A DNA stretch of 45,609 nucleotides, from assembly GCA_003565295.1 (NCBI GenBank), contig PXCO01000302.1, positions 1-45,609 of the forward strand. The letters run 5' to 3'. The notes below the pieces were generated by a model, which ran no database searches, was not told the DNA's origin, and saw only the letters and a program-made list of their open reading frames with translations. The translations under genes were made by a program, and so were the position numbers. This document shows, piece by piece, positions 1 to 45,609 of the stretch. How positions within the stretch are numbered: position 1 is the first letter of the stretch; each line of letters opens with the position of its first letter. This DNA comes from Cyclobacteriaceae bacterium (lineage in GTDB: Bacteria; Bacteroidota; Bacteroidia; Cytophagales; Cyclobacteriaceae).

Positions 1-74
1 GACCTGCGGTACGGGGCAAGTTCCCGAAACAAGTTCGGGACAGGTAATGACCGCTGAAAAGAAATTATAAACAC
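1..74 (+). repeat. Start-abutting repeat, locus A, partial unit A0
   Basis: This is the 3' part of a repeat unit cut by the window edge. It holds the CCTGCGGTACGGGGCA hairpin half, the stem CCCGAA-ACAAG-TTCGGG, and the conserved tail GACCGCTGAAAAG followed by AAATTATAAACAC. The next unit starts directly after it at an ATGAAATCGAGC. The same elements recur at 24361-24692, 33543-33732, 35068-35187, 40461-40624 and 42770-42915. No gene is seen here. Confidence 0.8.
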
Positions 75-270
75 ATGAAATCGAGCCTGTCCTGACGGCA
101 GTCAGGGCATGACGCTAGCGACGCACGGAGGGATGCCCCGATAGCTATCGGGGAGATGCGAGATTCTCCCGGAACAAGTCCGGGACAGGCTATCCCGACT
201 TACAGTGCGGGACAAGTTCCCGAAACAAGTTCGGGACAGGTAATGACCGCTAAAAAGAAAATATAAACAC
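75..270 (+). repeat. Start-abutting repeat, locus A, full unit A1 (196 bp)
   Basis: The unit starts ATGAAATCGAGC and carries in order the hairpin CCTGAC-GGCA-GTCAGG, the palindrome CCCGATAGCTATCGGG, the GATGCGAGATTCTCCC block, a CCCG...CGGG stem, the stem CCCGAA-ACAAG-TTCGGG and the tail GACCGCTAAAAAG...ATATAAACAC. Its length equals that of unit B1 at 24361-24556. Its opening ATG runs only a few codons before TGA, so it is not a gene start. It is followed at once by another unit beginning ATGAAATCGAGC. Confidence 0.85.
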
Positions 271-359
271 ATGAAATCGAGCATGAGGAGAACCTCACAC
301 AGAGGGATGATTATCAAAGAGAGATTCCATCTGACCGCTGAAAAACAAATTATAAACAG
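271..359 (+). repeat. Start-abutting repeat, locus A, short unit A2 ending at a start codon
   Basis: This 89-bp unit starts ATGAAATCGAGC, has the hairpin TGAGG-AGAA-CCTCA and the GGGATGATTATCAAAG block, lacks the central palindromes, and ends GACCGCTGAAAAAC + AAATTATAAACAG directly against the ATG of the epimerase at 360. The last part, with the first seven coding bases ATGAAAG, is identical to the tail in front of the unrelated dehydrogenase at 24693. It probably acts as the leader and translation start region of the epimerase; that is inference. Confidence 0.85.
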
Positions 360-1409
360 ATGAAAGTTTTAATTACAGGAACTGCTGGATTTATTGGTAT
401 GCACCTTGCTGAGAGGTTGCTGGAAAGAGGAGATGAAGTAGTCGGACTTGACAATATTAATGACTATTATGAAGTTGGGCTTAAAATGGCCCGATTGGAA
501 AAGACCGGAATTAAAAAAAGTAAAATTCATCCCGGCAGGATAATTGGTAGTGAAAAGTATCCCAATTATAAATTCGTACAACTTGACTTGGAGGATAAGG
601 ATGCCTTAATGGCGCTTTTTAAATCCGAGGAATTCGATATGGTGATCAATTTAGCTGCCCAGGCGGGAGTACGTTATTCATTGACAAACCCCGATGCCTA
701 TATTCAGGCAAATATTGTGGGGTTTATTCATGTTTTAGAAGCATGTAGGCACCATAATATCAAACATTTAGTGTATGCATCTTCCAGTTCTGTATATGGG
801 TCTAATGTGAAAATGCCCTTTTCAACCAGTGATTCAGTGGATCACCCCGTCTCTTTGTATGCGGCTTCGAAAAAATCCAATGAGTTGATGGCACATACGT
901 ACAGTCACCTCTTTGGATTACCCACGACGGGGTTGAGGTTTTTCACTGTCTATGGTACTTGGGGCAGGCCGGATATGGCATTGTTTTTATTTACCAAGGC
1001 CATAAAGGAGAACAAGCCTATTGATGTGTTTAATTTCGGAGAAATGAAAAGGGATTTTACTTACATTGACGATATCATAGAGGGGGTGATCAGGGTGGTG
1101 GATAACCCGCCCGTGCCAAACCCTGATTTGGATTTGTCTTTGAGTGACCCGAGCAAATCTAAAGCCCCATACAAAGTTTACAATATCGGAAATTCGGCTC
1201 CGGTAAAATTGATGGATTTTATTGAGGCAATTGAAAACGCATTGGGTAAAAAAGCCGTTAAAAACCTTATGGAAATTCAACCAGGAGACGTGCCGGCTAC
1301 CCATGCGGATACCCAACCATTAGAAACAGAACTTGGGTACAAGCCAAACACCTCGGTTGAATATGGGGTCAATCGTTTTATTGAATGGTACAACAACTAT
1401 TACCACTGA
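360..1409 (+). CDS. NAD-dependent epimerase, UDP-glucuronate 4-epimerase type
   Basis: A 349-residue short-chain dehydrogenase/reductase of the extended class. It probably epimerises a UDP-sugar (UDP-glucuronate to UDP-galacturonate) for surface polysaccharide in the cytoplasm. Visible signs are the NAD-binding GTAGFIG at residues 7-13, the SSSS catalytic strand near 141-144, and Tyr167/Lys171 of the YxxxK motif. Length and the [15 protein letters not shown] region fit CapI-like enzymes; the exact sugar cannot be read from sequence. The glycosyl-phosphate transferase at 1507 follows on the same strand and fits the same pathway. The start codon abuts repeat unit A2, with no separate Shine-Dalgarno sequence visible. 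Confidence 0.9.
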
Positions 1410-1506
1410 TATAAAAATTGATCGATTTGTTCAAAAATTCTATAAAATTTGCCAAATCTGCTCCAAATTATTCTATAATGATTAATTTTGTCAAAAGCTT
1501 TCCTGT

Positions 1507-2670
1507 ATGAATATTTTTCTTTCATTGCTTACTTCTTTCTTTCTTGGATTTTTAATCACGCCTGTGGTGGTCATGATTTTGAAAAAGGTGAATGTGACCG
1601 AAGTGCCCGGGGGAAGGAAGATTCATGTAGGGTATATCCCCTCAATGGGAGGGGTGGCTATAATGCTGGCAAGTTTTTTTGGGCTACTAGCCTGGTTGTC
1701 ATTCGAGCAGATTTTAGAAACCCGCTATTTCCTTGTTGCCCTGGCCATCATGTTTTCGGTCGGTCTTAGAGATGACCTGATCGAATTAAGCGCTGTTCAA
1801 AAACTTTTGGGGCAATGCATTCCAGCCTTTTTTGTCATTATCATGGCCGATATTAGAATTTCAGGATTTTATGGGTTCTTGGGGATTTATGAGTTGCCCT
1901 ACTTCTTGAGCGTGTTCTTAAGTTTTTTTATCCTTGTAGTGCTTACCAATTCCTTTAACCTCATAGATGGGTCTGATGGGCTTGCGGGTACATTGGCTGT
2001 TATCACCCTTTCTTTTTTGGGATGGTGGTTTTATGAGGCAAACATGATTGCATACAGTCTTATCTCTTTTACAATTATAGGTGGGATCATAGCCTTTTTG
2101 GTTTATAATTGGCATCCTGCAAAAATTTTCATGGGAGATACTGGTTCCTTAAGTTTAGGGTTTGCCTTGACTGTACTGGTAATCCTTTTTGTGGATAAAA
2201 ATGGTACAATGGCACCTTGGGAAGGGGCCAAAACCTCAGCTCCAATCGCTGCTGGAGCGGCCTTGATGATAGTGCCAATCTATGACACCTTACGCATATT
2301 TATCAGGAGAGCGATGAAGGGGAAATCCCCATTCAAACCGGACAAGGGACATGTACATCACTTTCTGATCCGTATGGGATTGAGGCATGACCAGGTCGCT
2401 TTGGTACTCGGTGGGGTTAAGTGCCTATTTGTCGCTTTTGCCTTTGGAGCCTTCGGAGCAAGTGATCATGTGATTTTGCCGGTAATGATTCTTTCGGCAG
2501 TTGCTTTAGGCCTTTGGATGGACCAACAAACGTTGATTCATGTGAAATTCAACTGTAAGAACTCTCCTGCAATCTCTGAAAAACAGGAATTTAAACCTAA
2601 AATTGTCCCAAGGAAAAAACCCATTATCTCTGAACAAATTTTGGATAATAATAAAATTAACATGAATTGA
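1507..2670 (+). CDS. Undecaprenyl-phosphate glycosyl-phosphate transferase, WecA/TagO/MraY family
   Basis: A polytopic membrane enzyme of 387 residues that transfers a sugar-1-phosphate (typically GlcNAc-1-P or a related sugar) to undecaprenyl phosphate, the first membrane step of many O-antigen or capsule pathways. Family marks are the many hydrophobic helices, NLIDGSDGLAG with its Asp pair, the FMGDTGSLSLG loop, and GHVHHFL, the HxHH-type motif. The last ~55 residues form a hydrophilic, basic tail. It follows the epimerase by 97 bp and is the last gene before a two-way terminator at 2685-2719. A start at ATG 1507 is used because the hydrophobic first helix begins there. Confidence 0.88.
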   Translation: MNIFLSLLTSFFLGFLITPVVVMILKKVNVTEVPGGRKIHVGYIPSMGGVAIMLASFFGLLAWLSFEQILETRYFLVALAIMFSVGLRDDLIELSAVQKLLGQCIPAFFVIIMADIRISGFYGFLGIYELPYFLSVFLSFFILVVLTNSFNLIDGSDGLAGTLAVITLSFLGWWFYEANMIAYSLISFTIIGGIIAFLVYNWHPAKIFMGDTGSLSLGFALTVLVILFVDKNGTMAPWEGAKTSAPIAAGAALMIVPIYDTLRIFIRRAMKGKSPFKPDKGHVHHFLIRMGLRHDQVALVLGGVKCLFVAFAFGAFGASDHVILPVMILSAVALGLWMDQQTLIHVKFNCKNSPAISEKQEFKPKIVPRKKPIISEQILDNNKINMN

Positions 2671-2684
2671 ATACTACATAATCC

Positions 2685-2719
2685 ATAAAAAAAGCCGACT
2701 AGTAAGTCGGCTTTTTTTT
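2685..2719. terminator. Bidirectional rho-independent terminator
   Basis: The stem AAAGCCGACT-AGTA-AGTCGGCTTT has an A-run before it and a T-run after it, so it can work on both strands. It sits between the convergent transferase (ends 2670) and the TIM-barrel gene (ends 2746). Confidence 0.9.
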
Positions 2720-2745
2720 ATGGTCAGTTATTTGTCAAATCACCT

Positions 2746-3639
2746 TTAAACATCACAAATCTCTACGCCTTGCCTAAGTGAGGCCAGTTTGTCCGCTCTT
2801 TTTGGGATGAATTCTTGCCCCACATATCCCTGGTATCCAGTTTCTACGATGGCCCTCATAATTGCCGGATAATATAGTTCCTGGGTTTCGTCGATCTCAT
2901 TTCTACCAGGAACACCTCCTGTATGATAATGCGATATGTAAGGATGAAATTCACGAATAGTGGCAATTACGTCCCCTTCCATGATTTGCATATGATAGAT
3001 ATCATAGAGCAATTTCATTTTTTCTGAGCCAACTCCTTTACATACCTCTGCGCCCCAAGCGGTATGGTCCGCTTGGTAATCTTTATGGTTGACCTTGCTA
3101 TTCAGCAATTCCAAACACATGATCACATCATATTTTTCAGCCGTGTCCATGACCCTTTTTAATCCTTCCACACAATTGATGATGCCTTGATCATCATCCA
3201 GTCCCCTTCGATTTCCTGAAAAGCATATGATTTGTTTATAGCCGGCATCCGCTACCTTGGGAATTACCTCTTCATAACTTTTCACTAACTCATCGTGTAA
3301 ATTTGGGTCGTTCCAGCCATTTTCAATTCCTTTCCCTGCACCCCAGGGCAGGGCGCAATCAAGCCCATGCTTTTTAAGAATTGGCCATTCCTCAGGACCG
3401 GTAAGTTCAATGGATTTTAACCCTATTTCCTTTGCTGCTACGCAAAGGTCCTCGAAAGGGATCTCATTGTAACACCATCGACATACGGAGTGGTTAATAT
3501 TCCCCTTCAACTCAATTGGCAACTTTTCTTCTGCTGCTTGTAGCCTGTTGAATAGAGAGGGGACCATCAGGCCAATGGCGGTAGAGGCTCCCACTTTTTT
3601 TAGTGCAGCTCTTCTTCCGTTGCTCATTTCTTTCTTCAT
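2746..3639 (-). CDS. Secreted hydroxypyruvate isomerase-like TIM-barrel protein
   Basis: A 297-residue sugar-phosphate-isomerase/epimerase-type TIM barrel. The segment LLYDIYHMQIMEGD, the later HYHTGGVPGRNEID and the C-terminal GYVGQEFIP match the hydroxypyruvate isomerase (Hyi) pattern, including likely metal-binding Glu, Asp and His residues. Residues 1-36 look like a Tat signal (NGRRAALKKVG then a hydrophobic stretch ending QAA), so the protein is probably exported folded, unlike cytoplasmic Hyi. ATG at codon 5 is an alternative start. It lies 17 bp downstream of the large haem lipoprotein, so the two are probably co-transcribed, which suggests a joint role in sugar or polyol oxidation. 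The substrate is unknown. Confidence 0.8.
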   Translation of the reverse strand: MKKEMSNGRRAALKKVGASTAIGLMVPSLFNRLQAAEEKLPIELKGNINHSVCRWCYNEIPFEDLCVAAKEIGLKSIELTGPEEWPILKKHGLDCALPWGAGKGIENGWNDPNLHDELVKSYEEVIPKVADAGYKQIICFSGNRRGLDDDQGIINCVEGLKRVMDTAEKYDVIMCLELLNSKVNHKDYQADHTAWGAEVCKGVGSEKMKLLYDIYHMQIMEGDVIATIREFHPYISHYHTGGVPGRNEIDETQELYYPAIMRAIVETGYQGYVGQEFIPKRADKLASLRQGVEICDV

Positions 3640-3656
3640 ATGTACTAATTGTTAAA

Positions 3657-6600
3657 TTAAGATGATTGTTTCTTAAGGCTCATCAGGTATTCCACCAGGT
3701 CTACCAATTCTTGAGTGCTCATGGATTTTTCTAAGCCGGAAGGCATCATGGAATTTTCCATCTGTTCCATGGAGGAGATGTCACTTGTTTTTAAAGACAT
3801 TTTGTTTCCACCCGGAAGCTTCAAATCCAAGTCCGTTTCTGTGTGGCTTTCTGTAATCCCCCCTATTACACTCCCATCGTTTAGGGTAATCATATATCCC
3901 TCATACCCAAAATTAATGCCTGCATCCGGATGAATTATGGAGATAAATTGAGCCTCCCGAGATAGCTTGCTCCCGATCTCTGTAAGATTTGGTCCGAATT
4001 CCATGCCTATGCTGCCCACCTGATGGCAAAGTGCACAATTTTCCTTAAACACCCTAAGCCCATTTTCTTTATCCCCACTCATGGCTAGTAATTCATTGAT
4101 AGGGGGAAGTTCCTCACCACTTTCCTCACCTGCATCTAAATAAGAAGCAGCTTCTATCCTTACACTTTTTCTCCAAGCTTTGCTAACCCCATCAACTGCA
4201 GACGCCTTTAAGTTTTCAGGGAATTTCCCCTCTTTTAGGAGAAAGAGTACCCGGTCTTCTCCTCCATAACTTCCACCAATGGCTTTGGCTGCTTCTCGTC
4301 TTAAATTTATTGGGTTTGAAGGATCCAGAGCAGTGTTTTCGAGAATATCTAACGATGACTTATTTCCTATTCCCCGCATGGCCATTAGCAGGTTTGCTGC
4401 ATTTCTTTCATCTTCCTGTTTGATGAAGGCCCTGATGGTATCAGCACCTCCCAGTTGTAACAAAAGTGAAGCGGCGGTTTTGCCTAGATTGTTATCAGAT
4501 TCTTTTATGGCCAGTGCCAATAGATTCTCACTTTCAGTTTCAACCCTGTACCTGTTTACCAATTCTAAGTATTCCTCTGTCCCGTAAGTTTCCCGCAAAG
4601 TGTTTTCCAAGGTGGATTTGGCAACAGCAGATTTATTCAAGTATTCCCGGTCTAAATGCGTCAACACCAATTTATTGATTCGGGTTTGTTCTTGGTTATT
4701 CTCTGGATTAATCTGACGATCCTCCAGCATTTGAATGAGCGCCCTTGATTTTTTTTCTTTGTCGGGATTGAAATCAAAAGCTCTAAAATACCTGAGTCTG
4801 TTGTCAAGCGGTACCTCATCGTCTGCGGCCAAAACAGCCAAATTTGGAACAGCCAATCCTGTCCTTGACCTCCATATTATGTCATTTTTCCCTTTTTCGG
4901 GTTGCCCTTCTTGATTGGCTTCCCATGCCCTATAAAACTGATCCCATTGCCCCTCAGCGCCAATCCCAAGTGCCTCCAAATACCACCTGTCCTCACCATC
5001 ATGCTGACGAGCCAACATGCTCCAAATCTCTGATGCCCCAGGGGAAAAATTATTTTTCAAGGCTATTGCCACTTCTCTTCTCACTTGGGGATTTTTGTCC
5101 TGGGCCAATTTCTTCAATATAGGTGTTGATTCTATACCTACCTGTCTAGCAGCTCGTATTGCGGCGATTCTCATGTTTGGATCCTCATGGCTGACTGCCT
5201 TTTTAATATAGTCCTCTCCAATGCCTTCCATCTTGGCCAAGACCCAAAATGCCCTTGCCTTCATTCTCGGATTTTCATGGGTAGCATACATTTCATTTAA
5301 TGCAGGCTCAGCTTTTTCACCCATTTTCTGCAATTCCTGCCATGCGTGATAACGTACTGATAAATTAGGATTTTGCAATGCCTCAAGTGCCCCCTCTACG
5401 CTGTCAAATGTGAACGTAGGGGTGATATAGGGGTTGTTGGGGGGAGCCACCCTGAAAATTCTTCCCCTGTACAGATCCCCTACCTGGTGTCCCCCAACGC
5501 CAGGATCGTACCAATCGGCTACCATCAAAGAGCCATCTGGGGCAACGCAGACATCTGAGGGCCTGAACCATTGGTCTTGGTCTCCCTCCATAATATTGAC
5601 GATTTCTGCCTTATACCCTGCACCGTCGTTGGACACAGGGTAAGCCCTCACCACATTGGGTCCTGCGTCGGTATGTATCATTTGATCCCAAAAAACCTCT
5701 GGAAGTAGTCTTCCCTCGTAGACCACCAGGCCCGTAGGGGAACCAGCTCCGGTTTGCAGAAGATTAGGAACTACGCCCGGGTCGTTGAGATGCCAATGCT
5801 GCAGGGGTATTTCCTTTTCCTTATTGGTTCTATTTGCCCTCCAACCTGCGCCGGTCATTTCGTCCTTATAGCCGTAATTCCCGAATTCCATTACATAGTT
5901 AATACGTACCCCTTTGTTACCATCATCATCATTATCAGACTGCCACATGGTGCCATAGGAATCTACCGCTACTTCGTAATTATTACGGAAATTTTGACCT
6001 AAGACTTCAAATTCCGTAAGATCCGGGTTGCACCTGAAGACCAGTCCCTCCTGGTAATTTTCAGTATTTACGGTATTCCCAAATTTATCCACGATAAGCT
6101 TACCATGCTTATCCTTGATCTGGCCGCCGGAATTCCCAAAATTGAAATAGAATTTCCCGTCAGGACCAAAGACAAAAGCATGCATGCCGTGATCGTGCTG
6201 TTCTCCGTCAATGCCTTGAAAAAGGATTTCTTTTTTGTCGGCCTTATCATCCCCATTGGTATCGGTCAGCAGCCACACATATGGACTTTGAGAGACAATT
6301 GCCTGGTTTCCCATCACCCAAATCCCTAATGGCGCATTCAGCTCAGGATCTTGGTAAAAAACGGTGCTTTTATCTGCCTTGCCGTCTCCGGTCGTGTCTT
6401 CCAGTATCACAATACGGTCGCCCTCGGCTTTGGTTTCGTTGCCTGTGATGTCAGGCCGGTAATTATAGGCTTCACAAACCCATACCCTGCCCCTGTGATC
6501 GATGTCGATATTGGTGGGATTGGTCAATAGGGGTTCAGATGCAAAAAGAGATGCCTGCAGCCCATCGGCTACCTTGATGCCTAAAAGGGCGTTTTCAGGC

Positions 6601-6731
6601 AATCTTTTCTCTTCTTCACTAAGTGCTTCAAATGGATGGATGTTCTCTTTCTTTTCTGTATCACAAGAAAAAAGCATACTTGTGATAAGCCCAAGAGAAA
6701 TGAGCCATGGGGACCTTAGAGGGAATTTCAT
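3657..6731 (-). CDS. Lipoprotein dehydrogenase: beta-propeller, HEAT repeats, C-terminal cytochrome c
   Basis: A 1024-residue envelope protein. The N-terminus is a lipoprotein signal ending MLFSC. A propeller domain follows (about 40-430; blade signatures such as DIDHRGRVWVCE, ILEDTTGDGKADKS and VADWYDPGVGG). Then come HEAT-like helices (about 435-860) and a cytochrome c domain with CALCH near residue 898, GPNLTEIG and MPSG as a possible distal Met. This is the layout of the 'PVC-type haem-binding / putative membrane-bound dehydrogenase' proteins common in Planctomycetes and Bacteroidota. Its substrate is not known; electron transfer through the haem is the likely role. A paralogue with the same layout is at 12440-15502. 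Confidence 0.85.
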   Translation of the reverse strand: MKFPLRSPWLISLGLITSMLFSCDTEKKENIHPFEALSEEEKRLPENALLGIKVADGLQASLFASEPLLTNPTNIDIDHRGRVWVCEAYNYRPDITGNETKAEGDRIVILEDTTGDGKADKSTVFYQDPELNAPLGIWVMGNQAIVSQSPYVWLLTDTNGDDKADKKEILFQGIDGEQHDHGMHAFVFGPDGKFYFNFGNSGGQIKDKHGKLIVDKFGNTVNTENYQEGLVFRCNPDLTEFEVLGQNFRNNYEVAVDSYGTMWQSDNDDDGNKGVRINYVMEFGNYGYKDEMTGAGWRANRTNKEKEIPLQHWHLNDPGVVPNLLQTGAGSPTGLVVYEGRLLPEVFWDQMIHTDAGPNVVRAYPVSNDGAGYKAEIVNIMEGDQDQWFRPSDVCVAPDGSLMVADWYDPGVGGHQVGDLYRGRIFRVAPPNNPYITPTFTFDSVEGALEALQNPNLSVRYHAWQELQKMGEKAEPALNEMYATHENPRMKARAFWVLAKMEGIGEDYIKKAVSHEDPNMRIAAIRAARQVGIESTPILKKLAQDKNPQVRREVAIALKNNFSPGASEIWSMLARQHDGEDRWYLEALGIGAEGQWDQFYRAWEANQEGQPEKGKNDIIWRSRTGLAVPNLAVLAADDEVPLDNRLRYFRAFDFNPDKEKKSRALIQMLEDRQINPENNQEQTRINKLVLTHLDREYLNKSAVAKSTLENTLRETYGTEEYLELVNRYRVETESENLLALAIKESDNNLGKTAASLLLQLGGADTIRAFIKQEDERNAANLLMAMRGIGNKSSLDILENTALDPSNPINLRREAAKAIGGSYGGEDRVLFLLKEGKFPENLKASAVDGVSKAWRKSVRIEAASYLDAGEESGEELPPINELLAMSGDKENGLRVFKENCALCHQVGSIGMEFGPNLTEIGSKLSREAQFISIIHPDAGINFGYEGYMITLNDGSVIGGITESHTETDLDLKLPGGNKMSLKTSDISSMEQMENSMMPSGLEKSMSTQELVDLVEYLMSLKKQSS

Positions 6732-6862
6732 GTTTTTATTAGGTTTACAATTAATCTAACGTATGGATATACCCATTCGGTAAAATTAGCATTTATTTCT
6801 AAAGACGGGAGAAAACTTTATGGATTAAAGTAGCATTTATAGATAAGCGGATTAGAAATAGG

Positions 6863-7804
6863 TTATTCTTCGTTTAGCCTATTCAAACTGCTGCGGAGAT
6901 ATTGATTAATTTGCAGGAATGTCTGAGGACGGGCAAGTATAGAAATCATGTTGTCCAAAGAAGAGGTTTCTTGAGAAATTCCTAACCTTTTTCCCAGTGC
7001 TATAAAAATATCGGAAGCCTCCATTCCTTGGTCCCTCATATGCCGTATGGAGGTAGAGCCCCTACTTTTAGCCATCTTTTTATCACTATCCAATAGTAAG
7101 GGGTGGTGGTAGAATGTAGTCTGTTTAAAAGAGGAGCAAGAAGGCAATAAATTACTGAGGTATAGTTGGGCAAGGGTAGAAGGGTAGAGATCAGTACCCC
7201 TGACCACTAGATCCACTCCAAACCAAGTGTCATCCAGCATGGAGCTGAGCTGATAGGAGGGCATCCTATCTTTTTTTCGGACAATGAAGCCCGCCATATC
7301 GTCCGGTACTCGTTCGTAGAATTCACTACTGGGATAAGTAATTCCCGAAATGGGGGTTTTGGGTTCGGTGTAAACCCTAAGGGCTGTATTGCCTTTAGTA
7401 AAGGAAAGATTCTTGTTTGTACATAACCCTGGATAGCCGGTATTATGGTGATATTGGGCAATTTTTTTTCGTGAACATTCACAGGCGAAGACCAAGTTGT
7501 GCTGCATTAAATAGGAGAGAGATTCCTGGTAATAAGGTAGTCGATGGACCTGTGAAAAGTTTTTTTCATGCTCAGATAAATTCTTTGGCCCCTTTTGCCA
7601 GGAAAAACCCAAGAAATATAAGGTATCAAAAATGTCCTCCAAATATTCTGGCCTACCCCTGCATTGGTCTAAATCATCGATCCTAAGCAGGATTTCCGCA
7701 CCATGTTTATGTGCAAGAGCTGCAGTAAGTACAAAAGAAAAAAGATTACCCAAGTGTAAATATCCACTGGGAGTGGGTGCAAATCTCGTTAAATGATATT
7801 TCAC
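6863..7804 (-). CDS. gluQ: Glutamyl-Q tRNA(Asp) synthetase-like protein (GluQ family)
   Basis: A 313-residue class I aminoacyl-tRNA-synthetase-like catalytic domain without the anticodon-binding domain, as in GluQRS, which attaches glutamate to queuosine-34 of tRNA(Asp). Visible motifs are the HIGH variant in PTPSGYLHLGN (residues 10-20), the KMSKS variant KKMAKS near 243-247, and a zinc-type pattern CECS...YPGLC. The length is close to bacterial GluQ (about 300). It starts 9 bp after the stop of the CrtA-like gene, so the two form an operon; a functional tie between them is not obvious. A full-length GltX is not in the window. Confidence 0.82.
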   Translation of the reverse strand: MKYHLTRFAPTPSGYLHLGNLFSFVLTAALAHKHGAEILLRIDDLDQCRGRPEYLEDIFDTLYFLGFSWQKGPKNLSEHEKNFSQVHRLPYYQESLSYLMQHNLVFACECSRKKIAQYHHNTGYPGLCTNKNLSFTKGNTALRVYTEPKTPISGITYPSSEFYERVPDDMAGFIVRKKDRMPSYQLSSMLDDTWFGVDLVVRGTDLYPSTLAQLYLSNLLPSCSSFKQTTFYHHPLLLDSDKKMAKSRGSTSIRHMRDQGMEASDIFIALGKRLGISQETSSLDNMISILARPQTFLQINQYLRSSLNRLNEE

Positions 7805-7813
7805 GTAAATTTC

Positions 7814-8485
7814 TTATAAGCCTTCAGGTGATATTGGGACAAACCTGGCGAACAACTCTTCCTTGTACCAAGCCTCTTTTTTCACCTTTTTCACTATTTC
7901 AAGATGTTCCTTTCTATAGGCATACCTTTTCATGTGCTCTGCACTTTCCCAGAAGCTGAAAGTGGCTTGTTCTATCAGAGGCCATTCTCCAATCCCCTTG
8001 GTGAAAAGTAATCCCTCCGTACCCTCCAATGATCTGCTTGCAGCAGGAGTGTGCCATAAGAATCTCGGAATTTTCGACCAATTTACCCTTGCCCGGGTAA
8101 GGATCATAATTGGACCAGTTTTATAGGAAAAGGTATCTACCAGTGGATTAGTTCCTCCCCAAGTACCCCTGCTTTGAATACACCCCATCCAATAGGTGAA
8201 ATTACTTTTGCAATTTTTATTGAAATGAAGATAGGCCTCGGACTGTGTGTAGGATTTAGCTGATTGAGGGTCTTTCCATACTATGAAGAGGCAATAGGTG
8301 CGGAAATCAGGCTTAAGTGAAAATCCGAATCCACCTCCCGTACCCATAAGCTTGAAAAAGAGAATCCCTTCCTGATTTTTTAATGGTTTGATGGCCAGCT
8401 GCATCTGATTAAAGGCCCACCACCTTTTTCCCTTCCGATATTCGAAAAAAGTAATGGAAGAAATTGACTGGTTCTTTAAGTCCAT
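7814..8485 (-). CDS. Spheroidene monooxygenase (CrtA)-like protein
   Basis: A 223-residue soluble protein resembling CrtA, which oxidises acyclic carotenoids. Support comes from FKLMGTGGGFGFSLKPDF, the central WGGTNP region and FLWHTPAASRSLEGTEGLLFTKGIGEWPLIEQATFSFW, a pattern typical of the family. Many Bacteroidota encode such a protein with carotenoid genes, but no other carotenoid gene is present here, so activity on carotenoids is only inferred. A GluQ-like gene follows directly. No signal peptide is seen. It could alternatively be a haem-binding monooxygenase-fold protein of other function. Confidence 0.7.
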   Translation of the reverse strand: MDLKNQSISSITFFEYRKGKRWWAFNQMQLAIKPLKNQEGILFFKLMGTGGGFGFSLKPDFRTYCLFIVWKDPQSAKSYTQSEAYLHFNKNCKSNFTYWMGCIQSRGTWGGTNPLVDTFSYKTGPIMILTRARVNWSKIPRFLWHTPAASRSLEGTEGLLFTKGIGEWPLIEQATFSFWESAEHMKRYAYRKEHLEIVKKVKKEAWYKEELFARFVPISPEGL

Positions 8486-8540
8486 TTAACTATTTCTATT
8501 AGAAAATCTAAAATAGTATTTGCGAAGGAAAACCTAAAAT

Positions 8541-8621
8541 TTAATGGAAAACCTTTTTTACAATGATGTGAATTAGCCCTATAGCTAAACAAACAGTAAC
8601 TCCAACTATTACAAATTCCAT
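8541..8621 (-). CDS. Possible 26-residue single-helix membrane peptide
   Basis: ATG at 8621 opens a 26-codon frame ending TAA at 8541. The product is one hydrophobic helix (EFVIVGVTVCLAIGLIHIIV) with a basic tail KKVFH, typical of very small single-pass membrane proteins. An A-rich AAAGAAAAT precedes the start. It lies 55 bp upstream of the CrtA-like gene on the same strand, in an otherwise empty divergent intergenic region. No family is recognised. A chance frame cannot be excluded at this length. Confidence 0.35.
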   Translation of the reverse strand: MEFVIVGVTVCLAIGLIHIIVKKVFH

Positions 8622-8744
8622 ATTTTCTTTGGTATTCTTAAATGAGAAACAACAATTCAGTCACATAGTTTAAAAATTAATTCATATCCGCAATAGAAAA
8701 ACTTAGAGAAATTGCACCTAACTTGCAGACCTATTTTGAATGGC

Positions 8745-9899
8745 ATGAGTATTTTACAGCAACGAAGGTGGGCAATTGGAAGTCTTTTTTTCATTTCAGG
8801 ATTATTATTTTCTTCTTGGGCATCCCGGATCCCGGATTTTCAAAGTGGTTTTCAACTATCGGAAGGCCAATTGGGAACCCTGCTTTTGGGGCTTCCAGTA
8901 GGGTCAATGATAGCCTTGCCTTTAGCTGCCTGGGCGGTATATAAGTTTGGCAGCAGATGGGTGATAGTATTGGGGATTTCTCTCTACATGATCGCTTTAA
9001 TTTCCCTGGGTATGGCGGACAGCAGTACTCAATTGGCGTTTTTAGTCATAGTATTTGGGTTAATGGGGAACTTTATGAATATTTCCTTGAATACGCAGGC
9101 CATAGATATAGAGAATGGGTACGGGAAGAACATCATTAACTCATTTCATGGACTTTGGAGTTTGGCGGGGTTTACCGGGGCAGGAGTAGGTGCCATTATG
9201 ATAAATTATGAGGTAGGCCCCATGACTCATTATCTTTTCGTAGGTAGTATAGGGATACTGGTGGTGTCTTGGGCATCTTTCTATATCAGGCCTGAACAAG
9301 AAGGCGCTACTTCCCCTCAGCTTATTTTAAAACGACCAGACCCATTATTACTCAGAATAGGCCTGGTAGGTTTTTGCGGAATGTTGTGTGAGGGGTGTAT
9401 GTTCGATTGGTCGGGCATTTACATGGCAAAAGAAATAGGTGCCGCACCTAGACTTGTTCCTTTCGGTTTCTTTGCCTTTATGGGAGCAATGGCTATCGGC
9501 CGGTTTTTGGCAGATAGGGTGGCCAATTCAGTTGGAAAAATAACTGTATTAAAATTTAGCGGTGCCTTGATTTGCTTAGGGCTATTGATTCCTGTGCTTA
9601 TTCCGCATTTTTGGGCTGCCATTATCGGTTTTACCGCTGTAGGGTTAGGAACCGCTGCGGTTATCCCACTTTCCTACAGCATTGCGGGAAGGTCAGATAC
9701 CTACCCACCGAGTGTGGCCATTGCATTGGTCTCCACATTATCCTTTTTCGGGTTTTTGATCGGCCCGCCTCTCATAGGTTTCGTGGCAGAAATCTTTAAT
9801 TTGAAAACCTCCTTTTTCGTGATAGCGATAATGGGCTCAATCATAACCCTTTTGGTAAGTGTAAGGAAACAGTTATTGGTTTTGGGAGTAAAGAATTGA
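8745..9899 (+). CDS. MFS transporter, YbjJ-like
   Basis: A 384-residue inner-membrane protein with about twelve hydrophobic helices. The start region (WAIGSLFFISGLLFSSWASRIPDFQ) and the loop KFGSRWVIVLG after helix 2 resemble YbjJ and related major-facilitator permeases with sugar-like or drug-like substrates; the true substrate is unknown. ATG 8745 is chosen because the frame upstream opens only with a TTG at 8712 and adds residues that do not look like a transporter N-terminus. It is transcribed away from the CrtA-like gene and precedes cysH by 164 bp. Confidence 0.82.
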   Translation: MSILQQRRWAIGSLFFISGLLFSSWASRIPDFQSGFQLSEGQLGTLLLGLPVGSMIALPLAAWAVYKFGSRWVIVLGISLYMIALISLGMADSSTQLAFLVIVFGLMGNFMNISLNTQAIDIENGYGKNIINSFHGLWSLAGFTGAGVGAIMINYEVGPMTHYLFVGSIGILVVSWASFYIRPEQEGATSPQLILKRPDPLLLRIGLVGFCGMLCEGCMFDWSGIYMAKEIGAAPRLVPFGFFAFMGAMAIGRFLADRVANSVGKITVLKFSGALICLGLLIPVLIPHFWAAIIGFTAVGLGTAAVIPLSYSIAGRSDTYPPSVAIALVSTLSFFGFLIGPPLIGFVAEIFNLKTSFFVIAIMGSIITLLVSVRKQLLVLGVKN

Positions 9900-9997
9900 A
9901 TCCCAATTTTCCTACCTTCACATAAAACCTATCAATTTTATAGGATTTATATGGTTCTATGATTCAAGTGGTAGATTTATTGCTTATATTTACGGGC

Positions 9998-10010
9998 TGA
10001 TTAATAATCA
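9998..10010. promoter_or_regulatory. Perfect palindrome upstream of cysH, possible operator
   Basis: TGATTA-A-TAATCA is a perfect 6+1+6 inverted repeat 53 bp before the cysH start. It lies just downstream of a TATATTTA sequence (9985-9992) that is one base from a Bacteroidota -7 box. A role as a repressor site is inference; a short AT-rich palindrome can arise by chance. Confidence 0.25.
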
Positions 10011-10063
10011 AGGCAGGGCTTTCGAGTCTCTTGTCAGTTTGGTAGACCGTTAATAATTGATTT

Positions 10064-10756
10064 ATGAAAATTACCGAAGTCTCAAAGAAAATCTATACCC
10101 CTGAAGAAATTAAGTCATTGAATAAAAAATACCACACCCTTTCGGTGGAGGATAGGGTGAGACAACTTTATGAAGATTTTGATGAGAGTGATGTCATGTT
10201 GACTTCTTCCTTTGCGGCCACATCAGCACTATTGTTAAGTATTTTTTCTGGGATTAACCCCAACCAAAAAATCTATTTTATCGATACCGGGTATCACTTT
10301 GAAGAAACGATTGCCTATAAAAAGAAACTTACAGAATTGTATGGTCTGAATGTGGAATCTGTGGGAGCAGGTAAAGAGGACCATGAATTCACCACTAAGA
10401 ATGAGACTTGGAAAACAGATCCCGAACTTTGTTGCTCCATTAACAAGGTCAAACCTTTGGAAATCATAAAGAGTAGGTTTTCTGTTTGGGTGAGTGGGCT
10501 AATGTGGTGGCAAAGTGACCATCGCGCATCCTTGGATATATTTGAGGAAAGAGGGGGAATTCTCAAATTCTACCCTTTGCTGGATGTAAGCGAAGAGGAC
10601 AGGGACAAATATATTCAGGAACACGATTACCCTTTTCACCCACTGATAGCAAAGGGGTATCACAGCATAGGCTGTAAACACTGCACGGTTCCGGGACAGG
10701 ATAGAAGTGGAAGGTGGAATAATAGCCCTAAAACTGAGTGCGGGTTACATTTATAG
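10064..10756 (+). CDS. cysH: Assimilatory adenylylsulfate (APS) reductase
   Basis: A 230-residue PAPS/APS reductase family enzyme that reduces activated sulfate to sulfite with thioredoxin. The cysteine pair Cys123-Cys124 and Cys204/Cys207 (GCKHC) form the CC...CxxC iron-sulfur ligand pattern of the APS-using subgroup. The C-terminal TECGLH carries the catalytic cysteine (Cys226). The substrate is therefore more likely APS than PAPS. No sulfate transporter, ATP sulfurylase or sulfite reductase gene is next to it; the nearest gene is an MFS transporter. A candidate operator lies upstream at 9998. Confidence 0.9.
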   Translation: MKITEVSKKIYTPEEIKSLNKKYHTLSVEDRVRQLYEDFDESDVMLTSSFAATSALLLSIFSGINPNQKIYFIDTGYHFEETIAYKKKLTELYGLNVESVGAGKEDHEFTTKNETWKTDPELCCSINKVKPLEIIKSRFSVWVSGLMWWQSDHRASLDIFEERGGILKFYPLLDVSEEDRDKYIQEHDYPFHPLIAKGYHSIGCKHCTVPGQDRSGRWNNSPKTECGLHL

Positions 10757-11210
10757 GAGCTTTCCGGATTTGAATTTTATAGAAGCTTTGGTTTATTTAT
10801 ATTAGCAGCCAATTTTTTAATTATTTATTCCACGGAATCCAATCAATAAAGCTAAAAACACAATTCATTTGATTCGAAGGTTTGGTTCCTATAAGTCTGG
10901 TGCAAAGGAGGTTTACGGAAAAAAAAATATTTTCCTTTGCGAATTTTGCCAGCATCAGGGTATAGTGAAAGACATTTTTCTTAATAGCCATTGGATATTA
11001 ACCAGATTAAAGAGGCGATAGTCATTGCTAAAGAAACCCCATCTGTGGGCGATAGGTAAACAGGGCAGGAAATTCTGGTAATAAAATGATTTTAAAAATC
11101 GGTATTTGCTATCTGGTAAATCCAGGGCCCAATTAATGAAGATGATAATTCGAAATTGCGGCGCTTAAAGTTTAACCGGTTGATCTTACACGGGTAAAAG
11201 TTTTGAATAA
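10757..11210. other. Gene-free stretch between cysH and the FG-GAP gene
   Basis: No convincing gene. A short open stretch around 10992-11060 reads like an ordinary protein piece (INQIKEAIVIAKETPSVGDR then a stop) but has only a TTG and a stop just upstream, so it may be a relic or chance. GGAAAA...TTTTCC at about 10917-10935 could form a weak hairpin. No tRNA or riboswitch pattern was seen. Confidence 0.5.
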
Positions 11211-11228
11211 AAGACCCCTGGAGGTCTT
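11211..11228 (-). terminator. Probable rho-independent terminator after the FG-GAP gene
   Basis: On the minus strand AAGACC-TCCAGG-GGTCTT is followed by TTATT, 20 bp past the stop at 11248. The six-pair stem is modest. Confidence 0.5.
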
Positions 11229-11247
11229 CAAAATTTTGAACCGTTGA

Positions 11248-12450
11248 CTATTTTCTTTCCTGGAAAAACACGAACACCCCTTTTTTGTTAGCAGCTACGA
11301 TATCAATCAGACCGTTGCCATTCATGTCTTCACAAACCACATGCACGCCCACCCCGGAATCATCATCCACCATATGAGCTTTCCAGGAAGGAGTAGCTCC
11401 AGGAATGAATTCGTACCAAAAAACATAGGCAGGGCCTTCTGCATCGGGATCTTTTCCCATATGAGCATAGTACCTTTTGCCGGTCACCAGGTCCAACCAG
11501 CCATCTCCATTGATGTCTACCAGTTCCAGTCCATGTGTTTGAGTAAAGGTGTCGTCAATCAAATGCGTTTTCCAACCCACTTTGCCATCACTTTTCCTTT
11601 CCTGTTCATGCCACCAAATTCCTAGCTCGTGTGCAGATGAGGAAATCACGTCCTTTAGACCATTTCCGTTCACATCCATGGCATGCATTTGGGCGCTGGG
11701 TTCACCGAGCGCTGCAACGTGAAACTCCCATGGACCCTCAGTTGGGTCCATCGGTGCTTCCCACCAGCCCTCTGTGATGATCACATCCGACCTTCCATTG
11801 CCATTCATATCTCCGGTCCCAAGTCCATGGGCAAATTGACCTGTTGCAGGGCTGTTTGGTTTAGAAATAACATGAGCCTCCCACCTAAGGTCACCAGGGG
11901 CAGAGGGGGCCTTGAACCAGGCCATTTCCCCCGTCTCAGGCAGACTCCCTAAAATATCCATTCTGCCATCCCCGTCTATATCATAGAATCCTGCGGATTC
12001 ATTACCAAGAGATGGGTGAATCATATGTGCTTTCCAATGTCCTGTCTGCCCTTTGGGATTTTCAAACCACTGTACTTCCTTCCCGGGAAACCCAATACGT
12101 ACAAAGTCTACCCACCCATCTTGGTTTACATCCATGCCGTAGGACACAAACGCATTACTGTACCCCTTGTCATATTTAAATTGCTCAGGTGTGGTCAACT
12201 CGTGTTTCCTCCAATGTGGGGCCTCAAACCAATAAGCTCCTACCATTACATCCATTAACCCGTTCCCATTCACATCACCTACAGCCACTCCTTCTGCGAG
12301 GAAGTCTCTGCTGAGGGTGTTTTTGGAAAAACTTATCTCCTTACCATCTGCCTTTTGTGAAAATGTATCTGCCGGCAGATAAAGTAGAAATAATAAAACG
12401 CAAACTGTTGCTCGTGAATAATTATGCATGGGGGGGGCTTTAGCGTACAT
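11248..12450 (-). CDS. Secreted FG-GAP/VCBS repeat protein
   Basis: A 400-residue exported protein with a signal peptide (hydrophobic VCVLLFLLYLPAD, cleavage near DTFS) and about seven FG-GAP/VCBS-type repeats, each with a calcium-loop-like D-x-N/D-G-N-G core such as GDVNGNGLMD, DINGDGWLD and EDMNGNGLIDI. These repeats fold as a propeller and bind Ca2+. No catalytic motif is seen. The start ATG at 12450 overlaps the end of the upstream cytochrome c lipoprotein by 11 bp, which points to translational coupling; ATG at 12429, just after a run of eight C, is an alternative. It may assist the neighbouring dehydrogenase. Confidence 0.75.
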   Translation of the reverse strand: MYAKAPPMHNYSRATVCVLLFLLYLPADTFSQKADGKEISFSKNTLSRDFLAEGVAVGDVNGNGLMDVMVGAYWFEAPHWRKHELTTPEQFKYDKGYSNAFVSYGMDVNQDGWVDFVRIGFPGKEVQWFENPKGQTGHWKAHMIHPSLGNESAGFYDIDGDGRMDILGSLPETGEMAWFKAPSAPGDLRWEAHVISKPNSPATGQFAHGLGTGDMNGNGRSDVIITEGWWEAPMDPTEGPWEFHVAALGEPSAQMHAMDVNGNGLKDVISSSAHELGIWWHEQERKSDGKVGWKTHLIDDTFTQTHGLELVDINGDGWLDLVTGKRYYAHMGKDPDAEGPAYVFWYEFIPGATPSWKAHMVDDDSGVGVHVVCEDMNGNGLIDIVAANKKGVFVFFQERK

Positions 12451-15400
12451 TCAATAGATAAGTCATAAGCCGGTTAAAGTCCTCTTGATCCAAAGCTTCT
12501 CCGAAATTATCCGGCATTAGCGTGGATTTTACAGGGGTTTGGGATTCAATTTCGTTTATGTTTAATTTAAATTCATTACCACTTTGATCGGCAAGTACCA
12601 GCTGGTTTCCCTCTTCCCTCCTGTACAACCCAGAAACTTTTTTCCCGTCCTTCAGTACAATGTTGTACATTCTAAAGTTCTCAGATATGTTTCGGTTGGG
12701 GTCCAGCACCTTTACTGCTAAGGCTTCTAAGCCCCAATTCCCTATGCCGTCAAGCTGGGGGCCAATCATGCCGCCTTGGTTGTTTATTTGATGGCACATG
12801 CTACAATTTTTTTCATAAAGTTGGGTCCCAAGGGTCATTCCTTCTTCCACATGGGCAAAGTCACCTGTGCGGGAGTTAATTAGGGCTTGTTTTTCCTCGT
12901 CTATGGGCTGGAGAGTGGAAGTAAGTCTTTCATACTCCTCTTTTTGGATAGAATTGGCAATATTTTGAAAGTTCTCATCCACATTTCTGGCCTTTAGTAC
13001 CCTGGCAGGGACATGGCCTTGATTGATATTTTCCAATAGGACACCAACCCCCTCTGAAGTCTGTACCAGCCGGTTCGCTATGGTTTCTTGAAGGCTTAAA
13101 GGAGCACCTGCCAAACTTTCCACCAGTACCTTTCTTGATGCCGGATGTGTTGACGTCCCAATGTTTTGGATGATTTTTTGTTTTTGGGAAAGGGATAGAT
13201 CGGGGGTTTGTATCAAATTCACCAAATATGCGGCATGCTTGAGATTTTCCAGGTGAATCAGGTTTCCGGCTGCCATAGCTTTAGTATCCTCATCCGCCTC
13301 AGGAATACTTATGATGGCCTTATAAGTAGGTGAATAATTTTCAGAAGGGGACTGCTTTGCTTTTTGTAAGGCAAATTGATAGTTGGCTTTAATGGAATCA
13401 GTCCATTTTAGATTTCCGGGGGGCGGGTTGGTCAATGTCATTCTGCTGATTTCCTGCCCCCATTCCGAAAGGGTTTTAGGCATTTCCCCACCCCTTTGTT
13501 GAATACCTTCCTCCAAGGCACTTACCCATGAATGATCAAGGGCTTCTTTATTTTTGGCAAAAAGTATTACGTCCTGTAATTTCTGTCGAGGGATGTTTCT
13601 AGAGACGCTGCTCAGGTAAGCTAAGTTCCAATCTAGAGGAATAGTCCCCAATTTAAATTGATCAAATAGAAATTCAGCCGCTATCGGGTGGTTTACATCT
13701 GCCAGAGCCATGGAGATTAATGGTAATGCTTCTGCTTGCCAGGGGTGATCAATGGCCAGTTCCAAAATATTCTCTTCTAGCATTTGGTGAAACAAAGCTA
13801 ATTTGGCAGTATATCTCAGATGAGTGTCTTCTTCCGGAGTACGCTGATAGAGGTCAGCCAATCCGGAAAAAGCTTCGGGGTGGGGATGCCGAATCAAAAA
13901 TTCAGCTGCTGCCCTCTTTACATGCGGATTATCATCCATCATTGCGTTGATTGCCCAACGACTATGCTTTTCTGATGGGTTTTTAAGGTTGGACAACACC
14001 CTAAGGGCATGGACCCTTATGAGGGGCGATGAATGGGACAGCGACTGTTCCATATAGGGGTCAGTGAGTTCTTGTATCCTGAAAAGTGCCCAAAGTGCCT
14101 GTATGTATTGTTCTTCTGAGATAGATGTTTTTTCCAGTAACCTTCTCAATGTTTCTCCGGAGCTGTTTCCATGGTAATCCACAAGGGCATCGGTGGCTGT
14201 CATCCGGGTTTGCAAGATGGGGCTCCCCATTCCCTCTAAAATTTCATCTAAATTGGCTTTTGACCAATCTTTGGATTTTCTTGTATTACCATTATAGGTG
14301 ATTTTCCAAATTCGACCGCTGGAGCGGTCCCTTTCTGGGTGATCCAACGGCACCTCGTAATGGCCTATAATCTTATTGTAAAAATCTGCAATATACATGG
14401 CACCATCCGGCCCGATTTTAATATCCACCGGGCGGAACCAAGGGTCTTTACTCACTAAAAAATCCACTTTTCGTGTGGCCTTGGGTGTGGAACCATAAAA
14501 ATCTATTACACTTCTGCTGATCCGACAGGTAACCACGTCTCCGGAATAAAAGCTGTTCCTAAATTCCGCAGGAAACTGGTCATCGGTATAATAGACCAAA
14601 CCTGAAAGTGCAGTGGAATTCAAGCCATAGTCCATCATAGAAGGGGCAAACCCCAAATTGGGTTCCTTTTTCCCCCACTGGGTGTAGTTGCCCTCCCAAA
14701 TCAATTGATAAATGGGTAAGGTATGGCAGTCTGCTGAATAATGGTATCCCCATTTATCCAGGTCAGACCCAAAAGGGTTAATTCTACCATCGGTTGTCTT
14801 TTCTACCCGGCCTCCGTCTGGCAGAAATCTAAAGGTATTTCCAGATGTCATTTTGATGGAATCCCCATCCTTCCCCGCCACAACTGAAACATTGGAAAAT
14901 CCATGAGAAGCATGAATCCAGCCGTCCAGTCCCCTAAAAAGGTTGTTCACCATACCATGGGTGTCCTTATGCTCAAAATTGGCAATGAGCACCTCCCTTT
15001 GATCGGCTATATTGTCACCATCCCTGTCATAAAACCTGTACACATGGGGAATACTATAACCGATGGCCCCGTCTTTTACCGGAATTATTCCTATAGGAAT
15101 ATTCAGATCCTCTGCAAAATGAGAAATTTGGTCGGCCTTGCCATCTCCATTGGTATCCTCCAGGATGCTGATCCTGTCCTGTCCTTCTCCTGGGCCTGCC
15201 TTAATGGGGTATTCCGATGACTGCGTAACCCATAGTCTTCCTCTATCATCAAAGGCCATATTAATGGGTTTTGTGATATCAGGTTCGGAGGCAAAAAGGG
15301 TGACTTCAAACCCAGGGGGCAGTTCAAAGTCCGCCATTTCATCCTCTGGAGATTGGAAAGAGGAACTTCTTACGTGTTCGGCATAGATGGGGTCGGGCTC

Positions 15401-15502
15401 TTCTTCAATGTAGTCTGCGGTATAATCCTTATGGGCGCTGGGTTTGCAAGCAGCCAAAAAGACCAAAATAAAAATCAGATAGTGGGGATGGATAGTCGTC
15501 AT
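12440..15502 (-). CDS. Lipoprotein dehydrogenase with propeller, HEAT repeats and cytochrome c (second copy)
   Basis: A 1020-residue paralogue of the protein at 3657-6731. ATG 15502 is chosen because it starts a clear lipoprotein signal (hydrophobic LIFILVFLAAC); an upstream ATG at 15544 adds 14 residues. The propeller domain (blades such as AFDDRGRLWVTQ and ILEDTNGDGKADQI) spans about 60-410, HEAT-like helices run to about 870, and the haem site CSMCH is near 900, followed by GPQLDGIG and LMPDNFGE. It probably oxidises a sugar or polyol at the outer membrane and passes electrons through the haem; the substrate is unknown. The FG-GAP gene follows with overlap. Confidence 0.83.
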   Translation of the reverse strand: MTTIHPHYLIFILVFLAACKPSAHKDYTADYIEEEPDPIYAEHVRSSSFQSPEDEMADFELPPGFEVTLFASEPDITKPINMAFDDRGRLWVTQSSEYPIKAGPGEGQDRISILEDTNGDGKADQISHFAEDLNIPIGIIPVKDGAIGYSIPHVYRFYDRDGDNIADQREVLIANFEHKDTHGMVNNLFRGLDGWIHASHGFSNVSVVAGKDGDSIKMTSGNTFRFLPDGGRVEKTTDGRINPFGSDLDKWGYHYSADCHTLPIYQLIWEGNYTQWGKKEPNLGFAPSMMDYGLNSTALSGLVYYTDDQFPAEFRNSFYSGDVVTCRISRSVIDFYGSTPKATRKVDFLVSKDPWFRPVDIKIGPDGAMYIADFYNKIIGHYEVPLDHPERDRSSGRIWKITYNGNTRKSKDWSKANLDEILEGMGSPILQTRMTATDALVDYHGNSSGETLRRLLEKTSISEEQYIQALWALFRIQELTDPYMEQSLSHSSPLIRVHALRVLSNLKNPSEKHSRWAINAMMDDNPHVKRAAAEFLIRHPHPEAFSGLADLYQRTPEEDTHLRYTAKLALFHQMLEENILELAIDHPWQAEALPLISMALADVNHPIAAEFLFDQFKLGTIPLDWNLAYLSSVSRNIPRQKLQDVILFAKNKEALDHSWVSALEEGIQQRGGEMPKTLSEWGQEISRMTLTNPPPGNLKWTDSIKANYQFALQKAKQSPSENYSPTYKAIISIPEADEDTKAMAAGNLIHLENLKHAAYLVNLIQTPDLSLSQKQKIIQNIGTSTHPASRKVLVESLAGAPLSLQETIANRLVQTSEGVGVLLENINQGHVPARVLKARNVDENFQNIANSIQKEEYERLTSTLQPIDEEKQALINSRTGDFAHVEEGMTLGTQLYEKNCSMCHQINNQGGMIGPQLDGIGNWGLEALAVKVLDPNRNISENFRMYNIVLKDGKKVSGLYRREEGNQLVLADQSGNEFKLNINEIESQTPVKSTLMPDNFGEALDQEDFNRLMTYLLNVR

Positions 15503-15704
15503 TTTGGGTAAGTTAACCAATGTTAATTTTATGGTTAACCTCAAACATAACCCAAATTCCTGAAAGAGTCAATGGGTTTTTCCTGGAATTGATAAATGGT
15601 AATAAGGATGTATTAACTTGAGGGAAAGTGGAATTAACGAGCGATTTGGTATAGATGGCTCTTGTAAGGGGGCGATTTACCTTGCAAAGTTGATTATCAT
15701 TATG

Positions 15705-15728
15705 TTAAAAAAATAGAGGCCATGCCTC
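15705..15728 (-). terminator. Terminator after the PQQ-type sugar dehydrogenase
   Basis: Minus-strand GAGGC-ATG-GCCTC is followed by TATTTTTTT, 45 bp past the stop at 15773. It separates this gene from the next operon. Confidence 0.6.
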
Positions 15729-15772
15729 ATATCGACACAGCCTCCGCGGTATTTAACAATGGCGAATATTTA

Positions 15773-17014
15773 TCAGTCAGCAGACTCTATCCTGAACACA
15801 CCACCATTACCCTCATCGGTGACTACATAGAGGTTTCCATCCGGACCTTGCCTCACGTCCCTGATGCGTCCGATTTCTTCTTTGAATAGCTCTTCTTCCC
15901 GACTTGCCTCATCCCCATCAATTTTTATTCTATAAATTGCTTCTCGGTATAAGGAACCGGCGAAAAGCTGCCCTTCCCAAGCTGGTATATTACCTTGATG
16001 GTAAAAAGATAGACCTGATGGAGCCATGCTTTCTTTCCATATGTGCTTAGGGGGCTTCACACCTGGTGCCTCCTTTCCTATACCAATTTTTTCTCTTGTG
16101 CTATACTCCTTACCAAAGGCTACCTGTGGCCATCCGTAATTGCCCCCTTTCTCAATGAGGTGTAGTAAATCTCCCCCATTTGGGCCATGCTCAGTGGTCC
16201 AGATATTACCCGTCCTTGAATCTATTGCTAAACCTTGATTATTTCTATGTCCGTAAGAATAGATTTCAGGCCTTAAGTTTCCAGGTACCATATCCACAAA
16301 CGGATTGTCTTCTACTGCCCCCCCATCTTCTTTCAACCTAATAATGGAGCCAGCAGGATCCGTGAGATCCTGACTTGGCCATCTTAGGCCTCGGTCTCCT
16401 ATGGAGAATAAAACAGTTCCATCACCCGGAAATATAATCCGAGAACCATAGTGCCTTCCAGGATTCGTTCTGGGAACTTGTGCGTACAAGGTTTCTACTT
16501 CCACCAATTCACCATCATCCAATTTTGCCCTGGCCAGGGCTGTGCCCGTAGCATAATCATAGTCTCCTGTCACAGCATCATCATCACCCGGACTGGAGTA
16601 TGTAAAATATATCCATCCATTGCTGGAGTAATCCGGGTGAGGCACCACATCCATTAGTCCCCCCTGATTACCTCCATCTGGTGCAGATAATTGATCCTCG
16701 TCTGTGTCAATTTTAGGTAACCCTTTCAATTCGGTCACTTTTCCTTCTGAGATATCGATAAGGTACATTTTCCCAGGTCTTTCTGTGACTATCATCTTCC
16801 CATCAGGTAGCCAGTTTACTGCCCAAGGGTGCTCTAACCCTTCGACTACTTTGGTCACTTTTACCTTAGCTTCTTTTGTTTCTGTGTTTTCAATGACCGT
16901 TTCGTTTATTACATTGACCTGCGTAACCCCTTCCTGGGATAAGGTGAGAAAGGTGAATAAAAAGTAGGAAAAGCATGCCCATAAAAATGTATGAGATTGT
17001 CTGCGAAGTTTCAT
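15773..17014 (-). CDS. PQQ-dependent aldose sugar dehydrogenase family protein
   Basis: A 413-residue exported soluble glucose/aldose dehydrogenase-like propeller. It has an N-terminal signal (hydrophobic FLWACFSYFLFTFLTL), EGLEHPWAVNWLPDGKMIVTERPG as blade one, SGLSFYHQG near the end, and the family signature TTEHGPNGGDLLH...GGNYGWP. Family members oxidise aldoses with PQQ and Ca2+ in the periplasm. No PQQ synthesis gene is in the window, so cofactor supply is unknown. It stands alone, with a terminator after it. Acidic residues are frequent, as in many exported Bacteroidota proteins. Confidence 0.85.
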   Translation of the reverse strand: MKLRRQSHTFLWACFSYFLFTFLTLSQEGVTQVNVINETVIENTETKEAKVKVTKVVEGLEHPWAVNWLPDGKMIVTERPGKMYLIDISEGKVTELKGLPKIDTDEDQLSAPDGGNQGGLMDVVPHPDYSSNGWIYFTYSSPGDDDAVTGDYDYATGTALARAKLDDGELVEVETLYAQVPRTNPGRHYGSRIIFPGDGTVLFSIGDRGLRWPSQDLTDPAGSIIRLKEDGGAVEDNPFVDMVPGNLRPEIYSYGHRNNQGLAIDSRTGNIWTTEHGPNGGDLLHLIEKGGNYGWPQVAFGKEYSTREKIGIGKEAPGVKPPKHIWKESMAPSGLSFYHQGNIPAWEGQLFAGSLYREAIYRIKIDGDEASREEELFKEEIGRIRDVRQGPDGNLYVVTDEGNGGVFRIESAD

Positions 17015-17223
17015 CGATATAGTTGGTTTGGTTTACAAACAACTTTTGAAACAAAATCCATTCCTTAAATGGCCAAATTGCCGCCCATTGATAAAAATGT
17101 GAAAACCCCTCACTTACCCTAAGTCAACAAACATGTGTTTTTCAGTAAAAAAACTCCATAAAAAGTAAATGAATGGAGAGGATTTGTAATTTGGAAGATT
17201 AATTATCAACCCACCTTCTTATT

Positions 17224-18546
17224 TTAGAATTGGGATTCAAAAAGAGTAGCTGGTTCCGTAACTTCCATAACTCCATTTGAATTAATGTCTAGAAGTGTTA
17301 CAGTTTTCACTTCATTGATCAGCAGGGGGTCATATTTTGCCGCTACCCGTATGTAATTATCGGTAAAACCGTGCATTTGTCCATCCGAAATATCTTCTTC
17401 GAATAGCACTTGGGCTGAATTACCTAAATTTTCCTCATAAAATTTTCTTTTCTTCTTTTCAGAGAGAATACGTAACATCTTGGACCGTTCGTTTCTTATC
17501 CTCATAGGCACCACCTCTTCCATTTCTACTGCACGGGTATTTGCTCTTTCCGAATAGGTGAAGACGTGTAGATAGGAGACGGGTAATTCGTTTAGAAGTT
17601 TATAGGTCTGCATGAATAGTTCATCGGATTCCCCAGGGAACCCTGTGATCACGTCCACACCAATGCAGCAATGGGGCATTAAGGTTTTGATATGGTCTAT
17701 TCGGTCTTTGTAGAGTTGGCTTCTATACCTTCTGTCCATGGCAGCGAGAATTTGGTCGCTTCCGGATTGAAGAGGGATATGGAAATGGGGCACAAATCTT
17801 TTGGAATTTGCCACAAAAGAGATGATTTCGTCCGAGAGCAGATTTGGTTCTATGGAAGAAATTCTAAATCTGTTTATGCCTTCCACCTCATCCAATGCTT
17901 TTATCAGGTCAATAAACCGTTCTTTTCTTTTACCACCTTGTATACCGAAGTCACCAATGTTAACCCCCGTCAACACTATTTCCTTAACGCCACTAGCGGC
18001 AATTTCCTCAGCAGCACCCACAATATGCTGAATGCTATCACTTCTACTTTTCCCCCTGGCCAGAGGTATGGTGCAAAAGGCACAGCCATAATTACAACCA
18101 TCTTGAACCTTGAGGAAGGTTCGGGTACGGTCGTTCATGCTGTAGGCGGTATGAAATGTATCCACTTCTTTAATTTCAGAAGCAAGAACCTTGGTTTCCT
18201 GCTCTTTTGCAAAGTCATCCAACAGCTCGATTAGCCTGAATTTCTCCGCTGCTCCTAAGACCGCATCCACTCCTTTGATCCCGGCAATTTCCCTTGGCTT
18301 AAGTTGTGCATAACACCCAATAATCGCAACATAGCTGTTGGGAGAGATTTTTTTGGCCTCTTTTACAATCTTCTTACACTTTTTATCGGCATTTTCAGTG
18401 ACTGAGCAGGTGTTGACAATGAATATGTCAGGTTGGTCTGAAAAATCCACCTTGACATAGCCTTTCTGCTCAAACATTCTACTTATGGTAGAAGTTTCAG
18501 AGAAATTAAGCTTACATCCGAGTGTGTAAAAGGCAACTTTTTTCAA
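17224..18546 (-). CDS. mtaB: tRNA t6A37 methylthiotransferase MtaB
   Basis: A 440-residue radical-SAM methylthiotransferase that converts t6A to ms2t6A at position 37 of tRNA. The N-terminal MTTase domain begins KVAFYTLGCKLNFSET and carries the first cluster's cysteines (Cys11, the Cys in NTCSVTEN, and Cys near 79). The radical-SAM cluster is CNYGCAFC at 151-158, and a short TRAM-like region closes the protein. GCKLN at the start and the length favour MtaB over MiaB or RimO. It is divergent from glutamine synthetase and has a clear promoter at 18572-18602. Confidence 0.92.
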   Translation of the reverse strand: MKKVAFYTLGCKLNFSETSTISRMFEQKGYVKVDFSDQPDIFIVNTCSVTENADKKCKKIVKEAKKISPNSYVAIIGCYAQLKPREIAGIKGVDAVLGAAEKFRLIELLDDFAKEQETKVLASEIKEVDTFHTAYSMNDRTRTFLKVQDGCNYGCAFCTIPLARGKSRSDSIQHIVGAAEEIAASGVKEIVLTGVNIGDFGIQGGKRKERFIDLIKALDEVEGINRFRISSIEPNLLSDEIISFVANSKRFVPHFHIPLQSGSDQILAAMDRRYRSQLYKDRIDHIKTLMPHCCIGVDVITGFPGESDELFMQTYKLLNELPVSYLHVFTYSERANTRAVEMEEVVPMRIRNERSKMLRILSEKKKRKFYEENLGNSAQVLFEEDISDGQMHGFTDNYIRVAAKYDPLLINEVKTVTLLDINSNGVMEVTEPATLFESQF

Positions 18547-18571
18547 AACAGGCTGATTTTAAATTAACTTG

Positions 18572-18602
18572 CAAAGATAGCAAAATTGGCTCAATTTTCA
18601 AT
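18572..18602 (-). promoter_or_regulatory. Bacteroidota-type promoter of mtaB
   Basis: On the minus strand ATTG - 19 bp - TATCTTTG matches the -33 TTTG / -7 TAnnTTTG pattern of the Bacteroidota primary sigma factor with one mismatch. The -7 box ends 26 bp before the start codon. Confidence 0.6.
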
Positions 18603-18717
18603 TTCGGTAAAAATCGGTAGTTGTACGTTTTTTTCAGGCATTTGATGAGAAATCAACCATATTTTTTTGCTTAAACAATTATTTTTACAAAAATTGGCTT
18701 AATAATCGACCAAATTT

Positions 18718-18747
18718 CTTGTAATGTGAGATATTTTTCTACTTTTG
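18718..18747 (+). promoter_or_regulatory. Bacteroidota-type promoter of glutamine synthetase III
   Basis: TACTTTTG at 18740-18747 is a perfect TAnnTTTG -7 box. CTTG lies 18 bp upstream, slightly short of the usual 19-21. The gene starts 31 bp downstream. The same TACTTTTG box precedes glnK at 40945. Confidence 0.55.
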
Positions 18748-18777
18748 TGTATCGTTTTTAAACCACAAATTTAAACA

Positions 18778-20940
18778 ATGGCAACACTAAGACAACATGC
18801 ATTGATGAAGTTGCAGTCCAGGGAAAGGATAGAACCTGTAGCTCCTTCGTTAAAAGTTTCTGATTATTTCGGTTCGTTGGTTTTTGGGCTCAAGGAAATG
18901 CAAGAGGCCTTGGCTCCCACCGTATTCAAAACGGTGAGTACCGCAATCGAAAAGGGGACAAAAATTGATATGTCCACCGCAGAAGAAGTGGCCACGGCTG
19001 TGAAAAGTTGGGCACTTTCAAAAGGTGCAACCCATTACACACACTGGTTCCAACCCCTCACTGGTTCCACTGCTGAAAAACACGATACTTTCTTTGACGC
19101 CCTTTCCAACATGGAAAAATTTAAGGGCAGTGCTTTGGTACAGCAAGAGCCGGATGCCTCTTCTTTTCCCAGTGGAGGAATTCGTACCACCTTCGAAGCA
19201 AGGGGCTACACTGCTTGGGATCCTAGTTCGCCGATCTTCATTTACGATCAGACCCTTTGTATCCCTACCATTTTTGTTTCTTACACAGGAGAGGCACTTG
19301 ACTTTAAGACGCCCCTGATTCGTTCCTCGGAAGCCATCAATAATGCGGCTGTGGACATTTGTCAATTTTTTGACAGAAACGTGAAAAAGGTAACCCCTTC
19401 ATTGGGAGTAGAGCAGGAGTACTTTGTGATTGACCGGGCATTGTATGCCACCAGACCGGATTTGGTAATGGCAGGCAGAACTGTTTATGGACATAATCCT
19501 GCAAGAGGGCAGCAATTGGATGATCATTATTTTGGCTCCATTGCCCAGCGGGTAAAACAATTCATGAAAGATTTCGAGATTGAATCTTGGAAGCTCGGTA
19601 TTCCCGTTTCTACCCGGCATAATGAGGTTGCTCCAGGACAGTATGAGGTGGCACCATTGTTCGAAGAAATAAATAAGGCTACTGATCATAACCTGCTATT
19701 GATGGATTTGATGGATAAAGTAGCGGAAAAGCACGGCCTTAAAGTGTTGTTCCATGAAAAGCCATTCGCAGGATTGAACGGAAGTGGAAAACACAATAAC
19801 TGGTCTTTGATCACCGATACTGGGGTTAACCTATTCCAGCCCAGCAACTCCGCCAGGGAGAACCTTCAATTCCTCTGTTTCCTTGTGGCCACTATTAAAG
19901 CTGTTCACGAATATGCGGACTTGTTGAGAGCTTCTATTGCTTCGGCTGGAAACGATTTCAGGCTTGGAGCAAATGAAGCGCCTCCGGCCATTATATCCGT
20001 GTTCTTGGGATCCACCCTTACGGGAATTCTGGATGAGTTGGAGAAAAACGGTAATGTAAAGATTGAAAAAGGCGACAATATGTATATGAAGTTGGGAATC
20101 ACCAAGATCCCGGAAATCATATTGGACAATACCGATAGGAATAGGACCTCCCCCTTTGCTTTCACTGGTAACAAGTTCGAATTCAGAGCTGTTGGATCCA
20201 GTGCCAATGTGGCCGGCCCTATGACTGCACTCAACGTGATCGTGGCGGATATATTGAAAAACCTCAAGAAGGAAATCGACAAGGAGATTGATGCCGGCAA
20301 GGAGAAAAAGATTGCGATAGTAGATGTGCTTAGAAAATACATCAAAGAAAGCAGGGATATCAGGTTTGAAGGAGACGGATATAGCGAAGAGTGGGAGAAG
20401 GAAGCTCATAAGCGAGGCCTTTCCAACCTTAAAAGTACACCTTTTGCGTTAGATACCTTGGTGGCCAAGAAAACCGCTGAATTGTACAAGCGTCACAATG
20501 TGTTGAACGAAACCGAACTTCATGCAAGACATGAAATCCGACTGGAAAATTACATCATGAGGGTTCAAATTGAATCCAGGGTGATGGGAGATTTAGCACT
20601 CAACCATATCATACCTACAGCCATTCAGTATCAAAATAAACTGATTAAGAATGCGAATGGGCTGAAAGGCTTAGGGTTGGATCACAGGGCCGCTATCGAG
20701 ACCATAGAAGAGGTGAGCAAGCACATAGAATCTCTGAAAGCCAATGTGAGTGAAATGATAGAGGCAAGGAAAAGGATCAACAAGGTTGAGGATATCAGTG
20801 AAAAGGCCAAACTTTACAGTACTGATGTGAAGGACGCTTTCTTCGAAAAAATCAGATACGCTGTTGATAAACTTGAATTGCTGGTAGATGATGAATTCTG
20901 GCCACTTACGAAATATAGAGAAATGTTGTTTTTGAAATAG
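18778..20940 (+). CDS. glnN: Glutamine synthetase type III
   Basis: A 720-residue GSIII enzyme that joins ammonium to glutamate with ATP in the cytoplasm. The length (types I and II are about 350-470) and signatures such as LGVEQEYFVID, ETARHNEVAPGQYEVAP-like STRHNEVAPGQ, HEKPFAGLNGSGKHNNWS and NRTSPFAFTGNKFEFRAVGSS place it in type III, the usual form in Bacteroidota. It has its own promoter and terminator, so it is a single-gene unit. Ammonium transporter, PII and a dehydrogenase lie elsewhere in the window, so nitrogen assimilation is dispersed. Confidence 0.95.
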   Translation: MATLRQHALMKLQSRERIEPVAPSLKVSDYFGSLVFGLKEMQEALAPTVFKTVSTAIEKGTKIDMSTAEEVATAVKSWALSKGATHYTHWFQPLTGSTAEKHDTFFDALSNMEKFKGSALVQQEPDASSFPSGGIRTTFEARGYTAWDPSSPIFIYDQTLCIPTIFVSYTGEALDFKTPLIRSSEAINNAAVDICQFFDRNVKKVTPSLGVEQEYFVIDRALYATRPDLVMAGRTVYGHNPARGQQLDDHYFGSIAQRVKQFMKDFEIESWKLGIPVSTRHNEVAPGQYEVAPLFEEINKATDHNLLLMDLMDKVAEKHGLKVLFHEKPFAGLNGSGKHNNWSLITDTGVNLFQPSNSARENLQFLCFLVATIKAVHEYADLLRASIASAGNDFRLGANEAPPAIISVFLGSTLTGILDELEKNGNVKIEKGDNMYMKLGITKIPEIILDNTDRNRTSPFAFTGNKFEFRAVGSSANVAGPMTALNVIVADILKNLKKEIDKEIDAGKEKKIAIVDVLRKYIKESRDIRFEGDGYSEEWEKEAHKRGLSNLKSTPFALDTLVAKKTAELYKRHNVLNETELHARHEIRLENYIMRVQIESRVMGDLALNHIIPTAIQYQNKLIKNANGLKGLGLDHRAAIETIEEVSKHIESLKANVSEMIEARKRINKVEDISEKAKLYSTDVKDAFFEKIRYAVDKLELLVDDEFWPLTKYREMLFLK

Positions 20941-20970
20941 ATTACAACTTAATTACAATTTGATTTCAAA

Positions 20971-20996
20971 AGCCCGGTAAGCACCGGGCTTTTTTG
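20971..20996 (+). terminator. Rho-independent terminator of glutamine synthetase
   Basis: AGCCCGG-TAAGCA-CCGGGCT followed by TTTTT, 30 bp after the stop codon. Confidence 0.92.
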
Positions 20997-21041
20997 TTAT
21001 AACACCGTAGGCTTTCTTCAATTGATATTGAGGGAAGTGGT

Positions 21042-22076
21042 ATGAATATTGTTGATAAGCGATTAATAGAGAGTCCATTTTATTTACATAAGCTAGTTTT
21101 CATGTCATTGAATTTACTTGCAATAATCGTTTTAAGCATAATAGGGCTGATTATCGGGTTTTATGCCCTTAACAACAGGACAAGAGTAAAAGTAAAAGAA
21201 GACTCTCCCATTGACCATATCAAAGGGATGTATTTATTGAAAATTCCCTATGAAAAAATTGTGGTGGGTTATTTTGCGCTCATGTTCCTTGCGTACAGTG
21301 TAGGGTTGATTATAGGTGGCAATCCCGAAAAGTTGGATTTGGCCTGGCTGCTGATCAGTACATGTGCTTTCTTACTCTTCATATACAAACTCGGCATTAG
21401 TTTTTCCGAAAAAGTGGAATTTAAATGGCCTGCCCTGGTCTATGCTTTGCTTAACCTGGGTGTAGCTTGGTTTATTTTTCAGAAGCTTGATCAGCCCATT
21501 GAAACCCTTACCAATGCCATAGAATATACATTGACATTTCATCTATTGGGCATGGTATTAGGCCTAGGAGGGACATTTATCCTTGACATCTTAATTTTTC
21601 ATTTTCTGAGAAATTTCAAAATCAGCAAGGAGGAGGCTGTTATTATGCATCTGATTTCCCAACTCATCATCATAGGGTTGATCCTGCTTATAGTCACAGG
21701 AGTGGCTATTTGGCTAACCGATATATCTTCCTATTTAAATTCAGCTAGATTCATGATGAAAATGACGGCTGTCCTGGTCCTTACGATCAATGGGCTGATA
21801 TTGAATTTCTATATGATGCCGGGAATTGAGAAGCTGTCATTGACCAAAGAAGACATTGAAAAGTACCAGCCATTGAAAAGGGTGGCATTTGCCATTGGAG
21901 CAGTATCCATGATATCTTGGTTTTCCGCTTTTTTCTTTGCCATGATCAAAGACCTGGAATCCTTTAGCTACACCCCTATGCTAATCGTGTATATGCTCCT
22001 ATTAATCATTGGTGTTGGAGGCAGCCAAATGGCTAAGTTCAAACTGGAAAAAGAGGTGAAATCAAATGAAGATTAA
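21042..22076 (+). CDS. Polytopic membrane protein of unknown function
   Basis: Up to 344 residues with about eight to nine hydrophobic helices. No family is recognised with confidence. Helices 5 and 6 carry histidines on one face (TFHLLGMVLGLGG, LIFHFL, MHLISQLI), and RFMMKMTAVLVLTING follows, reminiscent of small cytochrome-b-like or DUF2269-type membrane proteins; haem binding is speculation. ATG at 21102 (MSLNLLAII...) is an equally good start, since the first helix begins there, and would give 324 residues. The gene ends 8 bp before the convergent PQQ dehydrogenase, with no terminator between them. Confidence 0.7.
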   Translation: MNIVDKRLIESPFYLHKLVFMSLNLLAIIVLSIIGLIIGFYALNNRTRVKVKEDSPIDHIKGMYLLKIPYEKIVVGYFALMFLAYSVGLIIGGNPEKLDLAWLLISTCAFLLFIYKLGISFSEKVEFKWPALVYALLNLGVAWFIFQKLDQPIETLTNAIEYTLTFHLLGMVLGLGGTFILDILIFHFLRNFKISKEEAVIMHLISQLIIIGLILLIVTGVAIWLTDISSYLNSARFMMKMTAVLVLTINGLILNFYMMPGIEKLSLTKEDIEKYQPLKRVAFAIGAVSMISWFSAFFFAMIKDLESFSYTPMLIVYMLLLIIGVGGSQMAKFKLEKEVKSNED

Positions 22077-22084
22077 TTGGTAGG

Positions 22085-24253
22085 TCATTGTTGTTCCTTT
22101 AACTTAAATGCGATGTAATAATCGCCCGATTTAGTACCCATTTTACCCCCACCTGCTGCGATCACAACATATTGAATACCATTTACGGCATAGGTAGAGG
22201 GAGTGGCATAGCCACCTGCCGGAAGTTTGTGTTTCCAAATTTCCTCTCCCGTATTTTTATCAAATGCCCTAAAATACTCGTCTTGGGAAGCAGCGATAAA
22301 GACAAGTCCTCCATCTGTCACCACAGGTCCACCATAATTCTCAGTTCCAGTTTTGGGTATTCCCTTCTTAGTCAATGCTTCAAATTCTCCTAACGGTACT
22401 TGCCAGGTTATCTCTCCTTTATTGAGGTCAATGGAGGTTAGCGTCCCCCAGGGAGGTTTGACTGCAGGGTAACCATCCTCATCAAAAAACCGGTTATAGC
22501 CCGTATGGGTATAGGGTACACTTGCGATATTGGACTCCATTCCCTTATCATGTAGGTCTTCGGAGGCTTCGGTAGGACTTTCTTCTAATAGGAAAGATAT
22601 AATCGCATCTCGCTGTTCTTTTTTCACATGTTGAAATCCAGGCATCCTACCCTTGCCATTAGCAAGTATATCTTGAATTTCGGCTTTGCTGTACCTCTCT
22701 TCCACTCCCACAAGGGAGGGATAATCTCCCGCGGTATCCCCTTTTAAGTCTTGTCCATGACACATCACACAATGAGCGATGTAAGCCGATTTCCCCAATG
22801 AGGCTCCTTCCAGGTCCGCAGTAGGGACCATGGTGAGGATCCAGGGCATTTCATTTGCGTTCACGAATAAATGACCCGTGTTAGGGTCGAAGGCTGCACC
22901 TCCCCATTCTGCACCGCCATCAAAACCAGGGTAAATTATAGTACCTTCGGTACTTGGCGGCATAAACATATGGCCATATCGCAACCCTTTTATCTTATCT
23001 TTCACATAAGCCGTGGCCTCTGGTGAAATGTCGGTAATTACTTCCTCGGTAAATACCTGCCTGGAGAATGGTGGGGGCAGGGTGGGCAAGGGCTGTGATT
23101 GGGCGGCCTCTTCACCTACCAGGTCAGAAGGGGGCACCTCGATCTCCTCTATGGGAAATAATGGTTCACCCCTGTCTCGATCTAATAAAAATACTCTTCC
23201 CGTCTTAGTGACTTGCGCCACTGCATCAATCCTTTTTCCATCATGGACCACACTCACTAGATTTGGCGGTGCAGGCAAATCCCTATCCCACATGTCATGT
23301 CTTATGGTTTGATAATGCCAAACTCTTTCCCCTGTCTCGGCATTCAAGGCTATTATAGAATTGGCAAAAAGGTTGTCTCCAAGCCGATTTCCCCCCCAAA
23401 AGTCGAAAGATGCAGATCCAGTAGGCACGTATACTATACCACGGGAATCATCAAGGCTCATTCCAGACCAATTGTTTGCTCCCCCGGACCGTTGATAAGC
23501 ATCTTCTGGCCAGGTATCGTAACCAAACTCCCCGGGTCTAGGAATGGTGTGAAATATCCAGTCAATTTCTCCGGTTTTAGCGTTAAAAGCTCTGATGTAC
23601 CCTGGTGCCGCATCATTGTTTTCTGAAACCCTGGTTCCTATTATGATCTTATCCTTATAAATAATGCCGGGAGAGGTTGAAATCACAAAAAGGTTTTGTG
23701 CCCAATCCCCAAGTCCGGCTTTCAGCGATACACTGCCATTATTGCCAAATTCCCTGACCAGCTCCCCGGTGTCTGCATTTAGGGAAAATAAAAATGAGCC
23801 TACCGTGTAAAAAATCCTTCTATCTTCTCCATTTTGCCAGAAAGTCACCCCTCTATTTACAGCCACTCCAAGGTTGAACTGCTTATGGGGGTCAAATTCC
23901 CAAATGCTTTTCCCTGTGGACGCATTTAGCGCAATTGCTTTTTGAGTAGGCGTAGTGGCAAAAAGCACACCGTTGATAATGATGGGGTTACACTGTATTT
24001 GGGTATTTTTACCCTCACTAATATCTCCGGTGCGAAAAGTCCAGGCCACCTCTAGCTCATGCACATTCCTTGTGTTAATTTGGTCAAGGGTAGAATATTG
24101 GGAACTGGCCTTGTTTCCCAAGCTCACTGGCCAATCTTTTGAGCTTGTATAATTTATTTCCGGCAATCTTTCTTCTCTGCATCCTATTAGGAAGATGAAG
24201 AATAGTATGACTGTCCAATAGGGGAAGCCAAATTTTGAAGTTTTAAAATCCAT
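22085..24253 (-). CDS. PQQ-dependent dehydrogenase with inserted cytochrome c, lipoprotein
   Basis: About 722 residues. A lipoprotein signal (YWTVILFFIFLIGC) begins at ATG 24253; ATG 24271 adds six residues. An eight-blade quinoprotein propeller of the membrane glucose dehydrogenase type follows (WPVSLGNKASSQYSTLDQIN, NNWSGMSLDDSRGIVYVPTGSA, IRHDMWDRDLPAPPNLV). A cytochrome c module is inserted late, with CVMCH near residue 495 and GRMPGF as the likely Met ligand, and then the propeller resumes and ends GGGKMGTKSGDYYIAF. It probably oxidises a sugar or alcohol at the cell envelope and passes electrons to its haem. PQQ supply genes are not in the window. Confidence 0.87.
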   Translation of the reverse strand: MDFKTSKFGFPYWTVILFFIFLIGCREERLPEINYTSSKDWPVSLGNKASSQYSTLDQINTRNVHELEVAWTFRTGDISEGKNTQIQCNPIIINGVLFATTPTQKAIALNASTGKSIWEFDPHKQFNLGVAVNRGVTFWQNGEDRRIFYTVGSFLFSLNADTGELVREFGNNGSVSLKAGLGDWAQNLFVISTSPGIIYKDKIIIGTRVSENNDAAPGYIRAFNAKTGEIDWIFHTIPRPGEFGYDTWPEDAYQRSGGANNWSGMSLDDSRGIVYVPTGSASFDFWGGNRLGDNLFANSIIALNAETGERVWHYQTIRHDMWDRDLPAPPNLVSVVHDGKRIDAVAQVTKTGRVFLLDRDRGEPLFPIEEIEVPPSDLVGEEAAQSQPLPTLPPPFSRQVFTEEVITDISPEATAYVKDKIKGLRYGHMFMPPSTEGTIIYPGFDGGAEWGGAAFDPNTGHLFVNANEMPWILTMVPTADLEGASLGKSAYIAHCVMCHGQDLKGDTAGDYPSLVGVEERYSKAEIQDILANGKGRMPGFQHVKKEQRDAIISFLLEESPTEASEDLHDKGMESNIASVPYTHTGYNRFFDEDGYPAVKPPWGTLTSIDLNKGEITWQVPLGEFEALTKKGIPKTGTENYGGPVVTDGGLVFIAASQDEYFRAFDKNTGEEIWKHKLPAGGYATPSTYAVNGIQYVVIAAGGGKMGTKSGDYYIAFKLKEQQ

Positions 24254-24360
24254 AGGTTTAATTTGGAACATTTTAATTCAAGTTTCATAAATAGCTAAAT
24301 TCAGCCTTTTTTCCTAAATTAAACAAGTATTAAAGTCAGCCCAATAAAAACCGGAATTGG

Positions 24361-24556
24361 ATGAAATCGCACATGAAGAGAACGTCACACGGAGGGATAG
24401 CTATCGGGGAGATGCGAGATTCTCCCGTGAATTCGGGACAGGCTCCCGAAGCAAATTCCCCGAAACGAGTTCCCCGAAACGAGTTCGGGGCAGGCAGGGG
24501 CAGGCTATCCCGAAGATCGGGACAAGTTGTGGCAAATAAAAATCAATTATAAACAC
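24361..24556 (+). repeat. Start-abutting repeat, locus B, full unit B1 (196 bp)
   Basis: The unit starts ATGAAATCGCAC and continues with the TGAAG-AGAA-CGTCA hairpin (one mismatch), GGGATAGCTATCGGGG, GATGCGAGATTCTCCC, several CCCCGAAACGAGTTCGGGG stems, CTATCCCGAAGATCGGGACAAG and a tail ending CAATTATAAACAC. It has the same length as unit A1 (75-270) although the internal modules differ. Unit B2 follows with no gap. The 89 bp upstream (24272-24360) hold nothing obvious apart from the probable promoter of the minus-strand dehydrogenase. Confidence 0.85.
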
Positions 24557-24692
24557 ATGAAATCGAGCCTGTCCTGACGGCAGTCAGGGCATGAGGAGAA
24601 CCTCACATAGAGGGATGATTATCAAAGCGAGATTCCACCCCGACCTGCGGTACGGGGCAGGTTATGACCGCTGAAAAACAAATTATAAACAG
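24557..24692 (+). repeat. Start-abutting repeat, locus B, unit B2 ending at a start codon
   Basis: This 136-bp unit starts ATGAAATCGAGC and has the hairpins CCTGAC-GGCA-GTCAGG and TGAGG-AGAA-CCTCA, the GGGATGATTATCAAAG block and the stem CCCCG-ACC-TGC-GGT-A-CGGGG. It ends GACCGCTGAAAAAC + AAATTATAAACAG against the ATG of the dehydrogenase. The tail plus ATGAAAG is identical to that before the epimerase at 360. Confidence 0.85.
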
Positions 24693-25919
24693 ATGAAAGA
24701 ACTACTGAAAAAATTTGAAAACAAACAAGCCGAAATTGTTTTTGAATGGAGCGATAGTGAATCCGAAGCCGAAGGTTGGCTGGTCATCAATTCCATGCGG
24801 GGCGGAGCCGCAGGGGGTGGCATACGCATGAAAAAAGGTCTTGACAAAAGAGATGTGATTGAGCTCGCCAAAACCCAGGAGGTGAAGTTTACCGTTTCAG
24901 GTCCCCCAGTTGGAGGCGCAAAAGCAGGCATCAACTTTGATCCCGAAGATCCAAGAAAAGAGGAGGTGTTAAAGCGTTGGTTTGCCGTAACTATGCCATT
25001 AATGAAAGGCTATTTTGGGGTAATGGGTGACCTTAATATAAATGAAGTTTCGGAAATCATCCCAATGACCGAAGGATTTGGACTTTGGCACCCCCAAGAG
25101 GGAATAGTAAATGCCCATTACAAAGCATCAGAACCGGAAAAAATCCGAAAGATTGGCCAGTTAAGGCAAGGGGTTTCCAAAATTCTGGAGAACCCTGAAT
25201 ATGTACCTGAAGGCTCCAATAAATATAGGGTTTCGGATATGATCACCGGATATGGCATCGCATCATCTGTACAACATTATTACAAACTTTGGGGCGGAAA
25301 CCTAAAAGGTAAAAAAGCCATCATCCAAGGATGGGGGAACGTGGGCGCATCTGCGGCTTGCTTCCTGGCTTTGCATGGGGTGGAAATTGTGGGCATCATT
25401 TCATTGGAAGGGGGGTTAATCAACGATAAAGGGTTTGATCTGGATGAAATCAAAAAACTTTTCGTCAATAAAGACAATAATAAACTGGTAGCTAAAAACC
25501 TGCTCAGCTTTGAAGATGCCAACGAGCGGATTTGGGACGTGGGAGCAGAAATTTTCGTTCCGGCGGCCCGGTCCAGGTTGGTGACCAAGGAGCAAATCAG
25601 CAGAATGAAAAAAAAGGGATTGGAACTGATCACCTGTGGTGCCAATATCCCTTTTGCAGAAGATGACATATTCCTGGGCCCCATAGGCATTTTTGCGGAC
25701 AACTCGGTTTCAGTTATCCCTGACTTCATTTCAAATACAGGACTTTCCAGGGTATTTGCCTATTTAATGACCGATAAAGCACTACTCACAGATGAGGCTA
25801 TTTTTGAAGATGTAAGTAAGGCCATTCAAACCGCCTTGAAAAAGACCCATCAGATAAATCCGGAAAAAACAAAAATTGCTCAGGTTTCATTGGAAATCGC
25901 ACTTAAGCAACTTCTTTGA
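24693..25919 (+). CDS. Glu/Leu/Phe/Val dehydrogenase family protein, divergent
   Basis: A 408-residue amino-acid dehydrogenase-type enzyme: N-terminal dimerisation domain (GGAAGGGIRMKKG, GPPVGGAKAGI with the conserved Lys), then a Rossmann domain (KKAIIQGWGNVGASAA). It would interconvert an amino acid and its 2-oxo acid plus ammonium with NAD(P). It is divergent: the usual PDVGTNE near the catalytic Asp appears as GDLNINE, so Asp seems kept but its surroundings differ, and substrate identity (glutamate or another amino acid) is unsure. The start codon abuts repeat unit B2. A large hairpin follows the stop. Confidence 0.82.
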   Translation: MKELLKKFENKQAEIVFEWSDSESEAEGWLVINSMRGGAAGGGIRMKKGLDKRDVIELAKTQEVKFTVSGPPVGGAKAGINFDPEDPRKEEVLKRWFAVTMPLMKGYFGVMGDLNINEVSEIIPMTEGFGLWHPQEGIVNAHYKASEPEKIRKIGQLRQGVSKILENPEYVPEGSNKYRVSDMITGYGIASSVQHYYKLWGGNLKGKKAIIQGWGNVGASAACFLALHGVEIVGIISLEGGLINDKGFDLDEIKKLFVNKDNNKLVAKNLLSFEDANERIWDVGAEIFVPAARSRLVTKEQISRMKKKGLELITCGANIPFAEDDIFLGPIGIFADNSVSVIPDFISNTGLSRVFAYLMTDKALLTDEAIFEDVSKAIQTALKKTHQINPEKTKIAQVSLEIALKQLL

Positions 25920-25928
25920 TACATTTGA

Positions 25929-25975
25929 GGTAGGTGGGAAGCAAGGCTTTAAAACCATTCCGATTCCCACCTACC
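25929..25975. repeat. 12-bp perfect inverted repeat after the dehydrogenase gene
   Basis: GGTAGGTGGGAA at 25929-25940 pairs perfectly with TTCCCACCTACC at 25964-25975 across a 23-base loop, 10 bp past the stop. No T-run follows, so it is not a standard intrinsic terminator; it may protect the 3' end of the mRNA or act as a weak terminator. Confidence 0.7.
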
Positions 25976-25991
25976 CTGAAAAATTGTTAGA

Positions 25992-26023
25992 ATTGAATCA
26001 AATTAAGTAGTTTAGTACTTTCG
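25992..26023 (+). promoter_or_regulatory. Bacteroidota-type promoter of the NhaD antiporter gene
   Basis: ATTG (25992-25995), a 20-bp spacer and TACTTTCG (26016-26023) match TTTG-N19-21-TAnnTTTG with one mismatch in each box. The start codon lies 76 bp downstream. Confidence 0.55.
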
Positions 26024-26099
26024 TTTAAAAAAATCTCATTTTCAGTATTCGGGTATACTGCAATTGCAGGTTCAAAATATGCCTAAACCTATCAACTAA

Positions 26100-27623
26100 A
26101 TGAAAAATATTGCTGCTTTTTGTGCCCTGATGATTTTTACCATACTCGGTTTCTCCCCAGCTGGCTTCAGTGCACAACCTGCAGAACAGACCACATCGAG
26201 CACCTGGGAAGTACATCAAGATGCAAATCTGCAACCCCAGCAGGATGATGAAAACCCAATTCATCATGAGGATGAGGCACACCACGGAGCCCCCGCACCT
26301 GGCTGGCTGGTTATACCATTTGTGCTTTTGTTATTGATGATTGCCACAGGGCCACTCTTCTACGAACACTTTTGGCACCACAACTACCCGAAAATTGCAG
26401 TTGCCCTAGCCGTATTGGTAGTAAGCTATTATTTATTCATCCTTCAAAACACCCACCACCCTTTCCATGCGCTGGCGGAGTATGTACAGTTCATTGCACT
26501 CCTGGCTTCACTATATGTGGCCTCAGGTGGAATCTTAATCAATGTAGACAAAGCTTCTACTCCATTGGTAAATGTAGGGATATTGGTGATAGGTGCTTTG
26601 ATATCTAATCTGATAGGCACCACCGGGGCATCCATGCTGCTGATAAGGCCATTTATCCGTGTAAACCGGTATAACATACAGCCCTATCATATCATATTCT
26701 TTATCTTCATGGTTAGCAATATCGGCGGCTCCCTTACCCCCATCGGCGACCCTCCTTTATTTTTGGGTTTTTTGAAGGGGGTACCTTTTATATGGACGCT
26801 TGAACATAATTGGCCTGCATGGGTGCTTGCCCTTTCCCTACTTTCTATCTTGTTTTTTGTAGTGGATAAAAAACTGGGACACGTTAACGGGGACAATGAA
26901 CAACCGGAACCAGAAGTCTACAGTAACAAAATTTCTCTTAAAGGAAGTAAAAATTTTGTTTGGCTGACCATCATTATTTTGTCGGTGTTCTTTGACCCCA
27001 ATAAGATTGACTGGGTACCGGCCATCCATTTTGATGGTCAACGCTTCTCTTTTATTCGGGAAATCATCATGTTCAGTGTGTGCTATTTCTCCTATAAGTT
27101 TGCCGATAAGCATGCCTTGGCTGGCAATGAGTTTAATTTTGAGCCCATACGGGAAGTGGCCTTTATCTTCGTAGGAATATTTGGGACCATGATGCCTGCA
27201 CTTGAACTGGTGGGAGTTTTTGCCCAATCCGAAGAAGGCGCGGCATTAATCAACCACAACACCCTCTACTGGGGAACCGGCATACTTTCTGGATTTTTGG
27301 ATAATGCCCCGACCTACCTTAACTTTCTAGCCGCTGCCATGGCTTCACAGGGTGCCGACATTAATAACATGGAACAGGTGAAAAACTTTGCAAATGACTT
27401 TTACCATGATTCCGCCTTTGAGTTATTGGCGATTTCCATTGCCTCTGTATTTTTCGGAGCCATGACCTACATCGGAAATGGCCCTAATTTCATGGTAAAG
27501 TCTATTGCGGAACAGAGTGGTATTAGAATGCCTTCCTTCTTTGGTTACATTATCCGGTTCTCCATCCCTATCCTGATACCGATATTGCTTCTCACCTGGC
27601 TGGTGTTTTTTGCCTTTGTCTGA
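26100..27623 (+). CDS. nhaD: Na+/H+ antiporter, NhaD family
   Basis: A 507-residue ion-transporter-superfamily protein that exchanges Na+ (or Li+) for H+ at the inner membrane. A cleavable-looking signal (residues 1-25, cleavage near GFSA) is followed by a hydrophilic stretch with histidine pairs (IHHEDEAHHGAPAPG, about 58-72), then about twelve helices. Family marks are LIGTTGASMLLIRPFIRVNR, SNIGGSLTPIGDPPLFLGF and GFLDNAPTYLNF. The His-rich stretch between signal and first helix could be a periplasmic metal or pH sensor; that is inference. The stop codon directly touches the stop of the opposing lipoprotein gene. Confidence 0.9.
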   Translation: MKNIAAFCALMIFTILGFSPAGFSAQPAEQTTSSTWEVHQDANLQPQQDDENPIHHEDEAHHGAPAPGWLVIPFVLLLLMIATGPLFYEHFWHHNYPKIAVALAVLVVSYYLFILQNTHHPFHALAEYVQFIALLASLYVASGGILINVDKASTPLVNVGILVIGALISNLIGTTGASMLLIRPFIRVNRYNIQPYHIIFFIFMVSNIGGSLTPIGDPPLFLGFLKGVPFIWTLEHNWPAWVLALSLLSILFFVVDKKLGHVNGDNEQPEPEVYSNKISLKGSKNFVWLTIIILSVFFDPNKIDWVPAIHFDGQRFSFIREIIMFSVCYFSYKFADKHALAGNEFNFEPIREVAFIFVGIFGTMMPALELVGVFAQSEEGAALINHNTLYWGTGILSGFLDNAPTYLNFLAAAMASQGADINNMEQVKNFANDFYHDSAFELLAISIASVFFGAMTYIGNGPNFMVKSIAEQSGIRMPSFFGYIIRFSIPILIPILLLTWLVFFAFV

Positions 27624-28199
27624 TTATCGGATCACCCTTCCTTCAAGGTACATGCGGTTATTAGGTAAAAACCATACTTTCTGCTCCCCATATACCTTAT
27701 AGTTGTGTATTTGCCCTTCGTAGATCACCAAGGTGCCTTCAGCAAACGAACTATAGAAAAGTGTTGATTTCTCACGTACAAAATAAATACTGTCCAAATC
27801 TTGCTTGTCCTCTCCCCAAAAAATCTTGAGTAATCTAACTTCACCCTTTTCACCCTCTTTTAGGCTGTGTGCCTTAGAGTTTTGGTCTTCCACAGTATGA
27901 TATGCATCAGCAAGAGAAGCTTTATTAATATCTGCATGAATAAAAATATCCAACTCCCTCCTCCATGCTTCTTGATCAAATACCTGTCGACTTTTTTCTT
28001 CATTTTCCCCGAGCCGTAAAGACTTCTCCACTTCCAAGCCGTCCATTTCCGGTAATTTATCTTCAATAAATGCCTTTAATGGGAAGTATTGCTCTATTTG
28101 AGTGGGATTAGAAAAGGGCTTTTCCTCCTCTTGCCTGCACCCCAAGAGCACATGCGTAAAAAGAAGAAAAGCCCAAAGAACCTTATATTTTTTTATCAT
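27624..28199 (-). CDS. Lipoprotein of unknown function
   Basis: A 191-residue protein with a lipoprotein signal (LLFTHVLLGC, Cys at residue 21) and an otherwise soluble, charged sequence. The C-terminal half looks beta-rich (LDSIYFVREKSTLFYSSFAEGTLVIYEGQIHNYKVYGEQKVWF). No family is recognised. It starts 4 bp after the stop of gpmI and is probably co-transcribed with it; I see no reason in sequence for the pairing. Its stop abuts the stop of the convergent antiporter gene with no base between. Confidence 0.75.
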   Translation of the reverse strand: MIKKYKVLWAFLLFTHVLLGCRQEEEKPFSNPTQIEQYFPLKAFIEDKLPEMDGLEVEKSLRLGENEEKSRQVFDQEAWRRELDIFIHADINKASLADAYHTVEDQNSKAHSLKEGEKGEVRLLKIFWGEDKQDLDSIYFVREKSTLFYSSFAEGTLVIYEGQIHNYKVYGEQKVWFLPNNRMYLEGRVIR

Positions 28200-28203
28200 T
28201 AGT

Positions 28204-29727
28204 TTATTTCAGCAAGATCTCTCCGCTCATCTCCTCGGGAACGGCCAATCCCATCATGGTCAGGATGGTGGGGGCCAGATCCCCAAGTTTGCCGTCCTTA
28301 ACCTCCAACCGGTCTTGACCATCCACCATAATGCAAGGTACAAGGTTGGTAGTATGGGCAGTATTGGGAGTGCCATCGGAATTTAGCATACAATCACTGT
28401 TGCCATGATCGGCAATGACAATAATGGAATAATGATTTTCCAGGGCGGTTTCTATCACCGATGCCGCACACCTGTCCACTGCCTCACAAGCCTTTACCGC
28501 AGCTTCAAACACGCCGGTATGTCCTACCATATCCGCATTGGCAAAGTTCAAACAAATAAAATCAGCTTCCTTCTTTGGCAACTCGGCATTGATCTTTTTC
28601 GCAATTTCATAGGCACTCATTTCCGGTTGCAAGTCGTAGGTTGCCCCCTTTGGACTGTTGCAAAGGATCCTTGATTCGCCCTCAAACACCTTTTCCCTTC
28701 CTCCAGAAAAGAAGAACGTCACATGGGGATATTTTTCTGTTTCTGCAATCCTGATCTGCTTTTTACCCTGCCTGGCCAGGACCTCGCCAAGGGTATTTCT
28801 TAAATTATCTTTTTGAAACACTACCCGCACATTTTCAAATGTCTCGTCATACAGGGTAAGGGTTACATAGTGCAAGTCTAGTTTTTTCATGTTGTAATCA
28901 GGGAAATCCCGTTGGGTAAGCACCTGTGTGATTTCCCTGCCCCTGTCCGTCCTGAAATTAAAACAGATCACCACATCACCCTCTTCTATATTTCCCACGG
29001 GTTTACCATTTTCATCCACTTGAATGATGGGGCGGATAAATTCATCGGTCACCTCGTTTTCATAAGACTTGTTTATGGCATTTAGGATATTTTTAGACTT
29101 CTCACCCTCACCATGCACCATAGCCTGATAAGCAAGTTTCACCCTTTCCCAACGGTTATCCCTGTCCATGGCATAATATCTTCCGGTTACCGTGGCCACC
29201 TGGCCCACCGATGACTTGCAATGTTCCTGGATTTGAGCCAGGTAACCTATCCCGCCCCTGGGGTCAGTGTCCCTGCCATCGGTAAATGCGTGAATAAAAA
29301 CATCCTTTACCCCATTATTCTTGGCCGCATCACATAAACCTTTCAGGTGTAGCAGGTGAGAATGCACCCCTCCATCTGAAACCAACCCAATAAGATGAAC
29401 CTTTTTCCCACTGGATTTTGCCTTTTCAAATGCCTCGGTTAGTACAGGGTGATGGTTTAACTCTCCGCTTTCTACCGCTTTATTAACTTTCACCAGGTCT
29501 TGATACACCACCCTGCCTGCACCTATATTCATATGGCCCACTTCTGAATTGCCCATCTGGCCTTCAGGAAGGCCTACCGCCAGGCCAGAAGCATCCAATT
29601 TAGAATAAGGGTATCTATCATAAAGTCCATCGATAAATGGCGTCTGAGCTTTATCAATCGCTGATACCTCAGGGTTAGGGGCTAGACCCCATCCATCCAA
29701 AATCATTAGCAAAACTTTCTTGTTCAT
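28204..29727 (-). CDS. gpmI: 2,3-bisphosphoglycerate-independent phosphoglycerate mutase
   Basis: A 507-residue cytoplasmic glycolytic enzyme interconverting 3- and 2-phosphoglycerate through a phosphoserine intermediate with Mn2+. Motifs: LMILDGWGL with the metal Asp, GNSEVGHMNIGAGR with the catalytic Ser, HAFTDGRDTDPRGG, CFNFRTDRGRE, NFANADMVGHTG and VIADHGNSD for the second metal. The length is typical (about 505-515). It is the first gene of a two-gene unit with the lipoprotein at 27624. A TATATTTG box at 29817-29824 (minus strand) could be its -7 element, but no good -33 was found. Confidence 0.96.
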   Translation of the reverse strand: MNKKVLLMILDGWGLAPNPEVSAIDKAQTPFIDGLYDRYPYSKLDASGLAVGLPEGQMGNSEVGHMNIGAGRVVYQDLVKVNKAVESGELNHHPVLTEAFEKAKSSGKKVHLIGLVSDGGVHSHLLHLKGLCDAAKNNGVKDVFIHAFTDGRDTDPRGGIGYLAQIQEHCKSSVGQVATVTGRYYAMDRDNRWERVKLAYQAMVHGEGEKSKNILNAINKSYENEVTDEFIRPIIQVDENGKPVGNIEEGDVVICFNFRTDRGREITQVLTQRDFPDYNMKKLDLHYVTLTLYDETFENVRVVFQKDNLRNTLGEVLARQGKKQIRIAETEKYPHVTFFFSGGREKVFEGESRILCNSPKGATYDLQPEMSAYEIAKKINAELPKKEADFICLNFANADMVGHTGVFEAAVKACEAVDRCAASVIETALENHYSIIVIADHGNSDCMLNSDGTPNTAHTTNLVPCIMVDGQDRLEVKDGKLGDLAPTILTMMGLAVPEEMSGEILLK

Positions 29728-29935
29728 TTTCAGAATTTTCTAGTTCTCAAAAAAGGGTAGATAGGGGTGCCAATCATTTCTACCGACCCCAATCACGGTT
29801 CGTTATTAGCAGCGACAAATATAAGGCTTATTGTCAAAAGGCGGGATATTAATCTCAATAAACTATATCCCACGGATCCTTCCCCTAAATATTGCCAAAT
29901 GTTTGCTTGGCCTGGATTTTGAAGAGGGAATCTTT

Positions 29936-30349
29936 ATGAGGTTATTTCTTTTGCCAATACTAACACTGGTAGTCCAGCTTTGGGCCGTTGATCTGCAGGC
30001 AAAATCAGGGAGGGATATCCCTGGCTATGTGGAAGTCATCCACTCTGCCATGCTCAAGGGTTCAAGTAAGGAACTTTCCAAATATTTTCAGCAGGACCTC
30101 CACCTAAAGATGGGCGGGCTATCTGGCGAATTCCCAAAAACACAAGCAGAGTACCTGCTCGGTGAATTTTTTAGCCGATACCCTCCAAAGGGATTTGAGG
30201 TGATCCATAATGGAGAAACTTCCGATAAAATCAGATTTATCATGGGCTATTTTAGGACTGAGGAAAAGATCTTTTCCATATTGGTAAAGGCTAAAAGAGA
30301 CGAACTAGGGATTATGAAGATCTGTGAACTAGAATTGATTGCCCCGTGA
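29936..30349 (+). CDS. DUF4783 secreted protein
   Basis: A 137-residue exported protein with signal peptide LFLLPILTLVVQLWAVDLQA and a small alpha+beta fold like the NTF2-like DUF4783 family; function unknown. ATG 29936 is chosen over the frame's upstream TTG at 29831 because GAAGAGGGA, a good ribosome site for this phylum, lies just before it and the signal peptide starts there. It precedes nadC by 60 bp, a neighbour pair seen often in Bacteroidota. Confidence 0.78.
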   Translation: MRLFLLPILTLVVQLWAVDLQAKSGRDIPGYVEVIHSAMLKGSSKELSKYFQQDLHLKMGGLSGEFPKTQAEYLLGEFFSRYPPKGFEVIHNGETSDKIRFIMGYFRTEEKIFSILVKAKRDELGIMKICELELIAP

Positions 30350-30409
30350 TTTTTTAAACGGAGTTATTTCTTGTCCTTAATGCTTATTTAATTTTGCTAT
30401 TTTTGGGAT

Positions 30410-31291
30410 GTGAAAAAAAATTACATCACCGAAGAACGGTTTGAGCAGTTTATCCGGGCGGCATTTGTGGAAGACATTGGAGACGGAGACCATTCCACCC
30501 AGGCAGCCATCCCTGAGGGAAAAAGAGGTAAGGCCCATCTCATCATCAAGGAAAACGGAACCATTGCAGGCTTGGAACTTGCCAAGAGGATTTTTGAATT
30601 TTATGACCATACCTTAACCGTAAACCTGCTACTGAAGGATGGGCAACAAGTGGTTAAGGGGGATATTGGCCTGACCGTGGAGGGAAAAGCTGCTTCCATT
30701 TTGACCACTGAAAGGCTGGTGTTGAATTGTATGCAAAGAATGAGCGGAATAGCCACACAAACATTCCGTTACAATGAGCTAATCAAACACACTAAGGCTA
30801 AATTACTCGACACCCGAAAAACCACCCCAAACTTCCGTATGTTGGAGAAATGGGCAGTGAGCCTTGGGGGAGGAGTAAATCACAGGTTTGCCCTTTATGA
30901 CATGATCATGCTCAAAGACAACCATGTGGACTTTGCTGGCGGCATCAAAGAAGCCATTCAGGCCGCACAGCAGTATTTAAAAGTGCGAAAACTAAAGCTG
31001 AAGATTGAAATAGAAACCAGAAACCTGGAGGAGGTTCAAGAAGTCCTTGATACTGGAGGCATAGACTTTATCATGCTTGATAATATGGACTGTGCCACCA
31101 TGCGCGAGGCAGTGGAAATGATAGATGGAAAATACCTCACTGAAGCATCGGGGGGTATCACCGAAGAAACCTTAAAAGAGGTGGCAGAGTGCGGGGTGGA
31201 TTACATTTCTGTGGGAGCACTTACCCACCATATTAAAAGCCTGGACATTAGCCTCAAGGCTGTGAAGCAGGCTCAAGAAACTGCAGTCTAA
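30410..31291 (+). CDS. nadC: Nicotinate-nucleotide pyrophosphorylase (carboxylating)
   Basis: A 293-residue quinolinate phosphoribosyltransferase, which makes nicotinate mononucleotide from quinolinate and PRPP in NAD synthesis. Marks: EDIGDGDHST at residues 15-24, ERLVLNCMQRMSGIAT, LLDTRKTTPNFRMLEKWAV, GGGVNHRFALYDMIMLKDNH, IEIETRNLEE and the closing SVGALTHH. The start is GTG 30410; no in-frame ATG precedes the conserved region. The 3' end overlaps the 3' end of the convergent ABC transporter by 38 bp. Confidence 0.95.
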   Translation: MKKNYITEERFEQFIRAAFVEDIGDGDHSTQAAIPEGKRGKAHLIIKENGTIAGLELAKRIFEFYDHTLTVNLLLKDGQQVVKGDIGLTVEGKAASILTTERLVLNCMQRMSGIATQTFRYNELIKHTKAKLLDTRKTTPNFRMLEKWAVSLGGGVNHRFALYDMIMLKDNHVDFAGGIKEAIQAAQQYLKVRKLKLKIEIETRNLEEVQEVLDTGGIDFIMLDNMDCATMREAVEMIDGKYLTEASGGITEETLKEVAECGVDYISVGALTHHIKSLDISLKAVKQAQETAV

Positions 31292-33059
31292 CTAAATTTG
31301 CATAGTATCCCCCATCCTTTTCAGCCAGTTCATCATGTTTCCCTTCCTCCACAATCTGTCCTTCCTTCACCACATATATTCTATCCACCTTTCTTATCGT
31401 GGCCAATCGATGAGCAATGATGATGGTGGTCCTCCCTTTCATTAACTCATTGAGGGCTTCTTGCACCAGGGATTCAGACTCAGCGTCCAGAGAGGATGTG
31501 GCTTCATCTAGCACCAATATGGCCGGATCCTTTAAGATCGCCCTGGCAATTGCCACCCGCTGCCTTTGGCCACCGGAAAGCTTTACGCCCCTTTCCCCCA
31601 CCAGGGTATCCAGTCCTTCGGGAAACTTTTCAATAAACTGCCAGGCATTTGCTTTTTTTGCGGCAAGGATGATTTCATCCTCACTGGCTCCTGGTTTGGC
31701 ATAGGCGATGTTTTCCCTGATACTTCCGCCAAATAACAACACCTCCTGGGGTACGATTCCTATATTAGAACGGAGTTCCTTTAAGTTCCACTGTGGCAAG
31801 GGTACTCCATCCACTTCTATATGCCCTTTATCCACTTCATAAAAACGGAGTAACAACTGAATGATAGTGGATTTACCTGCACCGCTATGTCCGGCAAGTG
31901 CCACTTTCTCCCCAGCCTTAATATTGAAGTTTAAGGACTCCAATACCCACACATCCGGACGGGTAGGGTACTGAAAAGCAACATCCTTAAATTGGATTTC
32001 ACCTTTGATCCGCTTTTCGGTGTAGGGTGAGCTCAAAGCTTCAGGCACTTCCTTGAGGATCTCCAGAATCCTTTCTGAGGAACCGATTGCTTTTTGTACC
32101 TGACCATAGATATCCCCAAGGCCAGCAATGGATCCTCCAATAAAGGTGGTATAAAGCACAAAACTCACCAGGTCGCCCACGCTCATACTGCCTTCACTTA
32201 CCAGGGTTGCACCGTACCAGATGACGGCAACGATGCCTCCAAACAACGCAAAAATGATAAAGGAAATAAATGCACCCCTAAAACCTGCGGCTTTGAGTGC
32301 AACTTTAACCACCTTGTTAAGCCCCTTGCCATACCGGGCCGACTCGTACTGTTCCCCTGAGAAAGATTTTACCGTGACGATGGAATGCAAGGTTTCCTCA
32401 GCCACCACATTGGCACTTGCCAATTCATCTTGGGTAGTCTTGGAAAGTTTTCGAATGTGCTTCCCAAACACCATTGCTAAAATCACCAATACCGGAATGG
32501 TGGCCAACATGAACAGTGTCAACTTAGGCGTAGTGTAAAGTAAAAACACTATTCCAGCCATTAGCGTGATTACCTGGCGCAGAAGTTCTGCAAGGGTGAT
32601 GGAAAAGGTGTCTTGCAACAATGCCACATCCGAGGTAATTCTACTGATCAATTCGCCAGTCCTTCTTTTGTCAAAAAATGCCATCGGAAGTTGCACCAAA
32701 CGCTGGTACAAGGCTTGCCGAACATCACGCATGGACTTTTCACTTACCTGTGCAAAGAGCAATACCCTAAAAAATGAAAAAACACTTTGCACTAGCAAAA
32801 TACCCAACAGTAACAAAGCTATGGTATTGATATCCTTCAACCACCATGATTCGCCTGTGGCTGCATCAATCAACTTCCCTGCAACAAAAGGAAAAGTAAG
32901 CAACATCAAACTTGAAAGAAGTAAAAATGCCATGCCTATGAAAAAGGGCACTTTGTAGGGCATGGCAAATTGAAATATGCCCGCCAACTTGGTGAAATTC
33001 TCCTTGTTTAATTTGCGTTTTTCTCCTTCCTCCAAGGGAAGGCCTCTCGTTTTAGGCAT
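31254..33059 (-). CDS. ABC transporter, fused membrane and ATPase domains (MsbA-like)
   Basis: A 601-residue half-transporter that works as a homodimer or heterodimer in the inner membrane. A six-helix exporter domain (about 30-320) includes the ISRITSDVALLQD coupling region. The ATPase domain has Walker A GHSGAGKST, signature LSGGQRQRVAIARA, Walker B ILVLDEATSSLD and the switch His in IAHRLATIR. It resembles lipid or drug exporters of the MsbA/BmrA type; the cargo is unknown. The last 38 bp overlap nadC in antisense. DUF6787 lies 113 bp upstream on the same strand. Confidence 0.9.
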   Translation of the reverse strand: MPKTRGLPLEEGEKRKLNKENFTKLAGIFQFAMPYKVPFFIGMAFLLLSSLMLLTFPFVAGKLIDAATGESWWLKDINTIALLLLGILLVQSVFSFFRVLLFAQVSEKSMRDVRQALYQRLVQLPMAFFDKRRTGELISRITSDVALLQDTFSITLAELLRQVITLMAGIVFLLYTTPKLTLFMLATIPVLVILAMVFGKHIRKLSKTTQDELASANVVAEETLHSIVTVKSFSGEQYESARYGKGLNKVVKVALKAAGFRGAFISFIIFALFGGIVAVIWYGATLVSEGSMSVGDLVSFVLYTTFIGGSIAGLGDIYGQVQKAIGSSERILEILKEVPEALSSPYTEKRIKGEIQFKDVAFQYPTRPDVWVLESLNFNIKAGEKVALAGHSGAGKSTIIQLLLRFYEVDKGHIEVDGVPLPQWNLKELRSNIGIVPQEVLLFGGSIRENIAYAKPGASEDEIILAAKKANAWQFIEKFPEGLDTLVGERGVKLSGGQRQRVAIARAILKDPAILVLDEATSSLDAESESLVQEALNELMKGRTTIIIAHRLATIRKVDRIYVVKEGQIVEEGKHDELAEKDGGYYANLVRLQFLEPASQP

Positions 33060-33172
33060 TGAACAGGTAGTTTAAGACGGGCACAAAGGTAACCTTAAAA
33101 CAGAAAAATGGAAACCTATAAAGGTGATTATCATTCCCTAAACCTATTTTCCCAATAATGGTTACACGATAT

Positions 33173-33514
33173 CTATTTTTTTCTAAAAAAACGACCCATT
33201 CTTCGGACAAACTGCTTTTCCTTCTCCCAAAAAAAGGAAAACTGTCCGAAAATAAATCCATACACCAGAAGAAACGCCTGATACAGGGGCAATACCAGAA
33301 GCAAATAAAGCACAGTTTTCCAAAATCCTCCCGTACTCATATCCACGCCCAAGATGTCAAAAATAGGTTGTTTGATTAAAAGTACCGTCATCCCTGTGCA
33401 AGCAAATACGATTAACACCAAAATCACTTGCCAAAGGTTCTTTAGTCCCCATTTGCTGCGCAGTTTCTCCAACCAGCCTGTCTTGGTCTCTGGCTCATTT
33501 GGTGTAGATGCCAT
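33173..33514 (-). CDS. DUF6787 small membrane protein
   Basis: A 113-residue protein with two or three hydrophobic helices: KWGLKNLWQVILVLIVFACTGMTV, a middle helix TVLYLLLVLPLYQAFLLVYGFIFGQ, then an FSFFWEKEKQFVRRM basic end. This arrangement fits DUF6787, a small family of unknown function in Bacteroidota. Upstream lies repeat locus C; unlike other loci, the repeat ends 28 bp before this start, where a TTG replaces the ATG expected at the repeat end. It may share a transcript with aspartate kinase. Confidence 0.72.
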   Translation of the reverse strand: MASTPNEPETKTGWLEKLRSKWGLKNLWQVILVLIVFACTGMTVLLIKQPIFDILGVDMSTGGFWKTVLYLLLVLPLYQAFLLVYGFIFGQFSFFWEKEKQFVRRMGRFFRKK

Positions 33515-33542
33515 AGTGGATGTCCATTTGACGATTTTTCAA

Positions 33543-33732
33543 CTATTTATAATTTGTTTTTCAGCGGTCAGAACTTACTGTCTCCAGGCAGGTAGCCTCT
33601 CGCAGCCTGCCCTAGTCCCAATAATTATCGGGATTCGGGAGGAAACATGTTTCGTGAGAATCTCGCATATTGTCCCGATAACTATAGTGGAGGCATGCCT
33701 CCATGTAAAGCATTTGCCATCCTCAATCTCAT
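33543..33732 (-). repeat. Start-abutting repeat, locus C (divergent copy)
   Basis: On the minus strand it begins ATGAGATTGAGG three bases after the aspartate kinase stop, has GGAGGCATGCCTCC, TTATCGGGACAATATGCGAG, ATTCTCACGAAACATG and CCCGAATCCCGATAATTATT, and ends GACCGCTGAAAAAC + AAATTATAAATAG. The base after the tail is TTG instead of ATG. The conserved tail is nearly identical to those of loci A and B, while the 5' part has drifted. Confidence 0.75.
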
Positions 33733-33735
33733 TCA

Positions 33736-35067
33736 CTAAGGTTTATCAAACGTGAACAATCCCGCATTCAGACTTTTCAAAACCTCTGTTTTATATTTTG
33801 CCTCTACCAGCACTGACACATTATGACGGCTTCCACCATAAGAAACCATTCGTAATGGATACGCCTCTAAGCATTCCAGTACCTGTTGAAACACTCCTTT
33901 TTGATCCCTGATAGAATCCCCAACGATGCAAATGATGGACATGTTATGATCTACCTCTACCAGCCCAAACTGTTCTAACTCATTGTTGATAGACTTAAGG
34001 TAGGTGAGGTCATCTATGGTAAGGGAAATGGCCACTTCAGAAGTGGTGATCATATCTATGGAGGTCTGGTATTTTTCGAAGATCTCAAAAACCTTTCTTA
34101 AAAATCCGTAAGCCAACAACATCCTGCTGGATTTGATTTTTATGGCCGTGATTCCATCCTTGGCCGCAATTGCCTTGACGCCCCCAGATTCTTCTGCCGA
34201 GGAGGTAATCGTTGTTCCATTGGCATCGGGATCCATCGTGTTCAAAAGCTTCACCGGAATATTGTGCAATTGGGCAGGCCAAATGGAGGCAGGGTGTAGG
34301 ATTTTAGCACCAAAATAGGCAAGTTCGGCCGCTTCATCAAAGGAAAGCCTGGCAATGGGCTTGGTTTGGTCCACAATGCGGGGATCATTATTATGCATGC
34401 CATCTATATCTGTCCATATCTCCACCACGGATGCAGATATAGCCGCTCCTATCAGGGAAGCGGTATAGTCAGATCCCCCTCTTTTCAGGTTGTCTACCTC
34501 ATTTCTATGATTCTTGCAAATATAGCCTTGAGTAATAAAAACAGTATCCTCCTTATATCTGGAAAGGATGGATTCCAGTCTTTCCCTGATTTTCTGAAGC
34601 TCAGGCTCATGGTTTTCATCGATGCTCATGAACTCCAATGCAGGTAGAAAGACCGCTTTGATTCCCAATTCTTCCAAAAGGGTATAGAAAAGCTTGGTAG
34701 AAAGTAATTCTCCCTGGGCTAAAATATCCTTATTAATGGCCTCATTAAAGGATATTTTGAGAATAATGTTCAAAAACTCAAAATGTTCCTCAATAATTTT
34801 GGAGGACCTGTTTTTACCATTGAAGGATTCAAGCAATTCCTCACAAAATGCTTTATAATGATTCTTAAGGTCGTCAATTCTAGATTTTGCGTCGTCTTTT
34901 TTGCCGGCTGCCAACGCCTCCCCAATTTTCACCAATTCATTGGTGGTTCCAGAAAGTGCCGATAGCACCACTATCGTTTTTTCATCACTTCTGGTTATTA
35001 GGTCCTTTACCTGATGCATTCGCTCGGGCCTTCCTACTGAAGTCCCTCCAAATTTCATTACCTTCAT
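33736..35067 (-). CDS. lysC: Aspartate kinase
   Basis: A 443-residue monofunctional aspartokinase that phosphorylates aspartate at the head of the lysine, threonine and methionine pathways. Marks: KFGGTSVG at residues 5-12, LGGSDYTASL-like RGGSDYTASLIGA, TDIDGMHNNDPR, and AAELAYFGAKILHP. Two C-terminal ACT domains (about 300-440) suggest feedback control by lysine or threonine. The start codon abuts repeat unit D, with the sequence ATTATAATCAT directly before ATG. It lies downstream of ribH on the same strand, an unrelated pathway. Confidence 0.94.
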   Translation of the reverse strand: MKVMKFGGTSVGRPERMHQVKDLITRSDEKTIVVLSALSGTTNELVKIGEALAAGKKDDAKSRIDDLKNHYKAFCEELLESFNGKNRSSKIIEEHFEFLNIILKISFNEAINKDILAQGELLSTKLFYTLLEELGIKAVFLPALEFMSIDENHEPELQKIRERLESILSRYKEDTVFITQGYICKNHRNEVDNLKRGGSDYTASLIGAAISASVVEIWTDIDGMHNNDPRIVDQTKPIARLSFDEAAELAYFGAKILHPASIWPAQLHNIPVKLLNTMDPDANGTTITSSAEESGGVKAIAAKDGITAIKIKSSRMLLAYGFLRKVFEIFEKYQTSIDMITTSEVAISLTIDDLTYLKSINNELEQFGLVEVDHNMSIICIVGDSIRDQKGVFQQVLECLEAYPLRMVSYGGSRHNVSVLVEAKYKTEVLKSLNAGLFTFDKP

Positions 35068-35187
35068 ATGATTATAATTTGCTTTTCATAGGCCATAACT
35101 TGTCCCGTACCGAAGGTCGGGATAGCCTGCCCCGTGTGTGACGTGCTCGTCATGCCCTGACTGCCGTCAGGACAGGCTCAATTTCAT
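35068..35187 (-). repeat. Start-abutting repeat, locus D, ending at the lysC start
   Basis: On the minus strand this 120-bp unit starts ATGAAATTGAGC and carries CCTGAC-GGCA-GTCAGG, the hairpin TGACG-AGCA-CGTCA, GGGGCAGGC, and the stem TCCCG-ACC-TTC-GGT-A-CGGGA. It ends TATGAAAAGC + AAATTATAATCAT directly against ATG 35067. Its hairpin stems differ from those of loci A, B and E by paired changes. Confidence 0.85.
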
Positions 35188-35223
35188 TCCCACCAAAAAT
35201 TTCCAGGAATCAATTTCAGGACT

Positions 35224-35700
35224 TTAAAAGCCAAGCATTTTAATAGCAGTGATTGCCGCTTCATCACCCTTATTGCCATGCTTACCTCCGGCCCTGTCCA
35301 AAGCCTGTTGTTGGGTGTTGGGGGTGAGTACTCCGAATATGACAGGTTTATCGTATTTCAATCCCACATTGGTAATACCATGGGCCACTGCATCACATAT
35401 AAAATCAAAATGCCTGGTCTCACCCTGCACCACACAACCTATACAAATCACCGCATCAATTTCATCGACTGCTGCAAGCCATTGGGCAGCTAGAGGAAGC
35501 TCAAATGAGCCAGGCACATTTTTACGGATGATGTGCTCCTTCTTTGCACCATACTTCAGCAAGGTTTCAAGCGCTCCATTATAAAGGGATTCAGTGACTT
35601 CTTCATTCCATTCCGCAACTACTATCCCAAATTTTTTTCCCGAGATTTCCTTGATGTTTTTCCCAGTGTGGGTACTCAGGTTCTTTAATGATGTGGCCAT
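35224..35700 (-). CDS. ribH: 6,7-dimethyl-8-ribityllumazine synthase
   Basis: A 158-residue lumazine synthase, the penultimate step of riboflavin synthesis, which assembles into hollow capsids or pentamers. Motifs: GIVVAEWNEEVTESLYNGA, VPGSFELPLAAQWLA, CIGCVVQGETRHFDFICDAVAHG with the catalytic His, and the closing GGKHGNKGDEAA. ATG 35700 is chosen over 35730 because conserved sequence and family length begin there. A strong hairpin with T-run at 35730-35762 lies just upstream, so it may be attenuated or have its own promoter. No FMN riboswitch pattern is visible. Confidence 0.94.
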   Translation of the reverse strand: MATSLKNLSTHTGKNIKEISGKKFGIVVAEWNEEVTESLYNGALETLLKYGAKKEHIIRKNVPGSFELPLAAQWLAAVDEIDAVICIGCVVQGETRHFDFICDAVAHGITNVGLKYDKPVIFGVLTPNTQQQALDRAGGKHGNKGDEAAITAIKMLGF

Positions 35701-35729
35701 AATTGATTGTCTATGGGTTATGGTAAACA

Positions 35730-35762
35730 AAAAAGAGTAAAGCCTCGGGCCATACTCTTTTT
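35730..35762 (-). terminator. Terminator or attenuator between the TPR gene and ribH
   Basis: AAAAAGAGTA and TACTCTTTTT form a 10-pair stem around a GC-rich loop, and the minus strand continues with TTTTTGTTT. It lies 19 bp past the TPR gene stop and 29 bp before the ribH start. Confidence 0.7.
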
Positions 35763-35781
35763 ATTGGTGTTCGTCACACTT

Positions 35782-36501
35782 TTAATTTGATGCTAGGCCC
35801 TCCAATCTTGCCTTGTGTTTTCGGGCATTGGTTTGCTCATAGGATTCAAAATATTCATTTTCTATACGTTCGTAGGTAGAAATGGCATTATTAATTTCAC
35901 CTGCCTCCTCATAGGCAATGGCCAGTTTAGAAAGATACTTTGGTGTAAAAAATGGGTTAGGCTTATGATCGGCTGCCCTTTTATAAAACTTAATGGCCTC
36001 ACTGGTATTGCCTAACTCCATATAGGCATCCCCTGTGAGTGAATAGGCCTGCGCCTGAATAAGGTAATCAGAAGATGAAAACTTCTTCAGGTGATCAGCG
36101 GCTTTTTGAAACTCGCCCTGGGATAGATAGATGGAACCCACATAATAATGAGATAGATTTGCCGCATCCGTTCCCCCATAATTATCAAGGATATAAAGGA
36201 AACCCCTGTTGGTACCATCTCCCTGAAGGGCCAGTTCCACACTGTCCTGTTCAAAATAATAAACAGCCTGAAACATTTCCGCCTGAGCAGTCTTGTTTTG
36301 ATTGGCTTTATGGATTTGATAAAATAGGATTCCAGCAATGATCAGAATCATCAATACGATGGCACCGGCCACTATTCTGGTGTTTTGCTTCAGAAAGGCC
36401 TCTCCTCTACTCAAGCGAGTGGCGATGGCGTCCGGGTTTTCAATCAATTCACTGGACTCATCAGCCTTATTCCTAGGCTTTTTTACTTTACTTTTTGACA
36501 T
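35782..36501 (-). CDS. Membrane-anchored TPR protein, YfgM-like
   Basis: A 239-residue protein with a basic cytoplasmic N-terminus (KSKVKKPRNK), one helix (IVAGAIVLMILIIAGILFYQI, about 45-65) and about four tetratricopeptide repeats in the periplasmic part (ANLSHYYVGSIYLSQGEFQKAADHL, AQAYSLTGDAYMELGNTSEAIKFY, YLSKLAIAYEEAGEINNAISTYERI). YfgM-type proteins associate with the Sec/chaperone machinery; a similar role is inferred only. A promoter lies at 36521-36550 and a terminator at 35730-35762. Confidence 0.82.
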   Translation of the reverse strand: MSKSKVKKPRNKADESSELIENPDAIATRLSRGEAFLKQNTRIVAGAIVLMILIIAGILFYQIHKANQNKTAQAEMFQAVYYFEQDSVELALQGDGTNRGFLYILDNYGGTDAANLSHYYVGSIYLSQGEFQKAADHLKKFSSSDYLIQAQAYSLTGDAYMELGNTSEAIKFYKRAADHKPNPFFTPKYLSKLAIAYEEAGEINNAISTYERIENEYFESYEQTNARKHKARLEGLASN

Positions 36502-36520
36502 GATTCGAAATTTTCAGTCG

Positions 36521-36550
36521 CAAATATAGGGGTTTTCCTTGAATCACAAA
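36521..36550 (-). promoter_or_regulatory. Bacteroidota-type promoter of the TPR gene
   Basis: On the minus strand TTTG - 18 bp - TATATTTG, with a perfect -7 box and perfect -33 box but slightly short spacing. The start codon is 19 bp downstream. Confidence 0.5.
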
Positions 36551-36751
36551 CAGCAAGAAAAAACAAGCCCCTCATTCACCTCAATCTTAAGCTGGCATTT
36601 TACATTACCTTACTGCCAAAGGCTACACTCGGGGAATTGTTTCAGTACCCCATTCCAAGGATCACATACACGTGCCTAAACTGCTTCCACATTTAAACTT
36701 GCCAACCTATTAATCGCTAGAGAAGGCTGTAAAGAGTAGGAAATGCGACTT

Positions 36752-37774
36752 TTATTCTCTGACGAAAGGATAGTCATCCTCTGCATATACATCTAGGAAG
36801 GCATCCTTTCCATCAGGCCATGGGGCATCCTCGGCAAACTTCACTGCGTCAGTTACTTTTTTCTTCACTTTGGCATCTATCTCCTTGATTTCGTCTTCGC
36901 TGAGAATGTCATTATCCAAGATGGTTTTCTTTACCTGCTCTATGGGATCCCTTTGCTTGTATTCTTCTACCTCCTCTTTGGTCCTGTATTTTTGTGGATC
37001 AGACATGGAGTGACCTTTATATCTGTATGTTCTGAGCTCCAGTAAGGTTGGTCCATCTCCTTTCCTTGCCCTTTTGGCAGCTTCTGCTACTGCTTCGTGA
37101 ACCTCCTCCACGTTCATGGCATCCACGGGAAAAGATGGCATGTCATAGGCTTCGCCCAAGGTATAGAGTTCGTTCACATTTGAGGAACGCTTAACAGAGG
37201 TTCCCATGGCATACCCGTTGTTTTCAATTGCAAATATCACGGGAGTCTTGAAAAGCATGGCCAGGTTAAGTGCCTCGTGAAAGGCCCCTTGCCTAACAGC
37301 ACCATCACCCAGGTAACAGATGCAAAGGTTTTTTGTGCCCTTGTACTTTTCTGCAAAGCCAATTCCTAGCCCCATAGGTATTTGCGCCCCAACAATACCA
37401 TGCCCTCCTGCAAAATTCACTTCCTTATCGAAGATGTGCATGGATCCCCCCTTTCCTTTGGTGGTGCCACTTTCCTTGCCGAACAATTCTGCCATCACCG
37501 CTCCAGGGTCTGTACCCAAGCCTAGGGGAGTTGCGTGACACCGATATGCTGTAATCCACTTATCATCCTTCTCCAGGGCGGTGATGGCACCTGAAGCGCA
37601 TGCCTCCTGACCAATGTATAAATGACAGAAACCCCTTATCTTTTGTTGCCCATACAGTTGACCTGCTTTTTCCTCAAATCTACGCATCAGCAACATGCTT
37701 TCGTACCAGAAGGTATAGGTTTCTTTAGAATATTTGACTTTGGATTTTGTCGTGCTAGAACTCTTTTTTGCCAT
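36752..37774 (-). CDS. pdhA: Pyruvate dehydrogenase E1 component, alpha subunit
   Basis: A 340-residue TPP enzyme subunit that decarboxylates pyruvate for transfer to the E2 lipoyl domain. Marks: FEEKAGQLYGQQKIRGFCHLYIGQEA, the His in TAYRCHATP, and the TPP motif GDGAVRQGAFHEALNLA...IENNGYAMGTS; YRYKGHSMSDP holds the phosphorylation-loop equivalent. The frame is open to 38008, but ATG 37774 is chosen because conserved sequence begins there and the longer form would overlap recF on the other strand. The E1 beta and E2 genes are not in the window. A TATCTTTG box at 37809-37816 may be its -7 element. Confidence 0.93.
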   Translation of the reverse strand: MAKKSSSTTKSKVKYSKETYTFWYESMLLMRRFEEKAGQLYGQQKIRGFCHLYIGQEACASGAITALEKDDKWITAYRCHATPLGLGTDPGAVMAELFGKESGTTKGKGGSMHIFDKEVNFAGGHGIVGAQIPMGLGIGFAEKYKGTKNLCICYLGDGAVRQGAFHEALNLAMLFKTPVIFAIENNGYAMGTSVKRSSNVNELYTLGEAYDMPSFPVDAMNVEEVHEAVAEAAKRARKGDGPTLLELRTYRYKGHSMSDPQKYRTKEEVEEYKQRDPIEQVKKTILDNDILSEDEIKEIDAKVKKKVTDAVKFAEDAPWPDGKDAFLDVYAEDDYPFVRE

Positions 37775-37880
37775 ATCAATTCGTGTAAAATATGCTAACT
37801 TTGGGACCCAAAGATAATCAAAATGAGGAAATTTCAGGCCCAACTGCGAAAATAGTGAAAATCGAACTGGATTTTTAACC

Positions 37881-38963
37881 ATGTACCTAAAAAATCTCCG
37901 CCTGTACCAATATAAAAATTTTCCTGAAGCCAGTTTGGAATTCTTGCCTGGGGCAAACTGCCTGGTGGGGCTAAATGGGGTGGGCAAGACCAACACCTTG
38001 GATGCCATCCATTACCTATGCCTTACCAAAAGTGCATTTAACCCCATAGACCAGCACCAAATCCAGCACGGCACCCATGGTTTTTTCATCAAGGGCGAGT
38101 TTGATAGAGAGGAAAAGCTTTTGGAAGTTTCCTGCGTGGTAGAATTGGGAAAGAAAAAAATAATTACCGTAAACGGTAGCCCCTATCAAAAGATGGGCGA
38201 GCACATAGGCTTATTACCCTTAGTGTTGATCGCTCCGGGTGACGATTCTCTTATCAGAGACGGGTCGGATGAAAGGAGAAGGTTTTTTGATAGCCTGCTT
38301 TCCCAAATTGACAACCATTATTTTAAAACCATTGTACAGTACAATCAGCTCCTGAAAAATAGGAATGAGTTGCTAAAGCGCTTTCATGAGAAGGGAAAGG
38401 TGGATGACTTACTCATTTCACCTTTCGACAGGCAATTGATAAACCTAAGCAAGATTATTTACCATAGAAGGTCCAGCTTTATGGATACCTTTGCCCCTAC
38501 GCTGGAGGCAAATTATCAACTCCTTTCCGCTCAAAAAGAACATGTGGAAATACATTATAAAAGCGATGTGGAAGATCCAGGGTTTTCGGGCCAGTTCGTT
38601 AAGAATCTTTCAAAGGACATTCTACTGAAGAGAACTACCATTGGCGTACATAAGGATGACTTCAAATTGATGATCAATGGATATCCATTAAAAAAATTCG
38701 GTTCCCAGGGGCAGCAAAAATCTTTTCTCATCGGTCTCAAACTTGCCCAATTTGAAGTGTTCAAGGAGGAAAAGGGGTTCAAGCCCCTCCTCCTTTTGGA
38801 TGATATTTTTGACAAATTAGATGACGAAAGAATAGCCGCCTTAATGAAGCTTGTAGCCAAGGGAGACTTCGGACAACTGTTTATTACTGACGCAAGACCC
38901 GAACGTTCGGAAAAGATCATGGAGTCCTTACAAATAGCCGCCAAATTCATAGAATTGGGATGA
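37881..38963 (+). CDS. recF: DNA replication and repair protein RecF
   Basis: A 360-residue SMC-like ATPase that loads RecA at gapped DNA through RecFOR. Marks: the N-terminus YLKNLRLYQYKNF, Walker A GLNGVGKTN (30-38), the signature GSQGQQKSFLIGLKLAQ and Walker B LLLLDDIFDKLDDERI. Typical length. It is divergent from pdhA with 106 bp between. Its usual dnaA-dnaN partners are not present, which is common in Bacteroidota. Confidence 0.95.
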   Translation: MYLKNLRLYQYKNFPEASLEFLPGANCLVGLNGVGKTNTLDAIHYLCLTKSAFNPIDQHQIQHGTHGFFIKGEFDREEKLLEVSCVVELGKKKIITVNGSPYQKMGEHIGLLPLVLIAPGDDSLIRDGSDERRRFFDSLLSQIDNHYFKTIVQYNQLLKNRNELLKRFHEKGKVDDLLISPFDRQLINLSKIIYHRRSSFMDTFAPTLEANYQLLSAQKEHVEIHYKSDVEDPGFSGQFVKNLSKDILLKRTTIGVHKDDFKLMINGYPLKKFGSQGQQKSFLIGLKLAQFEVFKEEKGFKPLLLLDDIFDKLDDERIAALMKLVAKGDFGQLFITDARPERSEKIMESLQIAAKFIELG

Positions 38964-39014
38964 CATTTATGATAAATAAAGCGTACGCCAGATTTCCAAG
39001 TTTATTTTTTTGGC

Positions 39015-39113
39015 CTAATACCGTCTTTTCTTTACAATTAGATTATCTATAGAAAATTTCCCAGGCCCTGTAAGGAAAAGCACTAAAAAGGAAATAAAGA
39101 AGAAAAGCGGCAA
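39015..39113 (-). other. DoxX C-terminal coding remnant after an in-frame TAA
   Basis: Directly after the TAA of the DoxX gene (39114-39116) the same frame stays open for 32 codons to TAG at 39015. It encodes a hydrophobic helix then a polar end: LPLFFFISFLVLFLTGPG, then KFSIDNLIVKKRRY. This matches the fourth helix and the TGxGKYSLD-type end of normal DoxX proteins. It therefore looks like the cut-off end of the same gene, and the stop probably replaced a Glu codon (GAA to TAA). Read through, the protein would be 138 residues, the usual DoxX length. Confidence 0.75.
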
Positions 39114-39431
39114 TTACTGCTTATTGAATGGGTCGTCTCCATGAACGATAAATGTAATAACAGCCATATTAATAAGAAGTGGAATAAGTACCACCCTGCT
39201 CATTAGTCCCAAGGCCAGGAATATCGCACAGAAGAACTCTGCAAAAATCACCAATTGCAACGATAAAGCCGGTCCTAGCCCTATGGGATCTGCAAAGTTG
39301 TTGAGGCGCTCGCTAAAATTAGTGATCTTGCCCCATCCGTGGGTGAGTAACATAAGACCTGACCCTACCCTTAAGAAAAGCAAGGCAATATCTGTGGCAA
39401 TGGGCCGATTTGAAAAAAGGAGGTGTTTCAT
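39114..39431 (-). CDS. DoxX family membrane protein, truncated
   Basis: A 105-residue small membrane protein. LLFLRVGSGLMLLTHGWGKITNF is the DoxX first helix with its typical HG motif, followed by LQLVIFAEFFCAIFLALGLMSR and an AVITFIVHGDDPFNKQ segment. The family has four helices and members take part in sulfur or quinone redox or have unknown roles. Here the gene stops after helix three. The missing fourth helix is encoded in frame just beyond the stop (39015-39113), so this allele looks truncated by a nonsense change. It is convergent with recF. Confidence 0.8.
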   Translation of the reverse strand: MKHLLFSNRPIATDIALLFLRVGSGLMLLTHGWGKITNFSERLNNFADPIGLGPALSLQLVIFAEFFCAIFLALGLMSRVVLIPLLINMAVITFIVHGDDPFNKQ

Positions 39432-39563
39432 CGTAGATGCACTTTTGGGTGAAAGTTAAGAATAAAGGATATATACCCTTAAATCTATTGAAAATTAGGT
39501 AAATTGTAAATGAATTTACAGAAATTTCCACCGTAGGCCAATATCTCCTGTTAACCGTCCGGG

Positions 39564-40460
39564 TCACCAAAGTTTTTCTGGATATTTCCCGGCACTGTGC
39601 AGTTCCTTCAACGCACCTATCACCGTGGCCTTATCCTCCGCATAGGTGACACCAAACCAAACCTTTCCTCCTTTCAGGATTTTGACCTTTGCCTTTCCCG
39701 ATTCAATTAGCTCGTTGGCCACCGAGGGTATATAGAACTCAGACTTCAGATCCATGCCCTGCCGCTTTAGAAATTCCTCCCACATTTGTTGGGTTTCCTG
39801 GAATACTGAAGGGTGAAAGCCCCAGCAATTCATGGAAACCGGGGTATTTTCAGGAATTTCAACCTTTTCATCACCAGCTTCGTGGACAATGTCCCCATTT
39901 CTCCTGCCGATGGAAGTCCTTTCTTTCATCCCTGTGAGATGGCCGCTACTGTCGGCCATACATACTCCCCTACTCACTGTGCCATGAGAGCTGAGCACAT
40001 CCTGAATGGCATACCCCACCATGCAATGGAGATCTTTCTTCACTTCCCGGGAGAGAAAACCGGCAAGGGCTTCAAATGCTTCCCTTCCATAAAAATCGTC
40101 CGCATTGATCACGGCAAAAGGCTCGTTGATCACTTCTTTCGCACAAAGCAGGGCATGGGCGGTGCCAAAGGGTTTTACACGCTCCGGGTTTTTATAGGAA
40201 TCAGGCACCAAGGATCCCAAAGTCTGAACCACAAACTCCACCTCCGTCTTTCCTTCTAGTTTTGGCAAAAAAAGTTCTTTGGCCATTTCCAGTATTTCCT
40301 CTCTTACGATAAAGACCACCTTGCCAAAGCCTGCTTTCAATGCATCATAGATACTGTATTCCAAAATAGTCTCCCCGTTGGGGCCAAAGCCATCCACTTG
40401 CTTGTCCCCTCCATACCTACTGCCCATTCCGGCAGCCAAAATCAATAATGTTGGTTTCAT
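39564..40460 (-). CDS. Sugar-phosphate nucleotidyltransferase
   Basis: A 298-residue GT-A-like nucleotidyltransferase that makes an NDP-sugar from NTP and a sugar-1-phosphate. The nucleotide loop LLILAAGMGSRYGGDKQ stands at the N-terminus. NADDFYG (about 119-125) holds the metal-binding acidic residues, and WFGVTYAEDKA is near the end. GalU-like or RmlA-like activity is possible; the substrate cannot be assigned. A role in surface polysaccharide, like the epimerase at 360 which also sits behind this repeat, is possible but unproven. The start codon abuts repeat unit E. Confidence 0.82.
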   Translation of the reverse strand: MKPTLLILAAGMGSRYGGDKQVDGFGPNGETILEYSIYDALKAGFGKVVFIVREEILEMAKELFLPKLEGKTEVEFVVQTLGSLVPDSYKNPERVKPFGTAHALLCAKEVINEPFAVINADDFYGREAFEALAGFLSREVKKDLHCMVGYAIQDVLSSHGTVSRGVCMADSSGHLTGMKERTSIGRRNGDIVHEAGDEKVEIPENTPVSMNCWGFHPSVFQETQQMWEEFLKRQGMDLKSEFYIPSVANELIESGKAKVKILKGGKVWFGVTYAEDKATVIGALKELHSAGKYPEKLW

Positions 40461-40624
40461 ATGATTATAATTGTCTTTTCAAAGGCCATAACTTGTACCC
40501 CACCGAAGGTTGGGGTAGCCTGCCCCGTCCCGGTAGCTATCGGGATCGGGGAAATCGTTTCGGGGAAGCTCGCATGGTTGATAATCATTCCACTGTGTGA
40601 CATTTTCGTCATGCTCGATTTCAT
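40461..40624 (-). repeat. Start-abutting repeat, locus E, ending at the nucleotidyltransferase start
   Basis: On the minus strand this 164-bp unit starts ATGAAATCGAGC and has TGACG-AAAA-TGTCA, GGAATGATTATCAACC, ATGCGAGCTTCCCCG, CCCGATAGCTACCGGG and the stem TACCCC-A-ACC-TTC-GGT-GGGGTA. It ends TTTGAAAAGACAATTATAA + TCAT directly before ATG 40460. Confidence 0.85.
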
Positions 40625-40921
40625 ATTTCCCTTTTAAAGGTTCAAAAATTAACAGAGAGCAAAATTAAACAAAATATCACGCATAGGTGCCTTTTTAAAT
40701 TAATTCCTATCCCTGCACTAGTTATTTTGATAGAATTATTTTATTCCTACCATAAATTTATTATTACACATACAAATTATGTTTATTTTACTTATTTGAT
40801 TAATTTTTATGTGTTTTCATATTTTTTTAGCCTAAAAATAGGGGTTTTACATCGTTTTACATTTTATAAGCTATTTTAATACCCTATTTTAAACTAAACT
40901 ACATATTTTAGTTATAGACTG
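40625..40921. other. AT-rich upstream region of glnK without genes
   Basis: Very AT-rich intergenic DNA between repeat E and the glnK promoter, with long A and T runs and no credible reading frame. CCTAAAAATAGGGG near 40831 and ACCCTATTTTAAAC near 40881 are partly complementary. No sigma-54 (-24/-12) pattern was found. Confidence 0.5.
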
Positions 40922-40952
40922 ATTGTTTTTTAAACCATATTTTTTACTTTTG
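40922..40952 (+). promoter_or_regulatory. Bacteroidota-type promoter of glnK-amt
   Basis: ATTG (40922-40925), a 19-bp spacer and TACTTTTG (40945-40952) match the phylum's primary promoter with one mismatch. The -7 box is identical to that of glutamine synthetase. The glnK start is 59 bp downstream. Confidence 0.6.
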
Positions 40953-41011
40953 TTGAAAATAATCGAACAAAGAGGTTAATTTCGTAACCAATCACAGACT
41001 TAATTGATAAA

Positions 41012-41350
41012 ATGAAAAAGATTGAAGCATTAATTAGGACCTCCAAATTCGAAGAGATACACAAATGTCTTTCCGGTTTGGGTGTGAAATTCCTGACCTT
41101 TTACGAGGTAAAGGGCATGGGATTACAGCATGCAAAGACACAACATTACAGAGGGGTGGCCTATGAGCCCACCTTTATCCCCAGGACAAAACTGGAAATT
41201 GTGGTTCAAGACTCCTTAAAAGACGACGTGGTGGACTGCATACTCAGAGAGGGTAGAACCGGTGAAGTCGGCGATGGTAAAATATTTATCTATGACGTGC
41301 TGGAAGCCTACAGGATCAGAAACAATGACACTGCGGAGGAAGCACTTTAA
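41012..41350 (+). CDS. glnK: Nitrogen regulatory protein P-II, GlnK-like
   Basis: A 112-residue PII trimer subunit that senses ATP/ADP and 2-oxoglutarate and gates the ammonium channel encoded next to it. The T-loop has Gln39 and Tyr51, the usual uridylylation site (VAY51). Position 58, normally Lys and important for 2-oxoglutarate, is Arg here. GDGKIF near residues 87-92 and RIR at 101-103 of the nucleotide site are kept. It is followed by amt after 62 bp, the standard glnK-amt pair. No GlnD is in the window. Confidence 0.93.
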   Translation: MKKIEALIRTSKFEEIHKCLSGLGVKFLTFYEVKGMGLQHAKTQHYRGVAYEPTFIPRTKLEIVVQDSLKDDVVDCILREGRTGEVGDGKIFIYDVLEAYRIRNNDTAEEAL

Positions 41351-41412
41351 AGGAACTCCTAGCAATACCCAAAAAATCACCCATTGCTTAAGATCATCAA
41401 AACGTAAACATC

Positions 41413-42645
41413 ATGAATCAAGAACTATTTACGATAAACAACCTTTGGATATTGGTTGCTACCATATTGGTATTTATCATGCACTTGGGATTTGCAGCGC
41501 TTGAAGCGGGAATGACCAGGGCAAAGAATACGGTGAATATCCTTTTCAAAAACACCATCATCCCCGCCATTGGGCTCATCACCTATGCCTTCATCGGGTT
41601 TAACCTGATGTACCCAGGAGAGGGCTTCGAGGGAGGGTTTTTTGGATTTGCAGGATTGGGGCTTAGCCTTCCTGAGGGGTGGGACACCGCCGCATATGAT
41701 GAAGGCTACACCTTCTTCACAGACTTTATCTTCCAGGCCATGTTTGCCGCCACCGCTGCCACCATCGTGTCAGGAGCTGTAGCAGAACGGATTAAATTGG
41801 GACCTTTCTTATTTTTCTCCTTTATTTATGTGGGCATCTGCTATCCCATTACTGGTTCTTGGGTTTGGGGAGGAGGGTTCTTGGACACCCTTTCCACTCC
41901 ATTTGTCGACTTTGCAGGGTCTACCCTCGTTCACTCCGTGGGAGGCTGGGGCGCATTAATTGGTGCCTACCTGCTTGGACCAAGGATCGGCAAGTATAAA
42001 GACGGGAAAATCAATGCCATCCCCGGACATAACCTGCCTCTTGCCACTTTCGGTGTTTTTCTGTTATGGTTCGGTTGGTTCGGTTTCAATGGGGGATCTG
42101 TTTTATCCGCCGATCCTGGAGAGGTCTCCTCGGTATTTGTGACCACAGCAATGGCCGCCGCATCCGGAGCCTTTGGGGCCCTTCTTGCTTCTTACCTTAA
42201 ATTCAAAAACTATGATATCACCATGGTGCTGAATGGCATCCTGGCAGGATTGGTAAGTATCACCGCGGGTGCTGATTTGATGTCTGTCAATGAGGCCTGT
42301 ATCATCGGTTTTATCGGTGGAGCACTGGTAGTATTCAGTGTGGTGTTCTTTGACAAGGTGAAAATTGATGACCCGGTGGGCGCCATCTCCGTGCACCTGG
42401 TCTGCGGGGCCTGGGGGACACTGGCCGTGGGTATTTTTGGTGACCTTGCCGGGGGTGCTCAGATTGTTTCCCAATTGATCGGGATTGTGGCCATAGGGGC
42501 ATTCTGCCTGCTTTTCAGTTTTATTGTTTTCTTCATTCTTAAAAAGACCTCCGGTATCCGGGTGGACGAACTGGAGGAAGTGGAAGGCCTGGACATCAAC
42601 GAACACGGCATGCATGCCTATCCGGACTTTGCTACTAAGGAATGA
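41413..42645 (+). CDS. amt: Ammonium transporter
   Basis: A 410-residue Amt/Rh channel of the inner membrane with about eleven helices, conducting ammonium or ammonia. Marks: LGFAALEAGMTRAKN, FQAMFAATAATIVSGAVAER, DFAGSTLVHSVGGWGAL with the first pore His, and the second pore His near VHLVCGAWGTLA. No cleavable signal is evident; the first helix may remain. The C-terminal tail (about 385-410) is cytoplasmic and should be the GlnK docking region. It ends with a terminator at 42675-42704. Confidence 0.95.
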   Translation: MNQELFTINNLWILVATILVFIMHLGFAALEAGMTRAKNTVNILFKNTIIPAIGLITYAFIGFNLMYPGEGFEGGFFGFAGLGLSLPEGWDTAAYDEGYTFFTDFIFQAMFAATAATIVSGAVAERIKLGPFLFFSFIYVGICYPITGSWVWGGGFLDTLSTPFVDFAGSTLVHSVGGWGALIGAYLLGPRIGKYKDGKINAIPGHNLPLATFGVFLLWFGWFGFNGGSVLSADPGEVSSVFVTTAMAAASGAFGALLASYLKFKNYDITMVLNGILAGLVSITAGADLMSVNEACIIGFIGGALVVFSVVFFDKVKIDDPVGAISVHLVCGAWGTLAVGIFGDLAGGAQIVSQLIGIVAIGAFCLLFSFIVFFILKKTSGIRVDELEEVEGLDINEHGMHAYPDFATKE

Positions 42646-42674
42646 TTCCTTAAATAAAGAATCCTATTATTGTC

Positions 42675-42704
42675 AAAAAGGGTGTCCAGATGGTCACCCT
42701 TTTT
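42675..42704 (+). terminator. Rho-independent terminator of glnK-amt
   Basis: AAAAAGGGTG and CACCCTTTTT pair perfectly around a 10-base loop and end in a T-run, 30 bp past the amt stop. Confidence 0.88.
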
Positions 42705-42769
42705 GCTATACGTTAATGGAACCCCACATTGAATTTTATTGGGGATACTGCCAAGTGCTATACTTTCAT

Positions 42770-42915
42770 ATGTTTATAATTGTCTTTTAGCGGTCATTAC
42801 CTGTCCCGAACTTGTTTCGGGAACTTGTCCCGCACTGTAAGTCGGGATAGCCTGCCCCAGCTTGCCCCGAACTCGATTCGGGGAACTCGATTCGGGAAAC
42901 ATCCCGAGGCATGGT
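42770..42915 (-). repeat. Start-abutting repeat, locus F (orphan copy)
   Basis: Minus-strand unit with GGTGGAACCATGCCTCGGG, several CCCGAATCGAGTTCGGGG stems, TATCCCGACTTACAGTGCGG, CCCGAA-ACAAG-TTCGGG and the tail GACCGCTAAAAGACAATTAT + AAACAT. It is followed by ATGAAAG as at other loci, but that frame ends after three codons (ATG AAA GTA TAG), so no gene is attached. Its 5' end is unclear: ATGGAGATTAGC near 42965 may be a worn start. Confidence 0.75.
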
Positions 42916-43175
42916 TCCACCCGATTTGCACCCTGCTTTGGAGGCAATTGATTGCTAATCTCCATCATTGGCTTTAGCCATACCAACTATCATTTAATCT
43001 CTAACCACCCTGTCTACTTGTTTCACGCCGCGAGTGCTGCGGATTCGTTGCGGCCCCCTGTAAAATCCAGTCTGTAGCCAACAATGGCAAGTTAAGCAAG
43101 GTTTTTGTGCCACGTCCCAAGGAATTAGAGATTGTCTATGATTGCTTCACGGCGATTTACACAAATGACCCAACT
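42916..43175. other. Gene-free stretch before the DUF421 gene
   Basis: No credible gene. A GC-rich piece at 43027-43055 contains CCGC-GAGTGCT-GCGG, a weak hairpin, unlike the AT-rich flanks. No clear -7/-33 promoter for the next gene was found. Confidence 0.4.
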
Positions 43176-43700
43176 ATGGAACAACTATTCTTTGACAATT
43201 GGCATAGTCTAACACGGACATTTGTCATTACTATCATGGCCTATATCTGCATGGTGCTTTTACTGCGTATCTCCGGTAAAAGAACCTTGTCCAAGATGAA
43301 TGCATTTGATTTTATCATCACTGTTGCATTGGGCTCCTCATTGGCCACTGTTGCCTTAAACAAGGCTGTTCCCCTTGCAGATGGTGCCTTAGCATTTGCC
43401 CTGTTCATTTTTTTGCAATACCTCATCACCTGGCTTTCGGTCCGAATAAAATGGGTAAAAAACCTAGTGACCAGCCAACCTGTGCTTTTGTTGTACAAAG
43501 GGGAATTGATCAAGGAAACTGTACAAAAAGAAAGGATCACCATAGAAGAAATTCACCTTTCGGCCAGAGAAAAAGGGTTTCAGAAACTGAAGGACATAGA
43601 CCTTATGATCCTGGAAACCACCGGAGAAATCACCGTTGTGGGCAAAATTGATTCCGGGGATGCCCTGGCCCTGCAAGGGGTAAAAAACTTTAACAGATAG
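43176..43700 (+). CDS. DUF421 (YetF/YcaP-like) membrane protein
   Basis: A 174-residue protein with three N-terminal helices (FVITIMAYICMVLLLRISGKRTLSKMN is the family hallmark, then FDFIITVALGSSLATVAL and LAFALFIFLQYLITWLSVRI) and a C-terminal cytoplasmic beta domain (QPVLLLYKGELI, ITIEEIHLSAREKGFQKLKDIDLMILETTGEI). Function is unknown. ATG 43176 is chosen; the upstream part of the frame does not resemble the family. The TAG stop is followed at once by a GTG in the same frame, which opens the next, frame-interrupted gene. Confidence 0.85.
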   Translation: MEQLFFDNWHSLTRTFVITIMAYICMVLLLRISGKRTLSKMNAFDFIITVALGSSLATVALNKAVPLADGALAFALFIFLQYLITWLSVRIKWVKNLVTSQPVLLLYKGELIKETVQKERITIEEIHLSAREKGFQKLKDIDLMILETTGEITVVGKIDSGDALALQGVKNFNR

Positions 43701-44467
43701 GTGAACCCTGGAAGGTTATTCATCATTTGCTTTAGGAAAATACTGCGGGTTTTAGGTGTTTTTTCTGAATTTGACGATCGGTATTACCTGTACACCCCCA
43801 CCCGAGAACCGTGTGGGTTTTTTGTCAAAAGCTTCGACAAATTACTCAAGGATACCCTAACTTATTTCCCATACGATCCGGTAAAACTGTATGGGCATTT
43901 CTCCGGAAGGAATTTTTTTCAGAAAAGCCGGGAAAATCTCTATTTTGGAATGACATATTTGGATACGATCTATCAGATGGAAAATTTAGTCCAAACCTCG
44001 TTTTTGACTTTGGTAAATATGCACAAGATCCGGAGGAGATAAAGAGTCTAGAGGGTATCGACGAAGGACTGGATTTTATCAATTATAAGGCTAAATTGTA
44101 TTTCCGCAGTCAATACCTCATTTCCGAAAAACAGTTTTACACCAAGCTCGTTTATGAAAGAAAAGGAATAAATATATTTTTTGATAGGGAACGACAAAAA
44201 ACCCATGTAATAAATGTCGGAATTATAGATGATATTGACGGAGCATACGATCCCCATATGATCATTTATAGTTTCGAGCCTGGAAAGGTGGGACTAAAAG
44301 TTCCCGGCAGGGATTTATATAAAACACTAATGGAGAAAAAAGAAAGCATGAGTCAGGCTGACTATGAAAACTGGATTACCACCAAAGGTAAAAATTTCGC
44401 AAAAATAGCTATTGCAGCACGGGAATCAGAAAACCCTGTGCTGATTGTTTATACTATGATGCATTAA
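43701..44467 (+). CDS. Unknown protein gene split across two frames at a T7 run
   Basis: The first part is in frame with GTG 43701 and reads convincingly to FVKSFDKLLKDTLTYFPY and KLYGHFSGRNFF. The second part reads in the -1 frame from SEKPGKSLFWNDIFGYD to VLIVYTMMH at 44467. The change falls at seven T (43913-43919), where the codons are AAT TTT TTT; one extra T, or a -1 slip on T-TTT-TTT, joins the two into about 255 residues. The first frame's own continuation ends at 44042. No ATG starts the gene in either frame, so GTG is uncertain. The protein looks soluble, and no family is recognised. It may be a broken gene, a sequencing error or programmed slippage. Confidence 0.6.
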
Positions 44468-44469
44468 TT

Positions 44470-45609
44470 TCACTGTATTCCATCGGAGGGTAATGGCTCC
44501 ATTCCAAGGTCTATAGCCAATCTTACAAAGCCTATCTCGTCCTCCACGTTCACAAACATCCATATCTTTCCGTCTTTTACGAAGTGTTTCTGAGGTGGCA
44601 TCGTTATACCAGCTATCTTGGATTCCGCTAGCATCTCCAGGTTTTCGTCAAAGACAGTCAGGAAAACCTCAGCTTCGGTAGCGGTTGGGAATTGAAAGGC
44701 TTCCGAGGGTGCAGCTTCAAAAACCTCTTTATGGGAAAACCTATAATATACACGGTTTAGATCGTCCCAGACTGGTGGTGAAAAACTTATTTGTTCCTTT
44801 ACTTGTTGAACTGCTTCCCAAAAGGCCTCCTGGGTCTCGAACTCAATAGAATTGGGTTCAGTTTTTTCGTTATCAGTAAGTTTGCTTTGATATGATTTCA
44901 CTACCAGGCTGTCTGATTCGGGTAGGTACTGGTAAATTTCGTTTGCGAAGTTGCTACCCAGTAATATTTTTTCGCGTGCCTGGATCAAATAAGATTGAGG
45001 CCCGGATACCATAAAACTTTTGCCATCAGAAAACAGCAATTCGAACTTCTTGAGGTTATCATATTGCGGAACGGAAATCCTTTTGGCTACACCCTCATTT
45101 AGGTCAACCCGCATAAGCTCGGTTGATTTCTTCTCAAAGTTTCGAACAAATCCCAGGTACTGGTTCTCTTTGTTGGGATGGGCCGTTGAAATATTAAAGA
45201 ATTCCCCATCTTGTATCCCATCGTCACCCGTGCCAAAATTTTTAAAATCCAGTTCGTGCAGTTTCTTACCACTTAAGTCAAAGATGCCCGGATTTGGAAA
45301 ACTGAGTATCATCAAATGATCGTTGTCCAGGAGGAAAAAGGACCGGAAAAACTCACCAATACCATTTGGCCCTTCCTTCTCAAAGGGGTATTTCCGAACC
45401 AGCCTCAGTTCATCCAGATCAATCTGTTCAAACGTATGGTCATGTTGATTGAAGTTGTACAGGTATTTTTGATCAGGAGTGATGTCAGATTGATATAACC
45501 GTCCTGACACAAACAATATTTCATCACCTGGATCTATTAGCACAGTATCCAACGAATAATCCAACGAAGTGCTGCCGCCGATACTCTCCAACCTGTCTCC
45601 ACTGCCGCA
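44470..45609 (-). CDS. DUF4221-like lipoprotein, N-terminus beyond the window
   Basis: The frame runs open to the window edge; the last codons read CGSGDR, so a Cys at the edge is probably the lipidated residue and the signal peptide lies outside. About 380 residues are visible. Repeated beta-strand blocks (KYLYNFNQHDHTFEQIDLDELRL, DNDHLMILSFPNPGIFDLSGKKLHELD) suggest a six- or seven-blade propeller of the DUF4221 / 6-bladed-propeller type seen in Bacteroidota; function unknown. It is convergent with the split gene, with only 2 bp between stops. Confidence 0.72.
   Translation of the reverse strand, partial: CGSGDRLESIGGSTSLDYSLDTVLIDPGDEILFVSGRLYQSDITPDQKYLYNFNQHDHTFEQIDLDELRLVRKYPFEKEGPNGIGEFFRSFFLLDNDHLMILSFPNPGIFDLSGKKLHELDFKNFGTGDDGIQDGEFFNISTAHPNKENQYLGFVRNFEKKSTELMRVDLNEGVAKRISVPQYDNLKKFELLFSDGKSFMVSGPQSYLIQAREKILLGSNFANEIYQYLPESDSLVVKSYQSKLTDNEKTEPNSIEFETQEAFWEAVQQVKEQISFSPPVWDDLNRVYYRFSHKEVFEAAPSEAFQFPTATEAEVFLTVFDENLEMLAESKIAGITMPPQKHFVKDGKIWMFVNVEDEIGFVRLAIDLGMEPLPSDGIQ

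Follow-up and report, generated by a model that had tools for sequence, protein, structure and literature searches.

Why should copies of one short repeat end exactly where unrelated genes begin? The question is raised by a contig of a Cyclobacteriaceae genome (G000; 5.62 Mb in 403 contigs), for which an earlier note had described repeat tails running into four start codons and had proposed a mobile leader cassette, always directed to gene starts and possibly joined to them at ATGAAA. The window, meaning the whole stretch of 45,609 nucleotides analysed here, is contig 353 of this genome. From the analysis described below we conclude, with a probability of roughly two in three, that the repeat is a non-autonomous mobile element with a folded core of about 88 nt, often enlarged by modules, which inserts 3' of ATGAA, ends with an ATGAA of its own and would be moved in trans by a Y1 enzyme with the help of an internal guide.

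Repeat arrays in the window and in the genome

The window sequence confirmed the four exact junctions between tail and ATG, at 360 and 24693 on the forward strand and at 35067 and 40460 on the reverse strand, with tails ...AAATTATAAACAG or ...AATTATAATCAT running straight into the ATG of the gene. Array A (1–359, forward strand), whose left part is cut by the window start, consists of the end of a unit up to 74, a unit at 75–270 and a simple core unit at 271–359, and the ATGAA at 360–364, which we read as the element's own end, is also the start of an NAD-dependent epimerase gene (360–1409, forward strand). Two units (24361–24556 and 24557–24692), both enlarged by GC-rich palindromic modules, make up array B (24361–24692, forward strand), and the ATGAA at its end (24693–24697) opens a Glu/Leu/Phe/Val dehydrogenase gene (24693–25919, forward strand). 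On the reverse strand, the single unit of array C (35068–35187) starts a gene for an amino-acid kinase with an ACT domain, of the aspartate-kinase type (33736–35067), and in Pleomorphovibrio marinus this gene is preceded by a copy that differs from array C (120 vs 149 bases). Array D (40461–40624, reverse strand), again one unit, starts a nucleotidyl transferase gene (39564–40460, reverse strand; NTP_transferase) whose P. marinus orthologue represents an empty site. These four gene assignments come from Pfam, and the genes adjoining copies are unrelated to one another. The N-termini of the four proteins look like true starts. At three of them the orthologues from P. marinus and a further relative (G022) align from the same or the next residue, and for the epimerase gene no orthologue match was present in the compared stretches of these two genomes.

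The tails of array E (42797–42770) and of the degenerate array F (33571–33543), both on the reverse strand and both belonging to arrays whose left extent is not settled, end elsewhere. Array E is followed by a non-gene ATGAAA (ATGAAAGTATAG, at 42769) and array F by TTGAA, with a DUF6787 ORF (33514) beginning 28 bases further on. Thus four of the six arrays in the window end at a start codon, and the word 'always' in the earlier description does not hold for the other two. In array B and in other arrays the GC-rich palindromic modules sit inside the core at fixed places, namely after GAGC, GGGATG and GATTCC. In the copy at 271–359 the frame opened by the left ATG stops at a TGA overlapping the ATG of the gene, which would make translational coupling possible.

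The genome as a whole contains hundreds of copies. Searches with the tail plus ATGAA (up to two mismatches) gave 186 matches and searches with the head (up to one mismatch) 297, compared to 0 for each reversed control, and the association between tail and ATGAA is far beyond chance genome-wide. The only unbiased count of junctions comes from a head-anchored sample, in which the loci were chosen by the head alone, blind to the sequence after the tail. Here a tail was found for 86 of 114 heads, the remaining 28 being contig ends or degenerate or truncated copies as judged from ten that were inspected, and ATGAA stood directly 3' of the tail in 72 of the 81 tails with six following bases (tandem junctions counted in). 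The distances and orientations of the copies relative to start codons are thus not random, as the earlier note would have required for a refutation of its cassette.

Among array ends, 58 of 64 were ATGAA and six were not, in a collection that includes loci L001–L030, found with a pattern containing ATGAA. Of the 58 ATGAA-ended arrays, 39 open a frame that reaches 60 codons or runs off the locus and the other 19 do not, e.g. at ATGAAATAG or ATGAATTAA; start calls are approximate in this count, and contig ends truncate some of the sites. As a background, 39 of 117 ATGAA outside coding cores (115.6 kb) look like starts. Starts are therefore over-represented among insertions (39/58 vs 39/117, odds ratio 4.1, Fisher p 2.5e-5), being about twice as common there as among the available ATGAA. 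In alignment A3, with 51 matches from 45 loci, 34 right ends are followed by a reading frame of 60 codons or longer, which begins with ATGAA in 33 cases and with ATGAG in one, nine run into another element (five by script, four by eye) and eight do neither. The left 5-mer is ATGAA in 44 and the right 5-mer in 48 of these matches.

Among the matches listed, several contigs, such as C98, C102, C132, C168, C324 and C370, start within about 120 bases of a copy, and the repeats probably break the assembly of this genome. One locus (L114 7175–7222, contig C165 of G000) shows two facing heads without tails around one short hairpin, a palindromic remnant.

Empty and filled sites

In P. marinus (G001), the only genome of the same genus in the sample of relatives, 18 sites of the own genome could be aligned on both flanks, and nine of them are empty and nine filled there, with L122 counted as filled since P. 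marinus has a degenerate copy of 216 bases at this position. The gap at the empty sites is exactly zero at L103, L125, L050 and L128, lies within 2 bases at L087 and L099 and amounts to 9, 10 and 71 at L048, L112 and L127. Seven of the nine begin with ATGAA, L048 has ATGGA and L112 is unaligned at its start. Empty sites carry one ATGAA and filled sites carry ATGAA at both ends. At L125, for example, the own sequence ...cacttacacatg^ATGAAATCGAGC...aacag^ATGAAATGGATT corresponds to ...catttacacatg^ATGAAATGGATT in P. marinus, with 86% identity in the left and 78% in the right flank and nothing in between. The site at 40460 of the window is empty in P. marinus as well. The comparison with relatives that had been suggested thus yielded repeat-free orthologues with a single ATGAA, and these empty sites contradict the idea, already named as a possibility in the earlier note, that the sequences are purely ancestral leaders at the same genes. 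At sites filled in both species the lengths of the inserts differ (e.g. 134 vs 245 and 111 vs 286 bases), which argues that turnover is ongoing. The identity between own flanks and P. marinus is uneven, with some 150-base pieces at 95–99% and others at 73–83%; possible causes are a recent transfer, a mixed ancestry and contamination, for which a value of 4.39% is given.

Insertions were also found inside the coding sequence of RAYT-like genes of the relative G048, which are broken by the element. At site 1 the empty form CAGGAAATGCCC, seen in a G048 paralogue and in homologues from G109 and G019, becomes CAGGAA|ATCGAGC...CCCATGAA|ATGCCC when filled. At site 2 the empty form ACACATGAAAACC becomes ACACATGAA|ATCGAGC...CAGATTAA|AACC in two RAYT copies of G048 or, in a longer reading, ACACATGAAAACCATG from G019 becomes ACACATGAA|ATCGAGC...CAGATTAA|AACCATG. 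The element at site 2 carries the internal stretch TTCAATCTG instead of TTCCATCTG, matching its own end CAGATTAA, and the pair of TTCAATCTG and CAGATTAA also occurs at the same codon in a gene of G057. In both cases the left and the right 5-mers differ, and although this is a small test with few sites, it follows that the right 5-mer is not a plain copy of the target. The simplest reading of these sequences is an insertion 3' of the left 5-mer with a right end that would be carried by the element. The AGGAA site alone could go back to one later mutation, and the same-codon copies with the ATTAA end, present in three genes, may represent one inherited insertion or a favoured site. Broken RAYT-like genes are located at L280 and L271 (G048) and L221 (G057), and three genes are hit at the same codon.

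With these data the proposed mobile leader cassette stands as far as mobility and the supply of a leader and a start codon are concerned, but it is not confined to starts, as seen from the 19 of 58 array ends and from the insertions inside RAYT coding sequence. Likewise, ATGAA(A) indeed joins repeat and gene; the target, however, appears to be the 5-mer ATGAA, and the right copy the element's own end and not a duplicated gene start.

Fold, internal pairing and proposed mechanism

The simplest copies are 85–92 nt long, with a folded core of about 88 nt in which a single hairpin (P2), a single long stem (P1) and a single stretch resembling a guide were recognised. In the copy at 271–359 (forward strand) the left end at 271–282 comprises the target 5-mer ATGAA (271–275) and the 5' strand of P1, followed by P2 at 284–297 (TGAGG AGAA CCTCA), the guide-like stretch TTCCATCTG at 325–333, which is complementary to both junctions, and the right end CAGATGAA at 357–364 as its partner in stem P3. 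P2 covaries within the family (TGAGG/CCTCA, TGACG/CGTCA, TGAGAA/TTCTCA) and contains G-U pairs. In P3, which RNAalifold found unprompted, CATXTG pairs with CANATG across the right junction. The internal TTC(C)ATXTG is complementary to the left ATGAA as well as to the right CANATGAA, with X and N covarying: X:N is a Watson-Crick pair in 47 of 52 simple-core tails (C:G 27, A:T 11, G:C 9) and in 107 of 198 script-found tails, modules and stray matches included, vs a shuffled mean of 56. Many module-bearing copies have lost the X:N pairing, and GC-rich modules often disrupt P3. The left end ATGAAAY... also pairs with ...RTTCCAT: CAT lies fully opposite ATG in 25 of 39 matches, and at the seventh position 29 matches have a T:A pair and 6 a C:G pair. 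Judged from these sequences, the one internal stretch can pair with either junction but never with both at once.

The consensus structure was compared with shuffled alignments. In alignment A1 the paired fraction (95.8% vs 86.5%), the number of both-sided cells (25 vs 10.2) and the covariation score were above all 500 shuffles, and two of the five covariation measures did not exceed the shuffles (pairs with both-sided change, 462/500; further pair types, 496/500). Alignment A3 showed 92.4% paired cells and 84 both-sided changes vs 79.0% and 27.1 in shuffles, and sliding the structure reduced pairing to 22–43%; because the model had been used to fit A3, more weight belongs to A1. An Rfam scan of the array B region (24300–24800) gave no match at E <= 1.

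Two possible roles of the fold or of the sequence at the gene start were considered. Start-codon occlusion as the main role is disfavoured, since neither of two window copies, one folded both as RNA and as DNA and the other as DNA, shows it in its minimum-energy structure. A conserved upstream ORF was rejected as a family feature: the short-head cores open about 22–31 codons from the left ATG, whereas long heads mostly stop after 6 codons and a second subfamily after 4 (all by eye).

The precise junctions, the empty and filled sites, the differing right 5-mer, the covarying stems and the complementarity of both ends to one internal TTC(C)ATXTG are read directly from the sequences, and they suggest the following model. 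A Y1 HUH transposase would move the folded single strand in trans, and TTC(C)ATXTG would act as a guide, pairing with the target ATGAA during insertion and with the right end of the element during excision, as in IS200/IS605. Each terminal ATGAA would be a fresh target, and head-to-tail insertion into it would give the tandem arrays. When the element lands on a start ATGAA|N..., the native ATGAA would stay upstream together with the native leader and the terminal ATGAA of the element would take over as start with the frame kept, so that the gene would acquire a leader with structure and an A-rich tail, and the element would provide its start codon. Landings at starts would be tolerated because the element restores start codon and frame. 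We propose that this tolerance, and not the recognition of genes, accounts for the fixed orientation, for the distance of zero and for some of the excess of start codons; the orientation toward genes would accordingly be set by the target motif. Bare target choice does not explain the excess of starts over their availability.

The known systems nearest to the element include IS200/IS605 and its non-autonomous derivatives, the palindrome-associated transposable elements. HEARO and IscB-associated elements are structured and insert at ATGA; our element is far shorter and offers no room for a nuclease gene. It shares small size, high copy number and non-autonomy with MITEs of the DDE type, but no terminal inverted repeats, which are a feature of these MITEs, were seen by eye at its ends, and a target-site duplication is absent at the RAYT sites. 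According to the part of the IS200/IS605 literature drawn on here, IS608 inserts exactly 3' of TTAC, a motif that remains in the left flank, and internal guides base-pair with the cleavage sites of IS608 (PMC5934647). The same source describes several features in which the element is alike: insertion 3' of a short fixed motif retained in the left flank, a right end resembling the target, no target duplication, and a folded strand with fixed orientation (PMC5934647). Recognition of the ends by pairing with an internal stretch would be a further likeness, for which complementarity and covariation are the evidence in our element. The anatomy differs. IS200/IS605 are described in this part of the literature with left and right guides, each 5' of its own hairpin, and with pairing of 4 nt, whereas one guide-like stretch seems to serve both ends here, with pairing of up to 8 bp including a bulge. 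The fold of the element does not comprise two separate subterminal hairpins, one per end and each accompanied by a guide, and, unlike IS200/IS605, its approximately 88 nt have no tnpA within or beside them in the loci searched.

REP elements, as far as the source consulted in part describes them, are also high-copy small folded repeats, intergenic, in tandem and probably moved in trans, and subclass 2.6 of TnpAREP (RAYT) belongs to Bacteroidetes, with genes said to adjoin atypical structures that have copies elsewhere in the genome (PMC6006769). The precise 3' insertion and the ATGAA end borne by the element set it apart from REP. Moreover, no GTAG as in the REP-type foot is found among the invariant columns of a 20-copy alignment, and 20 loci from a RAYT query contained no copies beside a cognate tnpAREP, the REPtron arrangement, except inside broken RAYT genes. 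The assignment of the RAYT-like genes to subclass 2.6 rests on a resemblance of motifs read by eye. The element thus resembles IS200/IS605 and REP systems in the way it seems to work but lacks in its anatomy some defining features of each. Because of the one shared guide, the missing hairpin-plus-guide at each end, the missing GTAG and linked gene and the rebuilt start codon, we set it apart as a variant. No description of such an element was found in the literature (open-licence papers).

Could the copies instead be structured cis-regulatory leaders, kept at starts because their fold, in which P3 pairs the start codon, governs how transcripts are translated or how stable they are, with mobility as a secondary matter? 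The covarying stems that include the start codon and the over-representation of starts relative to available ATGAA agree with this. However, the same junction occurs at non-gene ATGAA (19/58) and within coding sequence, the adjoining genes are unrelated, and the RNA minimum-energy fold of the copy at 271–359 leaves the AUG unpaired with the guide-like stretch (z -1.13), making this explanation unlikely. We regard mobility at the RNA level as still less probable, with a folded transcript, intron-like or reverse-transcribed, and not single-stranded DNA as the moving form. This would agree with the covarying fold and its G-U pairs in P2, with the A-rich 3' tail and with the constant orientation, but insertion 3' of a short motif pairing with an internal guide is the way of IS200/IS605, as described in the part of that literature considered here. 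The copy at 271–359 also folds more significantly as DNA (z -2.47) than as RNA, and a unit of array B gives z -3.34 as DNA, which is weak evidence either way.

That ATGAA flanks most copies on both sides would also be expected if they were classical MITEs, moved by a DDE transposase that duplicates ATGAA as a fixed 5-bp target. The 5-mers at the RAYT sites, however, contradict a fixed duplication, as they differ and the right one follows the guide-like stretch (TTCAATCTG with CAGATTAA), and by eye the two ends do not form an inverted repeat (ATCGAGCATGA vs ...TTATAAACAN), so that this explanation is highly improbable. Hardly any weight is left for explanations that do without transposition, by leaders of ancestral origin or by simple recombination among the repeats. 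In their favour, nine of the 18 compared sites are filled in both species, each with inserts of different length, and recombination may be a source of copy-number change within arrays. Yet recombination between repeats does not seed new sites, and sites that are cleanly empty between uninterrupted flanks, L125 among them, as well as insertions inside RAYT genes whose homologues are intact, speak against these explanations.

Distribution and search for the mover

A covariance model built from copies of G000, P. marinus and some relatives detected the element (E <= 1e-4) in 51 of 118 sampled Cyclobacteriaceae genomes and in 40 of 84 genera; as no more than 36 candidates were scored per genome, with strict filters, copy numbers are lower bounds and absences soft. 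In a sample across the order, 13 of 194 genomes were positive (E <= 1e-6), three of them outside Cyclobacteriaceae. The element is a natural case of mobile DNA that gives many unrelated genes new 5' ends while leaving them unbroken, and the many pairs of filled and empty starts, in about 40 genera, are material for asking what leaders do in bacteria that make little use of Shine-Dalgarno signals. A shared guide, if real, would amount to DNA-guided insertion in a smaller form than in IS608. As a tentative extension, to which we give somewhat less than even odds, these repeats may form a minimal single-guide class of mobile DNA in Bacteroidota, in which one internal stretch pairs first with the target and then with the element's own end. 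With ATGAA as its target, this class would have replaced the leaders and starts of many genes in each genome again and again, as a translation-start cassette that disperses, and its mover would be an enzyme not yet linked to such repeats.

In line with the earlier note, which had seen no transposase, none is linked in the loci searched, and movement would thus be in trans. A search for a linked Y1 gene in the own genome, in P. marinus and G022 and in 12 element-rich genomes gave none that the element flanks, and 43 loci from Y1_Tnp searches contain neither such a gene nor an autonomous partner with the same ends and tnpA. Confident element matches in these 43 loci are limited to two pieces, which lie about 1 kb away from a single broken Y1 gene (L195); all others have E values of 0.9 or more. 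The 20 RAYT-query loci, from 12 genomes, gave only three element matches, all inside broken RAYT genes, and the RAYT-like genes examined adjoin other palindromes and not this element. P. marinus, although rich in the element, has no RAYT-like match, and the own genome has fragments only.

A Y1 (HUH) enzyme acting in trans is nevertheless the favoured candidate for the mover. As indirect support, a Y1_Tnp match is present in 49 of 51 genomes with the element vs 46 of 67 without it (not corrected for kinship), and a strong Y1 hit in all 15 genomes with at least eight element matches vs 33 of the 67 element-free ones (Fisher p 2.2e-4, hand-counted). G004 and G010 have the element without a Y1 match. 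In the own genome, an intact Y1 gene (L130 3700–5350, contig C161 of G000) lies amid different repeated palindromes, and contig C195 carries a broken Y1 gene.
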